From: Halovenus aranensis
GTDB taxonomy: Archaea; Halobacteriota; Halobacteria; Halobacteriales; Haloarculaceae
Length of the DNA: 64,000 bases
NCBI RefSeq assembly: GCF_900100385.1
Contig: NZ_FNFC01000004.1
Location: forward strand, 62,001 to 126,000
Direction of reading: 5' to 3'
This document shows, piece by piece, positions 1-64,000 of the stretch; positions within the stretch are counted from its first letter, which is position 1, and every line of letters begins with the position of its first letter. The notes beneath the pieces are model-generated. The model was not told the origin of the DNA and ran no database searches. It was given only the letters and a program-made list of their open reading frames with translations. Both the position numbers and the translations under genes were made by a program.

Positions 1-1
1 G

Positions 2-532
2 TTGCCCCACGTCACCGAAGAACTCTACCAGCGCCTCTACGACCCCGAGGAGTCGCTGCACCGCCAGGCTTGGCCCGAGCCGGCCGGCTACGACGCCGAC
101 CTCGCGGCCGGCGAGACGGCCATGGAGGTTATCGGTGCGCTGCGACGGTACAAGACAGAAGAGGGACTTCCGCTGAACGAGCGCCTCGAAGCCGTTGACA
201 TATACGGCCACGTCGGCGGGTTTAGCGACGCTATCAGCGACGTGATGCACGTTACGCGAATCGAGACGTTCGACGACGAGCCCGAGGTGACGACCGAAAT
301 TAGCGATATCGACCTCGATTACTCGCTCGTCGGTCCTGAGTTCGGTTCCGATGTGGGGGCAATCGACGACGCCATCGAGTCTGGCGAGTTCGAGGTGAGC
401 GGCGACACGCTCTATCTTGCCGACGGCCAGTTCGAACTCGACGACGAGATGTTCGAGATAGAGAAGTCCCGGACGTATTCGGGCGAGGGACAGATGATAG
501 AGACTGAGCGGGCGGTCGTCATCGTGCGATAG
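2..532 (+). CDS. valS: Valyl-tRNA synthetase, C-terminal part (partial)
   Basis: Charges tRNA-Val with valine in the cytoplasm. Only the last 176 or so residues are present because the window opens inside the gene. The segment starts in the end of the class I anticodon-binding domain (MPHVTEELY, followed by a helix with RRYKTEEGLPLNE) and runs into an acidic C-terminal extension of the kind found in archaeal ValRS. The first in-frame TTG here is an internal codon, not a start. The reading frame closes with TAG. The HIGH and KMSKS motifs and the editing domain lie upstream of the window. IleRS or LeuRS tails are possible alternatives, but the local wording is most like ValRS. Confidence 0.85.
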   Translation: MPHVTEELYQRLYDPEESLHRQAWPEPAGYDADLAAGETAMEVIGALRRYKTEEGLPLNERLEAVDIYGHVGGFSDAISDVMHVTRIETFDDEPEVTTEISDIDLDYSLVGPEFGSDVGAIDDAIESGEFEVSGDTLYLADGQFELDDEMFEIEKSRTYSGEGQMIETERAVVIVR

Positions 533-597
533 GCTCGGCCGCAAGTTCTGTCGCCGTGGGTACATTTTTTACCTGATGTCCGGTAGTACGTATCACG

Positions 598-1566
598 ATG
601 GTCACCGTCGAGACGAGTGCACGCCTGCACGTCGGCTTTCAGAATCTCTCACTGGCACACGACCGGCTCTACGGCGGCATCGGCCTCGGACTCGACGAGC
701 CACACATCAGTATCGAGGTGTCACAGGCCGAGCACCTCGACTATGATGACGACTGCGTCCAGGGCTACGCTGAGACTGCCCTCGACGTGCTCGACGTCCC
801 CGGCGCTCGGCTCACTGTCGACGAGCGATACGACCGACACGTCGGCCTCGGCAGCGGAACACAGCTTGCGCTGGCCTGTCTGGTCGGCATTGCGAAAGCG
901 TATGGGAAATCTGTCGACCCGCGAGAGGCGGCCCCGGAGATGGGACGGGGCGGTCGTAGCGGCGTCGGGGTCGCAACGTTCGAGACCGGCGGCTTCGTCG
1001 TGGACGCGGGTCACCCGACAGAGCGGTTCACCACCAGCCCGCCGGCCCCCGGCAACTGGGAGGTCCCGGCCCCTATCGTCGCGACACCACTCCCAGAAGA
1101 CTGGCGGTTCGTCGTCGTGACGCCGGCGGCCGAGTCTGGACAGAGCGGGTCGAACGAGGACGCGAGCATGCAGTCGGCCGTCGACGGCGCGAACCCGACT
1201 GTTGCAGACGACATCGCGGCCGTTCTCACGCGCGAGTTGCTACCCGCCATCGCCGAAGGAAACATCGAGGCGTTCGGTGACGCGGTCGAGCGTATCGGTC
1301 GCCTCAACGGAACCTGGTACGCCGACGAGCAGGGTGGCGTCTACCGACCACCTGCCGGCGACGTCATCGAACGACTCTCACAGAGTGAGGGGGTTTTCGG
1401 GACCGGACAGTCATCTTGGGGGCCGACCGTTTACGGGGTCACCGACGTCGCCAGGGCTACGCAGGCAAGAGAGGCAGCGACGGCCGCACTCGGGGGACAA
1501 GTCCCGGACGGCACCGTCAGAGTTGTCGAACCGAGCGCTTCGGGCTACTCGCTCACTCGCGAGTAA
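598..1566 (+). CDS. GHMP-fold protein of the beta-RFAP synthase family
   Basis: 322 residues. In methanogens this family joins p-hydroxybenzoate or pABA to PRPP with decarboxylation, the first committed step of the methanopterin arm. Visible family marks are the N-terminal SARLHVGF, the YGGIGLGLDEP segment and the GHMP-type loop HVGLGSGTQLALA near residue 80. A Gly-rich GRGGRSGVGVATFETGG follows, and a late FGTGQSSWGPTVYG motif near the C-terminus is typical of the family. An AT-rich element (tacatttttta) lies about 30 nt before the ATG, consistent with its own leaderless promoter. Haloarchaea do not make methane, so the actual product could be a folate- or pterin-type cofactor intermediate. 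That role is inference. Confidence 0.8.
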   Translation: MVTVETSARLHVGFQNLSLAHDRLYGGIGLGLDEPHISIEVSQAEHLDYDDDCVQGYAETALDVLDVPGARLTVDERYDRHVGLGSGTQLALACLVGIAKAYGKSVDPREAAPEMGRGGRSGVGVATFETGGFVVDAGHPTERFTTSPPAPGNWEVPAPIVATPLPEDWRFVVVTPAAESGQSGSNEDASMQSAVDGANPTVADDIAAVLTRELLPAIAEGNIEAFGDAVERIGRLNGTWYADEQGGVYRPPAGDVIERLSQSEGVFGTGQSSWGPTVYGVTDVARATQAREAATAALGGQVPDGTVRVVEPSASGYSLTRE

Positions 1567-1592
1567 CTACACCTACAACGCCGCCCGGAGCG

Positions 1593-1973
1593 CTACCGGC
1601 CGGTCAACTCGTCGAGGCGCTCGAAATAGGTCTGGCGAGGGACCTGATAGAGGTCGCGGTAAGACACCTCTCCCCGAGAGAACTCATCTGCGAGGTCCAT
1701 CGCACCCGCTGTGGCGGCTCCCTGGGATTCGAATGCCCGTTCGTCGAGGTTGACCTCGGGTTCCAGGTAGAGTGTGATATACCAGGGGTCCTCTGGGTCG
1801 GGAACATCGCGCCCGGGACGGCGGCCGCGCCGGCCTTTTGTCACGTAAATAGTTGGGAGACATTCGGGTGGGAACTCCTGGCTGTCGAACACGTCAGGCC
1901 GGTACGCGAGCACCGCCTTGGTCGACTCCAGACTCCAGACCTCCCAAGCATCGTCGAGTCCCTCGAATTCCAT
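1593..1973 (-). CDS. Conserved haloarchaeal hypothetical protein (about 126 aa)
   Basis: I do not recognise a characterised function. The longest reading frame begins at 2060, but the first 29 residues do not look coding. I chose the ATG at 1973, which opens with MEFEGLDDAWEVW. A TATA-like element sits about 25 nt before this ATG on the minus strand, as expected for a leaderless gene. The protein is soluble and acidic, has no membrane segment or cysteine cluster, and carries a GRRGRRPGRDVPDPEDPW linker with a beta-rich stretch WYITLYLEPEVN. It converges on the beta-RFAP-synthase-like gene, whose stop is 26 nt away. Confidence 0.6.
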   Translation of the reverse strand: MEFEGLDDAWEVWSLESTKAVLAYRPDVFDSQEFPPECLPTIYVTKGRRGRRPGRDVPDPEDPWYITLYLEPEVNLDERAFESQGAATAGAMDLADEFSRGEVSYRDLYQVPRQTYFERLDELTGR

Positions 1974-1994
1974 AGCTTCAGTTTGCTGTCCAGA

Positions 1995-2002
1995 AATATA
2001 AA
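1995..2002 (-). promoter_or_regulatory. TATA box for the 1593-1973 gene
   Basis: On the minus strand the element reads TTTATATT and is centred about 25 nt before the chosen ATG at 1973. It would lie inside the gene if the longer start at 2060 were used, so it also helps decide the start. Confidence 0.5.
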
Positions 2003-2158
2003 CGACAGTGTTCGGCCTTCGTTGGCCGTTTTCACCGCGCCACGTATAAATCCCTGTCACGTGATGTACGATATCCGAACGGTTCTGTCGCCCTCGTGGT
2101 GGTATTGTAGCGTTTTGTGTGGCGATCTATCGGGTAGGGTAACCCAATCACAGTGAGA

Positions 2159-2165
2159 TTTATAT
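2159..2165 (+). promoter_or_regulatory. Probable TATA box of the prkA-prkA2-yeaH-spoVR operon
   Basis: TTTATAT is the clearest archaeal TATA-like element upstream of prkA on the plus strand. A start point about 25-28 nt downstream, near 2187-2191, would leave a 5' leader of roughly 140 nt before the prkA ATG. The prkA start itself has a Shine-Dalgarno-like GGAG 6 nt upstream (2321-2324), which agrees with leadered translation. Confidence 0.5.
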
Positions 2166-2330
2166 GTGAGTAGAAGTACTATACTAAAAGGATGCGGAAC
2201 AGATCGACAATCGAAGGTCCCCCCCGTCCTGACGGAACCGGTCCAGAACTGACGGCAAGTCGGCACCGAGACAGACCACACGCGACGGTCGCGCCCACGA
2301 GAGGCTGCCACCAGACCAACGGAGATAACA

Positions 2331-4403
2331 ATGAGTGAACACGAACGCACCCTGGAATCGCTGAGCGAGGAGTACAAAGACACGATACCGAGTGACCTGC
2401 GCAAGCCGCGGTCGTTCGACTGGTACCTCGCCGAACTCTACGACGAGCCACGCATCGCCCGCGGAGCACACCAGCGCGTCGCCGACATGTTCGACTACTA
2501 CGGAACGACATACGACGAAGACCAGGGCGTCGTCGAGTACCAGCTCGCCTCAGAAGACCCGCTGAACGAGGGTGAAAACACCTTCTACGGTCGAATCATT
2601 CACGAGGCAATCCACGAGTTCGTGAACAAGGTCAAATCTGGGGCTCGGGGGCTCGGCCCGGAGCGACGTATCCTCCTGTTACTCGGGCCGGTCGGCTCGG
2701 GAAAATCGGCCTTCGACTCCCAGGTGCGGCAATACTTCGAGGACTACACCACGCGAGACGAGGGGCGGATGTACACGTTCCGGTGGACGAATCTCTGTAG
2801 CGTTATCCCAGACCAGGACCCCGCTGACGATGTTGTCCGCTCGCCGATGAATCAGGACCCTATCGTGTTGCTCCCCCAAGAACAGCGCGAACAGGTCATC
2901 GACGACATCAACGAGCGGCTGGACGCGCCCTACACTATCGAAAACGAGCAGTCCCTCGACCCGGCGAGCGAGTTCTACATGGACCGCCTGCTCGCACACT
3001 ACGACGACGACCTCCAGGCGGTTCTCGAAAACCACGTCGAGGTGGTCCGGCTGCTCGCCGACGAGAACAAGCGACAGGCGATCGAGACCTTCGAGCCAAA
3101 AGACAAGAAAAACCAAGACGAGACGGAGCTCACGGGCGATGTCAACTACTCGAAAATCGCCGTCTACGGTGAGTCTGACCCGCGTGCCTTCGATTACTCC
3201 GGAGCGTTCTGTAACTCCAATCGGGGCATCTTCTCTGGTGAGGAACTGCTGAAACTCCAGCGGGAGTTCCTCTATGACTTCCTGCACGCGACCCAGGAGA
3301 AGACGATAAAGCCAAAGAACAACCCCAGAATCGACATCGACCAGGTCATCGTTGGCCGGACGAACATGCCCGAGTACCGGGACAAGAAAGGCGACGAGAA
3401 GATGGAGGCGTTCAACGACCGGACCAAGCGCATCGACTTCCCGTACGTCCTCTCCTACGAGGACGAAGCGCACATCTACCGGAAGATGCTCCAGAACGCG
3501 GACCTCCCTGATATCGGTGTCGAGCCACACACCCTGGAGATGGCGGGTCTGTTCGGCGTCTTGACCCGTATCGAAGAGCCGGACGCCGGTGGTATCGACC
3601 TACTACAGAAAGCCAAGGCATACAACGGTGAAATCGACGAGACCGAAGATATCGACGTGAAGAAACTCCGGGAGGAGGCCGCCGAGAAAGTCGAAATCGG
3701 CGAGGGGATGGACGGAGTCTCGCCACGGTTTATCGGCGACGAAATCGCCGAGGCCATCATGGACTCGATGCACCGGTCGCGGTCGTTCCTCTCGCCGCTG
3801 ACGACATTCAACCATCTGGAAGGAAACCTCGAAAACCACGGCTCAATCTCGTCGGACATGTTCGAGACGTATTACCGTTATCTCGAACTCGTCCGCGAGG
3901 AGTACAAAGAGCGGGCAATCGAAGACGTTCGCCACGCGCTGGCCTACGATGTCGACGAGATTCAGCGCCAGGGCGAGAAGTACATGGACCACGTTATGGC
4001 GTACATCGACGACGATACCGTCGAAGACGAGATAACGGGCCGTGAACAGGAGCCAGACGAGCAGTTCCTGCGCAGCGTCGAAGAGAAACTCAACCTGCCA
4101 GAGGACCGCAAAGACGACTTTCGGCAGGAAGTGGCAAACTGGGTGTCCCGGCGGGCACGCGAGGGGGTGTCCTTCGAGCCACAGGACAACGACAGGCTGC
4201 GGCGGGCACTCGAACGCAAGCTCTGGGAAGACAAGAAACACAACATCAACTTCTCGGCGCTGGTCACCAGCGGCGACATGGACGACGACGAGCGCAACGA
4301 GTGGATAGACGCGCTCATCGAGCAGGGGTACTCCGAAGAGGGTGCCAAAGAGGTGCTCGAATTCGCCGGCGCCGAGGTGGCAAAGAGCGAAATGGAGGAA
4401 TAA
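2331..4403 (+). CDS. prkA: PrkA-family AAA+ protein 1
   Basis: 690 residues. PrkA/YeaG proteins combine an AAA+ ATPase core with a C-terminal region once likened to protein kinases; both serine-kinase and Lon-like protease activities have been proposed in bacteria. Walker A is GPVGSGKS at residues 119-126. The family stretch around FDYSGAFCNSNRG and the following LHATQE segment are present, then NPRIDIDQVIVGRTNMPEYR, matching the sensor region of PrkA. No signal peptide or membrane segment is seen, so it is cytoplasmic. It is first in a tight plus-strand operon, 19 nt before prkA2. A GGAG Shine-Dalgarno sits 6 nt before the ATG. The family is certain; the activity is not. Confidence 0.9.
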   Translation: MSEHERTLESLSEEYKDTIPSDLRKPRSFDWYLAELYDEPRIARGAHQRVADMFDYYGTTYDEDQGVVEYQLASEDPLNEGENTFYGRIIHEAIHEFVNKVKSGARGLGPERRILLLLGPVGSGKSAFDSQVRQYFEDYTTRDEGRMYTFRWTNLCSVIPDQDPADDVVRSPMNQDPIVLLPQEQREQVIDDINERLDAPYTIENEQSLDPASEFYMDRLLAHYDDDLQAVLENHVEVVRLLADENKRQAIETFEPKDKKNQDETELTGDVNYSKIAVYGESDPRAFDYSGAFCNSNRGIFSGEELLKLQREFLYDFLHATQEKTIKPKNNPRIDIDQVIVGRTNMPEYRDKKGDEKMEAFNDRTKRIDFPYVLSYEDEAHIYRKMLQNADLPDIGVEPHTLEMAGLFGVLTRIEEPDAGGIDLLQKAKAYNGEIDETEDIDVKKLREEAAEKVEIGEGMDGVSPRFIGDEIAEAIMDSMHRSRSFLSPLTTFNHLEGNLENHGSISSDMFETYYRYLELVREEYKERAIEDVRHALAYDVDEIQRQGEKYMDHVMAYIDDDTVEDEITGREQEPDEQFLRSVEEKLNLPEDRKDDFRQEVANWVSRRAREGVSFEPQDNDRLRRALERKLWEDKKHNINFSALVTSGDMDDDERNEWIDALIEQGYSEEGAKEVLEFAGAEVAKSEMEE

Positions 4404-4422
4404 CTGATGAACGGAAAGGCCA

Positions 4423-6705
4423 ATGAGCGGTAACGACTACATCGAAGCCGCAGACAGGACGCTCGATGCGACCTACGAGGAGCCGATGAGCCTCGAAGAG
4501 TACGTCGAAACGCTGCTGACAGCGCCACACCGCGGCGCTCACGCGCCCAAGTATCTGCTCGCGGCCATCGAGTCTGCCGGTACGCGAACCGTTATCGAAG
4601 AGGGCGATGAAAAGGAGCGGTATCGCTTCTTCGACGACCCCTGGAACGACGGCGAACACGCAATCTTGGGCAATACAGAGGTACTCAACCGCTTTGTCGA
4701 CGACCTCCGCTCGATTGCGGCAGGCCGCGGCAAAGAAGAGAAAATCCTCTGGCTCGACGGCCCGACCGCGACGGGAAAATCTGAGCTCAAGCGCTGTCTG
4801 GTCAACGGCCTCCGGGAGTTCTCGAAGACAGAAGAGGGACGACGATACACAATGGAGTGGAACGTCGCGGGTCTCGACAGTTCCCCCGGGCTGACCTACA
4901 GCGACGAGGGGACGATGGGCGACGAGGACGACTGGTACGAGAGTCCGGTCCAGTCTCACCCCCTGACGGTGTTCCCGGAAGACGTACGCCAGGAACTGGT
5001 GATGGAGTTGAACGAGCGACTCGACGACCACATCCCGGTCCGGGTCGACGGTGAAATCGACCCATTCTGCCGAGAGGCATACGACTACCTCGAAGAGCAG
5101 TACCGACGAGAGGGAGTCGAGGACCTCTTTTCGGCCGCGACGGACCGCCAGCACCTACGCATCAAGAACTTCGTGGTCGACGTCGGCAGGGGAATCGGTA
5201 TCCTGCACTCCGAGGACGAAGGAACGCCCAAAGAGCGACTGGTCGGCTCGTGGATGCACGGAATGTTGCGCGAACTCGATTCGCGCGGTCGCAAGAACCC
5301 GCAGGCGTTCTCCTACGACGGCGTCCTCTCACAGGGGAACGGCCTGCTGACAATCGTCGAAGACGCCTCCCAGCACGCCGACCTGCTCCAGAAGCTTCTG
5401 AATGTGCCAGACGAGGGCCGGGTCAAGCTCGATAAGGGAATCGGCATGGATATCGACACCCAGCTGGTCATCATCTCGAACCCAGACCTCGAAGGCCAGC
5501 TGAACCAGCACGTCGAACGCGAGGGCCAGGACCCCCTGAAAGCGTTGAAACGGCGGCTCGACCGCCACCGGTTCACGTACCTCACGAACCTCTCGCTGGA
5601 GGCCGAACTGTTGCGCCGGGAGCTGACCGACGAGACGAGCGTCTGGGACGCGAACACCTGGGACCAGCTCGAGGAGTGGATTCGCGCACCGCTTTCCATG
5701 CAGGTTCGCCGCGCCGACAAGACGGTCCGAGAGCGCGAACTGGCACCACACGCACTGAAAGCGGCCGCGATGTACGCCGTCGTCTCACGGCTAGATACGA
5801 CTGACCTGCCCGACGACATCTCCATCGTCGACAAGGCCCTGCTGTTCGACCGCGGCTACCTGCAAGACGGTGACGAGCGCATCGACATCGAGGACGTGGA
5901 GTTCGAAGGGACGAGTGCAAACGGCGAACACGGCATCCCCGTTACGTACACCCGAGATATCATCGCGGACCTGCTCCACGAGGAATCCGACAGATTCCAC
6001 CAGGAGTTCGACGTCGAGTCGGTCATCATGCCCAGAGACGTGTTGAACGCGATGGCCGAGCGGCTCGCCGACGCGCCCGTCTTCTCGACGACAGAGGCCG
6101 CAGAGTTCGAGGAGCGAATCGCGCCTGTCAAGGAGTACACCTTCACCCAGCAAGAGGAGGACGTGCTAAACGCGATGATGCGCGATAAACGCGTCGACGA
6201 GGCGACCGTCGAAGAGTACGTCGGACACGTCTACGCGTGGGCACAGGGCGAGAAACTCGAAAACGACCGCGGCGAGCGCGTCGACCCGGACCCCCTGAAG
6301 ATGAAGGTGTTCGAAATCGAGCACCTGGGGCGGTTCACCGAAAGCGACTACACCGGGAACCAGCCCGACGACGTGGTCGCGGAGTTCAGAACCGAGCAGA
6401 TAATCACCGCGCTCAACCGCCACGCGTGGCGCAATCGCGACGAGGAGTTCCGGGTCTCGGCGGTCAATCCAAAGGAGATACCGGCCATCAAGGCGGTGCT
6501 CGGGAACTACGATTGGGAGGATATCAAGCGGACCTACGAGGACTTCGACCCACACCAGTGGGACAACCCTCCGACCGAAACCCAGACCGAGCGCCTCAAA
6601 GAGGAGACGATACGCAACATGCAGGAACTGTACGACTACAGCGAGGCAACAGCGGAGTTGACCAGCCGGCACGTCATGAGCCAGGTGAGCTACAAATGGA
6701 GCTAA
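4423..6705 (+). CDS. PrkA-family AAA+ protein 2 (divergent paralogue)
   Basis: 760 residues, about 70 longer than its neighbour PrkA1. Walker A is GPTATGKS at residues 113-120. [20 protein letters not shown] stretch aligns with the FDYSGAFCNSNRG region of PrkA1, and [18 protein letters not shown] replaces the LHATQE segment. The C-terminal half is rich in charged helices. It is soluble, with no membrane segment. It starts 19 nt after prkA and ends 16 nt before the yeaH-like start, so co-translation is likely. The paralogues are clearly diverged rather than a recent tandem copy, which suggests two different subunits of one AAA+ assembly (inference). Confidence 0.85.
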
Positions 6706-6721
6706 CTGGAGGGTGGTACCG

Positions 6722-8047
6722 ATGGGACTGAAAGACGACCTCGACAGGTACAGAGAGGTGGGCGAACAGCGCCGCCAGGACCTCGAAGAGTTCATTCAAT
6801 ACGGCGACCTCGGCGAGAGTCGCCGCGACGAGGTCCGCATCCCAATCAAGATTATCGACCTTCCTGAGTTCGCCTACGACCAGCGCGAGATGGGCGGCGT
6901 CGGCCAGGGACAAGACGGGACACCAGAGCCAGGTGACCCAGTTGGCGAGCCAGAACCCGGCGACGGCGACGAGGAAGGTGACCCCGGCGAAGAGGGCGGC
7001 GACCACGAGTACTACGAGATGGACCCCGAGGAGTTCGCCGAGGAGCTAGACGAGCAACTCGGACTCGACCTCGACCCAAAGGGCAAGAAAGTAATCGAGG
7101 AAGTCGAAGGCGACTTCACCGATATCACCCGAACCGGTCCGACTGGCACACTTGACTTCGAGCGGCTGTTCAAAGAGGGTCTCAAGCGCAAGCTGGCGAT
7201 GGACTTCGACCGGGATTATGTCCGCGCGGCGCTACAAATCGACGGCTGGGGACCAGCACGCGTCTTCGAGTGGGCGCGGAGCGACGAGAATCTTCCAGTC
7301 TCGCGGGTGTGGATAGAGAACGCGTACGACGAGATTCCTGCTGACGACCGGACGGTCTATGAAAGTCTCGACGAGATGGAAGCGAACGTCGAGCGAACCG
7401 ATACGGCACAGCGGATACGCCGGGAAGGCGTCGATCAGGTTCCGTTCCGTCGCGAAGACGAGCGGTACCGGTACCCCGAAGTCGTCGAGGAGCGCGAACG
7501 CAACGTGGTCGTCGTCAACATCAGAGACGTGTCCGGGAGTATGCGCCAGAAGAAACGCGAACTCGTCGAGCGGACGTTCACCCCGCTTGACTGGTATCTC
7601 CAGGGGAAATACGACAACGCCGAGTTCGTCTATATCGCCCACGACGCCGACGCCTGGGAGGTCGAGCGCGAGGATTTCTTCGGCATCCGCTCGGGCGGCG
7701 GGACCCGCATCTCCAGTGCTTACGAACTGGCGCTGGAGCGACTGGACGAGGAGTATCCGTGGGCAGACTGGAACCGCTACGTCTTCGCCGCGGGCGACTC
7801 CGAAAACTCCTCGAACGATACGGAAAAAAACGTCATCCCGTTGATGGAGCGAATCGACGCCAACCTCCACGCTTACGTCGAAACCCAGCCATCGGGCAAC
7901 GCAATCAACGCGACTCACGCCGAGGAAGTCGAGAACCACTTCGGCGACGACGACAACGTGGCGGTGGCGTACGTGACCCGTCCGGCAGACGTGACCGAGG
8001 GCATCTACGAGATACTGAGCACGGAGGAGTCAGATGACTACGAGTGA
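6722..8047 (+). CDS. YeaH/YhbH (DUF444) VWA-like protein
   Basis: 441 residues. DUF444 proteins carry a von Willebrand A-like fold and travel with prkA and spoVR in bacteria. The MIDAS-type motif is RDVSGSM in the middle of the protein, preceded by the strand [20 protein letters not shown] and the [14 protein letters not shown] segment are also typical. A low-complexity Gly/Pro/Glu-rich linker lies near residues 60-95. I chose the ATG at 6722 rather than an upstream in-frame GTG at 6713, because GGAGG at 6708-6712 is ideally spaced for the ATG. Pairing of AAA+ and VWA proteins resembles MoxR-VWA or RavA-ViaA partnerships, so it is probably the adaptor for the PrkA proteins (inference). Confidence 0.9.
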
Positions 8048-8068
8048 CACGACGCGGAGGGACAGCCA

Positions 8069-10066
8069 ATGAAATCACCCGACGACATCCGAATGCAGCG
8101 GGAGGCACAGTCACTGCAGGGACCGGTCGAAGCGGCGAACGACCTCGCCCAGCGGCTCGGACTCGAACCCTACGACGTGAACTACTGGGTCGTCGATTAC
8201 GACGACATGAACGAACTCATCGCTTACGGCGGCTTCCAGAGCCGGTATCCACACTGGCGCTGGGGAATGAGCTACGACCGCCAGCAAAAACAGAGCCAGT
8301 TCCTCGGCGGGAAGGCATTCGAAATCGTCAACAACGACAACCCCGCACACGCCTTCTTACAGATGTCGAACAGCCGCTCAGACCAGAAGGCTGTCATCAC
8401 CCACGTCGAGGCCCACTCTGATTTCTTCGCGAACAACGAGTGGTTCGGCATGTTCAGTCGCGACCCAGACGCGGCGGCCATGCTCTCTCGGCACGCCGAG
8501 TCAATCGAGGAGTTCATGCAGGACACCGATATCAAGCGCGCCGAGGTCGAGCGGTTTATCGACCACGTCCTCTGTCTCGAAGACAATATCGACCAGTACC
8601 AGCCCTACGAGCCAATTGACGAGACCGACGCCGCCGAGGCCGACATCGAGTACGGCGACGTGAGCGAAGAGCTGGGCGACCTCGACCTCTCCGAGGAGGT
8701 CCAACAGCAGGTGTTCGACGACGAGTGGCTCGAAACCCAGCGCGAAGACGACGATACGGTGAGATTCCCGATAGAGCCCGAGAAAGACATCCTCGCGTTC
8801 CTCCGCAAACACGGCAAGCAGTACGACGAAGACGCCGAGAAAGCTGTCGAACTCACCGACTGGCAGCAGGATGTACTCGAAATCCTCCGAACCGAGGCCT
8901 ACTACTTCGCGCCACAGAAAATGACGAAAATCATGAACGAGGGGTGGGCCTCCTACTGGGAGTCGCTGATGATGGCCGACGAGAACTTCGCGGGGGCCGA
9001 CGAGTTCATCACCTACGCCGACCACATGTCGAAGGTGCTTGGCTCTGGTGGGATGAACCCGTACAGTCTGGGGCTGGAGCTGTGGGAGTACATCGAAAAC
9101 ACCGAAAACCGCCGCCACGTCGTCGAGGCGTTGCTCTGTACCGAGGGTATTACCTGGCGGAACTTCCACGATACCGTCGACTTCGAGGCGGTACTCGACT
9201 TGCTCGAACCGGACCCGCTGGTGGCAGCAGTCGACGCCGAGGCGCTCGAGGAAGTGCCTGCCGAGGACCCACGAATCGACGCGGAATCGCTCGAAGCCGC
9301 CCGAGACGGCGACGTTAACCTCGAAAAGTACCCCTGGAAGCTGTTCACGTACGAGGGACTGGCAGAACGCCACTACTCGCTTGTCAAGCCCGCAAACCGG
9401 GGGTACATCGCCCGAATTTCGATGGAAGAACTGGAGCGGATTTCGCGGTACATGTTCGACACCGAGCGCTACGCGACCATCGAGGAGGCGCTTGCAGACG
9501 TGGACTACACCGTCGGCTGGCATCGGATGCGCGAGATTCGCGAGAGCCACAACGACGTTACCTTCGTCGACGAGTTCCTCACCCAGGAGTTCGTCGACGA
9601 GCAGAATTACTTCACCTACGAGTACATGCGCTCCTCTGGGGACTATCGGGCCACGTCGACCGACTACGAAGACGTGAAAAAGAAGCTCATGCTACAGCTG
9701 ACGAACTTCGGTAAGCCGACGATTGTGGTTGCAGACGGCAACTATCGCAACCGCAACGAGCTACTGCTCGAACATCGGTACAACGGCGTTGCCCTCGATA
9801 TCCAGCAGGCGAAAGACACGCTCGAACGAGTCTTCCAGCTCTGGGGTCGCCCGGTTGCGCTGCGGACCATCGAAACCACCTACGACGACCACGACATCGA
9901 AGTTGCGCGTCGCCGCGACCGCGAACCCGAGCCCGAAGAAACTGGACGAGAGCTTCGATACGACGGCACGGAGTTCGAGGAGGTCGAACTCGACTGGTCA
10001 GCTGTCGACCATCTGGCCGCCACCGACATCGATTACGACACGAAACCCGACGAGTGGCTCGCCTAG
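8069..10066 (+). CDS. spoVR: SpoVR family protein
   Basis: 665 residues, somewhat longer than bacterial SpoVR/YcgB (about 500). Family marks are YDVNYWVVDYDDMNELIAYGGF, RYPHWRWGMSYD, THVEAHSDFFANNEWF, the central KIMNEGWASYWE and GGMNPYSLGLELW. SpoVR is needed for the spore cortex in Bacillus and for stress fitness in enterobacteria, but its biochemical role is unknown. The His/Glu-rich segments could bind metal (inference). It is soluble. A GGAGG Shine-Dalgarno about 8 nt before the ATG fixes the start, 21 nt after yeaH. It is the last member of the four-gene set. Confidence 0.92.
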   Translation: MKSPDDIRMQREAQSLQGPVEAANDLAQRLGLEPYDVNYWVVDYDDMNELIAYGGFQSRYPHWRWGMSYDRQQKQSQFLGGKAFEIVNNDNPAHAFLQMSNSRSDQKAVITHVEAHSDFFANNEWFGMFSRDPDAAAMLSRHAESIEEFMQDTDIKRAEVERFIDHVLCLEDNIDQYQPYEPIDETDAAEADIEYGDVSEELGDLDLSEEVQQQVFDDEWLETQREDDDTVRFPIEPEKDILAFLRKHGKQYDEDAEKAVELTDWQQDVLEILRTEAYYFAPQKMTKIMNEGWASYWESLMMADENFAGADEFITYADHMSKVLGSGGMNPYSLGLELWEYIENTENRRHVVEALLCTEGITWRNFHDTVDFEAVLDLLEPDPLVAAVDAEALEEVPAEDPRIDAESLEAARDGDVNLEKYPWKLFTYEGLAERHYSLVKPANRGYIARISMEELERISRYMFDTERYATIEEALADVDYTVGWHRMREIRESHNDVTFVDEFLTQEFVDEQNYFTYEYMRSSGDYRATSTDYEDVKKKLMLQLTNFGKPTIVVADGNYRNRNELLLEHRYNGVALDIQQAKDTLERVFQLWGRPVALRTIETTYDDHDIEVARRRDREPEPEETGRELRYDGTEFEEVELDWSAVDHLAATDIDYDTKPDEWLA

Positions 10067-10098
10067 ACACTGATACCATCCCCGGTCGAAGCAGTCGT

Positions 10099-10482
10099 AT
10101 GGAGCGTTTCGACGTACAAACCGACGGCCATCTCGACGTTATCGACGTGACCGAACGCGTCAGTACCGCTGTACCCCCGTCTGTGACTGGGACCGTGACA
10201 GTGTTCGTCCAGCACACGACCGCAGGCGTGACAGTCAACGAGGGCGAACCGCGACTGCTGGGCGATATCGAGAGCGCGCTCTCGGAACTGGTGGCTGATT
10301 CTGGGTGGGACCACGACAGCATCGACGACAACGCGCCCGCGCACCTCCGGGCGATGCTCGTCGGCCCTGACGTGACGCTCCCGGTCGAGGACGGAGCGTT
10401 ACAACTCGGCACCTGGCAGTCTGTGCTGTTCGTCGAGTGTGACGGTCCACGCACACGACGCGTCACGGTGACCGTCGACTGA
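10099..10482 (+). CDS. YjbQ/UPF0047 family protein
   Basis: About 127 residues. This family of small trimeric proteins has weak thiamine-phosphate synthase activity in some bacteria. Visible motifs are VFVQHTTAGVTVNEGE, which holds the conserved His-Thr-Thr, the segment from DDNAPAHLRAMLVGP, and a C-terminal LGTWQSVLFVECDGPR. I chose the ATG at 10099 because an earlier in-frame ATG at 10054 would overlap spoVR and adds residues not seen in the family. It follows spoVR by 32 nt and may be read from the same transcript. It converges with the acyl-CoA synthetase gene 6 nt away. Confidence 0.88.
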   Translation: MERFDVQTDGHLDVIDVTERVSTAVPPSVTGTVTVFVQHTTAGVTVNEGEPRLLGDIESALSELVADSGWDHDSIDDNAPAHLRAMLVGPDVTLPVEDGALQLGTWQSVLFVECDGPRTRRVTVTVD

Positions 10483-10488
10483 CGGCCG

Positions 10489-12516
10489 CTACTCGTCGCT
10501 GTAGATTTCGTCGACTCTGTCCTGATACGCTTCGAGAATTGTTCGGCGTTTCTTTTTCATCGAGGGCGTCAGCAGGTCGTTCTCTGGCGTCCACTCCTCT
10601 GGGACCAGCGCGAACTTCTTTATTTGTTCGTGTTCGCTGAACTGCTCGTTCCCTCGGGCGATTGTCTCCTGTACCCAGGAGACGACGCGGTCGTCGTTTG
10701 CCAGTTTCTCGGGGTCGTCTGGCAGGGCAATGTCGTTCGATTCTGCCCACGAACGGAGGCGCTCGAAGTTCGGAACCACGAGCGCACCGACGAATTTCCG
10801 GTTGTCGCCGAGGACCATTATCTGCTCGATGCGGTCCTCGGTCGCAAACACGTCTTCGAGGGGCTGTGGGGCGACATTTTTGCCTGTGTCCAGCACGAAT
10901 ACCTGCTTGATGCGGTCGTGAAAAACGAGAAAACCCTCGGGCGTTCGCTCTACTAGGTCGCCCGTCCTGAACCAGTCACCGCTGGCCGTTAGCTCACCGG
11001 GGGCGACGACCTGGTCGCTCTCCTCGAAGGGGTCTTCCGTGAACGACCGCTCGGTAGCCCCCGGCTTGTTCCAGTATCCGCTGGTGACGTTGTCTCCACG
11101 GACCAGTAACTCGCCGACGAGTGAGTCGCTGCGTTCGAGTTCCTCTTCGAGTTCGGCCGACTGGTCGATAGCAACGTCGATACCCTCCAGCGGGACACCC
11201 AGCGTCCCAGGACGGATATCGTCGGGTGAGTTTACCGAGATGACCGGTGACGTTTCAGTCAGTCCGTACCCTTCGAGGATAGTGATGCCCATACCATTGA
11301 ATATCTGACAGAGGTCTTTGCTGAGGCTCCCGCCCCCAGAGACCATGAGTTCGATATTGCCGCCGAGGTTCTCTTTGACATCACTGTAGACTAGCCTATC
11401 GGCGAGTCCGTGTTTGAGCCTGAGCAACGCTCCGGGGTCGTCGGCTATCTGGTACTCCTTTGCCACGTCGAGTGCCCAGTTGAATATCCGCTGTTTGACC
11501 GCCCCACCGGAGCCTTCGCTTGCCTGCTCGCGCATGCTGTCGAAGATACGCTCGTACACTCGCGGAACACTGCCGCCTGCGGTTGGTTTGAGTCGGAAGA
11601 TGTCGTCGGCGATAGTGTCGGTACTCTCGGCGTAGCCGACCGACGCGCCCGACCCGAACATCAGGAAATGGCCGGCGAGGCGCTCGAAAACGTGTGCGAG
11701 CGGGAGAAAGGAAATAGCCGTCGTATGGTCGTCGATTGAAAGGCGGTCGGGTTCTGCGTCACGGGGACCGATTCGTCGTCGAATCTGGTGTACGTTCGAT
11801 CGAAAGTTCCAGTGTGTCAGTCGTACGCCCTTTGGCTTTCCTGTTGTCCCCGAGGTGTATATCAGGCTCGCGAGGTCTTCAGGGTGTGTCTCGTCGAGCC
11901 ACTCGTCGTAGGTCTCTTTCTCGAAGTTCTCGGCTCCCAGCTCGTGGACATCCGCAAGCGTGTATAGTGACTCCCGGTCGTAGCTCTCGGTCGGTTCGTC
12001 GATGAGAACGATAGTCTCCAGGTCGAGACTCTCCTCGACCTCGAAGAAGCGGTCGAGGAGCTGCTCGTTTTCGACGACGACTGCTGAAGCCTCGGGGTCA
12101 GAGAGGAGGTACTCGACCTGTTGTGGCGAAGAATCAGTGTAAACTGTCGTGATAACACAACCCGCAGCGAGCAATCCGAAGTCAGCCTGCGCCCACTCCA
12201 TTCGCGTGTTCGAAAAGAGGCCGACCCTGTCTTCGGCCCCCAAGCCGAGCTCTCGGAACCCGGTTGCGAGGTTCCTGACGATATCGCGCATCTCCCGGTA
12301 CGAAATCGTCGCAAATTCGTCGTCAGAGGCGGCTGGAAGAACACCGCTCTCGACCAGTGACCGGTCGTATACACCACCTTTATACAGCTGTGCGTCGCTG
12401 TCGAGTTGTCGCTTGGCACTTCGCTCGAACAACTCCGGAATCGTTCCGTACCGTTCTAACTCGTCGTCGTATGCCCGCTCTCGTGTCAGCCACTCGGGCT
12501 CCTGTTGTTTGCTCAT
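10489..12516 (-). CDS. Long-chain acyl-CoA synthetase (AMP-forming)
   Basis: 675 residues, ANL superfamily. It activates fatty acids to acyl-CoA through an acyl-AMP. The AMP-binding P-loop is LIYTSGTTGKPKGV, followed by FLPLAHVFERLAG, GGGSLSKDLCQIFNGMGITILEGYGLTE and GDWFRTGDLVE, with a C-terminal KKFALVPEEWTPENDLLTPSMKKKRR carrying the catalytic lysine region. It resembles long-chain ligases of the FAA1/FadD15 kind. No signal peptide is seen. It begins 280 nt from the next gene and has its own promoter region, with a T-rich TATA near 12558-12566 and a dyad spanning the likely start point, so regulation by a fatty-acid-type repressor is possible (inference). Confidence 0.93.
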   Translation of the reverse strand: MSKQQEPEWLTRERAYDDELERYGTIPELFERSAKRQLDSDAQLYKGGVYDRSLVESGVLPAASDDEFATISYREMRDIVRNLATGFRELGLGAEDRVGLFSNTRMEWAQADFGLLAAGCVITTVYTDSSPQQVEYLLSDPEASAVVVENEQLLDRFFEVEESLDLETIVLIDEPTESYDRESLYTLADVHELGAENFEKETYDEWLDETHPEDLASLIYTSGTTGKPKGVRLTHWNFRSNVHQIRRRIGPRDAEPDRLSIDDHTTAISFLPLAHVFERLAGHFLMFGSGASVGYAESTDTIADDIFRLKPTAGGSVPRVYERIFDSMREQASEGSGGAVKQRIFNWALDVAKEYQIADDPGALLRLKHGLADRLVYSDVKENLGGNIELMVSGGGSLSKDLCQIFNGMGITILEGYGLTETSPVISVNSPDDIRPGTLGVPLEGIDVAIDQSAELEEELERSDSLVGELLVRGDNVTSGYWNKPGATERSFTEDPFEESDQVVAPGELTASGDWFRTGDLVERTPEGFLVFHDRIKQVFVLDTGKNVAPQPLEDVFATEDRIEQIMVLGDNRKFVGALVVPNFERLRSWAESNDIALPDDPEKLANDDRVVSWVQETIARGNEQFSEHEQIKKFALVPEEWTPENDLLTPSMKKKRRTILEAYQDRVDEIYSDE

Positions 12517-12526
12517 TTGAATGCTC

Positions 12527-12551
12527 CCTGTGTGGTTACTTGTTACACAGG
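12527..12551. promoter_or_regulatory. Operator-like dyad upstream of the acyl-CoA synthetase
   Basis: Perfect 7-bp inverted repeat CCTGTGT and ACACAGG with an 11-nt spacer. It lies between the T-rich TATA-like run on the minus strand (about 12558-12566) and the ATG at 12516, so it covers the predicted transcription start. The arrangement suits a dimeric repressor. The rest of 12552-12795 is AT-richer and shows no gene that I can support. Confidence 0.4.
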
Positions 12552-12795
12552 ACGTTCATAAAAAAGACCGGTGAACCCCGAACAATTGGCTCCCAGTTCA
12601 AAGCACACCCATCCAGCAGTTGATACGTGCTCTACCCCGTGAGTACTATCTCAGACACAGCCGACACGAGCCGTTCTGTACTCGGTATGCAGCAGACAGG
12701 TCAACTACTGAATACTGGCGGGTCGCTTGTTCGCCGAACTATATTCCGACTGGTATCTCTCAGACGATACATACCAGGCTTTGTCTCTCCTCTCG

Positions 12796-14094
12796 TCAGG
12801 AACTGCGTTGGACATCACGCGAGTGAGAACTCACCCATTTGCTGATACGTTCGGGCTCGGAGAGAAACAGAATCGATGCCCGGCCCTGCTCGTCGACCAT
12901 CGGCACTGTGCCGTCAGTCAATTCGAGCGTGACACTCCCGGCGTCCAGCCACGCTGGACTGTGAAACAGCCCTCTTTTGACGGCGACGCCCTCGATAGTC
13001 TCGTACGGAATCGACCACTGTGGCTCATCGAGACGCCTGTCGTATGCGATGATAGCCGACTCGTAGAACCGATACTCAATCTTGCCAAACGCCAACTCCA
13101 TGTGGAGCGTACCCAGCAGCCAGACGACAACAGCGAAGACGGCCACACCGACGAGTAGAATCTGGAACCCGACCGAGCCGGTCACAGCGGCGAGGGCTCC
13201 TGGGACTAACACGAACAGCAGGTACACTCGGAGATGCAAGCCAGCATCACTAAACTGTCCGTCGACGACTCCCCCCGTCGTGAGGACATTGACAGCCCCT
13301 GCCGCGAGCGCCGACCCTGACACCGGCTGTGCGGTTTCGAGTGGTTTTCCCTCCGGTACCAGCGGTTGCGTCGGCGCCGACGTGGGTTGGCTGTCCGGCA
13401 GTACAGCGTTGACTCGACTGAACAACTCGGGTTTGGCCGAGCGCGGACGTGACACGTACACGGCGTAGATGAGGCGAGCTACGACCACCCCGAATACAAG
13501 AGAGACTACCGCCTCTCTCATCTCTGGCTCTGTGAGCGCGGCGGTAGTAATATCAGTGACGAGATACAGCAATGGCGCGTACAACAGCACGAGCAGTTGC
13601 CTCTTTGTGGCGACGAGCCCTGAGCCACGGCCATTGACACTGTTGTCGGTGTAGACCAGCCACGATTTTGCCGCTGTTGCGACCCCACCGCCCACGAGTA
13701 CGAGCGGCGTCATCGGGTCGGTCCAGAACCGTGCCGGGGCGCTCACAGTGAGGACAACAGCCGTGCTGAGGGCTGAAACAGCCAGTATGCTCGTGCTGAA
13801 CAACACTGTTGGCAGACTCCGCAAATATACGGGCGGCAGACGCTCGGAAACAGTCAGTGTTCCGCGCTTGTCCTCGAGTAACCGGAACTGTGGGAGCGCT
13901 CTGGGTGGTTGCAGGACTGGTGTCTCAGCCTCGACGAGGTGTCGCATTATCGCCCGGACAGTCACGAATGCAAGGTCGAGCCAGTAGATGACGGCAACAG
14001 CTACCAGCGAGCCTGCACCGTATACGGGAACCGTAGCTACTACCACAGCCTCGACACAGAGTGTCGCGAGAAGTATCCGCCAGCGCCAGCCCAT
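12796..14094 (-). CDS. Multi-pass membrane protein with a C-terminal PH-like domain
   Basis: 432 residues, no characterised function recognised. The N-terminal half holds several hydrophobic segments (about residues 5-45, 95-150, 170-220), and two more lie near residues 310-350. A short cytoplasmic domain follows with the stretch IEYRFYESAIIAYDRRLDEP, a tryptophan, IPYETIEGVAVKRG and VTLELTDG, a pattern reminiscent of bacterial PH domains of the YdbS type. A Pro/Ser/Thr linker (SQPTSAPTQPLVPEGK) separates the two membrane blocks. A TATA-like ACTAAATC lies about 31 nt before the ATG. It stands alone between larger intergenic gaps. A DUF6498-like family membership is possible but not certain. 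Confidence 0.65.
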   Translation of the reverse strand: MGWRWRILLATLCVEAVVVATVPVYGAGSLVAVAVIYWLDLAFVTVRAIMRHLVEAETPVLQPPRALPQFRLLEDKRGTLTVSERLPPVYLRSLPTVLFSTSILAVSALSTAVVLTVSAPARFWTDPMTPLVLVGGGVATAAKSWLVYTDNSVNGRGSGLVATKRQLLVLLYAPLLYLVTDITTAALTEPEMREAVVSLVFGVVVARLIYAVYVSRPRSAKPELFSRVNAVLPDSQPTSAPTQPLVPEGKPLETAQPVSGSALAAGAVNVLTTGGVVDGQFSDAGLHLRVYLLFVLVPGALAAVTGSVGFQILLVGVAVFAVVVWLLGTLHMELAFGKIEYRFYESAIIAYDRRLDEPQWSIPYETIEGVAVKRGLFHSPAWLDAGSVTLELTDGTVPMVDEQGRASILFLSEPERISKWVSSHSRDVQRSS

Positions 14095-14224
14095 AAAAAG
14101 GTTACCTGCCTGAGAGTGATTTAGTCCGCTGATTCGTGGCTGTCACATCCACCACGATGTCCATCTTACACAAAAATTTAGCACGACTGTTTCCACGACA
14201 GAGTGTCCGGTCGGGGCTATCGTG

Positions 14225-14614
14225 TTAGTCTTCAAGGGCGTCCGCGATGCGGTCCAGCGAGCGGCGCACGTCGTGTACTTCGTCGCGCAGCTTTCGAATC
14301 TCGCGAATCATCTCCTCGTCGTCACCGCCGGATTCCTGGCCGCGGCCGGGAGCACCGCCCATCGGACCGCCTGCACCGCCGCCCGGGCCGCCGCCCATCA
14401 TGCCGCCCATCATCTGTGCGAAGGGGTTGCCGCCCATGCCGCCACCGCCGCCCATCATTCCCTCGGGTGGCTCGGGCCGCCCTTCTCCGTCTTCGTCCTC
14501 ACGTTCGGCACGCTGCTCTCGAATCTCCTCGACGCGCTCTCGGAAGGACTTCTCCTCTTCCTCGCCGTCTCCCTGTTCCTCACTGACTTCGTTTTCCTCA
14601 GTATCTTCGGCCAT
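14225..14614 (-). CDS. Small acidic protein with a Gly/Met-rich core
   Basis: 129 residues from the ATG at 14614; the longer frame to 14674 adds residues that look non-coding. Three blocks are visible: an acidic and basic N-terminal helix (residues 1-50, rich in Glu and Arg), a Gly/Met-rich segment at 52-91 with repeated MMGG and GGPGG units, and a C-terminal charged helix (about 98-129) with a heptad-like pattern REIRKLRDEVHDVRRSLDRI. The Gly/Met block recalls the GGM tails of haloarchaeal thermosome subunits. There is no membrane segment or signal peptide. The function is unknown. Because it lies in the same orientation as the genes on either side it might be co-transcribed, but the gaps are 83-130 nt. 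Confidence 0.6.
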   Translation of the reverse strand: MAEDTEENEVSEEQGDGEEEEKSFRERVEEIREQRAEREDEDGEGRPEPPEGMMGGGGGMGGNPFAQMMGGMMGGGPGGGAGGPMGGAPGRGQESGGDDEEMIREIRKLRDEVHDVRRSLDRIADALED

Positions 14615-14697
14615 ACGACCGGTTTTTGGGTCACGCCCGAAAAGCCTTCCGTCCCAGTACAGTTGCGCCGCCACGCTGGACGGTATCCGCAGGGCGA

Positions 14698-15675
14698 TCA
14701 GGGACCGGCCTGTGACTCCTCGAAGGTCCGGTCGGCCTCGACCAGATACTCGGCGATATTGCCCACGAACACGTCGTTATCGGCACGCAGTGTGTTCTCC
14801 GGGGTCATGAACTGCGTGTCGCCGATGAGGGCGACGTTACCGTTGCGGACAAGGACCGGTTTCTCGGTCTCGGCTCTGGTGACCGACAGTTCGGTTCCGT
14901 CAATCGGTGCAAGACGCTCGTCGACGGTCGCTGCCTGAACCGGCGTCGCGCTGTCGAAGACGACTCTCTCGACATCGGCAGTCAGCATCGCATCACCGCC
15001 GGGTTCGGCAAAGATACGCTGGTAGTTCAGGTCGTTCTCTTCGAGGTTGTAGACGTAGCCTGGCTCGGTGTATGCGTCGAGTGTACTGTACGCCTCAGAG
15101 AGACCCCCGCTGAACGCAAACCCCTGACCGGGGTCGACAGCCATCACCACTCTGCCGCCGCTCTCGACGAAGTCGCCGATTGCGTCGAGTTGCTCGTCTT
15201 CGTATGTGTTGACACCGACGCTGATGAACCCGTGGGCAGTTTCCAGTGCCGAACTCAGTTCGGACTGGCTACCCCGGACCTGTGTGGTCCGCTGGCTAAC
15301 TCTCTCCACATTGGAGAAGCCAGCGACTGGTCCCGGTCCGCCCGTGAAGCCACTGGAGATGACAGTGACGTTGTGGCCGTTCCCCACGAGTGCATTCACC
15401 AGCGGCGTAACCGAACGCTTGGTGGCGGTTCCGCCCATATGGACCACGACGTTGCGCTCGGTCGCGTCACTGTCCATATCGACAGTCGCCGTGCCGGGCG
15501 TTCCGTCACTGCCCAGACGGTCAGCGTCGTACTGCGGATTGTCGACCTCGACGTGCTCTGGTGCGACGTTCGACTCGGAATCTTCTCCAATGGTGAACCC
15601 GACGACCACACCGCCAGCCACCACGGTAGCGAACACCACGATGAACGACAGGACGCCCGCGGTTCTGGCTTTCAT
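14698..15675 (-). CDS. Membrane-anchored DUF4350-like protein
   Basis: 325 residues with one N-terminal membrane anchor (residues 6-28, AGVLSFIVVFATVVAGGVVVGF); the rest is predicted outside the membrane. The segment with ALVGNGHNVTVISSGF, then HGFISVGVNTYEDEQLDAIGDFVESGGRVVMAVDPG, fits the Rossmann-like fold of DUF4350/GldG-type domains, where an opening loop is followed by a conserved FVESGGRVV. A later VALIGDTQFMTPENTL stretch resembles the C-terminal part of those domains. Its start overlaps the end of the sppA gene by 4 nt (ATGA), so the two are translationally coupled. The role is unknown; a surface or envelope job next to an SppA protease is inferred. Confidence 0.6.
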   Translation of the reverse strand: MKARTAGVLSFIVVFATVVAGGVVVGFTIGEDSESNVAPEHVEVDNPQYDADRLGSDGTPGTATVDMDSDATERNVVVHMGGTATKRSVTPLVNALVGNGHNVTVISSGFTGGPGPVAGFSNVERVSQRTTQVRGSQSELSSALETAHGFISVGVNTYEDEQLDAIGDFVESGGRVVMAVDPGQGFAFSGGLSEAYSTLDAYTEPGYVYNLEENDLNYQRIFAEPGGDAMLTADVERVVFDSATPVQAATVDERLAPIDGTELSVTRAETEKPVLVRNGNVALIGDTQFMTPENTLRADNDVFVGNIAEYLVEADRTFEESQAGP

Positions 15676-16700
15676 GGCTGTTCACCCTCTTTCTCGTCAC
15701 TTACCGCCTGTGAAACGACATCATCGAGGCTTGGCGATGCGACTGCTTCGAGTTCGCTGAGGTGTGGGATTGCTGGTTTGTACACCATCGCAGTATCGAC
15801 CGGTCGGATGTCCGCGACCGACGGATTCTCGTCGTAGATAGCGACGATTCCGTGTTCGGTCTGGGCGAAAATCGGGAGGACGTTGAGTCCACCGACGTTG
15901 CGCTCGGCGATACGATACTCGTCGAGACCCGCACTCTCTGCAGCGTCGTCGATTGCGTCGTCGAGCGAGCCAAGTTTGTCGGCATAGCCGTTTTCGACGC
16001 TGTTGACGCCGAGAAACAGCTTCGCAGTCGAGACCTCTGCGCGGCTGAGCTCGATGCGGTCGCCGCGTTGCTCCATGACGGTATCGATGAAGATGTTACC
16101 GAGCGTCTCCTGTCGAGCCCAGGCCTGAATGACGTTCGAACCGCGCTTGTCTGGGCCACTCGGCCCGCGGACTGGCGGCTGTGGCCGCGGTGCGCTGGCA
16201 GCGAGTCCGACACTCCCAACCTGTGACGACGGTAATACGTAGATGTCCTCGGCGGGGAGCATCATGTAATACCCAGCGGACGCACTCAACCCCTGGACGC
16301 TTGCGATGACAGGCATCTCCTTGCTGGTGCGCTGTATCGCCATGTACATTCGTTCGGTCGGCTGTGGAGAGCCGCCGGGCGTGTTCATCTTCAGCACCAC
16401 CGCGTCGATGGAGTCGTTGGCCCGGATATCCCGGAGCTCGCTCTCTAAGTTCTCACCAATCGGTTCTGCAATCGGCCCCTCAATCGAGACGACTGCGACG
16501 GTTCCGTCGGCACTCGACCCGCCAGCAACGCCGAAGACCAGCGTCAAGACGACGATGCCGGCGAGGACGGCGGCGACCGCCGCCACCAGTACGACCGGGA
16601 ACTGGCGCGGCGAGCCTGTCGACGGACGACCCTCGGGTGCGTTCTCGGAGGGCTGAGCCGCAGGGGAGTCATTTCCCTCGGCCGAATCTTCCGAACTCAT
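15672..16700 (-). CDS. sppA: Signal peptide peptidase SppA-type serine protease (S49)
   Basis: 342 residues. It degrades cleaved signal peptides or membrane protein fragments. A hydrophobic anchor lies at about residues 34-58. The catalytic serine is in the SASAGYY motif (Ser141), after KMNTPGG and a VIASVQG strand, as in archaeal SppA. VGSVG follows at about 161-165. The general-base lysine is most likely Lys185 in SGPDKRGS; the loop around it differs from bacterial SppA, so this assignment is an inference. A TATA-like ACTTATAAATAG on the minus strand is about 30 nt before the ATG. It is first in a two-gene unit with the DUF4350-like gene and divergent from tyrA. Confidence 0.87.
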   Translation of the reverse strand: MSSEDSAEGNDSPAAQPSENAPEGRPSTGSPRQFPVVLVAAVAAVLAGIVVLTLVFGVAGGSSADGTVAVVSIEGPIAEPIGENLESELRDIRANDSIDAVVLKMNTPGGSPQPTERMYMAIQRTSKEMPVIASVQGLSASAGYYMMLPAEDIYVLPSSQVGSVGLAASAPRPQPPVRGPSGPDKRGSNVIQAWARQETLGNIFIDTVMEQRGDRIELSRAEVSTAKLFLGVNSVENGYADKLGSLDDAIDDAAESAGLDEYRIAERNVGGLNVLPIFAQTEHGIVAIYDENPSVADIRPVDTAMVYKPAIPHLSELEAVASPSLDDVVSQAVSDEKEGEQP

Positions 16701-16808
16701 TCCAGACGGTGGTTCGGAGAGACACTATTTATAAGTTGGTAGCAAGCCAGTTTCGCTCGCCAGACGGATTCGAACCCCTTTTTGCGCGAACTACCCATTC
16801 ACGGCATA

Positions 16809-17570
16809 ATGGAGACACTCATCGTCGGCGCCGGTGCGATGGGTCAGTGGGTCGGTGCCACACTCACAGACCCAACGGCGTCAGTGAGCCCGCCGGGGTC
16901 GGCGGCGTCTTGCACCGTCAGCTACTACGACCAGGACCCCGCGGCCGCAGAGCAGGCCGCATCTGCGACGGGCACGCGGGCCGTCACCACACCTGACGAG
17001 AGCTACGACCTCGTGTGTATCGCAGTGCCGATACCGGCGGCCGCGACGGCTATCGCGGCACACGCCTCGCGGGCGCAGGCGGCCGCAATCGACCTCACTG
17101 GAACCATGACTGAGCCGGTGGACGCGCTGGCCCAACACGCCGCGGGCGTCGAGCGGGCGAGCTTCCATCCGCTCTTCTCGCCGGACAACGAACCCGGGAA
17201 CGTCCCCGTCGTCGTCGACGCGGACGGACCGACCGTGGCGTTCGTCCGGGACCGGCTCACCGAGCGCGACAACGAGGTGTTCGAGACGACTGCCGCCGAA
17301 CACGACGAGGCGATGGAGACGGTACAGAGCCAGGCACACGCTGCAATCCTGGCCTACGCACTCGCGGGGGAGTCGGCCCCGGACCGGTTTCAGACGACGG
17401 TCTCCCGGCAACTGGACTCACTCGTCGAGCAGGTCACGGGCGGCGAGTCTCGCGTCTACGCCGACATACAGGCGGCGTTCGACGGAGCCGACGAAGTGGC
17501 AGACGCGGCCGCAAGCATCGCAGATGCCGACCGAGAGACGTTCGAGAAGCTGTACGACCAGATAAGATGA
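16809..17570 (+). CDS. tyrA: Prephenate dehydrogenase
   Basis: About 253 residues. It oxidises prephenate to 4-hydroxyphenylpyruvate for tyrosine synthesis. The Rossmann motif is METLIVGAGAMGQWVG at the N-terminus. VCIAVPIPA and the conserved H-P-L-F motif in RASFHPLFSPD are typical of the family. I start at the ATG at 16809, giving METLIVGAG; a frame from 16782 adds nine residues before the first beta strand. A T-rich element (cctttttgc) lies about 30 nt before this ATG. The stop overlaps the rsm22-like start (ATGA), so the two are probably one transcript even though the functions are unrelated. Confidence 0.87.
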   Translation: METLIVGAGAMGQWVGATLTDPTASVSPPGSAASCTVSYYDQDPAAAEQAASATGTRAVTTPDESYDLVCIAVPIPAAATAIAAHASRAQAAAIDLTGTMTEPVDALAQHAAGVERASFHPLFSPDNEPGNVPVVVDADGPTVAFVRDRLTERDNEVFETTAAEHDEAMETVQSQAHAAILAYALAGESAPDRFQTTVSRQLDSLVEQVTGGESRVYADIQAAFDGADEVADAAASIADADRETFEKLYDQIR

Positions 17571-19003
17571 ACGAAAACCAACGAGAGGCAGTCAGAGACA
17601 ACGCGAAGTACCTGCGAGGAGTGCGCCCGGTTGACCCTGAAGAAATCTACGAGTACGTCGAGGGGACGCCCCATCCCGCCGCGGTGAAACAGGTGCTTCG
17701 CGAGCAGGCACCGTCACTCGGCCTCGTCGAGCGCGACGACGGCATGTTCGAACCGGTCGACGACGAGCCGGTGTCGGTTCCGTTCCACGGCGTCGACTCG
17801 CTTCCCGACACGCTGACACGGGCAGTCGAGAACTGTCTGGTCGAGCGGTTCGGCGCAGGCTGGCCCGACGGCGACTCCGGCGCGACACTTCGCTCGAAGA
17901 TACGAGATTTCAAGCGGCGGTATCTCTCTGGTGCGCCCGTCACGTACGACGAGGAGACCGCACTCGGATACGCGATTTATCACCTCCCGGCGTATTTCGC
18001 CGCCGTCCAGTACGTCCTGTCTGACCTCGCCGAGGATGGTCGCGTCTCGACACATCTTCGCGTCCTCGATATTGGTGCCGGCGTCGGTGGTCCCGCGCTC
18101 GGACTGGACGAGTTCATGCCATCGGAGTCGCTGGTCGACTACCACGCTGTCGAGCCGAGCGAGGCCGTTACGGTGCTTCGACCACTTCTCGAAACGACAG
18201 GCGAGAACTTCCATACAGCCGTTCATGAACAGCAGGTCGAATCCTTCGACGCCGACGAACGCTTCGACCTGATTCTGTTCGGAAACGTTCTCTCCGAGCT
18301 TGCAGAGCCGAGCGAAACCGTCCAGACGGCGCTGGAGTGGCTCGCCTCCGACGGGACGGTGGCACTGCTCGCCCCTGCGGACAGAAACACCGCAATACAG
18401 CTCAGGAAAGTCGAGCGACGAGTCGAGGATGAGACAGACACGACAGTGTATGCCCCGACAGTCAGGCTGTGGCCCGGCGAGTCGCCAGAGGGCGAGTCCT
18501 GGTCGTTCCGGTCTCACCCCGAGATTTCGGTTCCCAGCTTCCAGCGCCAATTGGACGAAGGCGAGCGCACACCGGACGAGCGGTCGCCCGACCGAGACCG
18601 GCCCGGCTCCGGCGAGTTCGTCAACGCCGACGTTCAGTACGCTTACTCTCTCCTGAGACGTGACGGCGAGTCGGCAGTCGCCGTGCGTCCTGACAGGAGT
18701 CAGGTGGCGAAACTCGGCGAGACAGAGCGCCACGTAACCGACCGCATCGATTGTCTGGTGCTCAAACTGAGCCACGACCTCGCTGAGGGGGGCCACCCGC
18801 TGTTCCTTGTCGGCGACGGCAGCCAGAAAATCGACCACTTCGCCGTCTTGACGAAGGAGACGGCGCTAAACGCCGACCTTCAGACCGCCGCGTACGGTGA
18901 GCCACTTTTTATCGAGAACGTCCTCGTCCTGTGGAACGACGACGAGCAGGCGTACAACCTGGTCGTCGACGAGGAGACAATCATCGACCGGATTCCGGAG
19001 TAA
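17567..19003 (+). CDS. Rsm22/METTL17-like ribosomal methyltransferase-family protein
   Basis: 478 residues. Rsm22/METTL17 binds the small ribosomal subunit in mitochondria and assists its assembly; a methyltransferase activity is uncertain. The N-terminal helical region is followed by [34 protein letters not shown], the hallmark stretch of the family. The SAM-binding motif is [14 protein letters not shown] near residue 167, then HAVEPSEAV and [12 protein letters not shown]. The C-terminal half lacks the cysteine motifs that bind an Fe-S cluster in other members: only two cysteines (about residues 88 and 389) exist in the whole protein. A short RNA-binding-like tail ends with [11 protein letters not shown]. 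Confidence 0.82.
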
Positions 19004-19089
19004 CGGCGAATACCGGGCCGGTATCGACCCCGGAACGAGTCTGGCTATTTAACAACAGCTTTTTTAGACTCAGTTGGCCTACCGGAGAC

Positions 19090-19659
19090 ATGGACAAACT
19101 CAGTGACTCGTTGCTCGATGCGCCGATTATCGAGAAAGACGGCTACCATTACTTCGTCCATCCAGTAAGCGACGGCGTTCCGATGCTAGAACCGGGGCTT
19201 CTGCGCGAGATTGTCGTCCGTATCGTTCGCAAGGCCGACCTCGTCAACGTGGACAAAATAATTGCCCCTGAGGCGATGGGCATCCACATCTCGACGGCAG
19301 TCTCGCTCGCGACTGACATTCCGCTCGTCGTCGTTCGCAAACGGCAGTACGGCCTCGAAGGCGAGGTCCCCATCTCGCAGGTCACCGGCTACTCGGAAAA
19401 CGAGATGTACATCAACCGCGTCTCGGAAGGCGACCGCGTGCTCGTGTTAGACGACGTACTCTCGACGGGCGGGACGCTGTCTGCGCTCCTGACAGCACTT
19501 GAGGGGCTCGGTGCAGAGGTCGTCGACACCGTGGCAGTAATCAAGAAAGTTGGCGGCGAGAACAAGGTCGAAGACGACGGGTTCGACGTGAAAACACTGG
19601 TCAACGTCGACGTGGTCGACGGTGAGGTCGTCATTGTCGACCCGGAAGGGGATGGGTGA
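19090..19659 (+). CDS. hpt: Hypoxanthine/guanine phosphoribosyltransferase
   Basis: About 189 residues. It salvages hypoxanthine or guanine with PRPP to give IMP or GMP. The PRPP loop is [14 protein letters not shown], preceded by [17 protein letters not shown] and [11 protein letters not shown], the layout of archaeal APRT-like HGPRTases. The chosen ATG at 19090 gives [12 protein letters not shown]; upstream in-frame sequence overlaps rsm22 and looks non-coding. A TATA-like run (ttttttag) lies about 27 nt before the ATG. Its TGA overlaps the ATG of the next small gene (TGATG). Confidence 0.9.
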
Positions 19660-19937
19660 TGGACGAAGTAGACCACCTCCTCTCGTCGCTCGAAGACCAC
19701 CTCCGCGCGGCGACCGAGAAGTCGACTGCACGTGACGTCGAGTCGGCCCTCGACGACGCGAAGACCACCGTCTCGGAACTTGCAGACGCCGGCCAGAGCC
19801 AGGAAGACCTCGCCCAGGACATCGACGACCTCCTCGACCGTCTCGACGAGATTGGCACCGACGACATCGAACAGCCGGAAGTCGAGAAACACATCGACGC
19901 AGCGCGACGGGCGGCCAGACGGGTCCGAGACCGGTAA
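19659..19937 (+). CDS. Small all-helical protein coupled to hpt
   Basis: 92 residues from the ATG that overlaps the hpt stop; a GTG three bases earlier is the alternative. The sequence is highly acidic with heptad-like leucines (DEVDHLLSSLEDHL, then QDIDDLLDRLDEIG) and ends in a basic RRAARRVRDR. It looks like a short coiled-coil or helical hairpin. There is no recognised domain. Overlap with hpt implies co-translation, but I cannot connect it with purine salvage. Confidence 0.6.
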   Translation: MDEVDHLLSSLEDHLRAATEKSTARDVESALDDAKTTVSELADAGQSQEDLAQDIDDLLDRLDEIGTDDIEQPEVEKHIDAARRAARRVRDR

Positions 19938-20022
19938 CGGCTCTCTCGGCCGTCGACGAGACTGCTAGTTTAAACGACGTACCCATCAGGTATTTGACCG
20001 CCACTGTCGTAAATCGAGGTAT

Positions 20023-20040
20023 CCATGAGTCCTCTCATGG
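20023..20040. promoter_or_regulatory. Perfect hairpin in the dnaG leader
   Basis: CCATGAG, TCCT, CTCATGG form a perfect 7-bp stem with a 4-nt loop, 40 nt before the dnaG ATG. The leader also has a strong Shine-Dalgarno GGAGG close before the ATG, so dnaG is read from a leadered mRNA and this hairpin would be part of it if transcription starts at the AT-rich tagtttaaacg near 19970. Confidence 0.45.
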
Positions 20041-20079
20041 CATCAACATCATCATTCTCCTTCACAGGAGGGGTCACAC

Positions 20080-21411
20080 ATGCAATCTTCAGCGAAATAC
20101 CTTATTCACGCGACAGTACGGACGAGCGGGGTGGTCGAACGAAGTGATGTCGTCGGCGCAATTTTCGGCCAGACAGAAGGACTTCTCGGGGACGACCTCG
20201 ATTTGCGAGAGCTACAGGAGTCCTCGAAGCTCGGCCGCATCGACGTCGATATCGATTCAGAAGGGGGCCGGTCGGTCGGCCAGGTGACGATTTCGAGCGG
20301 GCTCGACAGAGTCGAGACGGCAGTGCTGGCGGCCGCTCTCGAAACCATGGACCGCGTCGGTCCGTGCCGGGCCGAGTGTACCGTCACGTCTATCGAAGAC
20401 GCCAGGGCGGCAAAGCGCCGCGAACTCGTCGAGCGGGCGACGGAGTTGCTCACGACCCTCGAGGACACCACGGTAACGAGCGACGAAATCGTTCAGGAGG
20501 TCCGAAAACAGGCCCGCGTCGAAGAGATAACCGAGTACAGGGGGTTGCCGGCCGGCCCGCGGGCTGCAAGCAGTGACGCCATCATCGTCGTCGAGGGGCG
20601 AGCGGACGTTCGTCGCCTGCTCAAGTACGGAATCAGAAACGCTATCGCGGTCGAGGGGACCGATATTCCGGCCGAGATAGCAGAGTTGACTCGCGACCGA
20701 AATACGACGGCGTTTCTCGACGGCGACCGCGGCGGTGACCTGATACTCCGTGAACTCCAACAGGTGGGACAACTCGACTACGTCGCGTTCGCGCCCACAG
20801 ACCAGTCTGTCGAAGACCTCGGCAGAACCGCTATCCAGTCTGCACTTCGGCGAAAGGTCCCGCTCGAACAGGTGACGGACGGACAGACAGCGCGTGAGGC
20901 TTTCGGTCCGACTGCGACCGAGCCGGATGTCATCGAGGATGCCGCCATAGACACCGAGGCCATCCCAGACGAGCAGCCGGCTGAGACACCCACTGTCACG
21001 GATGCAGAGGAACCGGCCGAGGCGGCCGATGACTCCCCGGATGTCGAGCCATCCCCGGAGACAACTGCCGAACAGACAGAGACTGCCGACGAGGCAGAGC
21101 CAGCAGCGCCGACAACGCTTGTCGGACACGTCGAAGCTGTCATCGACGCCGAGACAGATTCGATTAGATTCCTCGACGACGAGTTCGATACTGTCGAGCA
21201 GGCCGACGCTGAAGAGGCCTTCGACGCACTCGCGGCGGCTGACACCGTGCCGTCGTCACTCGTCATCGACGGGACTCTCACACAGCGGTTGCTCGACCTC
21301 GCCGCACAGCGCGGCGTCGGCCAGATAATCGCGGCCGAGACCGGCGAGTTCGTTAAACAGCCGACCGACGTGCGGGTCCGAACGGCCGCCGACCTGAAAA
21401 CCGGCGCGTAG
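20080..21411 (+). CDS. dnaG: Archaeal DnaG-type primase
   Basis: 443 residues. The archaeal DnaG has a TOPRIM catalytic domain and is also a core part of the RNA exosome. The TOPRIM start is DAIIVVEGRADVRRLLKYG with Glu172 as a metal ligand, then TTAFLDGDRGGDLILRELQQ with the DxD-like acidic pair. The N-terminal domain (residues 1-160) is the archaeal-specific part that docks on Csl4/exosome. An acidic, Pro/Thr/Ala-rich insert spans about residues 285-355, a common halophile adaptation. The C-terminal domain ends with FVKQPTDVRVRTAADLKTG. A GGAGG Shine-Dalgarno fixes the start. Confidence 0.95.
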   Translation: MQSSAKYLIHATVRTSGVVERSDVVGAIFGQTEGLLGDDLDLRELQESSKLGRIDVDIDSEGGRSVGQVTISSGLDRVETAVLAAALETMDRVGPCRAECTVTSIEDARAAKRRELVERATELLTTLEDTTVTSDEIVQEVRKQARVEEITEYRGLPAGPRAASSDAIIVVEGRADVRRLLKYGIRNAIAVEGTDIPAEIAELTRDRNTTAFLDGDRGGDLILRELQQVGQLDYVAFAPTDQSVEDLGRTAIQSALRRKVPLEQVTDGQTAREAFGPTATEPDVIEDAAIDTEAIPDEQPAETPTVTDAEEPAEAADDSPDVEPSPETTAEQTETADEAEPAAPTTLVGHVEAVIDAETDSIRFLDDEFDTVEQADAEEAFDALAAADTVPSSLVIDGTLTQRLLDLAAQRGVGQIIAAETGEFVKQPTDVRVRTAADLKTGA

Positions 21412-21451
21412 CTTCCCCACGAATAAGTAGGCTCCGGCCACCGGTCTAGGT

Positions 21452-22210
21452 ATGAAACTCACGTTTCTTGGCACCGGGAGCGCGATGCCGACTGGACAGC
21501 GCCTCCAGACTGGATTACTACTCGAAGACGGCGACGAGGCGCTGCTCGTCGACTGTGGGAGCGGCGTCTTGCACGGGCTCGCGACGACCGAAGTAGGGTA
21601 CGAGGGCGTCGAGACGGTGCTGCTGACACACCACCACCTCGACCACGTCTCAGACCTGCTGGTTCTGATAAAGGCCAGATGGCTCGCTGGCGAGGAGGGG
21701 CTAGAAATCGTCGGGCCGCCCGGAACCGAGGAGATGGTGACGGGGTTGCTCGACGTTCACGAGTACATGCAGGACCGTCTCGACCTCCAGATTCGGGAAC
21801 TCGAACCCGCAGAGACACCGACGACAGTGGCCGGATTCGACGTGTCGGCGATGTGGACCCGGCACTCGATGTCGTGTCTGGCATACCGCTTCGAGCGCGG
21901 TGATGGCCCCGCTTTCGTCTTCAGCGCCGACAGCGAGGCGTTCGAGGAGTTAGCCGAGTTCGCCGACGGCGCTGCGCTTCTCGTCCACGACTGCTCGTTT
22001 CCCGACGAAGTCGATGTCTCGAACCATCCGACACCGACACAGCTCGGGCGCACGCTTGCGTCAGCAGACAGCGAACTCGGCCGCGTCTACCTGACACATC
22101 TCTATCCACACACCGAGGGAAACCACGACGAGATGCTCGAGGCGCTCGGTGACCACTACGACGGGTCGGTCAGGTTCGCCGAGGACGGCATGACCGTCGA
22201 CGTCTCCTGA
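21452..22210 (+). CDS. RNase Z-like metallo-beta-lactamase-fold hydrolase
   Basis: 252 residues. The MBL motif is THHHLDHVSDL near residue 55, preceded by MKLTFLGTGSAMPTG and VDCGSGVLHGL. The later ligands are H(SMSCLAYRFE) and FSADSEAFEE, then VHDCSF and a late THLYPH histidine. This order matches the RNase Z / arylsulfatase-like group; a tRNA 3'-end role is possible but true RNase Z usually carries a longer exosite. A TATA-like gaataagta lies about 28 nt before the ATG. It is soluble and converges with the histidine kinase gene 4 nt away. Confidence 0.8.
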   Translation: MKLTFLGTGSAMPTGQRLQTGLLLEDGDEALLVDCGSGVLHGLATTEVGYEGVETVLLTHHHLDHVSDLLVLIKARWLAGEEGLEIVGPPGTEEMVTGLLDVHEYMQDRLDLQIRELEPAETPTTVAGFDVSAMWTRHSMSCLAYRFERGDGPAFVFSADSEAFEELAEFADGAALLVHDCSFPDEVDVSNHPTPTQLGRTLASADSELGRVYLTHLYPHTEGNHDEMLEALGDHYDGSVRFAEDGMTVDVS

Positions 22211-22214
22211 CCCG

Positions 22215-23453
22215 TCACGCGAGGTCGAGCGTGATACGGAAGTCGGCACCGCCCCGGTCGCTCTCTGTGACGGTGATACTGCCGCCGTAGGACTCGACGA
22301 GCGTCTTCGCGAGACCGAGACCGAATCCGGTACCATCGCTGTCGGGCCCTTTTTTGCCCATCTCGAAGATGTCTTCGACCATCCCCGTGGCGATGCCAGT
22401 GCCATCGTCTGCGATACCGATGACGACCGTATCCGGGGTCGGTTCCTCGGCGTAGAGCCTGACGGTTACTGGGCCGGTGTTATGAACGGCCGCATTCGAG
22501 AGAATGTTGGTGAAAACTGAGTCGATGAGGTCACCCGCGTACGCTCTGTATTCGAAGGCGTCGGAGTCGTACTCGACCGAGAGCGACCCGTATTTTGTCT
22601 CGACGTCGTCGACGACCTCGGTGAGAATCGGCCGGATTTCACGCGGCTCCGCCTGGCCCTGCTCCCGAATGGTCCGGACCGTCTCACCAACGGTATCGAT
22701 GAGTTCGGCGGCGCTGTTCGAGGTGCTGAAAATCTTGTCGGCGTACTCCTGTGCCTGGTCGCCCTCGTCGAGGATGTCGACCAGCGCATCCGAGAAGCCG
22801 GTGATGACCTGCAGGTCGTTACCGAGGTCGTGTCGCAGCAGGCGCTCGTAGACCTCTATCATCTCCTTTCGCTTTGCGAGGTCGTTTCGCGCCCGTTCGA
22901 GTCGCTCGCGCGAGCGGATGTTGACGATAGCTGTCGCGACGTGTTCCGCCAAGTAGTCCACCGGCTTGACGTGGTGTTTCTGGACCGTCTCCAGCCCGTC
23001 CCACTGGACGAGTAACACAGCACCGGAGTCACCGACTTCATCTGAGTACACCGTCGGTGCGGCGAGTGTGACGCTCCCGTCGTGACTGCCCGCCTCCGCC
23101 GGGGTGAGGCGTGTCATCGCCTCGCTGTCGTAGGCCACTTCTACGTCTTCTCCCGCACAGAGCATGAGCTGCTCGTCTTCGTAGGCACGCTCTGTGAGGA
23201 CGCCCGGGTCGTCGCCTGTATCGACACCGGCAATCATGCTTTCGAGCACCCGCAACCCGTCGCCGCGAATCTCGACGACTGCAGGAGATGGGTATCCCTC
23301 GATGACGTGTGGCACCGCTTCGAGGGTAATCATCGCCACCTCCTCGACGGAGTCGAGGTTGTAGATTTCCCGACTGTACTTGACAATCTGCCCGGCAGTC
23401 TTGATTGTCTTTTCTTCGGTGTCGGGCCGGCCTGCTGTATCTTCCTGTCCCAT
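22215..23453 (-). CDS. Soluble sensor histidine kinase
   Basis: About 412 residues from the ATG at 23453 (MGQEDTAGRP); an upstream in-frame start at 23495 would add 14 residues and cannot be excluded. A sensory domain of GAF type spans about residues 25-180, followed by a helix and the H-box LLRHDLGNDLQVITG with phospho-acceptor His208. The HATPase has the N-box FTNILSNAAVHN, G1 IADDGTGIA and G2 GTGFGLGLAKTLVESYGG. There is no membrane segment, so the stimulus is intracellular. No receiver gene is adjacent. The H-box here is a useful internal contrast to the second kinase at 40854-42383. Confidence 0.85.
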   Translation of the reverse strand: MGQEDTAGRPDTEEKTIKTAGQIVKYSREIYNLDSVEEVAMITLEAVPHVIEGYPSPAVVEIRGDGLRVLESMIAGVDTGDDPGVLTERAYEDEQLMLCAGEDVEVAYDSEAMTRLTPAEAGSHDGSVTLAAPTVYSDEVGDSGAVLLVQWDGLETVQKHHVKPVDYLAEHVATAIVNIRSRERLERARNDLAKRKEMIEVYERLLRHDLGNDLQVITGFSDALVDILDEGDQAQEYADKIFSTSNSAAELIDTVGETVRTIREQGQAEPREIRPILTEVVDDVETKYGSLSVEYDSDAFEYRAYAGDLIDSVFTNILSNAAVHNTGPVTVRLYAEEPTPDTVVIGIADDGTGIATGMVEDIFEMGKKGPDSDGTGFGLGLAKTLVESYGGSITVTESDRGGADFRITLDLA

Positions 23454-23515
23454 TATTTCTCCGTATCTTCCCTGATATCGTATGTCGGAGACCACACAAA
23501 AAACCGTTTCGCCCG

Positions 23516-24583
23516 CTATTCGATGCGATATCGGAGCAGTGCTGCGATACCGCCGAGATTTGCGAGCTGCTGGCCGGGGTCGAACTCGCTGGAGAAGACG
23601 GTCACGTCGCCGCCTTTCTGCTCTGTCGTCTCGATGACTGCGTCGACATCTATCTCCCAGTCGCCCTCGCCGGTCCGCTCGGTCCGCAGGTCAGAGTCGA
23701 GGACGAGCAGTTCCTCGATTGCGCCGAACTCGGCGGCCTCGGCGACCTGGCTGGGGCCGTAGGCAATCCTGTTACCCTCGGCGATGCGTTCCATGAGCTC
23801 GTCGATAAGGGCCGACTCGTCGGCGATGCGTGTCTGTTGTTGAACCTCCTCGACCGCACCGCGTTTGAGTACCTCGTGGACGCCCCGGTCCCCGACACTG
23901 CTGGTATCAACAGTCGTGACCGCTTCTGCGACTGCCGGTGCGTTCTCCTCGATGTGTTCGAGCGCGTCCTGCTTGGTAAAGCCCGGTCCTGCGAGGATAA
24001 CGGCGTCGACGTCCATCCGTTTCAACACTGCTGTCAGCTCCTCGAACAGCTCTGCTCGCGGCCGGGCGTAGTCTCCCTTACCTGTTGGCCCCGTAATCGA
24101 GGCCCGCTCTTCTGTCCCGAACTGCTCGACAGTGTGGACGTGAGCCTCACCCTCGCCGACGGTTGCGACGGTTACGTCGGGGCTGTCTGTCGCCTCGACG
24201 GCTTCCTCGATGCGCTCGCGCTGGTCTGGCTTCCAGTGTTTCTCGACTTCGATTTCGTCGTGTTCCTCGACGTTGACCGTGTGATGGAGGCCAAGCTGGT
24301 CTTCCCGGGAACAGTCCTCGATGACCCCGCTCACGCGCAGACGGTTCGCAAACCGGGCGAACTCCACGTCGTCGACACAGAGTTCGACCCACAGGTGTTC
24401 GCGCTCGCCGCCAGTGTCCCGTAGCTGGTCGTCGTTGCGCTGGATGCGCCGTGTCGTGTCCCCGGCGACGCGGTCGTCTGGCTCGATGACGTGCGAGATG
24501 TGCCAGAGGTCGTCGACAGTCTCGGGGACGAGCGTGTACCGCTCTTTGCCGCCCTCGACCTGATACCGGTCGGCGATTCGCAT
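23516..24583 (-). CDS. pelA: Pelota / Dom34 ribosome-rescue factor
   Basis: 355 residues. Pelota enters the A site of stalled ribosomes with aEF1A and promotes splitting with ABCE1. The N-terminal Sm-like domain opens with [33 protein letters not shown]. The central domain has [13 protein letters not shown] (AVILAGPGF) in the position where aRF1 carries its core, without the GGQ peptide-release motif. The C-terminal domain holds [24 protein letters not shown] start at the ATG at 24583; the longer frame to 24748 runs into non-coding sequence and does not resemble the family N-terminus. Confidence 0.93.
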
Positions 24584-24667
24584 ACCGGTCACTCCGTCCC
24601 GGTCAGATAAGTGCGTGCTGATGTGGCCCGAATCGCTCAAGTTCGTTCCGTCCCTGACTATCCGACG

Positions 24668-25261
24668 ATGACCGACGACCCGACCGCCGACGAGGCGATT
24701 GCCGCGCTGCGAGCGGACGACACACTCGAACCGTACATCCGCGAACACGGGACAGTCGCCATCAGTCCCGCCGACGACCTCTATCAGCGGCTGGTCGTCT
24801 CGTTGCTTCGCCAGCAGGTGTCGATAGATGCGGCCGATGCTGTTCGCGACCGCCTGTTCGAGCAGTTCGAGGTGACGCCCGAGGCGATTGCGGCCACGAA
24901 GCCGGACCGCCTCACCGACGTCGGACTGTCGAGTGCGAAAGCCGAGTACGCCAGGGCCGCCGCCGAGGCGTTCAGAGACCGGGAATACACCCTGGAGTCG
25001 TTCGAAGGTCTCGACGACGAGGCCGTAATAGATGAACTGACGACGATACGCGGCGTCGGTCCCTGGACAGCGAAGATGTTCTTGCTCTATGGGCTGGGTC
25101 GGACAGATGTCTTCCCTGTCGAAGACCTGGGCATCCGCAGAGGAATGGAAATCGTCTGCGGGCCGGAGCTGACTCGCGGCGAGATGGTCGAACGGGCACA
25201 GGAGTGGGCACCGTATCGCTCGTATGCGTCACTGTACCTCTGGCGGGCCTACGAGGGGTAG
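24668..25261 (+). CDS. HhH-GPD DNA glycosylase (AlkA-like)
   Basis: 197 residues. It removes alkylated or otherwise damaged bases from DNA. Residues 40-51 ([13 protein letters not shown]) match the start of the HhH-GPD fold. The helix-hairpin-helix is [17 protein letters not shown] (about 128-144) and the catalytic aspartate is Asp153 in [10 protein letters not shown]. No Fe-S cysteine cluster is present, as in AlkA rather than Endo III. I start at the ATG at 24668 ([10 protein letters not shown]); an earlier in-frame start adds residues unlike the family. Confidence 0.87.
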
Positions 25262-25301
25262 TCACTAGCTTGATACCGCCAGCCGACGAATACCAACACA
25301 G

Positions 25302-25649
25302 ATGAGCCGCTACGAGACGGTTATCGAGGATGACACCATCTACGTCGGCTCTCCTGACGGGCTCATCGAGGTCGGGGAAACCGACGCGGCGCTCGCAGTG
25401 GTAGGCGGTCATTCCTGGGAGATTACGTACTCACAGGACCTGACACAGCGCCACCCGGAACTTGACACATCAGACGAGGGACTCATCGTCGACGTGGTCG
25501 ACATCATGCACACGATGACTCACTCCCGGCGGTTCGTGGAGACGCTTGCCGCCCAGCCAGTCGAAGCGACCGACGGCGACGAGGTCTCGCCGCGGCTCGG
25601 CCTGTTCGTCGGAAAGCTCCTCGAAGACCTCGAAACAGGGGTCTCCTGA
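25302..25649 (+). CDS. Conserved haloarchaeal hypothetical protein (115 aa)
   Basis: No function recognised. The small acidic protein has a beta-rich N-terminus (YETVIEDDTIYVGSPDGLIEVGE), a central WEITYSQDL and a helical part with VDVVDIMHTMTHSRRFVETL. It has no cysteine, membrane segment or signal peptide. It lies 40 nt after the AlkA-like gene in the same direction and ends 1 nt before the convergent tmk stop. Confidence 0.6.
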   Translation: MSRYETVIEDDTIYVGSPDGLIEVGETDAALAVVGGHSWEITYSQDLTQRHPELDTSDEGLIVDVVDIMHTMTHSRRFVETLAAQPVEATDGDEVSPRLGLFVGKLLEDLETGVS

Positions 25650-25650
25650 C

Positions 25651-26238
25651 CTACAACAGCGTCTCGACGGCATCGACGACATCCGCAGCGACATCGGCCT
25701 CCGGCCTGCTGGCGTCGAGGCGGACGAACCGTTCTGGCTCCTCGGCGATGAGTCGTTCGTAGTTCTCCTGGACTGTTTCGAGGTGGCTGACGGTCTCGAA
25801 TTTGTTGGTTGCGCCGCTTCGCTCTGCGGCCGTCTCGGGGTCGATATCCAAATAGAGTGTCGCGTCTGGTGAGCGGGTCCAGGGCTCGTGAATCTCTCTG
25901 ACAAAGCCCATCGCGTCCTCGAAGCGGTCGGACAACGTCGCGCCCTGGTAGGCGTACCGAGAGTCCGAGTAGCGGTCAGAGACAACGGGCGTACCAGCCG
26001 ACAGCGCCGGCTCGATGGTGTTCGTCACGTGGTCGGCGTGGTCAGCGGTGTAGAGAAACAGCTCCGCCAGCGAGTCGGCGTCGTCGTCGTCGATAGACCG
26101 ACGGACTGCTTCGCCGTACCACGAATGTGTCGGCTCGCGCGTGAAGACGGTATCGTCGGGCAGAGAGGCGGCCGACCTGAGGGCCTCGATACAGGTCGTC
26201 TTGCCGCTCCCGTCCAGACCTTCAAGCGTCACCAGCAT
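25651..26238 (-). CDS. tmk: Thymidylate kinase
   Basis: About 195 residues. It phosphorylates dTMP to dTDP. The P-loop is [11 protein letters not shown] close to the N-terminus; the DR(Y/H) motif is [14 protein letters not shown], and the LID-like segment is [23 protein letters not shown] is the TMP-binding region. I chose the ATG at 26238, giving [10 protein letters not shown]; the frame to 26301 adds unlikely residues. It is convergent with the upstream hypothetical gene and divergent from the VOC gene. Confidence 0.92.
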
Positions 26239-26330
26239 ACTCGCAGGTCGTGTGGGGTCTATGTAAACGCGCCGATGCAGTCGAGCCGAGATGACAAACA
26301 TTCATCTCTCGGCGGTCCCCACGTCCGCGT

Positions 26331-27113
26331 ATGAGTGGAGTACTCGACCACACGATGATGCGCGTCAGCGACCTGGAAGCGTCAGTCGATTGGTACGCCT
26401 CGAACCTCGAATACGAGGAGAAAGACCGGTTCGACGGCGACGGCTTCACCATCGTTTACATGGGTCCCGAAGAGATGCACGAGAACGCGGCGATGCTCGA
26501 ACTCACCAGCAACGCGGGCGAGGACGACCTGGAGGTGGGCGACGCCTGGGGCCACATCGCCGTCCGCGTCGAGGACGTCCACGACGCCTACTACGAACTG
26601 ATGGACAGAGGTGTCGAGGACTACCGCCGGCCCGAAGACAACCCCGGCTACGCATTCGTCAAAGACCCCGATGGCCACGAAATCGAAATCGTCGAGCGCG
26701 ACTTCGGCGCGCGCTGGAGCATCGACCACACGATGATTCGCGTCGAGGACGCCGACGAGGCGCTTGGCTACTGGACGCGAAAATTCGAGTACGTCGAGAC
26801 CGGCCGCTGGGAGGCCGACTCCTTTGCAAACTACTTCATGCGACCCGAAGACGCCGCGAAAGAGGCGATGGCGCTCGAACTCACCTACAACTACGACGGG
26901 CGGAGCTACACCATGGGCGACGCCTGGGGGCACCTCTGTGTCCGCGTCGACGACCTCGCCGAGGACTGGGACAAACTCCAGACCCGCGAGGCCCCGGACT
27001 ACCGTGACCCCGAGTCCTGTGACGACCTCTACGCGTTCACGAAAGACCCGGACGGCCACGAAATCGAACTCATCGAGCGCGACCCCGACGCTGACTCGCT
27101 GTTTCCCTTCTGA
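26331..27113 (+). CDS. Tandem VOC (glyoxalase-like) protein
   Basis: 260 residues made of two VOC modules. Module 1 (1-125) has LDHTMMRV, GDAWGHIAVRV and DPDGHEIEIVER; module 2 (129-250) repeats DHTMIRV, GDAWGHLCVRV and DPDGHEIELIER. Each module keeps the His/Glu pattern expected for metal binding, so a glyoxalase I-like metal site in a single-chain two-module protein is plausible. Lactoylglutathione itself is unlikely in an archaeon without glutathione; another thiol adduct such as that of gamma-glutamylcysteine could be the substrate (inference). It ends head-on with the ABC permease stop. Confidence 0.88.
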   Translation: MSGVLDHTMMRVSDLEASVDWYASNLEYEEKDRFDGDGFTIVYMGPEEMHENAAMLELTSNAGEDDLEVGDAWGHIAVRVEDVHDAYYELMDRGVEDYRRPEDNPGYAFVKDPDGHEIEIVERDFGARWSIDHTMIRVEDADEALGYWTRKFEYVETGRWEADSFANYFMRPEDAAKEAMALELTYNYDGRSYTMGDAWGHLCVRVDDLAEDWDKLQTREAPDYRDPESCDDLYAFTKDPDGHEIELIERDPDADSLFPF

Positions 27114-27902
27114 TTACTCGGTCTGGGGGAGTGACCTGGCCGCGAGCACGAACAAAACTGCGGCGAACAGACAGAGAACCCCCAGGTCGAAATACGGATT
27201 CGACGCCGGGAATTGTGCCAGAATAACTCCCTCTTCCATTGTTCCGTCGTACGTGACGGCCCTGAGACCGCGCGTGAGATAGGTCATCGGCGACAGTTCA
27301 AGCGGGAGCCAGCCCGGCAGCATCTCGCTCGAAACGAACGCCTCAGAGAGGAACAACAACGGCACCGCCAGCCCGTTACTGGCCGCGATAACGCCGTCAC
27401 GTGAGTCTGAGAAGCTCCCGAGCATCGCGCCGACCGCACAGAACAGTGCGGTGCCAACGACGACGAAGGGGACGACCAGCCAGAGCTCCGCCGTCAGCAC
27501 AATCGAGGCGCTGGTGCCGGCAACGAGCAAGCCGAGCAACAGGAACGACGCCAGCCCGATGACAGTGGTGTTGACGACGGTCTGAGCGAGCAGCCACTCC
27601 CAGCGCCTGAGCGGCGTCGTGGCGAGTTTCTCGAACTGGCTCCCGTCGCGCTGGCGACTCACTTCACTACCCACTCGCGAGAGGGGCGTAAAGAGGACGA
27701 CGACCGCGATGTAGCCGGCGATATACCAGCTCGGCGGCTCGGCGAAGAGACCGCCGCCGCCGGATTGGGTCTGGACGAGGACGCCAAAGATAACGACAAT
27801 TATTGCTGGGAAGAAGAACGTGAAAAACACGGCCGTCCGCCGACGGAGAAAGCTGTGCCAGCCCGCTCGCGTCGCCGCCGTGATGCGGCTCGTGCGACTC
27901 AT
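27114..27902 (-). CDS. ABC-2 type transporter permease
   Basis: 262 residues with six hydrophobic segments (for example VFFTFFFPAIIVVIFGVLV, SWYIAGYIAVVVLFTPLS and GLASFLLLGLLVAG). It belongs to the ABC-2 class used for drug, polysaccharide or daunorubicin-type export. Its start overlaps the end of the ATPase gene by 4 nt, so the two form one exporter. The substrate cannot be read from the sequence. Confidence 0.88.
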   Translation of the reverse strand: MSRTSRITAATRAGWHSFLRRRTAVFFTFFFPAIIVVIFGVLVQTQSGGGGLFAEPPSWYIAGYIAVVVLFTPLSRVGSEVSRQRDGSQFEKLATTPLRRWEWLLAQTVVNTTVIGLASFLLLGLLVAGTSASIVLTAELWLVVPFVVVGTALFCAVGAMLGSFSDSRDGVIAASNGLAVPLLFLSEAFVSSEMLPGWLPLELSPMTYLTRGLRAVTYDGTMEEGVILAQFPASNPYFDLGVLCLFAAVLFVLAARSLPQTE

Positions 27903-28828
27903 TGGCTCGTCACCTCCGCGGCCGCCGCCTCGACGGAACGTCGCTCGGTGACGTTCTGGTCCGTGAGTTCGAGATAGACGTCTTCGAGGTCGGGGTCAGT
28001 CCAGGTCAGGGAATCCACCGTAGCGCCGGCCGCTTCAGCCTCTGTGACAATCCGGCCGATATCCTCCGGCGGGACGTTCCGGAGTGTGAGCTGCCCGTCC
28101 GCGAGCGAACACTCATACTCGACCCGTCCCGTAACGTCGTCCTCGAACTCTCCGTCGATATACAGCAGGCTATCGCCGCCGTAGGTCTCGATGAGTGCCG
28201 ACGGCGTATCCAGAGCGACGAGTTCACCGTTAGCTAACAGCCCGACACGGTCAGCCAGTTCTTCGGCCTCTTCCATATAGTGTGTCGTGATGAAGATAGT
28301 CGTCCCGTCGGCGGCCAGCTCTTCGAGGAGCTGCCAGAGCTGTCGCCGGCCCGCTGGGTCGATACCGGTCGTCGGTTCGTCGACGACGAGCAGTTCTGGG
28401 TCGTTGACCAGCGCCGTGGCGACGCAGGTCCGGCGCTGTTGTCCCCCTGAAAGGTTCTCGTAGTAGGTGTCTGCGTTCGCTTCCATCCCGACGGCTTCGA
28501 GCAAGGCATCTGCCGGCTCGGGGTCGTCGTAGAGGCCGCCGAAATACGCCAGCAACTCTCGCGCCGTGAGCCGCTCGGGCGGGTCGAAATCCTGCGGGAG
28601 GAGACCGATACGCTCGCCATCTACCGACTGTGGCGATGTGCCAAACAGCTCGACGTGCCCGTCAACCTCGGTCGTACCGGTCAGCGCCCGGACGAGCGTG
28701 GTCTTTCCAGCCCCGTTCGGGCCGACCAGACCGAAGATTTCCCCCTCTGATACGTCGAGAGAGACGCCGTCGAGGGCGACAGTGTCGCCGTACCTCCGAG
28801 AGACATCGTCTGCGACGAGGACAGCCAT
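27899..28828 (-). CDS. ABC-2 type transporter ATP-binding protein
   Basis: 309 residues. Walker A GPNGAGKTTLVRALTG is near residue 36, the Q-loop is LLPQDFDPPERLTARELLAYFGGLY, the signature is LSGGQQRRTCVATALV and Walker B is ELLVVDEPTTGIDPAGRR, with a switch histidine in ITTHYMEEAEELADR. The last 90 or so residues form a C-terminal DrrA-type domain. It powers the permease encoded by the overlapping downstream gene, most likely for export of an unknown substrate. Confidence 0.92.
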   Translation of the reverse strand: MAVLVADDVSRRYGDTVALDGVSLDVSEGEIFGLVGPNGAGKTTLVRALTGTTEVDGHVELFGTSPQSVDGERIGLLPQDFDPPERLTARELLAYFGGLYDDPEPADALLEAVGMEANADTYYENLSGGQQRRTCVATALVNDPELLVVDEPTTGIDPAGRRQLWQLLEELAADGTTIFITTHYMEEAEELADRVGLLANGELVALDTPSALIETYGGDSLLYIDGEFEDDVTGRVEYECSLADGQLTLRNVPPEDIGRIVTEAEAAGATVDSLTWTDPDLEDVYLELTDQNVTERRSVEAAAAEVTSQ

Positions 28829-28875
28829 ATCTGACCGTTCGTACGGGTGCCAAAAGGTGATTCGATTGTCTGGCG

Positions 28876-29106
28876 TTAGACGGCCGAACGAACGTCCCGG
28901 GCAATTTCGTCGACGTCGAACTCGTCGTCTTCCTTGTCGAAGACCGTCTCGCCGTCGACGTGTACTGTGAAGACACCGTGGTCACCCATGACCAGTGAGA
29001 GTTCCTCCAGTTCTCCCTCGACGGCGTTGAGGATTGCTTCCTGAACGTCAAGCGCGCGGTCTCTGAATCCACACGGAACGCAGTACTCGATGGTAACCTC
29101 TGACAT
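28876..29106 (-). CDS. Rdx/SelW-family thioredoxin-like protein
   Basis: 76 residues from the ATG at 29106 (MSEVTIEYC). It has the redox motif CVPC at the end of the first strand, where eukaryotic SelW/SelT/SelH have CxxU, followed by the family pattern of a central helix and VFTVHVDGETVFDKE. The likely role is thiol redox chemistry, but targets are unknown. A longer frame to 29139 adds 11 residues without family support. It lies 47 nt upstream of the ABC ATPase gene in the same direction. Confidence 0.82.
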   Translation of the reverse strand: MSEVTIEYCVPCGFRDRALDVQEAILNAVEGELEELSLVMGDHGVFTVHVDGETVFDKEDDEFDVDEIARDVRSAV

Positions 29107-29151
29107 GACAGGCGTCAGTTGCCACGGCACAGCAAACAATGTTGTGTCTCG

Positions 29152-29910
29152 TTACGACTCCATCGGTGTCGAACACCGCATACAGAGGACGCTATCGCCG
29201 ACCCAGTTGACATCCGTCGCGTCGCAGGCGGGACAGGTGTAGGTCGCGTTGTTGTACTCGGTCGTGCCACGCGGTGCGGCGAGATATCCGTCGTCGACGG
29301 CCGACTCGACTAACGTCGGGAAGCGCTGTCGCTTCAGCTTCGCCCTGTGTGCGAGAAACTGGCCCGGTGACGAGGGGTCACCGCCGTGGAGGTCATCCCA
29401 CGTTATCGGAATTTCGCCGTTTGCCGTGCTCCGGGCGACCTGCTGGAGCACTGTCGTCGCCGCCTGAAACAGCGGCGTTGTCGACCGGAACTGTGGGTCC
29501 TCTGTCGCTCGTCCCGCCTCGCGGTATGCCTCGACTGCCTCGGCGTATGTGTCTGCCGTCTCGCCGAGGTCTCCTGCCGTGTGGGCGTCTGCGACCAGTT
29601 CCAGCAGACAGGCCTGCTGGGCTGGATGGTCGAGAACTGCCCGGAAGTCTGTGGCGACAGCGCGCGCTTCGGTCGCGCGGTCGGTCGCCCGCATCGCGTT
29701 ACCGGCGACACGATAACAGAGCGCGCTCGTCACCAGATGGCCGAGTCCTTTACCGACCCAGCCTTTTGAGTCAGCCACAAAGGGGTCCCGTTCTGGTCGC
29801 GGCTCCGCGAGTATCTGCCACCCAGCGCGTGCGTATTGGTCGCCCGCAGTTTCGTATTCGCGGGCCGCAAGGGAAGCAACAGCCTCGTCGTAGACGTCTG
29901 TCGTACTCAT
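29152..29910 (-). CDS. Helical-repeat protein with C-terminal zinc ribbon
   Basis: 252 residues, function not recognised. The first 150 residues are helical with a TPR-like rhythm (EYETAGDQYARAGW, then DLGETADTYAEAVEAYREAGR). The last 35 carry a four-cysteine zinc ribbon, CPACDATDVNW then CMRCSTPM. The order suggests a scaffold that binds a partner and a nucleic acid or protein through the ribbon (inference). It is 45 nt upstream of the Rdx gene in the same direction. Confidence 0.6.
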   Translation of the reverse strand: MSTTDVYDEAVASLAAREYETAGDQYARAGWQILAEPRPERDPFVADSKGWVGKGLGHLVTSALCYRVAGNAMRATDRATEARAVATDFRAVLDHPAQQACLLELVADAHTAGDLGETADTYAEAVEAYREAGRATEDPQFRSTTPLFQAATTVLQQVARSTANGEIPITWDDLHGGDPSSPGQFLAHRAKLKRQRFPTLVESAVDDGYLAAPRGTTEYNNATYTCPACDATDVNWVGDSVLCMRCSTPMES

Positions 29911-29960
29911 GTCTCATAGTCGGTGTCCTGCAACACAAGTGTTCCCGTTCAGGGCCGACG

Positions 29961-31409
29961 CTACAGCGCCATCGCGTCGACAACAATAGCGATGAGGAAC
30001 AGTCCGAGATAGGCGTTCGAGGCATGGAAGGCCTTGAACGCGGCCGCCTCGGTCTGCTCGCGGTGGAGCCTGACAACCATCGCCAGGAAGACAGTGCCGA
30101 CGATAACTGTCGTGGCAGCGGTTAGCCAGCCCAGGTCCGCCACCCAGATGAGCATGCTCCCGACGGCGAGGGTCGCTCCAAGCCAGAAGAGGATGTGTTT
30201 GCGAGTGGTCGTCTCGCCGCGGACGACCGGCATCATCGGGAAGCCGCCGCGCTCGTAGTCGTCTCTGTAGGCGAGCGCGAGGTTATAGAAGTGCGAGGGG
30301 GTCCAAACGAAGATGAGACCAGCCAACAACAGCGCCGCTACGTCGATGCGGCCGGTGACGGCGGTCCAGCCGATGAGCGCCGGTAACGAGCCCGCCGCGC
30401 CGCCAAGCACCGTGTTCTGGACTGTATTTGGTTTCAGGATGAGCGTGTAGACGATGCTGTAAAACAGGATTGCGACCAGGCCAAGCGCCGCCGCGAGCAC
30501 GTTCGTCTGCAGGAAGACGAATACAGAGAGTCCTGTCAGAAGGAAGCCGAACGCGAGCGCGTTGCGCTCGGGGACCTGGTGCGTCGCCAGCGGCCGGTCG
30601 TTCGTCCGCGACATCCGCTTGTCGCGGTCGCGTTCGAGCACGTGATTGAACGTCCCGCTCGCGCCGATAGAGAGAACGCCACCGCCGAGCGTGTAGACGA
30701 TAGTCGGAACGTCAACTGACCAGCCGCTTGCGGCAGCCAGCGCTATCGCCGCGGCGGCGACGAGTGAGAGCAGCCACATGAGCCGTGGCTTCATCAGCCG
30801 GAAGTACGCGAACGCCCGCTCCCGGAGGCGAACACTCAGGGAGCGCTGGGTGAGCGGTGTCACCGGCTCCTCGGAAGTGTCGTCGTCTTCGATCGGGGCC
30901 GGTTCGAGGTCCTCGGTCGGGATACCGGCCTCGCTGTCGCCAGTCTCGGATTCGAGATGCCAGGCCAGCGAGAGCAACAGTGTGCCGAAGATAGCGATGC
31001 CGACAAGCAGGTGTAGTCCGGGCGCGAACGCCAGCGAGGGCGATGTCGCCATGAACGCGCCGACAGCGACCTGGGCGGGGTACAAGATGAGTGCGAGTGC
31101 CGCCGTCGCCCGCGTGCGCCGGTCACCACCTGATTTGAGTATCGCGACGCCCGCAATCAACACGATAAATCCGACAACACCCGCGAGTATCCGGTGGCCG
31201 AGGGCGACTGCGACCGCCGGGTCGGTGAGAGCGCCGCTACAGGCCGGCCACGTCGAACAGGCTGCTGCGGCGTCCGCGAGTGACGCCGTTGCACCCACGA
31301 CGACCAGCACGTAGACACCGACGACAGCCATCGAAAGCCATCCCGTCGGTGTCGGCGGCCCAGACGGTACGAGAGACGAAAATCGTGACGAGAGCCCACC
31401 AGTAGCCAT
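29961..31409 (-). CDS. ctaB: Fused half-size heme A synthase-like domain and protoheme IX farnesyltransferase
   Basis: 482 residues. The N-terminal part (about 1-160) is a four-segment CtaA/COX15-like domain with GHRILAGVVGF and APGLHLLVGIA, the His residues expected to bind heme. The C-terminal part (about 195-482) is a UbiA-type prenyltransferase with the Asp-rich motif NHVLERDRDKRM and a later AYRDDYERGGFPMMPV; it makes heme O from protoheme. An acidic linker joins them. A TATA-like element (minus strand GCATAAG) about 28 nt before the ATG overlaps the btuD stop, so the gene can be read alone. The N-terminal half is only half the length of bacterial CtaA, so its activity is uncertain. Confidence 0.85.
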   Translation of the reverse strand: MATGGLSSRFSSLVPSGPPTPTGWLSMAVVGVYVLVVVGATASLADAAAACSTWPACSGALTDPAVAVALGHRILAGVVGFIVLIAGVAILKSGGDRRTRATAALALILYPAQVAVGAFMATSPSLAFAPGLHLLVGIAIFGTLLLSLAWHLESETGDSEAGIPTEDLEPAPIEDDDTSEEPVTPLTQRSLSVRLRERAFAYFRLMKPRLMWLLSLVAAAAIALAAASGWSVDVPTIVYTLGGGVLSIGASGTFNHVLERDRDKRMSRTNDRPLATHQVPERNALAFGFLLTGLSVFVFLQTNVLAAALGLVAILFYSIVYTLILKPNTVQNTVLGGAAGSLPALIGWTAVTGRIDVAALLLAGLIFVWTPSHFYNLALAYRDDYERGGFPMMPVVRGETTTRKHILFWLGATLAVGSMLIWVADLGWLTAATTVIVGTVFLAMVVRLHREQTEAAAFKAFHASNAYLGLFLIAIVVDAMAL

Positions 31410-31430
31410 TGCTAGCTACTTCGGGAGGAA

Positions 31431-32642
31431 CTACTTATGCGGTGCGTTTTTTCCCGGTGAGTTGGAACGGATACCGCCGTCTAGTTGCTCGGTAACAGCT
31501 GTCACGAGCGCGGGCACAGCGGTGTCGTCCACCCGGCCACCGTCGACGCGCGCGGCGACTGAGCCGTGGCCCTCGGCACGTACCTGTACCGTGCTATCGG
31601 TGGCTTCGGCAACCAACTGGCCCCCAGGGCCGTCTGTCACGACGACCGCCTCTGCGGCTCGGGCGTTTGTTAGCGCATCATCGAGTGCCTCGCCGGGCTG
31701 TCGGAACGCGGGGGCTGTCGTCACCTCGATATAGAGCTGGTCACACAGCGAGACGACCGCGTCCCCTGCGGGGACTGGGCCGGCGGTCACGTCGAACCCG
31801 GCCTTCCAAAGTGACCTCACCGCCTCGACTCCCGGCTCGCCGCCTCCAGCGACGTGTACGTGGCTGTCGCGGTCGGGACGGTCCGACAGCGCGGCGACGG
31901 TCGGAGTGCCAGTCACAGGGTTGCGAGTCACGGCGGTCTCGGTCTCGAATGCGTCGGCCAGTTGGCTGTCTCGGAGCACCGTCTCAGGTGGTCCTTGTGC
32001 GGCGATAGTCCCGTCGTGCAAAAGCACCAGCCTGTCACAGAAGCGGGCCGCCAAATCGAGGTCGTGAATCGCGGCGAGTGCCGCCCGACCTTCCTCGACC
32101 AAGTCCGCGACGAGATTCAGCACGCGCACCTGATGGTTGATATCGAGACTCGCCGTCGGCTCGTCCAGCAGGAGTGCGTCCGGTTCCTGGGCGAGTGCGC
32201 GAGCGAGCAGGACCCGCTGGCGTTCGCCGCCACTGAGGTCGTCGACCCGGCGGTCCCGGAGGTGGGTCGTCTCCGTCCGTTCGAGTGCCGCCTCGACCGG
32301 GTCACCGTCGTCAGACCAGTCCAGACGGGACCGGTGTGGGGTCCGACCCATCTCGATTATCTCTTCTGCGCGGAACGAGAAGCCGACGTGCGTGTCCTGT
32401 GGCACAGTCGCCAGCCGACGGCTGACGGCGCGCGAGGAGAGCTCGGACAGTGGGTCACCGTCGAGAGTAACCTCTCCCTCGTCTGGGTCGAGCAGGCCGT
32501 TAATGACCCTGAGCAGCGTCGTCTTGCCTGCACCGTTCGGACCGACCAGAGCGACGAACTCACCGGGGTCGACGCGCAGGTCGATATCTTCGAGCACCGA
32601 TACCTCCCCGAACGTCCGGGCGGCGCTGTCGACGCGAATCAC
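31431..32642 (-). CDS. btuD: Cobalamin/heme-type ABC importer ATPase with C-terminal extension
   Basis: 403 residues. The ATPase domain has Walker A GPNGAGKTTLLRVINGLL, signature LSGGERQRVLLARAL, Walker B ALLLDEPTASLDINHQ and the switch region AAIHDLDLAARFC. Beyond about residue 255 there is an additional 140-residue alpha/beta domain (SHVHVAGGGEPGVEAVRSLWKAGFDVTAGPVPAGD) not found in bacterial BtuD. It overlaps btuC by 4 nt. Similar extended ATPases are known from other haloarchaea, where the transporter imports cobamides. The position next to heme biosynthesis leaves heme as a possible substrate. Confidence 0.9.
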   Translation of the reverse strand: MIRVDSAARTFGEVSVLEDIDLRVDPGEFVALVGPNGAGKTTLLRVINGLLDPDEGEVTLDGDPLSELSSRAVSRRLATVPQDTHVGFSFRAEEIIEMGRTPHRSRLDWSDDGDPVEAALERTETTHLRDRRVDDLSGGERQRVLLARALAQEPDALLLDEPTASLDINHQVRVLNLVADLVEEGRAALAAIHDLDLAARFCDRLVLLHDGTIAAQGPPETVLRDSQLADAFETETAVTRNPVTGTPTVAALSDRPDRDSHVHVAGGGEPGVEAVRSLWKAGFDVTAGPVPAGDAVVSLCDQLYIEVTTAPAFRQPGEALDDALTNARAAEAVVVTDGPGGQLVAEATDSTVQVRAEGHGSVAARVDGGRVDDTAVPALVTAVTEQLDGGIRSNSPGKNAPHK

Positions 32643-33733
32643 AGAGAATGCACCTCGCGTTGCCGGAGCAAAAAGAGAAAGAAGGGCGCGCCGACCGCAG
32701 CAGTGACGATACCGACCGGCACCTCGGCTGGACCGGCACGAGCGACTGTGTCAGCGAGCACGAGGAAGGTCGCGCCGGCGAGCGCGCTCGTTGGGATGAG
32801 AATCCGGTGGTCGGGACCGACGATGAGACGCATCACGTGTGGGACCACCAGACCGACGAAGCCGATTGGGCCGGCGACGGCAACGCCGGCGGCCGTAATC
32901 ACGGCCGAGCCGCCGAGCAGTATCCGTTTCGTCCACTCGACATCGATACCCAGCGCGTGTGCGTCTTCCTCGCCGAGCAACATCACGTTCAGGTCTCGGG
33001 CGTAGGCGAGCAGTGCCACGAACAGGAGTACTGTCAGCGGGAGCGTTATCTCGACTTCGCTCCACTGGCTGTTACTCAGATGGCCCATGAGCCAGACGAC
33101 GACCTGCTCCATGCTGTTGCCTGACTGCAAGAGCATATACGAAATGGCCGCGCCGAGGAACGTCTGGATAGCTACCCCCGCGAGCAACAGCGTTGCCACC
33201 GGCGTTCGACCGTTCTCTGTTGCGATGACGTAGACGGCGAAGGCGGTGACGATCGCACTGGCAAACGCCGCGGCCTGGAGCGGTGCCGACAGCGAGAAGG
33301 CGATGACTGCGACCGCGCCGACCGCTGCGCCCGAGGAGACGCCGATTATCGAGGGGTCGGCCATCGGATTCCTGAAAAAGCCCTGCATGACGGTCCCAGC
33401 CGTCGAGAGGCCGAAGCCGACGACGGCTCCCAGAACGATTCGCGGGAGCCGAAGGCGGCCCACAATCAACTGTTCGGTCTCGGGAACGTCGAACGAGAAA
33501 AGGCCGGTGTAAGATACGTCGACGCTGGGGACCGGAACCGAGAGACCGGCCAGAGCGGCGTCACTGAGGCCGACCGAGAGGCCTGCAGGGACCGCAACCG
33601 TGTTCAGTGTCGCGCGTGCAACCGTCGGCACGTCGACCCTGACAGGACCCAGACCGGCACTCACCAGAATCGTCGCGCACAACAGTGCGAACAGGCCACC
33701 GGACCAGACGACCGCTCGCGTCGCGACTCGCAT
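32639..33733 (-). CDS. btuC: Cobalamin/iron-siderophore type ABC importer permease
   Basis: 364 residues from the ATG at 33733 (MRVATRAVVW); the longer frame to 33919 overlaps btuF on the other strand and is unlikely. It is a FecCD/BtuC permease with about ten membrane segments, and the family motifs LRLPRIVLGAVVGFGLSTAGTVMQGFFRNPMADPSIIGVSSGA and GPIGFVGLVVPHVMR are visible. It works with BtuD (overlapping by 4 nt) and with the binding protein encoded divergently 59 nt away. Confidence 0.92.
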   Translation of the reverse strand: MRVATRAVVWSGGLFALLCATILVSAGLGPVRVDVPTVARATLNTVAVPAGLSVGLSDAALAGLSVPVPSVDVSYTGLFSFDVPETEQLIVGRLRLPRIVLGAVVGFGLSTAGTVMQGFFRNPMADPSIIGVSSGAAVGAVAVIAFSLSAPLQAAAFASAIVTAFAVYVIATENGRTPVATLLLAGVAIQTFLGAAISYMLLQSGNSMEQVVVWLMGHLSNSQWSEVEITLPLTVLLFVALLAYARDLNVMLLGEEDAHALGIDVEWTKRILLGGSAVITAAGVAVAGPIGFVGLVVPHVMRLIVGPDHRILIPTSALAGATFLVLADTVARAGPAEVPVGIVTAAVGAPFFLFLLRQREVHSL

Positions 33734-33759
33734 TACTCGCAAGTGGATTTGCTTTAGAT

Positions 33760-33767
33760 AAATATTT
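33760..33767. promoter_or_regulatory. Symmetric TATA element shared by btuC and btuF
   Basis: AAATATTT is a perfect palindrome placed almost exactly midway between the two divergent start codons: its centre is about 30 nt from the btuC ATG at 33733 and about 30 nt from the btuF ATG at 33793. Each gene is therefore at the distance expected for a leaderless archaeal transcript. The two flanks differ, so each orientation may have its own BRE. Confidence 0.55.
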
Positions 33768-33792
33768 GTTGCATAGACACCGAGGGCGAGAT

Positions 33793-34956
33793 ATGCATCG
33801 AACAGATGTGTTTGTGTTGGTGGCTGTCGTCGCAGGCCTGGTACTGGCCGGCGGCGTCGTCGCCGCAGATAGCGGACCAGAGACGAGTACAACGACACAG
33901 CTATCCTGTGAGTTCCCACAGGAGGTCGAAGACGGCGGGGGTGAGACGGTCACGGTCGAACAAGAGCCAGAGGACGTGGTCGTCCTCGCGCCGAACAACG
34001 CCCAGCACATGTGGGAGATTGGGGCCAAAGACAAAGTCGTCGGGATGCCGGTGAATCAGTTCACCTCCTACCTCAACGGGAGCGAGGAGCGGACGAACGT
34101 CGTCGACGAGCGGGGCTTCCCCGTCACAGAAGAGGTCGTTAACCTCGAACCAGACCTCGTCATCGCGGCAGATATCATCTCTGAGGACACTGTCACACAG
34201 CTCCGTAATGCCGGCCTCACGGTCTACCAGTCACCGCTGTTGACTGGTGTCGAGGACATGCTGAGCGAGGTCGAGCGGGTCGGCCAGCTCGTCGGCGAGT
34301 GTGAGGGCGCGTCCGAGACCGTCGAGGAGACACGCCAGCGCATGAGCGAGATTGCAAACGCCGTCGCCGACGAGGAGGCTCCCACGGTCTACTACGACCT
34401 TGGGTTCCCGTTTACGGTCGGTGAGGGGACACTCGAAAACGAACTCATCACGATGGCCGGCGGCGACAACATCGCCAGCGAGGCCGGCGAGAGCTACTTC
34501 CAGATTAGCGAGGAAGTCGTCGCAACGAACGACCCCGAGTGGCTCGTCTTGCGGCAGGGCGCACCGATTCCGGACGTGACGGCAATCCAGGAGTCGACCG
34601 CGGTGCAGGAAGACCAGATTATCCGTGTCAATCCGAACTACATCAGCCAACACGGCCCCCGTAACGTGATTCCGCTGCGGCAGATGGCCGAGGCGTTCCA
34701 CCCAGACGCGATGGCAGAGCTGGACGCCACGCCGACACCGACACCGACGGCGACGCCCACTGCGTCGCCAACTGCGACCGCAACTGAAGCGACGACCCCA
34801 GAGCCAACGGCGACCGAGACGCCGATGGAGTCGGCTACAGCCACGATGACGCCGACAGAAAGCGGTGACGCGGACGGCGACGGTGCCGGATTTGCCGTCG
34901 TCAGCGCGGTGATGGCACTACTGACGGTCTCGCTGTTCGCCCGCTACCGACGCTAA
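33793..34956 (+). CDS. btuF: Cobalamin/heme-type substrate-binding protein, surface anchored
   Basis: 387 residues. A signal peptide (about 1-25, VFVLVAVVAGLVLAGGVVA) leads into a BtuF-like two-lobed binding domain (VVVLAPNNAQHMWEIGAKDKVVGMP, then EPDLVIAADI). A Thr/Pro/Ala-rich linker with repeated TPTPTPT units spans about residues 315-360. The C-terminus is a PGF-CTERM-like sorting signal in variant form: GDGAGFAVVSAVMALL then an RYRR tail, with GAGF at the position usually held by PGF. An archaeosortase would remove the tail and attach a lipid. The start at 33793 is preceded by the shared TATA. The substrate is a cobamide or heme; this cannot be told from the sequence. Confidence 0.87.
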   Translation: MHRTDVFVLVAVVAGLVLAGGVVAADSGPETSTTTQLSCEFPQEVEDGGGETVTVEQEPEDVVVLAPNNAQHMWEIGAKDKVVGMPVNQFTSYLNGSEERTNVVDERGFPVTEEVVNLEPDLVIAADIISEDTVTQLRNAGLTVYQSPLLTGVEDMLSEVERVGQLVGECEGASETVEETRQRMSEIANAVADEEAPTVYYDLGFPFTVGEGTLENELITMAGGDNIASEAGESYFQISEEVVATNDPEWLVLRQGAPIPDVTAIQESTAVQEDQIIRVNPNYISQHGPRNVIPLRQMAEAFHPDAMAELDATPTPTPTATPTASPTATATEATTPEPTATETPMESATATMTPTESGDADGDGAGFAVVSAVMALLTVSLFARYRR

Positions 34957-34982
34957 CCGCATAGCGGTGTCTACTTTTTTCT
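34956..34982 (+). terminator. Hairpin and T-run after btuF
   Basis: A 5-bp stem ACCGC/GCGGT with a 3-nt loop directly follows the btuF stop codon, and a run of six T begins about 7 nt after the stem. The layout matches a simple archaeal intrinsic terminator, where the T-run matters most. maoC starts about 20 nt further on. Confidence 0.45.
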
Positions 34983-35001
34983 GGACACCGATGGCACGTC
35001 T

Positions 35002-35433
35002 ATGCACACGTTCGAGGACGTGACACCAGGCGAAACCCGGGAGTTCGGTTCCTACGAGGTGACTCGCGAGGAGATTCGCTCGTTCGCCGAGCAGTACGAC
35101 CCACAGCCGTTTCACCTCGGTGACGACCACCACGCCAGCTACGAGTCGGTCATCGCGAGCGGCTGGCACACCGCCGCGATGACGATGCGGATGCTGGTCG
35201 AAGAGTACCTCAACGAGGCGAAGACGCTCGGCTCACCAGGGCTTGAGAGCCTCCAGTGGCGGACACCAGTGACGCCCGGTGACACGCTGTCGGTCCGGTT
35301 GACCTTCGGCGAGACGGAACCGTGGGACGACTCCCGCGGACTGGTGACCCAAGAGATAGAGACCCTCAACCAAGACGGTGAGGCGGTGATGCAGATGGAT
35401 GCACAGGTGCTGTACAGCCGTGACAACGCGTAG
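35002..35433 (+). CDS. MaoC-family enoyl-CoA hydratase-like protein
   Basis: 143 residues. A hot-dog-fold hydratase of the R-specific MaoC type. The N-terminus MHTFEDVTPGETREFGSYEVT and the hydratase-2 motif region QPFHLGDDHHASYESVIASGWHTAAMTMRM are recognisable; in this the Asp and His flanking the active site are D(Q) and H of YDPQPFH. It may take part in acyl-CoA metabolism or polyhydroxyalkanoate supply. It stands alone, after the btuF terminator, and before the ribosomal pair. Confidence 0.87.
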   Translation: MHTFEDVTPGETREFGSYEVTREEIRSFAEQYDPQPFHLGDDHHASYESVIASGWHTAAMTMRMLVEEYLNEAKTLGSPGLESLQWRTPVTPGDTLSVRLTFGETEPWDDSRGLVTQEIETLNQDGEAVMQMDAQVLYSRDNA

Positions 35434-35517
35434 TAACAGCCCCGACGGCATCTGTCGCAATCACCCGGACGCTTCGAAATCCTTTTACGCGAAATAGTGC
35501 CAACGTAAAGTAAGACT

Positions 35518-35829
35518 ATGGAGATCACGATACTGGACGAAGACGAGAATCCGATGTTGCACAGGAAAGACGTTCACTTCGAGATGACCCACGAAGAGGC
35601 CACGCCAGAGCGGCTCTCGGTTCGGGACTCGCTGGCGGCAAAGATGAACAAAGACTCGAAAGAGGTCGTCGTCCGCGAACTCGACACCAAGTTCGGGATG
35701 CGCAAGACGCTGGGCCAGGCGAAGGTTTACGAGTCCCCGGACGTGGCCCGCGACGTCGAACAGGACCACATGCTCGACCGGAACAAAATCGACAGCGAGG
35801 AGACCGAGGCGGACGCTGAGGAGGCATAA
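35518..35829 (+). CDS. rps24e: Small ribosomal subunit protein eS24
   Basis: 103 residues, the usual length for haloarchaeal S24e. It opens [30 protein letters not shown] and has the family stretch [26 protein letters not shown]. The C-terminus is acidic as usual in halophiles. A TATA-like CTTTTACG is centred about 32 nt before the ATG. The S27ae gene starts one base after its stop, so the pair is one transcript. Confidence 0.95.
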
Positions 35830-35830
35830 G

Positions 35831-35965
35831 ATGGCACACTACGAACTGTACGACGACGACGGCAGCACCGACCACGAACAGTGTCAGCGATGTGGCGACT
35901 CCTTCCTCGCGGACCACGGCGACCGGCTCCACTGTGGCAAGTGTGGCTACATGGAGTGGGCCTGA
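35831..35965 (+). CDS. rps27ae: Small ribosomal subunit protein eS31 (S27ae)
   Basis: 44 residues, below common gene-calling limits. It begins [17 protein letters not shown] and carries the conserved zinc ribbon, Cys18-x2-Cys21 and Cys35-x2-Cys38, with the ending GYMEWA. Archaeal S27ae lacks the ubiquitin fused to the eukaryotic protein. It is directly downstream of rps24e, the normal archaeal order. Confidence 0.93.
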
Positions 35966-36017
35966 CGGAGGTATCGTCTCGTTTCCTGACTGCACGTACC
36001 GATAGCTAGCTGTGCAG

Positions 36018-37646
36018 TTACTTCGTCCGCCTGATGAACTCGTTGACTGCGTCGTCACTCCCGGCGACAATGAGGGTGTCTTCGGGCATCGCGGTGTATT
36101 CTGGTCCAATGTTCGTCAGTAGCTCGTCGCCACGCTCGACGGCCACCACGGTCGCGCCCGTGATGTCGCCGATGTCGGTCTCCCCGAGGCTACTGCCTTC
36201 GAGTTTCGGGGCAGAGGTGCGGATGATTTCGAACTGCAGGTCTGGGCTCAACACCTCCTCTTCCTCGATGAGTACCGACGAGAGCATCCGGCCGGTAACC
36301 GTAGACAGCGCGAGGACGTACTCCGCGCCGGCCCGATAGAGCTTGGTCGTGTTCTCGACCTCGTTTGCGCGGGCGATGACCTCGGGGTCCGAGGCGAACT
36401 GTTCGAGCGCGACCGTCGAGTACATCGTCGTCGTGTCGTCGTCGAGGGCAAGCACGACGAACTTGGCATCGTCGACGTCGGCCTTCTGGAGCGTTTCCGG
36501 GTCGTTTACGTCACCGACTATGTCGACGCCTTCGGTGTCGGCCGCGTCGACCACCGTGTTCGAGACGCCTGCCTCTTCGAGCTCGGCCACGACGCTCTGT
36601 CCGACGACGCCGTATCCGGCGACGACGACTCGGTCGTCGCCAGAGGCTTTCGGCGCGATTGTTCGGCTGTTGACCTGCTGGAGTTGCTGGTGGCTGCCGG
36701 CGACGAGCAGGATAGAGTTGCCGTCGATTCGACGGCCTGGCTCTGGAATCGGGATGAACTCGCCGTTTGTCCACATGCCGATAACAGTCGCGCCGATTGT
36801 GTCCCGCAGCCCCGATTCGGCGACGGTCTGTCCGGCCAGTTCGCTGCCGGGTTTGACCAGTAGCTCCGACAGCTCGAAGTCGCCGCCAAGTTCGAGTGTT
36901 TCGCGTAGCTCCTGTGTTATCGACAGGGTAGCCTTCCTCGCCAGGCTTCGGCCGAGCGCCTCTCGCGGCCGTATCACCCTGTCTGCTCCTGCGTACCGGT
37001 GATACACTGCGTCTTGTGCGCTCTCGGCGACGCTGATAATATCCAACTCCTCGTGGAGTTCCCTGGCGGTGAGGATAACCGGGACGTTCTCCTCGTCAGA
37101 GACGTCCGCGACAACCGCGCGAGCCTGGCCGACGTTCGCTGCCCGAAAGGTTTCCTCCGACTCGGGGTCGCCCAGAATTGCCTCGATGCCGTCGCTGTTG
37201 AGTTCGAGGACCGTTTCGGGGTCCTTTTCGATGACGACGCGGGGAACGTCTGCCGCTTCGAGTTCCGAGCGGAGCACGTCCTCCCGCGAGTTGTACGAAC
37301 AGATGATGACGTGGTCCGTCAGGTCGGTCGACTCCTGTGGCCTCTCTTCGAGTGCCTGCTGAAACAATGGCACCACGAACAGCGGAAGGGCCAGGAAGAC
37401 GAGCAACACCCCCGTGAGGTTCATCCCAACGACGACGGCGTTCATCGCGTTCGTGTTCCAGTGTTGTGTGTCGCCGCCGAATCCAGCCGTCGTGAAGGCT
37501 TCGACGACGACTTGCAGGGATTCGAATACGGTTATCTCGACGCCCTCGAAGGTCATCATCGACCATCGGTAGATGAAGGTGTAGACGACGACGAGCCCGA
37601 CCACCCCGAGCAACGCGCCCGCGATTCGGCGACGCCAGCCAGTCAT
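36018..37646 (-). CDS. Two-segment potassium channel with double RCK module
   Basis: 542 residues. Two membrane segments (about 8-27 and 70-92) flank a pore with filter TTAGFGGD, a T-x-G-F-G variant of the K+ channel motif. Two RCK-N/RCK-C units follow (N domains begin at DHVIICSYNSREDVL and DDRVVVAGYGVVGQSVV, each with a glycine-rich nucleotide-binding loop), so the channel would be ligand gated through the cytoplasm. It is downstream of trkH and trkA in the same direction, suggesting a potassium-handling unit in which salt-in homeostasis is managed by uptake and leak together. Confidence 0.87.
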   Translation of the reverse strand: MTGWRRRIAGALLGVVGLVVVYTFIYRWSMMTFEGVEITVFESLQVVVEAFTTAGFGGDTQHWNTNAMNAVVVGMNLTGVLLVFLALPLFVVPLFQQALEERPQESTDLTDHVIICSYNSREDVLRSELEAADVPRVVIEKDPETVLELNSDGIEAILGDPESEETFRAANVGQARAVVADVSDEENVPVILTARELHEELDIISVAESAQDAVYHRYAGADRVIRPREALGRSLARKATLSITQELRETLELGGDFELSELLVKPGSELAGQTVAESGLRDTIGATVIGMWTNGEFIPIPEPGRRIDGNSILLVAGSHQQLQQVNSRTIAPKASGDDRVVVAGYGVVGQSVVAELEEAGVSNTVVDAADTEGVDIVGDVNDPETLQKADVDDAKFVVLALDDDTTTMYSTVALEQFASDPEVIARANEVENTTKLYRAGAEYVLALSTVTGRMLSSVLIEEEEVLSPDLQFEIIRTSAPKLEGSSLGETDIGDITGATVVAVERGDELLTNIGPEYTAMPEDTLIVAGSDDAVNEFIRRTK

Positions 37647-37698
37647 ATAGCCGACGTTCGCCGGGTAGAATTAAAGAGGTTACTGGATGGGTGCTGGC

Positions 37699-39300
37699 TC
37701 ACCGGCCTGAATCCCGCAGTCCGGCGACAAACAGCGCCAGCACGGGCACGATTTCGAGCCTGCCGAACCACATCAGTACGGTCATCAGAAGCTTCGAGCT
37801 CTCCGGGAAAAACAGGTAGTTCCCGAACGGCCCCAAATCGCCGAATCCCGGCCCGATGTTGCCGATAGTCGCCAGCGATGCACTCATCGCTTCGAGCACT
37901 GTCAGGTCGACACCAATACGGGCCGAGTCGAGCATAATGAATACTGCGGCAACCCCAAAGAGGAGGATGTACAACATGGTGAACACCATGATACCGCGAA
38001 TCGTGTCCTCGTCGACGACGTTGCCGCCGAGTCGGACCGGCTCGATAACGTCCGGGTGGGCACTGGTGTACAGTTCTCGTCGAATCGCCTTGAAAACCAC
38101 GAGCCATCTGATGACTTTGATACCACCGCCGGTCGACCCGGCCGAGCCGCCGATGAACATCGCGAACAGCAAGACGAGCTGTGCCTCGGTGCCGCCCTCA
38201 GCCCACTGTGCGAAATCCGCCGTCGCGTATCCCGTCGAGTTCAGCAACGACCCAATCTGGAAGGCGGCCTGTCGCAGCGCGTTCTCGGTGACGCCTTCCG
38301 TCACTCCGCCGGGGTCGGTCTTCGGGACGGCACCGCCGAACAGCAAGACAGCGAGGACCGCAAACAGCGCCGCGAGCAGTCCGGCATACGTCCGGAACTC
38401 GGTGTTCTCGAGCATCACCCGAGCTTCGCCACGGAACACGTGCCAGAACAGCGCGAAGTTCACACCAGCCACCACCATGAACGGGATGATAACCCACTGG
38501 ACGAGCGCCGAGAAGGCCGCAATACTGTCGGCCTGTGGCGAGAATCCGCCTGTCGGGAGCGTGGTAAAGGCGTGGGCCACCGCGTTGTAGAGGTTCATAT
38601 TCGGCGCGAGGTCAGCGTCGATGACCGTTCCCGTCAGGTGGAGGCCATAGAGGATAGCGACGAGCAGAACTGTGAATCCAAAGTAGATAATCCACAGCGC
38701 ACGCGCCGTTTCGGCGATTTTCGGCGTGAGCTTCTGGAGGTCCGGACCGGGTGCCTCCGAGCGCATCAGCTCGGCACCGTTGACGGCTACCTCCGGCAAA
38801 ATCGCAATCATCAGCACAATAATCCCCATTCCGCCGAGCCACTGGGTGAGCTGTCGCCACATCATCACCGCGTGGGAGTGTTGTTCTAAGCTAATTTCCC
38901 CCAGAACGGTCGCCCCGGTGGTCGTGAAGCCGCTGGTTGACTCGAACAGAGCGTTCACGAACGACTCGACGGCCGCACCGAGTGAACTAGTCTGCAGGCC
39001 GACGGTCGACTCGGTGCCAAAGCCAGCGAGCAGGTACGGAATCGTCCCCACAATCGGCGCGGCTATCCAGGCCAGTGCGACTAGCAACAGCGCCTCCTGT
39101 GGGCCGAGGTCTGGCTCTGGGTCCAGTCGTTTCAGGCCGAAACCGAGAATAACGACAAGCAGTATCGAGACCACGAACACCCAGATGTCTTCCATATACA
39201 CGACTGCCACAGCCAGCGGCACGAGCATCGTCAGCGCGAGGTAAGTGAGTACTGTCCCCAGCACACCCAGACTCGCCCGCCAGTCAATTCGCCATACCAT
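37699..39300 (-). CDS. trkH: TrkH-type potassium uptake protein
   Basis: 533 residues, about ten or more hydrophobic segments. The four pore-loop signatures of the Trk/Ktr superfamily can be found: STSGFTTTGA, FTTLPTGGFSP, NSTGYATA and GSAGSTGGGIK. It forms the membrane pore for K+ uptake, and depends on a TrkA-type regulator. It sits between the RCK channel gene (52 nt downstream) and the trkA gene (105 nt upstream) on the same strand. Confidence 0.93.
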   Translation of the reverse strand: MVWRIDWRASLGVLGTVLTYLALTMLVPLAVAVVYMEDIWVFVVSILLVVILGFGLKRLDPEPDLGPQEALLLVALAWIAAPIVGTIPYLLAGFGTESTVGLQTSSLGAAVESFVNALFESTSGFTTTGATVLGEISLEQHSHAVMMWRQLTQWLGGMGIIVLMIAILPEVAVNGAELMRSEAPGPDLQKLTPKIAETARALWIIYFGFTVLLVAILYGLHLTGTVIDADLAPNMNLYNAVAHAFTTLPTGGFSPQADSIAAFSALVQWVIIPFMVVAGVNFALFWHVFRGEARVMLENTEFRTYAGLLAALFAVLAVLLFGGAVPKTDPGGVTEGVTENALRQAAFQIGSLLNSTGYATADFAQWAEGGTEAQLVLLFAMFIGGSAGSTGGGIKVIRWLVVFKAIRRELYTSAHPDVIEPVRLGGNVVDEDTIRGIMVFTMLYILLFGVAAVFIMLDSARIGVDLTVLEAMSASLATIGNIGPGFGDLGPFGNYLFFPESSKLLMTVLMWFGRLEIVPVLALFVAGLRDSGR

Positions 39301-39405
39301 CTGAGACTCTGCCGTTACCTGGGTTGCCCATGGGAGTGGCTTGAGTCCTTCGGTTGGAACTGCCAGAGGACGCGAAGCGCATACACCACTCAGAACAGCA
39401 CCCGC

Positions 39406-40743
39406 TCAGGCGAGACAGGTAAGTTCTCCAACGAATTCGGTCTCGACGAAGACGACAATGTGGTCGCCCGCCTGGAGTACCGTATCGCCCCGTGGCGGAA
39501 TGAATGCCCCGTTGCGCGTCAGCGCACCGACTACGAGCGGGAAGTCGGTCTCGGCGTCGAGTTCCTGAATCGATGTGCCGACTAGCTCGCTGTCGTCGTC
39601 GAGTTCGTATTCGAGCACCTCGGCCTGGTCGTGTTCGAGCACAGAGAGGTTCTCAGCGACACTCTCGAAGCTGAAGCGGATGATTTCTTCTGCGGTGACC
39701 TCTCGCGGGTTGACCGCAACGTCGATACCAATTTCCTCGAAGAGGTCGACATAATCCAGATTCTCGACGACGGCGACGACGCGGTTGATACCGAGTCGCT
39801 TTGCCAGGACAGCGACGAGCAAGTTCTGCTCGTCAGGGTCTTTTGCCGCCAGCAGAACGTCGGCTTCGTCGAGGTGTTCCCGGACGAGGAAATCCGTATC
39901 AGTCGCATCGTGTTGCATGACGAGCGTCTCGGGTAACTCCTCGGAGAGGTGGCGGGCACGGGATTCGTCTTCCTCGACGAGCGTCGGGCTGAAGCCGCGT
40001 TCTTCGAGCAGGCGGGCGGTGTGGTATCCGATTTCGCTCCCGCCCGCGATGACTATTTCGTCGGCGCCTCCGGGGGTCGTCTCGGGCGCGATATCGAGCG
40101 CGAACGACTGGACGCTCTCGGGGCTACCGATGACGACGGCCCTGTCGCCAGCCTCGATACGTGTCTCACCGCTGGGGATGAGTATCTCGTCGTCGCGGAA
40201 CAGCCCCGCAAACGTGAGCGATTCGAACCGGTCGGCCTCGGCAATGGTCTGGCCGGTGACCGGACTGCTCTCCGAAATTTCGAACTCTGCCATCTGGACG
40301 AGACCGCCAGCGAACTGGTCGATATCGACTGCTGCGGGCAGGCCGATGACACGAACGATGTCCTCGGCAGTGAGCAAGTCCGAACAGACCAGAAAGTCGA
40401 CACCGAAAGCCGACCGATTGCGCTCCCACGTGTGGAGGTACTCGATGCTTTTTGCCCGTGCAATCGTAAACGGCGTTCCCAGCGTCTTCGCCGTCCCACA
40501 GGCGATGAGATTCGCTCGGTCGTCGTCGGTACAAGCGATAAACAGGTCTGCAGACCCTGTGTCGGCCGTCTCCAGTGTCTCCAGCGAAGTACCGTCGCCC
40601 TGGAGAGTCAGCACGTCGAGCTGGTATGTCAGGTCCTCGGCGCGCTCTGGGTCTTTCTCGACGACGACCACGTCGTGTTCATCAGCCAAGTCTTCGGCGA
40701 TGGCGGTTCCGACTTCACCGGCTCCGATGATGACGACGCGCAT
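39406..40743 (-). CDS. trkA: TrkA-type potassium uptake regulator
   Basis: 445 residues from the ATG at 40743 (MRVVIIGAGEVGTAIAEDLADEHDVVVVE). Two RCK-N Rossmann domains with a glycine-rich loop each (GAGEVG and GGSEIG) alternate with two RCK-C domains, the classic double TrkA. It binds NAD(H) and ATP/ADP and gates TrkH. The longer frame to 40896 adds residues without family support. It is the first gene of the K+ block in transcription order. Confidence 0.92.
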   Translation of the reverse strand: MRVVIIGAGEVGTAIAEDLADEHDVVVVEKDPERAEDLTYQLDVLTLQGDGTSLETLETADTGSADLFIACTDDDRANLIACGTAKTLGTPFTIARAKSIEYLHTWERNRSAFGVDFLVCSDLLTAEDIVRVIGLPAAVDIDQFAGGLVQMAEFEISESSPVTGQTIAEADRFESLTFAGLFRDDEILIPSGETRIEAGDRAVVIGSPESVQSFALDIAPETTPGGADEIVIAGGSEIGYHTARLLEERGFSPTLVEEDESRARHLSEELPETLVMQHDATDTDFLVREHLDEADVLLAAKDPDEQNLLVAVLAKRLGINRVVAVVENLDYVDLFEEIGIDVAVNPREVTAEEIIRFSFESVAENLSVLEHDQAEVLEYELDDDSELVGTSIQELDAETDFPLVVGALTRNGAFIPPRGDTVLQAGDHIVVFVETEFVGELTCLA

Positions 40744-40853
40744 TGCTGGAAGCCTCACGGTCGATGAATTAAGTCGTTTCCCTTTCACACAGGCCCCAGA
40801 CGGGCAAAACCTCTCCCAAAAGCCTTTCATCGTGTGCACGACACTATCCAGCG

Positions 40854-42383
40854 ATGCGCTGGTACGGCGTTTCGATGCGTGGGTTGCTGGTCGCACTCGT
40901 CGGGTTTGGTCTCACCCGGTTTACTGTGACGCTTGCGACGACCGAAACGACACGCGAGTTCCTCCTGACTGGCCTGATACCTCTTGTTCTGGGACTTTCG
41001 CTGACTGCCTTTGGCGTTATTCTGGCCGTCGGTGCGTACGACGAACTGCTCGTTCGGAAGACGCTTCGGTGGTGTCTGCTCGGCACCGGAGCGATGGGTG
41101 CCCTTGTCGTCGTGACGGTGGTCGGCGTCGAGCCGGACGTACTGAGCGACCCGATGGCGGTCCAAGACCAGACCTACCTCTCGAATTTCCTCATCGGCGG
41201 CTCTGTCGGCGGCACGCTCACAGGCGTCTACGCAGCACGGGCGGCCAGACAGCGCGAGACGCTGACACAGCAAACCAACCGACTGGTCGTGCTAAATCGC
41301 CTCCTGCGCGACAAAGTCATCAACTCGGCAATGGCAATCAAAGGCCACGCAGACGTGCTTCAGACCGGCCACAGTGACGACTCTATCGAGGTCGTCGGTC
41401 GACAAGCCGACGACATCGTCCAAGTCATCGAGAACGTGAAATATCTCTCTGAGACTGCTGACACGGACGATATCTCGCTCGGGACAGTCGACCTGAGAGA
41501 GTGTGTCGAGGCCGAACTCGAAGACAGCAAACAGGCAAATCCCAGCGCGGCCTACACGTTCGAGGCCCCGGCGGAGTCGGTCGACGTGCGAGCCAACTCC
41601 CAGCTCGCGGAGGTGTTTCGGCACCTCTTCGAGAACGCTATCGACTACAGCGACGCCGAGACGCCAGAGCTAACCGTCTCAATCGAGCGGTCACGCACGA
41701 CGGTGACAGTCAACGTCAGCGACAACGGCCCGGGGCTCTCCGAGGCCCAGCAGGCACTGCTCGAACACGGTGAAATCGCCGAGTTCGACGACCCGACAAC
41801 CGGGTTTGGACTGAACATCGTTCGCCTCCTCGTCGAAGGGTTCGAGGGGTCCATCGAGACGACGGTGAGTGACGCCGGGACGACGGTGTCGGTACAGCTT
41901 CCTCGGGTCGCCGAGGGAACCGGAACAACGGAGCCATCGACCACGGGAGTGACGCCATCGCACACGGCTCTTGCCGTCCCCGTCGGGCTGGTGGCGGCGG
42001 TGACGATGGGTGTAGCGATGGACCTCGTCGGGTTCGACTTCCAGGCCATCGGCGCGCTCTATGGCATCGAGAACTTCGTGGTCGCGATGCTGACACACGA
42101 GTTCCACAGCGTCGTTTTCGTGTTGTTCTACGCGGCCGTTCTCGTCGTCGTCCCACCGCCGTACGGGGAGAAACTCTCTTCGCGTCTCGGCATCGGAATC
42201 GTGTTCGGTCTCAGCCTCTGGGTGGTTGCCGCGGGGCTCGTGATGCCGCTCTGGCTCCGCCTTGTGGGGATAGCGGCCCCGCTGCCAAACATTCCGCTCT
42301 CCTCGCTGGTCGGTCACGTCGTCTGGGGCGGGACAACTGCGCTCCTCTTTCATGCCGGCGACCGATTCCTCTCAGCCCGGTAG
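40854..42383 (+). CDS. Histidine-kinase-like membrane sensor lacking the phospho-acceptor His
   Basis: 509 residues. An N-terminal membrane block (three or four hydrophobic segments, about residues 8-128) is followed by the dimerisation helix LLRDKVINSAMAIKGHADVL. Aligned to LLRHDLGNDLQVITGFSDAL from the other kinase in this window, Asp153 takes the place of the phosphorylated His. The ATPase part is intact: RHLFENAIDYSD (N-box), SDNGPGLS (G1) and GFGLNIVRLLVEGFEG (G2). Beyond about residue 380 an extra hydrophobic domain of four or five segments is fused, with HEFHSVVFVLFYAA and GHVVWGG. Such an order is unusual for a kinase. It starts 111 nt from trkA, on the other strand. Confidence 0.8.
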   Translation: MRWYGVSMRGLLVALVGFGLTRFTVTLATTETTREFLLTGLIPLVLGLSLTAFGVILAVGAYDELLVRKTLRWCLLGTGAMGALVVVTVVGVEPDVLSDPMAVQDQTYLSNFLIGGSVGGTLTGVYAARAARQRETLTQQTNRLVVLNRLLRDKVINSAMAIKGHADVLQTGHSDDSIEVVGRQADDIVQVIENVKYLSETADTDDISLGTVDLRECVEAELEDSKQANPSAAYTFEAPAESVDVRANSQLAEVFRHLFENAIDYSDAETPELTVSIERSRTTVTVNVSDNGPGLSEAQQALLEHGEIAEFDDPTTGFGLNIVRLLVEGFEGSIETTVSDAGTTVSVQLPRVAEGTGTTEPSTTGVTPSHTALAVPVGLVAAVTMGVAMDLVGFDFQAIGALYGIENFVVAMLTHEFHSVVFVLFYAAVLVVVPPPYGEKLSSRLGIGIVFGLSLWVVAAGLVMPLWLRLVGIAAPLPNIPLSSLVGHVVWGGTTALLFHAGDRFLSAR

Positions 42384-42388
42384 GCCGT

Positions 42389-43255
42389 TCACGCCGACAG
42401 CGTCGCAGTTGCGAGATAGTAGCCGATGACGCCGCGTTCGACGAAGTCGTGGATGCTCGAATGTGCGTCGAACGCATCTACCTGGGTCGAGGAGACCGTG
42501 CCGAGCGTGTCGAGCACTTTCCCGACGGGACCGGCGACTTTCGAGAACTGCTGTCGGCGCTTGGTCGACTTCCGGATACCATCGGTCATATTCCGAATCG
42601 ACACCTCGGTGAAACCGGTCGATTCGAGTGTTTCGTCAAACGCCGAAATCGGTCCGATTCGGATACCGAGCGCGTCGTTTATCTGGGCCAACTGGCGCTT
42701 GTCGTCCTCTGATAGCGAGCCGGCGCCCGGGCGCAGAAAGATATCGGTAAACGCGACCCGACCGCCGGCTTCGAGGACACGCCGTGCCTGTTCGAGCGCC
42801 ACTGCCCTGTCGTGAGAGTGTGAGAGCGCTTCGAGTCCCCAGACCACGTCGACCGCGTCGTCCTCGACCGTCGAGAGTTCGTGAAAGTCGTCGTATCGGA
42901 AGTCGGTCAGCTCCGCGACATCGTGGTTACGAGCGTTTTCCCGGGCCAATTCGAGCTGTTGTTCGGAGATGTTGACACCGATAACTGTCGCACCGTGTGC
43001 ACGGGCGTTCCAGACCGAGTCTTCGCCGGCGCCACAGCCGATGTTCAACACCGTGTCCGATTCGGTGATGCCGGCGGCGTTCGAGAGAATCCGCATCGTG
43101 TTCATCGCCGCGCTCCCGGGCTCGGTGTGGTCGTCGTCGTAGTAGCCGAGGTGGAGGCTCCGGTGGCCCTGGTGGTCCCACTGCTTCTTGTAAGTCTGCA
43201 GCAACTCGTCGTAGATAGCGGCAACCTCGTCGGTGTCGAGCGCGTCGTCCGCCAT
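42389..43255 (-). CDS. SAM-dependent methyltransferase (UbiE/tocopherol MT-like)
   Basis: 288 residues. The SAM-binding motif I is VLNIGCGAGEDSVWNARAHGATVIGVNISEQQLELARE, and post-I is VVWGLEALSHSHD with RRVLEAGGRVAFTDIF. The N-terminus HRSLHLGYYDDD matches small-molecule methyltransferases of the gamma-tocopherol or sarcosine/dimethylglycine type. The substrate is unknown; osmolyte or lipid methylation is possible. It ends 5 nt from the kinase-like gene (convergent) and is divergent from usp. Confidence 0.85.
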   Translation of the reverse strand: MADDALDTDEVAAIYDELLQTYKKQWDHQGHRSLHLGYYDDDHTEPGSAAMNTMRILSNAAGITESDTVLNIGCGAGEDSVWNARAHGATVIGVNISEQQLELARENARNHDVAELTDFRYDDFHELSTVEDDAVDVVWGLEALSHSHDRAVALEQARRVLEAGGRVAFTDIFLRPGAGSLSEDDKRQLAQINDALGIRIGPISAFDETLESTGFTEVSIRNMTDGIRKSTKRRQQFSKVAGPVGKVLDTLGTVSSTQVDAFDAHSSIHDFVERGVIGYYLATATLSA

Positions 43256-43287
43256 TCCCGATAGCTAACGGCGTCGACTGAATAAGC

Positions 43288-43297
43288 GTTTGCAAAC
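43288..43297. promoter_or_regulatory. 10-bp palindrome between the methyltransferase and usp genes
   Basis: GTTTGCAAAC is a perfect palindrome placed between two divergent starts. For the methyltransferase (minus strand) a TATA-like GCTTATTC at about 43280-43287 lies directly next to it, so a bound protein would cover the BRE. Whether it acts on usp is unclear. Confidence 0.35.
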
Positions 43298-43340
43298 TTC
43301 GGACCGTATCTACAAATGTCAGGCGTGAGGAGACGCAGGT

Positions 43341-43766
43341 ATGTACGAGACAGTGCTGGTCGCCACGGACGGCAGCGACGCCGCACACGCCGCGGTCGAA
43401 CACGCCTTCGAGTTGGCTGTGGCTGGCGGCTCGACAGTGCACGTCCTAACTGTCGTCGAGAGTCAGAATCCGATACAGTTCGGTGTCGCCGAAGTCGACG
43501 AACTCGAAGACGCCGCCAGAGCAGTCGTCGCGGATATCGCTACGGCAGACGACCACGACATCGAGGTCCACGGCGAGGTGCGTCGGGGCAAACCGGTCTC
43601 GGCGGTTCTCGACTACGCCCGAGATATCGGCGCAGACGCAATCGTCGCCGGCCAACACGGCGACGACGGACTCTCAGAGATATTTCTCGGTAGCACCACC
43701 GAACGCCTCGCAGAACGAGCGGACGTTCCACTGGTCATCGTCCCCGCAGACGGCAAATCAGCTTAG
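43341..43766 (+). CDS. Universal stress protein (UspA family)
   Basis: 141 residues. It has the UspA fold with MYETVLVATDGSDAAHAAVEHA at the N-terminus and the ATP-binding motif G-x2-G-x9-G(S/T) in GQHGDDGLSEIFLGSTTERLAERADVPLVIVP. A GGAG-containing Shine-Dalgarno precedes the ATG. Its stop overlaps the stop of the acyl-CoA dehydrogenase gene by 4 nt (convergent). A role in stress or energy sensing is known only broadly for the family. Confidence 0.92.
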   Translation: MYETVLVATDGSDAAHAAVEHAFELAVAGGSTVHVLTVVESQNPIQFGVAEVDELEDAARAVVADIATADDHDIEVHGEVRRGKPVSAVLDYARDIGADAIVAGQHGDDGLSEIFLGSTTERLAERADVPLVIVPADGKSA

Positions 43767-45583
43767 TCGCCGTCCTCGGCCGGTGTGTCCGGTCCCACCG
43801 ACGCGAATTTGACGATTACGTCAAAATGCTCAACTGCGAATCGCTCGCCGTCAGTGATGCCACGAGCATCGTGTGAGGCGAGTTCGCGCTCGACGAATCG
43901 CCGGGCTACCAGCGCCAGACGGCCGTTGCCCGCTTCGAGTTCTGTCTGTGCCTGGGTGAGCAACAGCGCACCGGTAAACACGTCGAAGATGTAGTTCGCC
44001 AGGCGCTTCGCCGAAAGCTGTGCGTACTCCTCGTCTCTGCCCGCGAGGTCGGCCATCGCACTGAGCAGGTCGTGGTATTCGGACTCGACGGTCTCGGCGG
44101 CGTCTGCGAGAGTCGGATGGTCGACGGTATCGAGATAGGCCTGAACCACCTCTGCAAAGGGTTCGTGTGCGCCTTCGCGGTCCAGGGCGCGAATCACGTC
44201 GAGTGAGAGGACGTTTTCGGTTCCCTCCCAGATTGGTAACACCTGAGCGTCTCTGAGGAGTCGCTCGGTCACAGCCTCCTCGACGTAGCCGTCACCGCCG
44301 CGAATCTCCATCGCGTAGGAGGCGGTGTCGATTGCCATCCTTGCGGTCCGGAGCTTGGCGACCGGGGTCAGCAACCGCATCATCTTGGCTGCGGTTTCGG
44401 CCTCCTCGCCGTCACGCCGGGCACGCTCGCGCTCTGAGAAGTATCGGACAGCCTCGAAGGTAAAGACGGTCGCTGCCTCGTGGTCGACGGCCATATCCAC
44501 CAAGTCGGCTTGCAACAGCGGAAACTCCGCGATTGGCTGACCGAAGGCCTCGCGGGTGGCCGCGTGTATCTTGCTCTCCAACAGCGCCCGCCCCATGATA
44601 CCGCAGGCACCAACTGCGTTCGAGAGTCGTTCGAGGTTGAGCATCTCGGCCATCTGCTCGAATCCACGCTCCTTTTGGCCGACGAGATACGCCTTCGTCC
44701 CCTCGAACTCCACCTCGCCGGTTGGGACGTTTGTCGTCCCGAGTTTATCTTTCAGTCGTCGGTATCGCTGGCGGTTGAGCACCGCTGCGGGTGGATTCCC
44801 GTCGAACGCCTCGCGGTCACCTTTCGTCAGAGCGCCCCTCTCGGGGTCGCCGTGTGGGACCAGAAACATCGAAAGTCCCGCCGTTCCCTCGGGCGCGTCG
44901 GGCGTCCGGGCCAGCGCGAGTGTGCCCTCGGCGTCGACGTTCGAGCAGAACCACTTCTCCCCGGTGAGTCGCCAGCAGTCGCTTTCCTCGTCGTACTCGG
45001 CAGTGGTCTCGATTGCGCCCACATCACTGCCGCCCTGCTTTTCGGTCAGAAACATGGCACCCTCGATGAGGTCGTCGTGGTCCCGGCTGGTCAGCCCCTC
45101 GTAGTACGCCTCGAGGTCGCCGTCGTCGAACAGTTCGAGGACGTGGGCCACCCCGGCGGTCATCGCGGCCGGACAGACAAATCCCGACGTTTCGGCGTAC
45201 GACAGGAGATACAGCATGCCGAAGTAATGGCTGTGTGAGAGTGGTTCGACCCGTCCGGGCGGTGCCTCGAAGGCGTCGGCGACGACACCGGCCTCGTATG
45301 CCAGGCGCTCTGTCTCCTTGAGCGAGGCCGGGTAGTCGACGTAGTTCTGAACGTTTCCCTCTCGGTCGTAGGTGCGGAGTTCCGGGCCGTGTTCGTCCGC
45401 GTGGTCGGCGTTCTCGGCGATGGTGTGCCCGACGACAGCACCGAACTCCCGGAGTCGAGAGGTCGCCCACCCGAACTCGTCGTTGGGGTAGATTCGCTCA
45501 AGCTCGCGCTGGAGTGTCCTGTCGAGTTCCCAGTAGTTGCAGTACCGCCCTCGGTCGTAGTCCGTGTAATCGACGCCGTCCAT
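43763..45583 (-). CDS. AidB-like acyl-CoA dehydrogenase
   Basis: 606 residues, larger than ordinary acyl-CoA dehydrogenases (about 380) and near the AidB size. The FAD-binding stretch is FLTEKQGGSDVGAIETTAEY then RLTGEKWFCSNVDAEGTLALAR, both typical of AidB. LERLSNAVGACGIMGRALLESK, and YAMEIRGGDGYVEEAVTERLLRDAQVLPIWEGTENVLSLDVIRA, follow. AidB in bacteria is a DNA-alkylation response flavoprotein with weak dehydrogenase activity; the actual role here is open, and fatty acid breakdown is an alternative. A TATA-like GTTTTTAG lies about 28 nt before the ATG. Confidence 0.87.
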   Translation of the reverse strand: MDGVDYTDYDRGRYCNYWELDRTLQRELERIYPNDEFGWATSRLREFGAVVGHTIAENADHADEHGPELRTYDREGNVQNYVDYPASLKETERLAYEAGVVADAFEAPPGRVEPLSHSHYFGMLYLLSYAETSGFVCPAAMTAGVAHVLELFDDGDLEAYYEGLTSRDHDDLIEGAMFLTEKQGGSDVGAIETTAEYDEESDCWRLTGEKWFCSNVDAEGTLALARTPDAPEGTAGLSMFLVPHGDPERGALTKGDREAFDGNPPAAVLNRQRYRRLKDKLGTTNVPTGEVEFEGTKAYLVGQKERGFEQMAEMLNLERLSNAVGACGIMGRALLESKIHAATREAFGQPIAEFPLLQADLVDMAVDHEAATVFTFEAVRYFSERERARRDGEEAETAAKMMRLLTPVAKLRTARMAIDTASYAMEIRGGDGYVEEAVTERLLRDAQVLPIWEGTENVLSLDVIRALDREGAHEPFAEVVQAYLDTVDHPTLADAAETVESEYHDLLSAMADLAGRDEEYAQLSAKRLANYIFDVFTGALLLTQAQTELEAGNGRLALVARRFVERELASHDARGITDGERFAVEHFDVIVKFASVGPDTPAEDGD

Positions 45584-45662
45584 ACAGCCCCCTCGTCGGC
45601 CTCCCTCTAAAAACTGGAGCCGAGTCGACGGAGCTAAACCCTCATTGCCACCAGCTTCGGGT

Positions 45663-46253
45663 ATGCGTCAGTTCATCGTCGTCGGCCAGAACGCGCCGAC
45701 AACTGCGGAGTTCAACTTGGACGCGCTGCCCGGTGCAGGCCGGATGGATTTGCTCGCCCGCTGTGTGACGGCCTCGTTTCTGCTCTCGCATGGCATCCGC
45801 GAGAACGTCCGGACTCATCTGGTGCTCGACGACACGGTCACCGTCCACTTCGAGGGGAGCGAGCTCCGCCGGCTCAATCCCGACGAGCGCTCGACGGCGG
45901 CGCTGATACGCACCGCCCTCGAACAGCGAGACGAAGCAGTCGGACACATGGCAGTCGAGACCTCGCCCGGCGTCTCGCTCTCCCGGCTCGATTTCGAGGC
46001 TGTCCTCGAACGCGTCGCTGACGAATCGACAATCGTCCAGCTTCACGAGGATGGAGCGTCCGCCGTCGAAGCAGACGCGCCCGCGGAGCCGGCATTCGTG
46101 CTCTCGAACCACGTCGACCTCGAATCGAAGTACAGCGAGGCCGTCGAAGCGGTCAGCGACCGGAAACTCTCGCTGGGTCCCGAACCACTCCACGCTGACC
46201 ACGCCATCACGGTCGCCCACAACTGGCTGGACACCAGTGGAGTCGGGCCGTAA
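45663..46253 (+). CDS. trmY: tRNA (pseudouridine(54)-N1)-methyltransferase
   Basis: About 196 residues. TrmY is a SPOUT methyltransferase that makes m1-pseudouridine at position 54 of archaeal tRNAs. MRQFIVVGQNAPTTAEFNLDALPGAGRMDLLARCV is the family N-terminus, and the SAM-knot region reads FVLSNHVDL then LSLGPEPLHADHAITVAHNWLD. I start at the ATG at 45663, giving MRQFIVVG; two residues upstream in frame are not family-like. It converges with the UDG-like gene 1 nt away. Confidence 0.93.
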   Translation: MRQFIVVGQNAPTTAEFNLDALPGAGRMDLLARCVTASFLLSHGIRENVRTHLVLDDTVTVHFEGSELRRLNPDERSTAALIRTALEQRDEAVGHMAVETSPGVSLSRLDFEAVLERVADESTIVQLHEDGASAVEADAPAEPAFVLSNHVDLESKYSEAVEAVSDRKLSLGPEPLHADHAITVAHNWLDTSGVGP

Positions 46254-46254
46254 C

Positions 46255-46896
46255 TCACCTGACGAGGTACGGGTCACTGCCGGGAATGAACCGCCCGAGG
46301 TCAGATATCTGCTCGTAATCGGGACCATCGAGGGCGCCGATTCGAGCCACCAGTCGGTCGCCGTCGCTGTCGTCCCAGCGGTCTGGGCTTTTGACTGGGA
46401 TAATCAGCCAGCCCGAGCCGCGCAGTTCCTCAGCGTGGCGCTTCTCCATCGCTGGCGGGTCTGACGGTACCCGGGCCGTGTAGTTCCGAAGGACGTGGGC
46501 GGTTGCAGTCGGGCCGACAGGGAGAAGTACGTGAGCGGTAATCGCCCGTAACTCCGCGTCGAAAAACGGCTCCATTTGAGCGTACGAATCGGCGTCTGGC
46601 TCGCCGTCTCCCGGGTCGCACATGTGGAGATAAGAGAGAAACGTCCGGGAGTCGGCCACTGTCTCGGCGGTCGGGTCGGCGTCCCGGAGTAGTCCCGCCT
46701 GACACAGCGTCTCGAAAAAGCGGTCAGACCACGGCTGGCCGGCAAACGGGATGCCGGAGTCGATGCCACCGTGGACCCCAGGGTGGTCGCCGATGACGTG
46801 GAAATCGGCGTTCACGTCCCCATAGCCACACACTGCACGGTCACACGGCGGTGAGAACCCGAACGGATTCTGCGTCGCCTCGGAAACGTATTCCAC
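46255..46896 (-). CDS. Uracil-DNA glycosylase superfamily protein with altered motifs
   Basis: 213 residues. The layout resembles family 4 UDG: an N-terminal Cys pair (Cys18, Cys23), then VIGDHPGVHGG and IPFAG where family 4 has GEAPG and PFVG, further cysteines at 65 and 93 (a possible Fe-S set), and a strand LLPVGPTATAHVL. The late motif that normally has HP(S/A) is IPVKSPDRWDD here. The catalytic Glu/Asp and His positions are therefore changed, so uracil excision is uncertain. Cys spacing (Cx4C) also differs from the usual Cx2C. It converges with trmY, 1 nt apart. Confidence 0.7.
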   Translation of the reverse strand: MEYVSEATQNPFGFSPPCDRAVCGYGDVNADFHVIGDHPGVHGGIDSGIPFAGQPWSDRFFETLCQAGLLRDADPTAETVADSRTFLSYLHMCDPGDGEPDADSYAQMEPFFDAELRAITAHVLLPVGPTATAHVLRNYTARVPSDPPAMEKRHAEELRGSGWLIIPVKSPDRWDDSDGDRLVARIGALDGPDYEQISDLGRFIPGSDPYLVR

Positions 46897-47006
46897 GGCG
46901 GTCTTTACGAGGGGGGTGCCAATAAGATTGCGAATTTACGGGACCACTCGCGAGTATCGAGCTGTCGGTAGACGCCCGGAAAATAAAATCGAGGTCGTGG
47001 TTGTCG

Positions 47007-48590
47007 TTACTCGGAGGCGATGACGTCGTCGATGCGGATAATCATCGTCGCGGCCTCGGTGGCGCTCTGGACGGCCTCCCGCTTGACTGCGGCGGGGTCA
47101 AGAATGCCGTACTCGACGGGTTCGTCGACGACGCCGGTCTCGTCAGCGGCGATGATGCCGGCGAACGTGCCAGCTTCGTGTTCGCTGCGGAGGTCGACCA
47201 GCGCGTCGATGGGGTCCATACCGGTGTTCTCGGCGAGCGTGCGCGGCAGCACGTCGACGGCATCGGCGAAGGCTTCGGCGGCCAGCTGGCGACGGCCCTC
47301 GACGCCGGCTGCCTCCTCGCGGACGTAGTTAGCGACGGCAATCTCGGTCGCGCCGGCACCGTAGACGACACCGCCAGCATCGACTGCTGCGGTGACGACA
47401 TCCAGCGAGTCCGAGAGTGCGCGTTCGAGTTCGTCGACGACGTGCTCGGTGCCGCCGCGGGCAAAGATTGTCACAGCCTGAGCGGCAGAGCCACCCTCGA
47501 TGAAGGCGAGGTCGTCGTCGCCGAACTTCTCGACGCTGACGGTGTCTGCGTGGCCGAGGTCGTCGTCTTCGAGCGTGTCGATAGAGCCGACGCGGGAAGC
47601 ACCGGTGGCAGCAGAGACCGACTCGGTGTCGTCGGAGCTAATGCTGTCGAACGTCAGCAGCCCCTCGTCGGCAAGCGACGTGGTGACGCGGTCGTCGACA
47701 TCGCCGGTGATGAAGACGACATCGGCACCGGTCGCGGCCAGGTCCTCTGCGTAGGACTGGAGCTGGTCGTTCTCTGCCTCGATAGCGGCGTTGAGCTGGT
47801 CGACGTTCGAGACCTGGTACTCGGCGTCGATGTTGCTCTCCTGAATCTCGAGGTCGTCGTCGAGGATGGCGACAGTCGCGTCCTCGACGGTGCGGGGCAT
47901 CCCATCGGCACCGGGACCCTCGTCGACGATGACGCCCTCGATGAGTTCCGTCGCGCTGGAGGAGGACCCGACCTGTGTGTGGATGCTGATGTTGTCGCGG
48001 TCGACGCCGTCTTCACCTTCGACGTAGTCGATGGTGTCGACGACCGTCTGGGCGAGGTCCTCGGCGGTGACGCCGCCGGTGCCCTTGCCGGTCATGCTCG
48101 ACTCGGCGACCTTGATGAGCTGGTCTCTGTCGAGGTCGGTCTCGACGACCTCCTCCTCGATTGCTTCCAGTGCCAGCTCGGCGGCCTCGTGGTACCCCTC
48201 GACGATAGTCGTCGGGTGCACCTCGTCGTCGAGAAGCGACTCTGCTTCCTTGAGCAACTCGCCGGCGAGAATCGAGGCAGTGGTCGTCCCGTCGCCGACT
48301 TCGTCTTCCTGTGTTTCGGCGACCTCGACGAGCATCTGCGCCGCAGGCTGTTCGATATCCATCTCGTCGAGGATGGTCGCTCCGTCGTTCGTGATGACGA
48401 CGTCGCCGTCGTCAGAGACGAGCATCTTATCCATCCCGCGAGGGCCGAGCGTCGTCCGTACGGCTTCGCTCACGGCCTTGCCCGCTGCGATGTTCGACGA
48501 CTGTGCGTCGTCACCGCGTGTCCGTTCCGTATCTTCACTGAGAATAAACATCGGCTGTCCGCCCATGCGTCGCTGTTCAGACTGTGACAT
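47007..48590 (-). CDS. Thermosome subunit (group II chaperonin)
   Basis: 527 residues. An ATP-driven folding chaperonin. Visible marks are the N-terminus [13 protein letters not shown], the ATPase loop [29 protein letters not shown] and the late [23 protein letters not shown]. The C-terminus ends [10 protein letters not shown], without the GGM-rich tail of the main haloarchaeal subunits, and is short; it therefore resembles the minor third type (CCT3-like) rather than CCT1/2. A strong TATA on the minus strand lies about 40 nt before the ATG. An open frame of similar size on the other strand is a shadow. Confidence 0.95.
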
Positions 48591-48625
48591 TGTGTATTAC
48601 CTCAGTTAAAAGGTCGTTTGCAGTT

Positions 48626-48636
48626 CTATATAAATG
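48626..48636 (-). promoter_or_regulatory. TATA box of the thermosome gene
   Basis: On the minus strand it reads CATTTATATAG, a near-ideal archaeal TATA. It is centred about 40 nt before the ATG at 48590, so the leader is roughly 13 nt. Heat-inducible chaperonin promoters in haloarchaea have a similar core, but inducibility cannot be judged here. Confidence 0.6.
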
Positions 48637-48733
48637 TTGCTACTCGGATGGTCCCGCGAGAGCCGCTCACATGCCCCGAGACCTCGACAGAGGCGAAGCA
48701 AATTAGGTGGTGCCGGTCCGACGGGTGGAGTAG

Positions 48734-49540
48734 ATGCTGGAGCTGGAGCACGGGTTCCGCGTCGTGGACGTTCACGTGGCGCTTGAGCCCGACGAGAGCC
48801 GTCGACCACGGGGGATGGGTGACCCAGAGCAGATAGAACGCGAGATGCACCAGGCGGGTATCGTGGAGTCGCTTGCACTGCCAGAGACTCGTGAGAACGG
48901 CTATCTCCGGGTGAACAACGCTGCTGCGCGGGTCGCTGTCGACAGACCGCTCACGGCGGTCGCTCGTATCAACGGCGTTCGCGAGCCGGGGACTGGAACC
49001 GGGTCGCGGCTCCGTAACGTCGCCCGGTCGCGCGGCGACCACCACACGTCTCCCGACGAGATCGAGAAATACGCGTATGAGGGTCGCTTTGGGGGATTTG
49101 TTATCGACCCGGTCGCGGATGGTCTCCCCGATGCCGAGGTACTGGAGGCACTCGAAGCGGTCGACCGTCCTGTCATCACCTACGGCGGGAACGGTTTCCC
49201 GCCCGAGACAATCGAGGAAACGCTGTTGACGTACGATTTCCCGCTCATTATCGCACACTGTGGCGGCTACGCGCTGGATGAGGAGCTGACAAACCGGACT
49301 ATCGACCTGCTCGACAGTCACGACACCTGTTATGTCGATACCAGTTTCGTCAGGCTCCGGGACCCACTGGAGCGGGCAGTGATGGAACACCCGGATAGAG
49401 TGCTCTTTGGCAGCGGTGCACCCGCCGCGCACCCGAACGTCGCGGTGATGGAGATTCTCACGCTGGACGTGCCCGAGGACGCGATGCGGAAGGTATTCTC
49501 GAAAAACGCCGCACGCGTTATCGACTCGCTGGCACCTTAA
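48734..49540 (+). CDS. Amidohydrolase-family metal-dependent hydrolase
   Basis: 268 residues, TIM-barrel family (amidohydrolase_2 type). The opening VVDVHVALEPDE has D-V-H-V in place of the usual D-x-H-x-H, so one metal ligand seems to be missing. The middle has FPLIIAHCGGYALDEEL and the late strand VLFGSGAPAAHPNVAVMEI, the usual positions of the second His and the Asp. The substrate is unknown. It overlaps the glycosyltransferase stop by 4 nt (convergent). Confidence 0.7.
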   Translation: MLELEHGFRVVDVHVALEPDESRRPRGMGDPEQIEREMHQAGIVESLALPETRENGYLRVNNAAARVAVDRPLTAVARINGVREPGTGTGSRLRNVARSRGDHHTSPDEIEKYAYEGRFGGFVIDPVADGLPDAEVLEALEAVDRPVITYGGNGFPPETIEETLLTYDFPLIIAHCGGYALDEELTNRTIDLLDSHDTCYVDTSFVRLRDPLERAVMEHPDRVLFGSGAPAAHPNVAVMEILTLDVPEDAMRKVFSKNAARVIDSLAP

Positions 49541-50439
49541 CGCCAGTCGTAGATAGCGACCGCGCGGTCGGTTCGTGCCGAGCGACCGCTGGGGTTGCGT
49601 CTGCTCGTCCGGTCACGGCGACGCGCCCCGAACCCTTCTTTCAGTCCTGCGGCCATGTTTGCCAGCACGTTCTTGCCGGTCCCCAGCCACTCCGAGGGCC
49701 GGGTATCGCCTCGACTGACCGCCTGTAGCTCCGTGAGACAGTCACCACCTGCGTGCGAGACGAGCCGCCTGAAAACAGTGGGTCGGACGCTGTAGTTTTT
49801 GACGAGACGGTACGCGAGTGAGCGGTACTTCCAACTCCAGTCCGTTCGACGTTCGCCGCCGTCTGTCCCGACTGTCCGGCGCAGTTCCATCCCGTCGCTC
49901 CATCCGACCTCGTATGACCGTCCCGCAATTCGGTGAGCGAGGTCGCGCGACGCCCCGATTTCCAGATACTCGTCGTATCCGTCGAGTTCGTCGAGGACAG
50001 CCCGGTCGAAGGCGACGTTACCGGGGTTGAAATAGGAGACGTGTCTGCCGGCGATGGTTCGAGATTCGGGGCCCGTGACACCGTCGTCACCGTCGGCCTG
50101 CGAGACAGTCGGTCCGGTGGCGACCGCTGCCGAGTCGAGGGCCCGCTCGATAGCCCCGTGCCATCCCTCGGTGACTGCCGCCGTGTGGTCGACGAAGGCG
50201 ACAACGTCGCCGCTTGCCCGGTCGATACCCGCGTTTCGTGCCGTGGCAATCCGTCTGTCCGCGAGTTCGACGAGCACGTCGACATCGTCTCTGTCGCGGA
50301 CCATCCCCGTCGTTCCGTCCGAGGACGGGCCGTTGACGACTATGAGTTCTGCCCCGGGGGCGTGGTCGGTGAGTGCGTCCAGACAGCCCGTCAGCTGGTC
50401 GCGGGCGTTGAGCGTCGGGACCACTACCGAGATGTCCAT
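49537..50439 (-). CDS. Family 2 glycosyltransferase
   Basis: About 300 residues from the ATG at 50439 (MDISVVVPTLNARDQL). GT-A fold with the GT2 opening VVVPTLNARDQLTGCLDAL, IVVNGPSSDGT and the D-x-D-like region VAFVDHTAAVTEGW, then FNPGNVAFDRAVLDELDGYDE. The C-terminal 60 residues are Arg-rich and soluble. The longer frame to 50622 crosses the promoter. It presumably adds a sugar in surface glycan synthesis. A perfect TATA is 27 nt before the ATG, so the transcript is leaderless. Confidence 0.85.
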   Translation of the reverse strand: MDISVVVPTLNARDQLTGCLDALTDHAPGAELIVVNGPSSDGTTGMVRDRDDVDVLVELADRRIATARNAGIDRASGDVVAFVDHTAAVTEGWHGAIERALDSAAVATGPTVSQADGDDGVTGPESRTIAGRHVSYFNPGNVAFDRAVLDELDGYDEYLEIGASRDLAHRIAGRSYEVGWSDGMELRRTVGTDGGERRTDWSWKYRSLAYRLVKNYSVRPTVFRRLVSHAGGDCLTELQAVSRGDTRPSEWLGTGKNVLANMAAGLKEGFGARRRDRTSRRNPSGRSARTDRAVAIYDWR

Positions 50440-50462
50440 ATATCTCTGTAGCGGCCTGGGGG

Positions 50463-50470
50463 TATATAAT
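50463..50470 (-). promoter_or_regulatory. TATA box of the glycosyltransferase gene
   Basis: The minus-strand sequence ATTATATA is centred 27 nt before the ATG at 50439. This supports the ATG at 50439 and argues against the longer reading frame to 50622. Confidence 0.6.
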
Positions 50471-50578
50471 ATCGGTGGGCTCGACTCGAGGGGACTGACC
50501 GGGGACGGAGGGAAATTCCGAGTGACTGGAAATGACAGCCAGGGTTTTTGTACCCAGTCTGAAAATTGAGGAGCAATT

Positions 50579-52036
50579 ATGAGTGAAACAGTCTCGACGG
50601 AATCGACCGCAGCGTTTGACATTCAGCGAGTGCTCGACATCATCAATCTTCCTTCGTTCGCCCTCGACGCGGAGGGGACAGTAATCGCCTGGGACGACCA
50701 GATTGCAGACCTGCTCGGCGTCTCCGCGACTCAGGTACTCGGTGAACGAGACCTCGGCTACCGCCTCTACGACGACCAGGCTCGAAAGACGCTCGCGGAA
50801 CGTGTCCTCGAATCGCCGCGTGACGCCCACGAGCGCCACGACGGTGTCTCTCTCGCAGACGAGGAGTACGCGCTGCTCAGCGTCGACTCCGAAAACGTCT
50901 ACGAAGACAAGAGCACACTTCAGGGACAGGACATCTGGTTCATCGCCGCACCGGTCTTCGAGAACGGCGAACTGGTCGGTGTCATCGAAATCGTCCAAGA
51001 CGTTGCCGACTCCGCCCGACACCAGCGAGAGCTAGAGGAGCTGTTCGACGCGGTCATCGCCACGATGCAGGAGTACGAGATGGGGAACCTCGGTGCTACC
51101 GTCGACTTCGACAGGCGAGACACGATTCTGGGAGACGAGTTCCTCCGCATCGTCGACGGTGTCGAGGAGATGGGCACACAGATTGAAGGACTCATCGGTG
51201 AGGTACAGGTGGACGTGGCAGAACTCGACCGCGCGGCCGACGACGTTGCCGACTCCGCGCAGGAAATCGACCGGCTCACGAGCGAACAGGTCGAGGATGT
51301 CGGTCAAATTTCCTCTGAAGTGAGTAATCTGAGTGCGACTGTCGAGGAGATTGCCTCGACGGCAGAACAGGTCGAGCAGACGAGTACGCGCGCGGAACAG
51401 CTCGCTACTCAGGGGAGCCAGTCCGCCAGCCAGGCAGTCAACACGATGGAGACCGTCGGCGCCTCTGCCCACGACGTTGCGAGCGATGTCGACACGCTGG
51501 AAGAGCGGATGGCGGAAATCGACGAAGTCGTCGAAGTCATCAACGACATCGCCGAGCAGACCAACATGCTCGCGTTGAACGCCTCCATCGAGGCAGCACG
51601 CGCCGGTGAGGCCGGCGAAGGGTTTGCCGTCGTCGCAGACGAGGTCAAGTCACTCGCCGAAGAGTCACAGCAACACGCAAACGACATCGAAGAGATGGTC
51701 ACCGACATCCGGTCAGAGGCCGCCCGGACTGTCTCGAACCTTCAGGAGACGACTGACCGCGTCGATAGCGGCGTCGACCAGGTCCAGGAAGCGATGGAAC
51801 GATTCGAAGATATCGTCGAGGCAGTAGCTGAGACCGCCGAGGGCATCACACAGGTCGCCGACGCCACCGACGACCAGGCCGCGAGCGCCGAGGAAATCGC
51901 CAGTATGGTCGACCAGACTGTCCAGAAGGCAGACACGGTCTCGGGGTCGGTCGAAGAAATCGTCGCCAGCACCGAAGAACAGGCGGCCATGGTGTCCGAT
52001 ATCAACGATTCGGTGTCCGAACTGACGAGCAACTAG
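50579..52036 (+). CDS. Soluble PAS-containing chemotaxis transducer (Htr)
   Basis: 485 residues, no membrane segment. A PAS domain lies at about 14-140 (FDIQRVLDIINLPSFALDAEGTVIAWDDQIADLLG). The rest is a long coiled-coil transducer with the hairpin tip EQTNMLALNASIEAARAGEAGEGFAVVADEVKSLAEES that binds CheW/CheA. Methylation helices flank the tip. It would respond to an internal signal such as redox or a ligand bound by PAS. A GGAG Shine-Dalgarno 6 nt before the ATG sets the start. Confidence 0.93.
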   Translation: MSETVSTESTAAFDIQRVLDIINLPSFALDAEGTVIAWDDQIADLLGVSATQVLGERDLGYRLYDDQARKTLAERVLESPRDAHERHDGVSLADEEYALLSVDSENVYEDKSTLQGQDIWFIAAPVFENGELVGVIEIVQDVADSARHQRELEELFDAVIATMQEYEMGNLGATVDFDRRDTILGDEFLRIVDGVEEMGTQIEGLIGEVQVDVAELDRAADDVADSAQEIDRLTSEQVEDVGQISSEVSNLSATVEEIASTAEQVEQTSTRAEQLATQGSQSASQAVNTMETVGASAHDVASDVDTLEERMAEIDEVVEVINDIAEQTNMLALNASIEAARAGEAGEGFAVVADEVKSLAEESQQHANDIEEMVTDIRSEAARTVSNLQETTDRVDSGVDQVQEAMERFEDIVEAVAETAEGITQVADATDDQAASAEEIASMVDQTVQKADTVSGSVEEIVASTEEQAAMVSDINDSVSELTSN

Positions 52037-52057
52037 TACCGCGCTGTCGAAGGTCGC

Positions 52058-53368
52058 TTACTCGCTCCGGAAATCCGCGAGCGTAGGACGGTCGTACTCG
52101 CCGGGGAATGCCTCGACAGAGACCTGAATCTGGTCGCCCGAGGCCATTTCTTTCAGCGTCAGTTCGTCGTTTTCGAGGTCTTGCTCGCCGACGATGACGA
52201 CGGTCTCGGCGTTGATACTGTCTGCGTAGTCGAGTTGTGCTCCGAATCCACGTCCCGCAACGTCTCCTTCGACGATGTGGCCCCGCTCACGGAGTTGGCG
52301 GGCAACTTTTGCCGCGACGGGCCGAGTGTCGCCGACCTGCAAGACGTAGTAATCGGTCGTAAACTCCTCTGCGGGCCAGACACCCGCGCGTTCGAGCAAT
52401 AGGGGCAGTGTCGAGTTCATCACGCCCGGCGCGACACCGACGGCCGGCATCTCCGGACCACCGTAGGACTCGATGAGGTCGTCGTACCGGCCGCCGCCGA
52501 AGATGGCCCGGGATATCTCTCCCTCCGCGTCGAAACACTCGAAGACGACACCGGTGTAGTAATCAAGTCCCCGGGCGGTTTCGAGCGACACGTCACAGTA
52601 CTCTCGGACGCCGTAGTCGTCGGCTGCCGAGAGGACTGCCTGCAGGTTCTCGACGGCAGACTCGACGCTGTCGGTGAACGCGACGAGTTCGCCTAGGTCG
52701 TCGTTGCCCGCTGCGAGCAGGTCGACGAAGGTTTCGGCCTGGTCTCCGTCGAGGCCGGCGTCTTCGAGCAGCCGGAGGTACTCGTGGCGGTCGACCTTCT
52801 CGGATTTATCCACGGCTCGAATCGCCGCCCGCACGTCGACATCGCCGTCGAACGACCGGAGTAGTTCGCCGAGAATATCCCGGTGAGAGACACGAAACTC
52901 GAAGTCATCGGCAGTGAGACCCAGCCCAGTGAGCGTGTCCGCGCCGAAGGCCAGAATCTCTGCGTCGGCCGCCGGGTCCGACGCACCGAAGATGTCGACG
53001 TTCGTCTGGTAGAACTCCCGGAACCGCCCCTGCTGGGGTTCCTCGTAGCGCCAGAACGGACGCGTCGAGAACCACTTGATTGGTTTCGCGAGTTCCTGAC
53101 TGCGCCCGGCGACCATGCGGGCGACTGTCGGCGTCAGTTCAGGCGTAAGCGCGACGTGGCGGCCGCCCTTGTCCTCGAAGGCGTACAGCTCTTCGACAAT
53201 CTCTTCGCCGCTTTTCTCGATGTACATCTCTGCCGGCTCCATGGCCGGCGTCTCTATCTCGCGAAATCCGTACCCCCGGGCGGTGTCCTCGACCGTGTCG
53301 ATGACCTCCCGGTAGGCCGTCATTTCTTCGGGGTACACCTCAGAGAACCCCTTGATGCCGTCGTACAT
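52058..53368 (-). CDS. hisS: Histidyl-tRNA synthetase
   Basis: 436 residues from the ATG at 53368, giving MYDGIKGFSEVYPEEM, the usual archaeal opening. A GTG at 53425 gives 19 more residues but is disfavoured: TATA-like elements near 53414-53431 would overlap it. Class II motifs: motif 2 RPFWRYEEPQQGRFREFYQTNVDIFG and the histidine-binding ARGLDYYTGVVFE. It charges tRNA-His. It is divergent from the cytidine deaminase gene. Confidence 0.93.
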   Translation of the reverse strand: MYDGIKGFSEVYPEEMTAYREVIDTVEDTARGYGFREIETPAMEPAEMYIEKSGEEIVEELYAFEDKGGRHVALTPELTPTVARMVAGRSQELAKPIKWFSTRPFWRYEEPQQGRFREFYQTNVDIFGASDPAADAEILAFGADTLTGLGLTADDFEFRVSHRDILGELLRSFDGDVDVRAAIRAVDKSEKVDRHEYLRLLEDAGLDGDQAETFVDLLAAGNDDLGELVAFTDSVESAVENLQAVLSAADDYGVREYCDVSLETARGLDYYTGVVFECFDAEGEISRAIFGGGRYDDLIESYGGPEMPAVGVAPGVMNSTLPLLLERAGVWPAEEFTTDYYVLQVGDTRPVAAKVARQLRERGHIVEGDVAGRGFGAQLDYADSINAETVVIVGEQDLENDELTLKEMASGDQIQVSVEAFPGEYDRPTLADFRSE

Positions 53369-53452
53369 GTCACCGCCTTCGAGAAGCGCGCGCTTGAAAG
53401 CACCGTCTCGTGACTCATAAGACACTTATCGAATCGCCAACTCGCCGGTTCC

Positions 53453-53887
53453 ATGGACACGACACCGCTCACTGACACGGACCGCGACCTCGTCGACCGG
53501 GTCGTCGAAACGAACGAGAAGAGTTTCGACGATGAACTGCTCGACGGTGCACACATCGTCGCCGCGGGCGTCCGGACCGCCGATGGCAGCGTCTACGAGG
53601 GCGTCAGCCTCCCGGCATCCATCGGGCGGGCGTCGCTCTGTGCCGAGCCGGTCGCTATCGGGTCGGCTATCGCCGACGGCTACAGTCACGGCGACGTACA
53701 GACCTGTGTGGCGGTCTCTTACCCGATGCCCGACCACGACGCAGACGAGGTTCGCACCGTTCCCCCGTGTGGCGTCTGCCGGGAGATGCTCGTCGATTAC
53801 AACGACCAGATGCGCGTCATCATTCCGGTCGAGGGTGCAAACCGCGTCGCTCGGGCTGTCGAGTTGCTCCCGGGACGAACCTGGTAG
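53453..53887 (+). CDS. Cytidine deaminase-family protein
   Basis: 144 residues. The zinc site is Cys63 with Glu65 in the motif SLCAEPVAIG, and Cys106 and Cys109 in PPCGVCRE, the pattern of CDA and blasticidin-S-deaminase-like enzymes. It probably deaminates cytidine or deoxycytidine for pyrimidine salvage. A TATA-like ACTTATCG is about 26 nt before the ATG. It converges with the PP-loop gene, whose stop begins on the next base. Confidence 0.88.
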   Translation: MDTTPLTDTDRDLVDRVVETNEKSFDDELLDGAHIVAAGVRTADGSVYEGVSLPASIGRASLCAEPVAIGSAIADGYSHGDVQTCVAVSYPMPDHDADEVRTVPPCGVCREMLVDYNDQMRVIIPVEGANRVARAVELLPGRTW

Positions 53888-54481
53888 TCACTCTCTCCGA
53901 CCAGTGACCCGTGACTGGGTGTGTTCGGGAAATATCTCGACGACGCGCTCGGGGCTGTACTCGTCGGCGATAAGCGCCCGTAGCTCCGTCTCGTAATCGC
54001 CCTTCGGCACCTCTGCAGACGGCCCAGTCTGTGCGTGCAGGTGAGAGTCGACCATCGTGTCGATAGTCTCGCGGCCGATACCTGCAAGCGGCGCGAGATG
54101 GGCAACGCCGTGGCGGTCCTCGATGCTCTGTGCGAGTGAGCGAGGCACCGTCGGCACACGGTCGTCACGGCGAGTGCCATCGGCAATCGCGTCGAAAGCA
54201 AGCTGTGCCGTGCGTTCGAGCGCATGCTCGTGTACCGTCTGGATGCCGTTGCGCGGGAAGCCGTCCCCGACCATCGTCTCGACGGCCGTTCTGGCCACAT
54301 CCTCGTCGAGGTCGACCCGCTGGACGGGGAAGTCGACTGCGGCTCCTGCTCGCTGTGCGTGCTCGTGGTCATCAGTCAGGCCGAACGTACAGCACAGGAG
54401 CGTTACCTCGCCAAAATCTTCCAGCAAGAGCGCCGCCAGCGTCGAGTCTTTGCCGCCGCTGTAGAGGACGCCGATGTCCAT
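53888..54481 (-). CDS. PP-loop ATPase family protein (Dph6-like)
   Basis: 197 residues. It has the N-type ATP-pyrophosphatase loop SGGKDSTLAALLLEDFG at the N-terminus, a DFPVQRVDLDED region, and a C-terminal half with PLAGIGRETIDTMVDSHLH. The family includes diphthine-ammonia ligase and tRNA-thiolation enzymes, but this protein is shorter than Dph6 and lacks a clear tRNA-binding domain. The substrate is unknown. It starts 1 nt after the PDCD5 stop on the same strand, so the two are co-transcribed. Confidence 0.78.
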   Translation of the reverse strand: MDIGVLYSGGKDSTLAALLLEDFGEVTLLCCTFGLTDDHEHAQRAGAAVDFPVQRVDLDEDVARTAVETMVGDGFPRNGIQTVHEHALERTAQLAFDAIADGTRRDDRVPTVPRSLAQSIEDRHGVAHLAPLAGIGRETIDTMVDSHLHAQTGPSAEVPKGDYETELRALIADEYSPERVVEIFPEHTQSRVTGRRE

Positions 54482-54482
54482 C

Positions 54483-54830
54483 CTATCGGCGCTTGATGTC
54501 GAAGCTCTTCGAGTCGGGCGTGAGTTCCTTGAGGAGTGCCTTCATCTTCTCCTCGTCGATTTTGCCCTGGATGCGGCCGCTCTGGGCGAGCGCGATGACC
54601 TGCTGTTCGACCTGTTCGCCGATCTGTGGCTTCGACATCTTCACCGTGTTGAGCCGTTTGCGTGCGCCGTCAGTCAGATTCTTGCGTAGGATTGCCTTCT
54701 TCTGTGCCTCCTGCTGTTGGCGTTTCTGTTCGATTGCCTCCTCGTCGGGTTCGCCGGCCTGCTCTTTGAGCTGTTTGCGCTTCTGTTCTCGAATCTGTTC
54801 GAGTTCGTCGTCGCTGGGTTCGCCGCTCAT
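54483..54830 (-). CDS. PDCD5-family DNA-binding protein
   Basis: 115 residues. A small basic helical protein conserved from archaea to humans. The N-terminal charged helix ([18 protein letters not shown]) is followed by the triple-helix core with [51 protein letters not shown] or chaperonin binding has been reported for relatives, but its function in archaea is unknown. It is first in a two-gene unit with the PP-loop gene. Confidence 0.92.
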
Positions 54831-54925
54831 GTTCTCGTATTTGTGTGTGGCTCAGAAAACCATTACGAACCACCGAACCGACACGAGCCAAAGAACCAAA
54901 TCCACGGGGACTCTAGCCATCTACC

Positions 54926-55444
54926 ATGAGCGAACGTCAGCGCCAACAGACCGACGATGTCGACGATGTCGACCTGTCGGTAGACGTTGGCACAGGTCTC
55001 GACGACTCTTCAGGCGGATTCGACGAACCAGTGGAACCGCCAGCCGAGAGCGACACCTCCCGCGGGACCATCGGGTCGTTCTACGACCGGACGCTCGGGT
55101 CAGTGTTGTCGAGCCGCGGGCTTGTTGTCGCACTCGTGGTGACGCTCGTGTTCACCGTCCTCTCCGGCTTGATTCCGTTTCTCGGATTGTTGGGCAACAT
55201 CCTCGGTATCGGTGTCGCCGGCTTCGTCTACGGCGCTATCGCATCCGAAAGTCGGTATGTCGAGCTCCTCGTGGCGGGCGGTGTGGTCGGGGGCGGCTCT
55301 GCACTGCTCGGGAATCTGCTCGTCATCACGTTCGGCTCGATGACCGGACTTCTGGGTGCAGGACTGGCTGGTGGCGCAATCGCGGCCGTTGTCGGACACT
55401 ACTTCGGCCGGGATTTCCGAGACGGTCTCACACGCGAAGTCTAA
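54926..55444 (+). CDS. Small membrane protein of unknown function
   Basis: 172 residues. An acidic, Asp/Ser-rich cytoplasmic N-terminus (about 1-65) leads to four hydrophobic segments with many glycines (VVALVVTLVFTVLSGLIPFLGLLGNILGIGVAGFVYG, then GGVVGGGSALLGNLLVITF and LLGAGLAGGAIAAVVGHYFG). The Gly-zipper-like content resembles DUF5518-type haloarchaeal proteins, but I cannot confirm this. The role is unknown. Confidence 0.65.
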   Translation: MSERQRQQTDDVDDVDLSVDVGTGLDDSSGGFDEPVEPPAESDTSRGTIGSFYDRTLGSVLSSRGLVVALVVTLVFTVLSGLIPFLGLLGNILGIGVAGFVYGAIASESRYVELLVAGGVVGGGSALLGNLLVITFGSMTGLLGAGLAGGAIAAVVGHYFGRDFRDGLTREV

Positions 55445-55519
55445 CCGTAACTCAGTGGAGTTCGATTTGTCCCACGTCTGGGAGAGGCCCTCCATCTTTT
55501 CTCAGACAATAGCCGCTGA

Positions 55520-56362
55520 TCAGGCGTCGAGATACCACTCGTGGCCGTCTCTATCGACGACTCCCGCTGTCGCAAGCTCCTCGAGAACCTCCTCGATGAC
55601 AGGAACGGGAGCGTCGAGTTCGCGCCCGAGATGCTGGGCTTCCTTGCTCTCGTTTGCCAGCGATAGCAACAGCTCCGAAATCAGGCGCGGGTCGCCGTTC
55701 CCGATTGCACTTCCAAGAGCGTCACGAAGCTCTGTTATCCGGCCCTGGGTCCAGCGCTGGGCCAGCGAGAGTTCGCGCTCGAGTTGTTTCAGGTCGTGCA
55801 GCCGTTCCGTGAGTTCGATAATGTCGTTGCTCGTCCCCTCGATGTTGCTCTCTGATTGCGTGTCGGCTGCCGGCTCGTCGGGGTCCCGTAACTCTCCGGT
55901 CGACTTGCCCCCGTCGGCCGGTCGACTGCTTGCTGTCTCGCCTTCACCGCCTGCATCCGGGGGTTGGGTCGTCCCGTGGCTGGCACGCTCGCCCTGTTTT
56001 GCTCCGTTCGCTGTCGGCGTCTGGTCCGTCTCGTCGATATCGATACTCAGGCGACGACAGGTGGTGAGGTCGAGCCGAGAACTGGCCGGGTAGGCGCTTT
56101 TCGTGCCGAACTCGTAGGGCGAAACCGTCACTTCCAGCCGGATATGTCGATTGATAGAGAAGTACTTACGCCGTCTGTCGTCGGTTCGACTGTTGACCAG
56201 TCCCGCCTCTTCGAGCTTGCGGAGGTGATCGATGACTGCTTTCGGACTCACGCCGAGGAATTCGCTGATTTCGGTCACGTAGCAGGGCTTTCGTGCCAGT
56301 AGCTGCAGAATACGACGCCGGTTCTCGTTTCCCAACAGGTCCAGAAACTCCGCAGAGTCCAT
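55520..56362 (-). CDS. ArsR-type winged-helix transcriptional regulator
   Basis: About 280 residues from the ATG at 56362 (MDSAEFLDLLGNENRRRILQLL); a GTG at 56380 is the alternative. The winged-helix domain covers about 1-75, with recognition helix VSPKAVIDHLRKLEEAGLVNS and wing RRKYFSINRHIRLEVTVSP. An acidic low-complexity linker follows (about 95-175), then helices with heptad leucines for dimerisation (IIELTERLHDLKQLERELSLAQRW) and a C-terminal domain. A T-run TATA lies about 29 nt before the ATG and overlaps an inverted-repeat arm, suggesting autoregulation. Confidence 0.82.
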   Translation of the reverse strand: MDSAEFLDLLGNENRRRILQLLARKPCYVTEISEFLGVSPKAVIDHLRKLEEAGLVNSRTDDRRRKYFSINRHIRLEVTVSPYEFGTKSAYPASSRLDLTTCRRLSIDIDETDQTPTANGAKQGERASHGTTQPPDAGGEGETASSRPADGGKSTGELRDPDEPAADTQSESNIEGTSNDIIELTERLHDLKQLERELSLAQRWTQGRITELRDALGSAIGNGDPRLISELLLSLANESKEAQHLGRELDAPVPVIEEVLEELATAGVVDRDGHEWYLDA

Positions 56363-56379
56363 TTTTGTAGGGTACGCCA

Positions 56380-56438
56380 CTTGCAGTTAAAAAAGCATGG
56401 CTGTTTCGTCGCTCTGCGTTGTGTTAGGCAACTGCAAG
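56380..56438. repeat. 9-bp inverted repeat flanking the regulator promoter
   Basis: CTTGCAGTT at 56380-56388 and AACTGCAAG at 56430-56438 are perfect inverted copies 41 nt apart. The first arm abuts the TATA-like T-run of the ArsR-type gene on its start-point side; the second arm is inside the last codons of the GDT1-type gene. The pair could loop a dimeric regulator over the promoter or form an RNA hairpin at the end of the GDT1 message. Confidence 0.35.
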
Positions 56439-57140
56439 CAGGACATTCGAGAGATGTTCGACGGCCGCTTCCCAGAGGCTGTTGTACCCGTAGACGGCTT
56501 CCGGTCCGGTCACCATACCGAGAATCGTATCCAGGCCGAAGAAGGTAAACAGCGTTGCGCCAAACAGGTGTGCCTTCCGGAGGTCAAACGTGGCCGAAAA
56601 CCGATGGAAGAAATACGCGTTCACCAGACTCACGGGGATGATGACTATCATCTCGCCGACCCAGATGGCGGGCGTCGCCCCAAACTGGGCGGCCAGGCTA
56701 ATAGTGACTAGCTGTGTCTTATCGCCGAACTCTCCGGCAGCCATCATCGCGAAGATAGTGAGGAAGACGCCGACCTGCCCGCCAACAGTGTACCCGAAGA
56801 ACTCGAAGTCGGTCTCGATGTCGCGTATCTGTGTCTCCGAGACCTCACGCTCTGTCACCGAATTCTCTGGCATCGACCGGATGAGTAACACCGCAAACAG
56901 GAGGAACAGGGCCGCGGTCAGGCCGTCGAGGACGAACCCGGGAAGCAGCCGCTGAATTGTCTCCCCGAAGAGTATTTCGAGCGCCGTCCAACCGGCAAAT
57001 GCCGTTCCGGCCGCAGCGACCACGAGAGAGGGAGCAAACCGCGTCGAAAGGCCCGCGATAATCAGTTGTACCTTCTCTCCCGGCAGGACCGTCAACTGTG
57101 CGATTGCGGCGACGACGACGATATCGAGAAACGATGTCAT
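56424..57140 (-). CDS. TMEM165/GDT1-family cation transporter
   Basis: 238 residues with six hydrophobic segments. The family transports Mn2+ or Ca2+ using two E-x-G-D-(K/R)-(T/S) motifs in antiparallel repeats. The second motif EFGDKTQ near residue 122 is intact. The first repeat reads LPGEKVQL (about residues 19-26), in which the acidic residues have moved or been lost. Either selectivity or coupling is changed. A palindrome upstream (57229-57242) resembles metal-repressor operators. Confidence 0.85.
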   Translation of the reverse strand: MTSFLDIVVVAAIAQLTVLPGEKVQLIIAGLSTRFAPSLVVAAAGTAFAGWTALEILFGETIQRLLPGFVLDGLTAALFLLFAVLLIRSMPENSVTEREVSETQIRDIETDFEFFGYTVGGQVGVFLTIFAMMAAGEFGDKTQLVTISLAAQFGATPAIWVGEMIVIIPVSLVNAYFFHRFSATFDLRKAHLFGATLFTFFGLDTILGMVTGPEAVYGYNSLWEAAVEHLSNVLLAVA

Positions 57141-57228
57141 GTCTGTACGCTCCCGTCTCGAACGGGTATACCGCCGGCCAGTCCTGCGTCACTCAGCATT
57201 GTCCGAATCACGTCACACCGGACGCATA

Positions 57229-57242
57229 TTAGACGTATCTAA
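57229..57242. promoter_or_regulatory. DtxR/MntR-like palindrome upstream of the GDT1-type gene
   Basis: TTAGA, CGTA, TCTAA: 5-bp arms with a 4-nt centre, overlapping a minus-strand TATA-like TAATATGC. Metal repressors of the DtxR/SirR family bind TTAGG-type palindromes; this one differs by one base per arm. It is about 90 nt before the GDT1-type start and about 130 nt before the divergent gene at 57372. Confidence 0.4.
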
Positions 57243-57334
57243 ATGAGTCTTTTGAAACTCCGCATATTGGACAGCCGCTGTCGGTCGGTTCAGACTGGAT
57301 TGATTCTTCTTCGGTATAAGGATTGGCCAAACTA

Positions 57335-57343
57335 CTTATATAC
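57335..57343 (+). promoter_or_regulatory. TATA box of the DUF5802-like gene
   Basis: CTTATATAC is centred about 33 nt before the ATG at 57372. It excludes the longer reading frame that starts at 57243. The remaining part of 57141-57371 holds the palindrome at 57229-57242 and no gene. Confidence 0.55.
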
Positions 57344-57371
57344 GATACTATGCAATGTGTGTTCGTATCGC

Positions 57372-57743
57372 ATGTTCGAGCAGTTCTCACGCGGCTACTA
57401 CTTGGGCCGCCTGTACGTCGAACCGAGCAACGACGACACCGTGAAAATGTGTCGAGAGCAACACGAGTCTGTGAACGAACAGCTCTACGGCGACGACGGG
57501 ATTACTCGACTCGACAATCCCCTCGTAATGAAGCTCGGCTCGACACACTTCACGGTCCGTGGCGGCGACGAGGTGCCGGTGGACACGCTCGTGGTGCCCG
57601 AGGAGTTGCTCGACGAGCGCGCCGTTCAAAACCCACCGAAGTGGAGTGAGGTGTTGTTGGCAAAAGCCGACACCGCCGCGCGGTTGCTCGGTATGGCGAG
57701 CCACCAGCCAACGCCCGAGTTCGACGGCGTGACCTACCAGTAG
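57372..57743 (+). CDS. DUF5802-like haloarchaeal protein
   Basis: 123 residues from the ATG at 57372 (MFEQFSRGYYLGRLYVEPSNDD); the longer frame to 57243 runs through the promoter. The N-terminus and the later NPLVMKLGSTHFTVRG, VPVDTLVVPEELL and LLAKADTAARLLG match a protein family widespread in haloarchaea without a known function. It is soluble. It precedes the Vms1-like gene by about 50 nt in the same direction. Confidence 0.75.
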   Translation: MFEQFSRGYYLGRLYVEPSNDDTVKMCREQHESVNEQLYGDDGITRLDNPLVMKLGSTHFTVRGGDEVPVDTLVVPEELLDERAVQNPPKWSEVLLAKADTAARLLGMASHQPTPEFDGVTYQ

Positions 57744-57793
57744 CGTCCCTCGTAGCGGGGGCTTTTTACCCTCGGGCGTCTCGTTCTCTGTTG

Positions 57794-58687
57794 ATGCTCG
57801 ACGACCTGCTGGGCCGGACTGAGCTCAAAGAGCGTATCGCCGAACTCGAAGACGAGCGCGACCGGCTCAAAGAGCAACTGTCGGCCGAGCAGCGGCGGCG
57901 CACAGAGGCAACCACGGCCAAGCAGAACGCAGAGCAACGACTCAACACGCTCGAAGACAAGATTGCACAGCTCGAAGACCAGGTCGAGCGCCTCCGGGAC
58001 AACGAAACCACACTCTCGCCGCGTCGCGAGACGACGCTCTCGGGGGAGCGTCTCGACGAGATACTCGACAGGCTGTCCAAAGTCGAGACGGGAGCCGAGG
58101 GCGCACTCACTGCGTTTGTCGAAGACGGCCACGACCTGCCAGTGGAGGTACGGCAGGCCCTGGGAGACCGTGCGGCACTTGTCTCCAGAGCGGCCCCCTG
58201 TCTGGTCGCCACCGACGACGCAGGGCTGGTGAACGTCTGTCTGCGTCCGCCGGTGTCACCAGCGCCCTTCGCAGAATGGGGCCAGACGTTCCGTCTCGAC
58301 CGCGAGTGGCTCTGCCCGCAAGGGCGATACACGCTTGCGCTCGTGCGCTCGGACCTGTTTGCGATGGGGACCTACGACGGCGACCAGCGGACCGCATTCC
58401 ACGGATTCGACAGCGCCCTCAAAAGCCAACACTCGAAGGGAGGCTTCTCACAGTCACGCTTCGAGCGACTGCGCGACGAGCAGATAGACGACCACATCGA
58501 CCGTTGTTGTGCCGCTATCGACGAGCGAGGGACCGACCGGCTGGTCGTCGTCGGTGAGCAGTCAATACTCGGGAACTTCGAAGAGAAAGCAGACGAGACA
58601 GCAACTGTCGACGCGACGGGTGACCCCGAGGATGCGCTCGAATCCGCCTGGTCGGATTTCTGGACTGTCCGGCTGTGGACTCTCTGA
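57794..58687 (+). CDS. Vms1-like (VLRF1/baeRF) peptidyl-tRNA hydrolase-like release factor
   Basis: 297 residues from the ATG at 57794; a TTG three bases before is the alternative. A coiled-coil helix fills about 8-70 (LKERIAELEDERDRLKEQL). The domain from about 125 onward is eRF1-like, with the catalytic loop KGGFSQSRFERL at residues 215-225, where Gln220 corresponds to the GGQ-type glutamine of release factors and to the active Gln of Vms1/Ankzf1. The expected job is freeing peptides from tRNA on stalled large subunits. No zinc finger is present. It complements Pelota elsewhere in the window. Confidence 0.82.
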   Translation: MLDDLLGRTELKERIAELEDERDRLKEQLSAEQRRRTEATTAKQNAEQRLNTLEDKIAQLEDQVERLRDNETTLSPRRETTLSGERLDEILDRLSKVETGAEGALTAFVEDGHDLPVEVRQALGDRAALVSRAAPCLVATDDAGLVNVCLRPPVSPAPFAEWGQTFRLDREWLCPQGRYTLALVRSDLFAMGTYDGDQRTAFHGFDSALKSQHSKGGFSQSRFERLRDEQIDDHIDRCCAAIDERGTDRLVVVGEQSILGNFEEKADETATVDATGDPEDALESAWSDFWTVRLWTL

Positions 58688-58691
58688 ACCG

Positions 58692-59225
58692 CTACTCTGT
58701 CTGCGGGGCGACCGGCGCCCGCATATCGTCGATTGTCAACACGAGCGCGTTGTCGGTCTCGTCTTTGCCGTCGATCTTCCCGACGATTTCGAGCCGTGAC
58801 AGCGGCGTCGGTCCGACAGTCACGGTATCGCCCTCGGAGAACGCCGAGAGCGACCCCTGAAGCGAGATATTTGCCCGGCACTTCTCGGGGTGGTGGACGC
58901 TTGTGAGGTCAATCTGGTCGACGTTCGCCGTCTCGACGTTCTCACCGTTGTGTGCTAGTGGCACGTCGGCGGCCTGGTCGAGGTCCTGTATTTCGAGCGC
59001 GTCGTAGGCCTTTGCCGTCGGCTTGTAGCCGCCTTTCGGACCCGGGACGCCTTCGACGAGTTGGAGCGCCTTGAGACTCTGCATCTGGTTGCGTACTGTG
59101 CCGGGGTTCCGGTCGACTTCGCCGGCAATCTCCTCGCCTTTGACGGCCGTTTCGGCCGTCTTGTAGAGATTGACCAGTTCCTGTAAGATTGTCTGCTGAC
59201 TCGGGGTCAACTCGATAGATGACAT
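58692..59225 (-). CDS. Winged-helix transcriptional regulator
   Basis: 177 residues. The N-terminal winged helix is LTPSQQTILQELVNLYKTAETAVKGEEIAGEVDRNPGTVRNQMQSLKALQLVEGVPGPKGGYKPT, a type found in archaeal Rrf2/CBS-associated regulators. The C-terminal 95 residues form a beta-rich domain (ANISLQGSLSAFSEGDTVTVGPTPLSRLEIVG) that may bind a ligand. A palindrome lies in the gap to the divergent arginase gene, so autoregulation or control of arginase is possible. Confidence 0.82.
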   Translation of the reverse strand: MSSIELTPSQQTILQELVNLYKTAETAVKGEEIAGEVDRNPGTVRNQMQSLKALQLVEGVPGPKGGYKPTAKAYDALEIQDLDQAADVPLAHNGENVETANVDQIDLTSVHHPEKCRANISLQGSLSAFSEGDTVTVGPTPLSRLEIVGKIDGKDETDNALVLTIDDMRAPVAPQTE

Positions 59226-59262
59226 GGTTCAGGATTCGACGTTGCCGGTATTAAAGTCGGCG

Positions 59263-59278
59263 GTCTGTTTAAAAAGAC
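59263..59278. promoter_or_regulatory. 16-bp near-palindrome between regulator and arginase genes
   Basis: GTCTGTTTAAAAAGAC matches its own reverse complement except for one pair. It lies just upstream of the minus-strand TATA-like CTTTAATA near 59251-59258 of the regulator gene, and about 65 nt before the arginase ATG. It is a good candidate for the regulator's binding site. Confidence 0.4.
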
Positions 59279-59340
59279 GAGGAGAGGTGTGGCGGCTGTG
59301 AATCCTGTATGCTTTTCTCCTGGCTCGGCAACCACTGGGT

Positions 59341-60255
59341 ATGGAACGGACAGTCGAGACACTCGGTGTTCCGATGGACCTTGGTGCCGACCGACGAGGC
59401 GTCGACATGGGTCCGTCGGCGATTCGGTACGGTGGGTTAAACGCAGAGTTCGAGACAATCGAGCGGTCGATTGTCGACGGCGGCGACCTCTCGGTCCCAC
59501 ACCCCGAGGAAGGTGAGGCCGAAGCCGGCACACAACTCGGTGGCAAAGCGAAATACGCCGAAGAGACCCAGACCGTCTGTGAACGCGTCGCAAAGCGCGT
59601 GTCGTCGGTTCGGGACGAGGGTCGGTTTCCGCTCGTCCTCGGCGGCGACCACTCCATCGCTATCGGCGGAGTGAACGGCGTCACCGACGGCGAATCGACG
59701 GGCGTCATCTGGTTCGACGCTCACGGCGACCTGAACACGCCACAGACTACTCCGAGTGGCAACATCCACGGGATGCCACTGGCCGCAATTCTCGGACGCG
59801 GCGTGTTTGCAGACAAGCCCTGGGCACACTGTCCCGAGGTTGACGAGAAGAACGTGGCGATGGTCGGCCTCCGGAGTCTCGACGACGGAGAGACATCCTA
59901 CATCCGCGACAGCGACATTCACGCCTATCCAATGTCCGAAATCGACCAGCGCGGCATCACGGCTGTGACAGAGGAGGCAATCGACGCGGCGACGACCGGC
60001 ACCGACCATCTCTATGTCAGTCTTGATATGGACTTTCTGGACCCCGACGAAGCCCCGGGAGTGGGAACACCCGTTCGTGGCGGTGTCACCTACCGAGAGT
60101 CTCACGCTGCCCTGGAGATGGTTCAGGACAAAGCTGGCGACTCGCTCTGTGGGATGGACGTAGTCGAAGTGAATCCGATTCTCGACCGGGAAAACCGAAC
60201 CGCGGAACTCGCCTGTGAACTCGCTGCGAGCGCACTCGGCAAGCGGATTCTCTGA
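59341..60255 (+). CDS. rocF: Arginase
   Basis: 304 residues, ureohydrolase family. Mn2+ ligands are His104 in GGDHS, Asp126, His128 and Asp130 in DAHGD, and Asp229/Asp231 in SLDMDFLDP. SGNIHGMPLA, the loop APGVGTPVRGG and EVNPILD favour arginase over agmatinase (arginine to ornithine plus urea). It stands alone but is divergent from a winged-helix regulator with a shared palindrome, so it may be controlled by arginine supply. A T-rich element lies about 30 nt before the ATG. Confidence 0.9.
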   Translation: MERTVETLGVPMDLGADRRGVDMGPSAIRYGGLNAEFETIERSIVDGGDLSVPHPEEGEAEAGTQLGGKAKYAEETQTVCERVAKRVSSVRDEGRFPLVLGGDHSIAIGGVNGVTDGESTGVIWFDAHGDLNTPQTTPSGNIHGMPLAAILGRGVFADKPWAHCPEVDEKNVAMVGLRSLDDGETSYIRDSDIHAYPMSEIDQRGITAVTEEAIDAATTGTDHLYVSLDMDFLDPDEAPGVGTPVRGGVTYRESHAALEMVQDKAGDSLCGMDVVEVNPILDRENRTAELACELAASALGKRIL

Positions 60256-60419
60256 GACGCGTCGGCGGCATTGCGAGACAGCGTATCGTCTCCCAACCAC
60301 CGAACCAATGTTCCGCCAGCACCCGACGACGCGAGAGCCACGCCGGTTGTCTGTCTCCGATGGCTGCTGATACAGCCACCGTCGGTAGGTTTAGACGGCA
60401 GGAGAGCATCGCCCATACC

Positions 60420-60626
60420 ATGAGTGACCCGCATCCGACACGCTGGGAGTACAAGACGTGTCGGCCGGAACGTGACGAGATTAAAAAGGAGGCCGAAGAC
60501 CCAGAGGCGCTATTGAACGAGTACAGCAGCGACGGCTGGGAGTTTGTAGACACCATCGATTACGTTGGTGGCGGGACCAAATACCTCGTCTTCCGACGGC
60601 CAGTAACGGCGGGTGAAAACCCGTGA
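60420..60626 (+). CDS. Small DUF4177-like protein
   Basis: 68 residues from the ATG at 60420 (MSDPHPTRWEYKTCRPER). The W-E-Y-K opening, LNEYSSDGWEFVDTI and KYLVFRRP match the small DUF4177 fold. Its stop overlaps the start of the membrane protein gene (GTGA), so the two are coupled. The role is unknown. Confidence 0.7.
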   Translation: MSDPHPTRWEYKTCRPERDEIKKEAEDPEALLNEYSSDGWEFVDTIDYVGGGTKYLVFRRPVTAGENP

Positions 60627-61630
60627 GCGATGAGGTAGATGCGAGTCCGTCCGACACGATGGATAATCGAATTGGCATCACTCGCCTCAGATATGCTGTC
60701 CTGTTTCAAGTCCATCGCGTTGCCCTCGCCGCAGGGATGGCCGTTGGAATCTTTGTGTCGTTCGTGGCTGTCGTCACCCACTTCGATTCGCTGTTCTTGG
60801 GGCAACTCACGTCCGGTGACATGATCGACTCGATATTTACGACGATGATTAGCGTCGTTTTGACCGGCACGACGCTCGTCGTCTCAATCGGCCAGCTCGT
60901 GTTGACCCAGGAGACAGGGCCCCTCGGAGACCAGCGCGAGCGCATGAGTAACGCGATGGACTTCCGAGGCTTCACTGCGGAACTCACCGGCCAACCGAGC
61001 CCTACCAACCCCGGTCAATTTCTCGCGGCCCTGATTGACGCCGTAGTAGTCCGGAGCAATCAGCTCCGCGAAGAACTCGACACCGCTCACTCGACCGAGC
61101 TTCACGACGAAGTCGACGTGTTCGTCGGCGATGTCATCGAAAACGCACAGACAGTGAGCAGTCGGCTCAAACGAACTGAATTTAGCACTTTCGGTGTGCT
61201 CTCTGCTGCACTGGATTTCAATTACGGGTGGAAAATCGCCAGGATTGAGCGATTCCAGAGCGAGTACGCCGAGGAACTCAGTGACGAAGATGTCGAACGT
61301 CTGGACGACATTAAAACCGCCCTGTCGATGTTCGGTCCGGCGCGAGAACACGTCAAAACGCTGTACTTTCAGTGGGAGCTTATCGACCTCTCGAAGATGA
61401 TTCTCTACGCGGCACTTCCCGCAATCCTCGTTGCGAGTCTCATGATTGCTGTCGTCGAGCCAGCAACATTCCCCGGGACGCTGTTTGGTGTCGAGCACAT
61501 TACGCTAGTCGTGGCAGGGGCACTTACTGTCACTCTTATTCCCTTTCTTCTGTTCGTATCGTACCTTCTCCGTATCCTGACGGTCGCAAAGCGTACACTC
61601 GCGATCGAGCCGCTTATTCTTCGGAAGTGA
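60623..61630 (+). CDS. Membrane protein with two pairs of segments
   Basis: 335 residues starting with GTG inside the stop of the DUF4177 gene. Two hydrophobic segments (about 35-55 and 75-95) precede a 150-residue charged helical region (EELDTAHSTELHDEVDVFVGDVIENAQTVSS), and two more segments lie near 255-320 (ILYAALPAILVASLMIAVVEP, LVVAGALTVTLIPFLLFVSYLL). No known family is recognised. The large soluble middle could be cytoplasmic and act as a sensor or scaffold (inference). Confidence 0.65.
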   Translation: MSDEVDASPSDTMDNRIGITRLRYAVLFQVHRVALAAGMAVGIFVSFVAVVTHFDSLFLGQLTSGDMIDSIFTTMISVVLTGTTLVVSIGQLVLTQETGPLGDQRERMSNAMDFRGFTAELTGQPSPTNPGQFLAALIDAVVVRSNQLREELDTAHSTELHDEVDVFVGDVIENAQTVSSRLKRTEFSTFGVLSAALDFNYGWKIARIERFQSEYAEELSDEDVERLDDIKTALSMFGPAREHVKTLYFQWELIDLSKMILYAALPAILVASLMIAVVEPATFPGTLFGVEHITLVVAGALTVTLIPFLLFVSYLLRILTVAKRTLAIEPLILRK

Positions 61631-61701
61631 GGCCTGCGTTCCCGGGCGGGTAATCCGACAACAGAAGAAATCAGCGCTGTGTCGGTAACTGCGGTCGGTC
61701 G

Positions 61702-61941
61702 TCAGAAGCCGAGCACTGCGCCCAAGATGAGTCCGACGACGATGAGCACGCCAAGAGCCACGAACACGGCGTTTTCGAGGTCTATATCGCCCGGTTCGAG
61801 CGGCTGGCGCGTCTCCAGGGTACCCGCGATGTTACCGTCACCGTCACCCGAGGCGTCGGTCGCCGTCTCGCTGACCTCCCCGTCATCGAGGTCGTCGAGC
61901 GAGAACCGCCACTCGTCGTCTTCGTCGTCCTGTGTAGCCAT
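61702..61941 (-). CDS. Small tail-anchored protein
   Basis: 79 residues. An acidic N-terminus (DDEDDEWRFSLDDLDDGEVSE) and one C-terminal membrane segment (VFVALGVLIVVGLILGAVLGF). It may be a tail-anchored protein. A similar small family exists in haloarchaea, but no function is known to me. It is 40 nt upstream of metG in sequence order but lies downstream of it in transcription (both minus). Confidence 0.6.
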   Translation of the reverse strand: MATQDDEDDEWRFSLDDLDDGEVSETATDASGDGDGNIAGTLETRQPLEPGDIDLENAVFVALGVLIVVGLILGAVLGF

Positions 61942-61981
61942 ATGTCGCCGTATGGTGTCAAGTGCTAAAAGCCGTCCGCAC

Positions 61982-64000
61982 TCAGCGCACGCGCGTTCCG
62001 AGCGGGGCGTCTTCGTGGGTCGTCAGGAGGTCTGCCTCCTCGCCGGCCGCCAGTACCATCCCGTTCGACTCGACCCCGAATAGCTCCGCTTTCTCCATGT
62101 TCGCCAGCAAGACGACGCGCGTCTCTGGCAGGTCGTCGGCGTCGTGTAACTGTTTGATGCCGGCGACGACCTGACGCGTCTCGACCCCGATGTCGACTTC
62201 GAGTCTGACGAGGTCGTCGGAGTCCTCGATTGGGTCGGCAGTGACGATTTCGCCGACTCGCATGTCGATGTCCTGGAACTGTTCGAATCCGATACGCTCG
62301 TCCTCGATTGGGTCGATGTCTGTCATGGTTGCTGTTTCGCTGTCGTCTTGGTCGTCAGTTTCCTCTTGGGCCGTCTCGACGCGCTCGCGGAGCTGTTCGT
62401 TGAGGTCCTCGATTGTCTCGTCTTCGACCTGTGTGAACAGCTCAGTCGGCTCGTCGAAGTCGGCCGCTGGCGGTTCGAGCGCCGCCGACAGCTCTGCGTC
62501 GGCCACGTCGCCGTCCTCGCCGAGTTGCGCCCAGAGGTCGGCCGCCTTGCCGGGCATCACCGGCTGCATGAAGACGGCACAGGCTTTCGCAAGCTGGACG
62601 CAGTCCCTGATAACGACCGCCGCCGCCTCGGGGTCGTCGCCGATGAGATTCCAGGGCTCGTTGCGCTGGATGTACTCGTTGCCGAAGTCCGCGAGGTCGA
62701 GCGCCACCTCGCCGACCGTGCGAACGTCGTACTCTCGGACGGCCTGCTCGAAGGTCTCGGTGGCCTGCTCGATGCGCTCGCGGACCTCCTCGCTGGGGTC
62801 GGCATCGGGCGTGCCGTCGTAGTTGCGCTCGGCAAAGAGCAGCGCACGATAACAGAAGTTCCCGAGGTTGCCGACGAGTTCGCCGTTGACACGCTCGGCA
62901 AAGCGGTCCCACGAGAAGTCGATATCTGATTCGACCCCTGACCCAGTGGTGAGATAGTACCGCAACAGGTCCGGGTCGAAACCGGCGTCGAGGTACTCCG
63001 TGGCCCAGACCGCCCGGTTGCGCGAGGTCGAGAGCGACTTGCCGTCGATACCGACGAAGCCGGTCGCGATGACTGCACGAGGTTCGTTGAAGCCCGCGCC
63101 TCGGAGCATCGCCGGCCAGTAGACGCAGTGGTGTTGAATGATGTCGGTCCCGATGACGTGGATGATTTCGCCGTTGTCCTGGCTCCAGTCGTCGGTCCAC
63201 GACGTATCGGGACGAGTCTGGCCGTCGAGTTTCCAGGCGGCCTCCCAGTCGAACTCGTCTGTTCCGACCTGCTCTGAGTACTGTTTCGTCGAGGCGACGT
63301 ACTCGATTGGCGCGTCAACCCAGACGTAGAGGACGAGGTCCTCGCGGTCCTCGCCCGGGTAGTCGACACCCCAGTCCATGTCGCGGGTGATACAGAGGTC
63401 CTGTAACTCGCCTTCAATCCACTCCCGTGGCTGATTGCGGGCCTTCTCGGTCCCCTCCAGGCGGTCGATGAACTCTTGGAGGTACTCCTGGAAGTCCGAA
63501 AGCCGCAGAAACTTGTGTGGCTGTTTGCGGTACTCGGCAGGGTTGCCCGTCGTCACACTCACCGGGTCCTCGATTTCGCCCGGTTCGAGGTGGCGCTGAC
63601 AGCCCTCGTCACACTCGTCGCCCCGGGCCTTCTCGCCACAGTACGGACAGGTCCCTTCGACGTACCGGTCGGGCAGTGGGTCGTCGGTCTCGGTATCGAA
63701 GGCCACTTCGATTTCCTTCTCGACGACGTGGTCCTGCTCAATCCAGGTTTCGACGAACTCCTGGGTGAGTTCGGTGTTGGTCTCGTCGTGGGTATGGCCG
63801 TAGTTGTCGAACTCGACGTTGAACGACGGGAACCGCTGTTCGTACTGTTCGTGGTGGTCCATCGCCAGCGCTTCCGGTTCCCGGTCCTGTTTTGCCGCGT
63901 TGACCGCGACGGGTGTGCCGTGCATGTCAGAGCCACAGACGAACGCTGTCTGTTGGCCGAGACGCCGGAGTCCACGGGCGTACGTATCCCCCGTAATGTA
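61982..64000 (-). CDS. metG: Methionyl-tRNA synthetase (5' end outside window)
   Basis: At least 672 residues; the reading frame continues to the window edge at 64000 (the first codons read YITGDTYARGLRRLG), so the N-terminus and HIGH motif are missing. Present are the zinc-binding CPYCGEKARGDECDEGCQ, the stretch VLYVWVDAPIEYVAST, HVIGTDIIQHHCVYWPAMLRGAG, and the KMSKS equivalent DGKSLSTSRN. The last 100 residues form a tRNA-binding (EMAP/Trbp111-like) domain with MRVGEIVTADPIEDSDDLVRLEVDIG. It charges tRNA-Met and initiator tRNA. Confidence 0.95.
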   Translation of the reverse strand, partial: YITGDTYARGLRRLGQQTAFVCGSDMHGTPVAVNAAKQDREPEALAMDHHEQYEQRFPSFNVEFDNYGHTHDETNTELTQEFVETWIEQDHVVEKEIEVAFDTETDDPLPDRYVEGTCPYCGEKARGDECDEGCQRHLEPGEIEDPVSVTTGNPAEYRKQPHKFLRLSDFQEYLQEFIDRLEGTEKARNQPREWIEGELQDLCITRDMDWGVDYPGEDREDLVLYVWVDAPIEYVASTKQYSEQVGTDEFDWEAAWKLDGQTRPDTSWTDDWSQDNGEIIHVIGTDIIQHHCVYWPAMLRGAGFNEPRAVIATGFVGIDGKSLSTSRNRAVWATEYLDAGFDPDLLRYYLTTGSGVESDIDFSWDRFAERVNGELVGNLGNFCYRALLFAERNYDGTPDADPSEEVRERIEQATETFEQAVREYDVRTVGEVALDLADFGNEYIQRNEPWNLIGDDPEAAAVVIRDCVQLAKACAVFMQPVMPGKAADLWAQLGEDGDVADAELSAALEPPAADFDEPTELFTQVEDETIEDLNEQLRERVETAQEETDDQDDSETATMTDIDPIEDERIGFEQFQDIDMRVGEIVTADPIEDSDDLVRLEVDIGVETRQVVAGIKQLHDADDLPETRVVLLANMEKAELFGVESNGMVLAAGEEADLLTTHEDAPLGTRVR

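Follow-up and report, generated by a model that had tools for sequence, protein, structure and literature searches.

Several described systems bear on what a histidine kinase can do once its kinase reaction is lost (papers are cited by PMC number, each from the part of its text that was available). Among the HisKA kinases tested, an acid directly after the phospho-acceptor His serves the kinase reaction, and an Asn or Thr at the +4 position the phosphatase reaction (PMC3510030). In CrdS of M. xanthus, the acid is needed for kinase but not for phosphatase activity, and the Asn of HExxN for phosphatase activity; the H371A variant mostly keeps phosphatase activity (CrdA~P half-life 2.6 min, vs. 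0.7 min with the wild type and 53.5 min for CrdA~P alone), and E372A dephosphorylates fully (PMC3510030). A structural study of DesK has the equivalent place positioning the catalytic water (PMC5231405); in PleC, the His is needed for phosphatase activity (quoted in PMC3510030). DivL, with Tyr for His, has neither kinase nor phosphatase activity according to the available part of the study, shows weak binding of an ATP analogue, and is a sensor of DivK~P (PMC4211667); RocA, a pseudokinase with six putative membrane helices, acts through CovS (PMC7028121); and ChrS and HrrS form native heterodimers, with raised signaling via HrrS in a strain carrying a frameshifted ChrS pseudokinase (PMC9491836). 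For archaea, the available part of a census mentions HisKA proteins without HATPase, but no type with Asp for His (PMC5847659). Neither a characterized archaeal histidine pseudokinase nor a paper on the protein family described below was found in the open-licence PMC literature, where a search for YagU was swamped by unrelated words.

The gene considered here lies in a 64,000-nucleotide stretch of the Halovenus aranensis genome (3.29 Mb in 56 contigs), referred to below as the window; its features are collected in Table 1. The closest named relative of the gene is in Halovenus salina (L009, 77% identity). The protein has the layout of its haloarchaeal family, N-terminal helices followed by DHp, ATPase, and C-terminal membrane domain, and belongs to it by full-length homology, by its N-terminal region, by Asn157, and by its HxFHS C-terminal domain. 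Pfam recognizes HATPase_c (residues 249-351, E 2.4e-15) but gives no HisKA match in the window protein; HisKA is matched in 52 of the 95 family members scanned. The N-terminal region scores 13.5 bits against HisKA_4TM (PF16926), below the gathering cut-off of 22.6, and three of 95 members match this family at E ≤ 0.01. The ATP-binding residues, which a preliminary description of the gene had called intact, are all in place: Asn261 in the N-box, Asp290, Gly292, and Gly294 in G1, and Gly317 and Gly319 in G2. The protein thus has the N, G1, and G2 residues of a functional HisKA/HATPase kinase but Asp153 instead of a phospho-acceptor His in the DHp helix, and this kinase fold with a catalytic residue replaced, the replacement being fixed in a clade, places it among histidine pseudokinases of the DivL/RocA kind. 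An AlphaFold2 model built from two sequences has a mean pLDDT of 40.5 and supports no claim made here.

Table 1. Features of the Asp-type gene and its product, with positions in the window.
Feature	Position	Strand	Basis
Asp-type kinase-like membrane protein gene, 509 aa	40854..42383	+	ORF, homologues
N-terminal membrane region, residues 9-130, ~4 hydrophobic segments	40878..41243	+	Hydropathy
DHp-like helical region, residues 138-205	41265..41468	+	Family alignment
Asp153 codon GAC, phospho-acceptor position	41310..41312	+	Family alignment
Lys154, site of the kinase acid	41313..41315	+	E/D in 68/68 His members
Asn157, +4 position, needed for phosphatase activity in HisKA proteins	41322..41324	+	Invariant 96/96; role: available part of PMC3510030
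HATPase region, residues 210-355: N261, D290, G292, G317, G319	41481..41918	+	Pfam match 249-351, alignment
C-terminal membrane domain, residues 372-502, DUF1440/DUF6789-like	41967..42359	+	PF07274 below cut-off; stand-alone relatives
HEFHS = HxFHS motif of the C-terminal domain, residues 415-419	42096..42110	+	Family alignment

An alignment of 96 non-redundant family members shows column 153 to hold His in 68, Asp in 27, and a third residue in none; the remaining member (L112, near a contig end) is unreadable there and was excluded from the trees and from the His/Asp counts, and one further locus that is partial in frame (L221) was left uncounted. Two later members (L213 and L217) also have His. 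The proposed correspondence with the window's other kinase (RHDLGND; row L177) is right by the family alignment. As a background, the other kinases of the same genome have His in all 53 rows with a letter at the acceptor position (61 other HATPase places, 54 with an aligned row and seven without; two gapped rows are uncounted and one kinase is counted twice). Asp153 is constant across 26 Asp rows whose subtree spans ~9.5 substitutions per column, and its codon changes only silently (GAC in 21 and GAT in six of the 27 Asp rows). Invariant columns among the 26 rows number 63 of 509 overall and 19 of 218 in the kinase core; ten of them carry the same residue in less than half of the His rows, and among these 153 alone is never shared. 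The Asp-for-His observation is real and beyond chance. That Asp might be fixed, as the preliminary description asked of the homologues, holds within the 27-member Asp subfamily, inside one taxonomic family, but not family-wide: proteins of the same fold with His, which it had named as speaking against its reading, make up 68 of the 95 readable members.

Of 146 genomes from the taxonomic family to which the window belongs, 41 have near-full-length homologues (43 places, E ≤ 1e-40), as do 80 of the 391 genomes in a class sample (E ≤ 1e-38); in a sample of the phylum, all matches (19 of 392 genomes, E ≤ 1e-32) come from the window's order. Matches were also found in two further taxonomic families (4 of 125 genomes in one, 4 of 28 in the other), with some overlap in the genomes. 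By a tally of listed origins, all 27 Asp members fall within the window's taxonomic family (27 of the 43 there), and Asp is found in none of the 52 readable aligned members from other taxonomic families. Two genomes hold an Asp and a His copy together (G144, with L063 and L048; G110, with L064 and L049). The other 25 of the 27 Asp genomes show one family member only at E ≤ 1e-40 with ten candidates scored per genome, a search in which weaker paralogues could be missed.

Other residues of the transmitter have changed or stayed with Asp153. Residue 154, the site of the kinase acid, is E or D in every His member but R, K, or Q in 22 of the 27 Asp members, the other five keeping E154, while Asn157 is present throughout. 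The five scored ATP-box residues are complete in 21 of 27 Asp members, 16 of 17 of their His sisters, and 23 of 51 other His members. Among the six Asp members with losses, the five rows of Asp clade g10 have no N-box Asn, and L054 has neither N-box Asn nor the first Gly of G2. A converse pattern is seen in 20 of the 68 His members, from several genera (L055-L060, L105-L108, L110-L111, and L113-L120), where N-box Asn and G1 Asp are both lost while the His, the acid, and Asn157 are intact; judging from these residues, usual ATP binding would not be expected of them. The kinase reaction may thus have been given up in two ways, with the DHp Asn and both membrane regions staying. When pairs whose C-terminal domains share an identity of 0.4-0.6 are compared, the His sisters have a HATPase identity of 0.484, Asp clades g1 and g3 one of 0.453, and His members without the ATP residues one of 0.427; the values for the Asp clades taken together and for other His members are 0.390 and 0.358 (four His rows, L056, L058, L059, and L060, are in no group); this suggests little sign of relaxation in the window's clade and more in g10. 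In the genome's own kinases, the residue after the phospho-acceptor His is Asn, not an acid, in 25 of 53 rows, unlike the bacterial HE/HD pattern, and the +4 position is Asn in 52 of 53.

Family-mean hydropathy gives the hydrophobic C-terminal domain (~369-508) four to five segments, which bears out the membrane domain behind the ATPase that had been proposed from the sequence. Nearly invariant columns of the family include H415, F417, H418, S419, W456, P478, and H488. With L054 set aside, all 26 Asp rows have H415 and H418, as do 67 of the 68 His rows, and the motif HxxH[SG] is missing only from L087 among the 96 rows, where it is found in another frame. As assembled, L034 and L087 are each frameshifted within the C-terminal part, with the rest of the domain encoded in another frame. 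The domain does travel with the Asp kinase, as had been asked, but it travels with the His members too; it is a mark of the whole family and not of the Asp form. Alone, it scores 24.4 bits against DUF1440 (PF07274), below the gathering cut-off of 34.7, although 25 of 95 members match at E ≤ 0.01.

A search for the domain in other contexts, which the preliminary description had recommended, was run in eight genomes and gave 15 matches. Of these, nine are family members and five are relatives found elsewhere, with E-values from 7e-9 to 1.4e-6 (L137-L141); the last (L142) is weak and contains stop codons. Four of the five relatives are small separate proteins; in the fifth (L140:841-1938, in G003), the domain sits behind a DUF7344 domain, which we take to be of the winged-helix type. 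DUF6789 is above its cut-off in L139 and L141, whereas no Pfam family reaches its cut-off in L138 or in the L137 protein (read as L209). HxxH[SG] is present in the relatives at L137-L141 (computed for L209, by reading for the others). The arrangement in L140 suggests a membrane-bound one-component regulator with the same sensor domain, and in the family itself the C-terminal domain would be a sensor fused to the transmitter.

With the motif columns left out of the tree building, the Asp members fall into three groups (5, 8, and 13 rows) and the lone L054; the three groups share one unresolved fork with His groups. A single origin of all 27 is rejected (AU test, p 7.8e-7), L054 grouping with His members; for the 26 others a single clade is not rejected (p 0.41), and free trees without a single Asp clade need three changes in all, on both trees. 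The second origin implied by L054 is not firm, as L054 is a single row, its genome is 57% complete, and a one-base change would explain it. Three near relatives without the C-terminal domain (L218, L219, and L220), which align up to the end of the ATPase, have His; since the genome's other kinases have it as well, His is probably ancestral and Asp derived. The Asp form may have arisen as a paralogue, with the two forms then lost differently, which would fit the Asp and His pairs in G144 and G110.

The surroundings of the gene were compared at 81 loci, the window included, with flanks of a few kb and rough gene finding; no gene partner is conserved across the family in these, neighbors being kept within lineages only. 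A Trk potassium-uptake cluster on the minus strand (window positions 36018-40896; two TrkA-type genes and TrkH) adjoins the gene divergently, its trkA starting at ~40743. A link to Trk, with the protein as a potassium sensor, was considered and rejected, because among these loci only the window and L009 have such clusters as neighbors, apart from L119, where they lie at a greater distance. A Pfam scan of ten window proteins recognized no response regulator. In four Asp loci of genus g3 (L065, L122, L123, and L127) what is presumably a uvrB-like gene, judged by reading the L065 sequence, lies upstream on the same strand, ~100 bases away in L065; the two genes are a possible operon in this genus. 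Single cases, by reading, are a receiver-plus-kinase protein upstream of a His member (L070) and another kinase near L055.

Judged by its residues, the window gene is a histidine-kinase family member that is kinase-dead, that is, it probably cannot act as a kinase, and Asp-type proteins are probably phosphatases or binders of a phosphorylated regulator. The preliminary suggestion of a pseudokinase or phosphatase-like regulator would accordingly fit the Asp subfamily, where Asp is fixed, the +1 acid mostly lost (22 of 27), and Asn157 kept, but is too broad for the family. The reading favored here, held tentatively and a little short of probable, is a kinase-dead, signal-controlled phosphatase or phosphate sink for one kinase-regulator pathway. 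In an ancestor within the taxonomic family, the exchange of one base of the codon (CAC to GAC, or CAT to GAT) would have turned the acceptor His into Asp and made autophosphorylation at position 153 impossible. The DHp region would still dock a phosphorylated response regulator, and Asn157 would position the water by which the regulator is dephosphorylated, with Asp153 as a possible supporting acid (DxxxN, in the spacing of the DxxxQ of CheZ and NarX). The membrane domains would sense the signal, nucleotide in the CA domain would set the active conformation, and the net result would be a signal-controlled off-switch or phosphate sink. By analogy with CrdS, the Asp members resemble a naturally occurring kinase-minus, phosphatase-plus form; the available parts of two further papers (PMC7005713, PMC6944256) leave this reading unaltered. 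There are, however, several counterpoints. The +4 Asn is near-universal in the genome's kinases, so its conservation is unspecific for phosphatase activity; the +1 acid is not general in haloarchaeal kinases; E154 is retained in some Asp members; there is neither a conserved gene partner nor a recognized regulator among the ten window proteins scanned; DivL, with its Tyr, does not act as a phosphatase; and PleC needs its His to do so.

The chief alternative is a pseudokinase resembling DivL and RocA, and the sequence data do not discriminate between it and the phosphatase reading. Such a protein would catalyze nothing, but would bind a phosphorylated regulator or pair with a true kinase and so tune that kinase; DivL, RocA, and the ChrS/HrrS heterodimers are precedents. 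We regard this as a serious possibility, if a rather less than probable one: the joint occurrence of Asp and His copies in G144 and G110 and the losses of ATP-box residues in 6 of 27 Asp rows speak for it, but a His-type partner from the family is usually unseen at E ≤ 1e-40, and the whole ATP-box set in the other 21 is beyond what this reading needs. Those same six losses speak against ATP being needed in all Asp members, and so bear on a quite unlikely alternative, anticipated in the preliminary description as a sensor that binds ATP to drive a membrane response. Here, binding or hydrolysis of ATP by the CA domain would move the C-terminal domain, which would itself be the output (a channel, a transporter, or a quinone or metal site). 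Conservation of that domain (HxFHS, W456, P478) in His and Asp members alike shows that it matters whatever the transmitter does, and related domains stand alone and once behind DUF7344. Usual ATP binding can hardly drive it, however, in the 20 of 68 His members that lack N-box Asn and G1 Asp and still have HxxH[SG], and a sensor would account at least equally well for the position behind a DNA-binding-like domain.

Asp153 might itself be a phospho-acceptor, forming an acyl phosphate fed by the protein's own ATPase domain or by another kinase, and it is true that position 153 holds only His or Asp, both possible acceptors. We consider this very improbable, as the open-licence PMC papers searched yielded no precedent and the loss of the neighboring acid (22 of 27 Asp members) speaks against an autokinase geometry having been kept. 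That the gene is decaying, or is an annotation accident without function, is scarcely credible: at least 2 of the 96 homologues do carry a C-terminal frameshift in the assemblies (L034, L087), but the window gene and its closest relative both keep the frame over the full length, the exclusively silent changes at D153 and the conservation contradict decay, and two Asp clades come near the His sisters in HATPase identity, though the Asp clades as a whole are lower.

More widely, the family could be viewed as a separation-of-function series around one HxxH membrane sensor domain: bifunctional proteins with His and ATP binding, dedicated phosphatases with Asp and ATP binding (one base changed, the acid moved to the old His site, DxxxN), and phosphotransfer or phosphatase hubs with His but no ATP binding. 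We think this wider scheme unlikely as it stands. Among the natural homologues, losses of the kinase residue, of the acid next to it, and of ATP-binding residues have occurred separately, while the +4 Asn and both membrane domains stayed, so that a single archaeal family makes it testable what a histidine kinase is good for without kinase activity. In genome annotations, such genes probably pass as ordinary sensor histidine kinases.

In comparison with known systems, the protein resembles haloarchaeal HisKA-type kinases (including HisKA_4TM, PF16926) in its membrane input, its DHp +4 Asn, and its HATPase_c N, G1, and G2 boxes; what sets it apart is the Asp in place of His, the Lys at the site of the kinase acid, and the membrane domain that follows the ATPase. 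With DivL of Caulobacter it shares a kinase fold in which the acceptor is replaced and the CA domain kept, and DivL (4q20) is the third-best PDB match of the family profile, over the core only. To our knowledge, DivL has no such C-terminal membrane domain; it also differs in its PAS input, and in having Tyr where this protein has Asp (PMC4211667). RocA of group A Streptococcus is likewise a multi-helix membrane pseudokinase with DHp and CA parts, but it keeps a dispensable His (H246) and its CA domain lacks residues, whereas in the window protein the CA residues are present and the His is gone (PMC7028121). The DxxxQ of CheZ and HisKA_3 proteins also places an acid and an amide four residues apart, as D153 and N157 are; this is a lead only, since the amide of D153-x-x-x-N157 is Asn and not Gln. 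CheZ has another fold, and NarX and DesK belong to another DHp family. The archaeal HisKA proteins without HATPase are a counterpart of the His-keeping, ATP-losing sister branches, but according to the available part of the census they are mainly from Archaeoglobi and Methanomicrobia (PMC5847659), while here the CA region is present and aligned, with key residues changed. Histidine pseudokinases are thus already known in DivL and RocA, and Asp for His together with a C-terminal membrane domain is a new variant with an unusual architecture.
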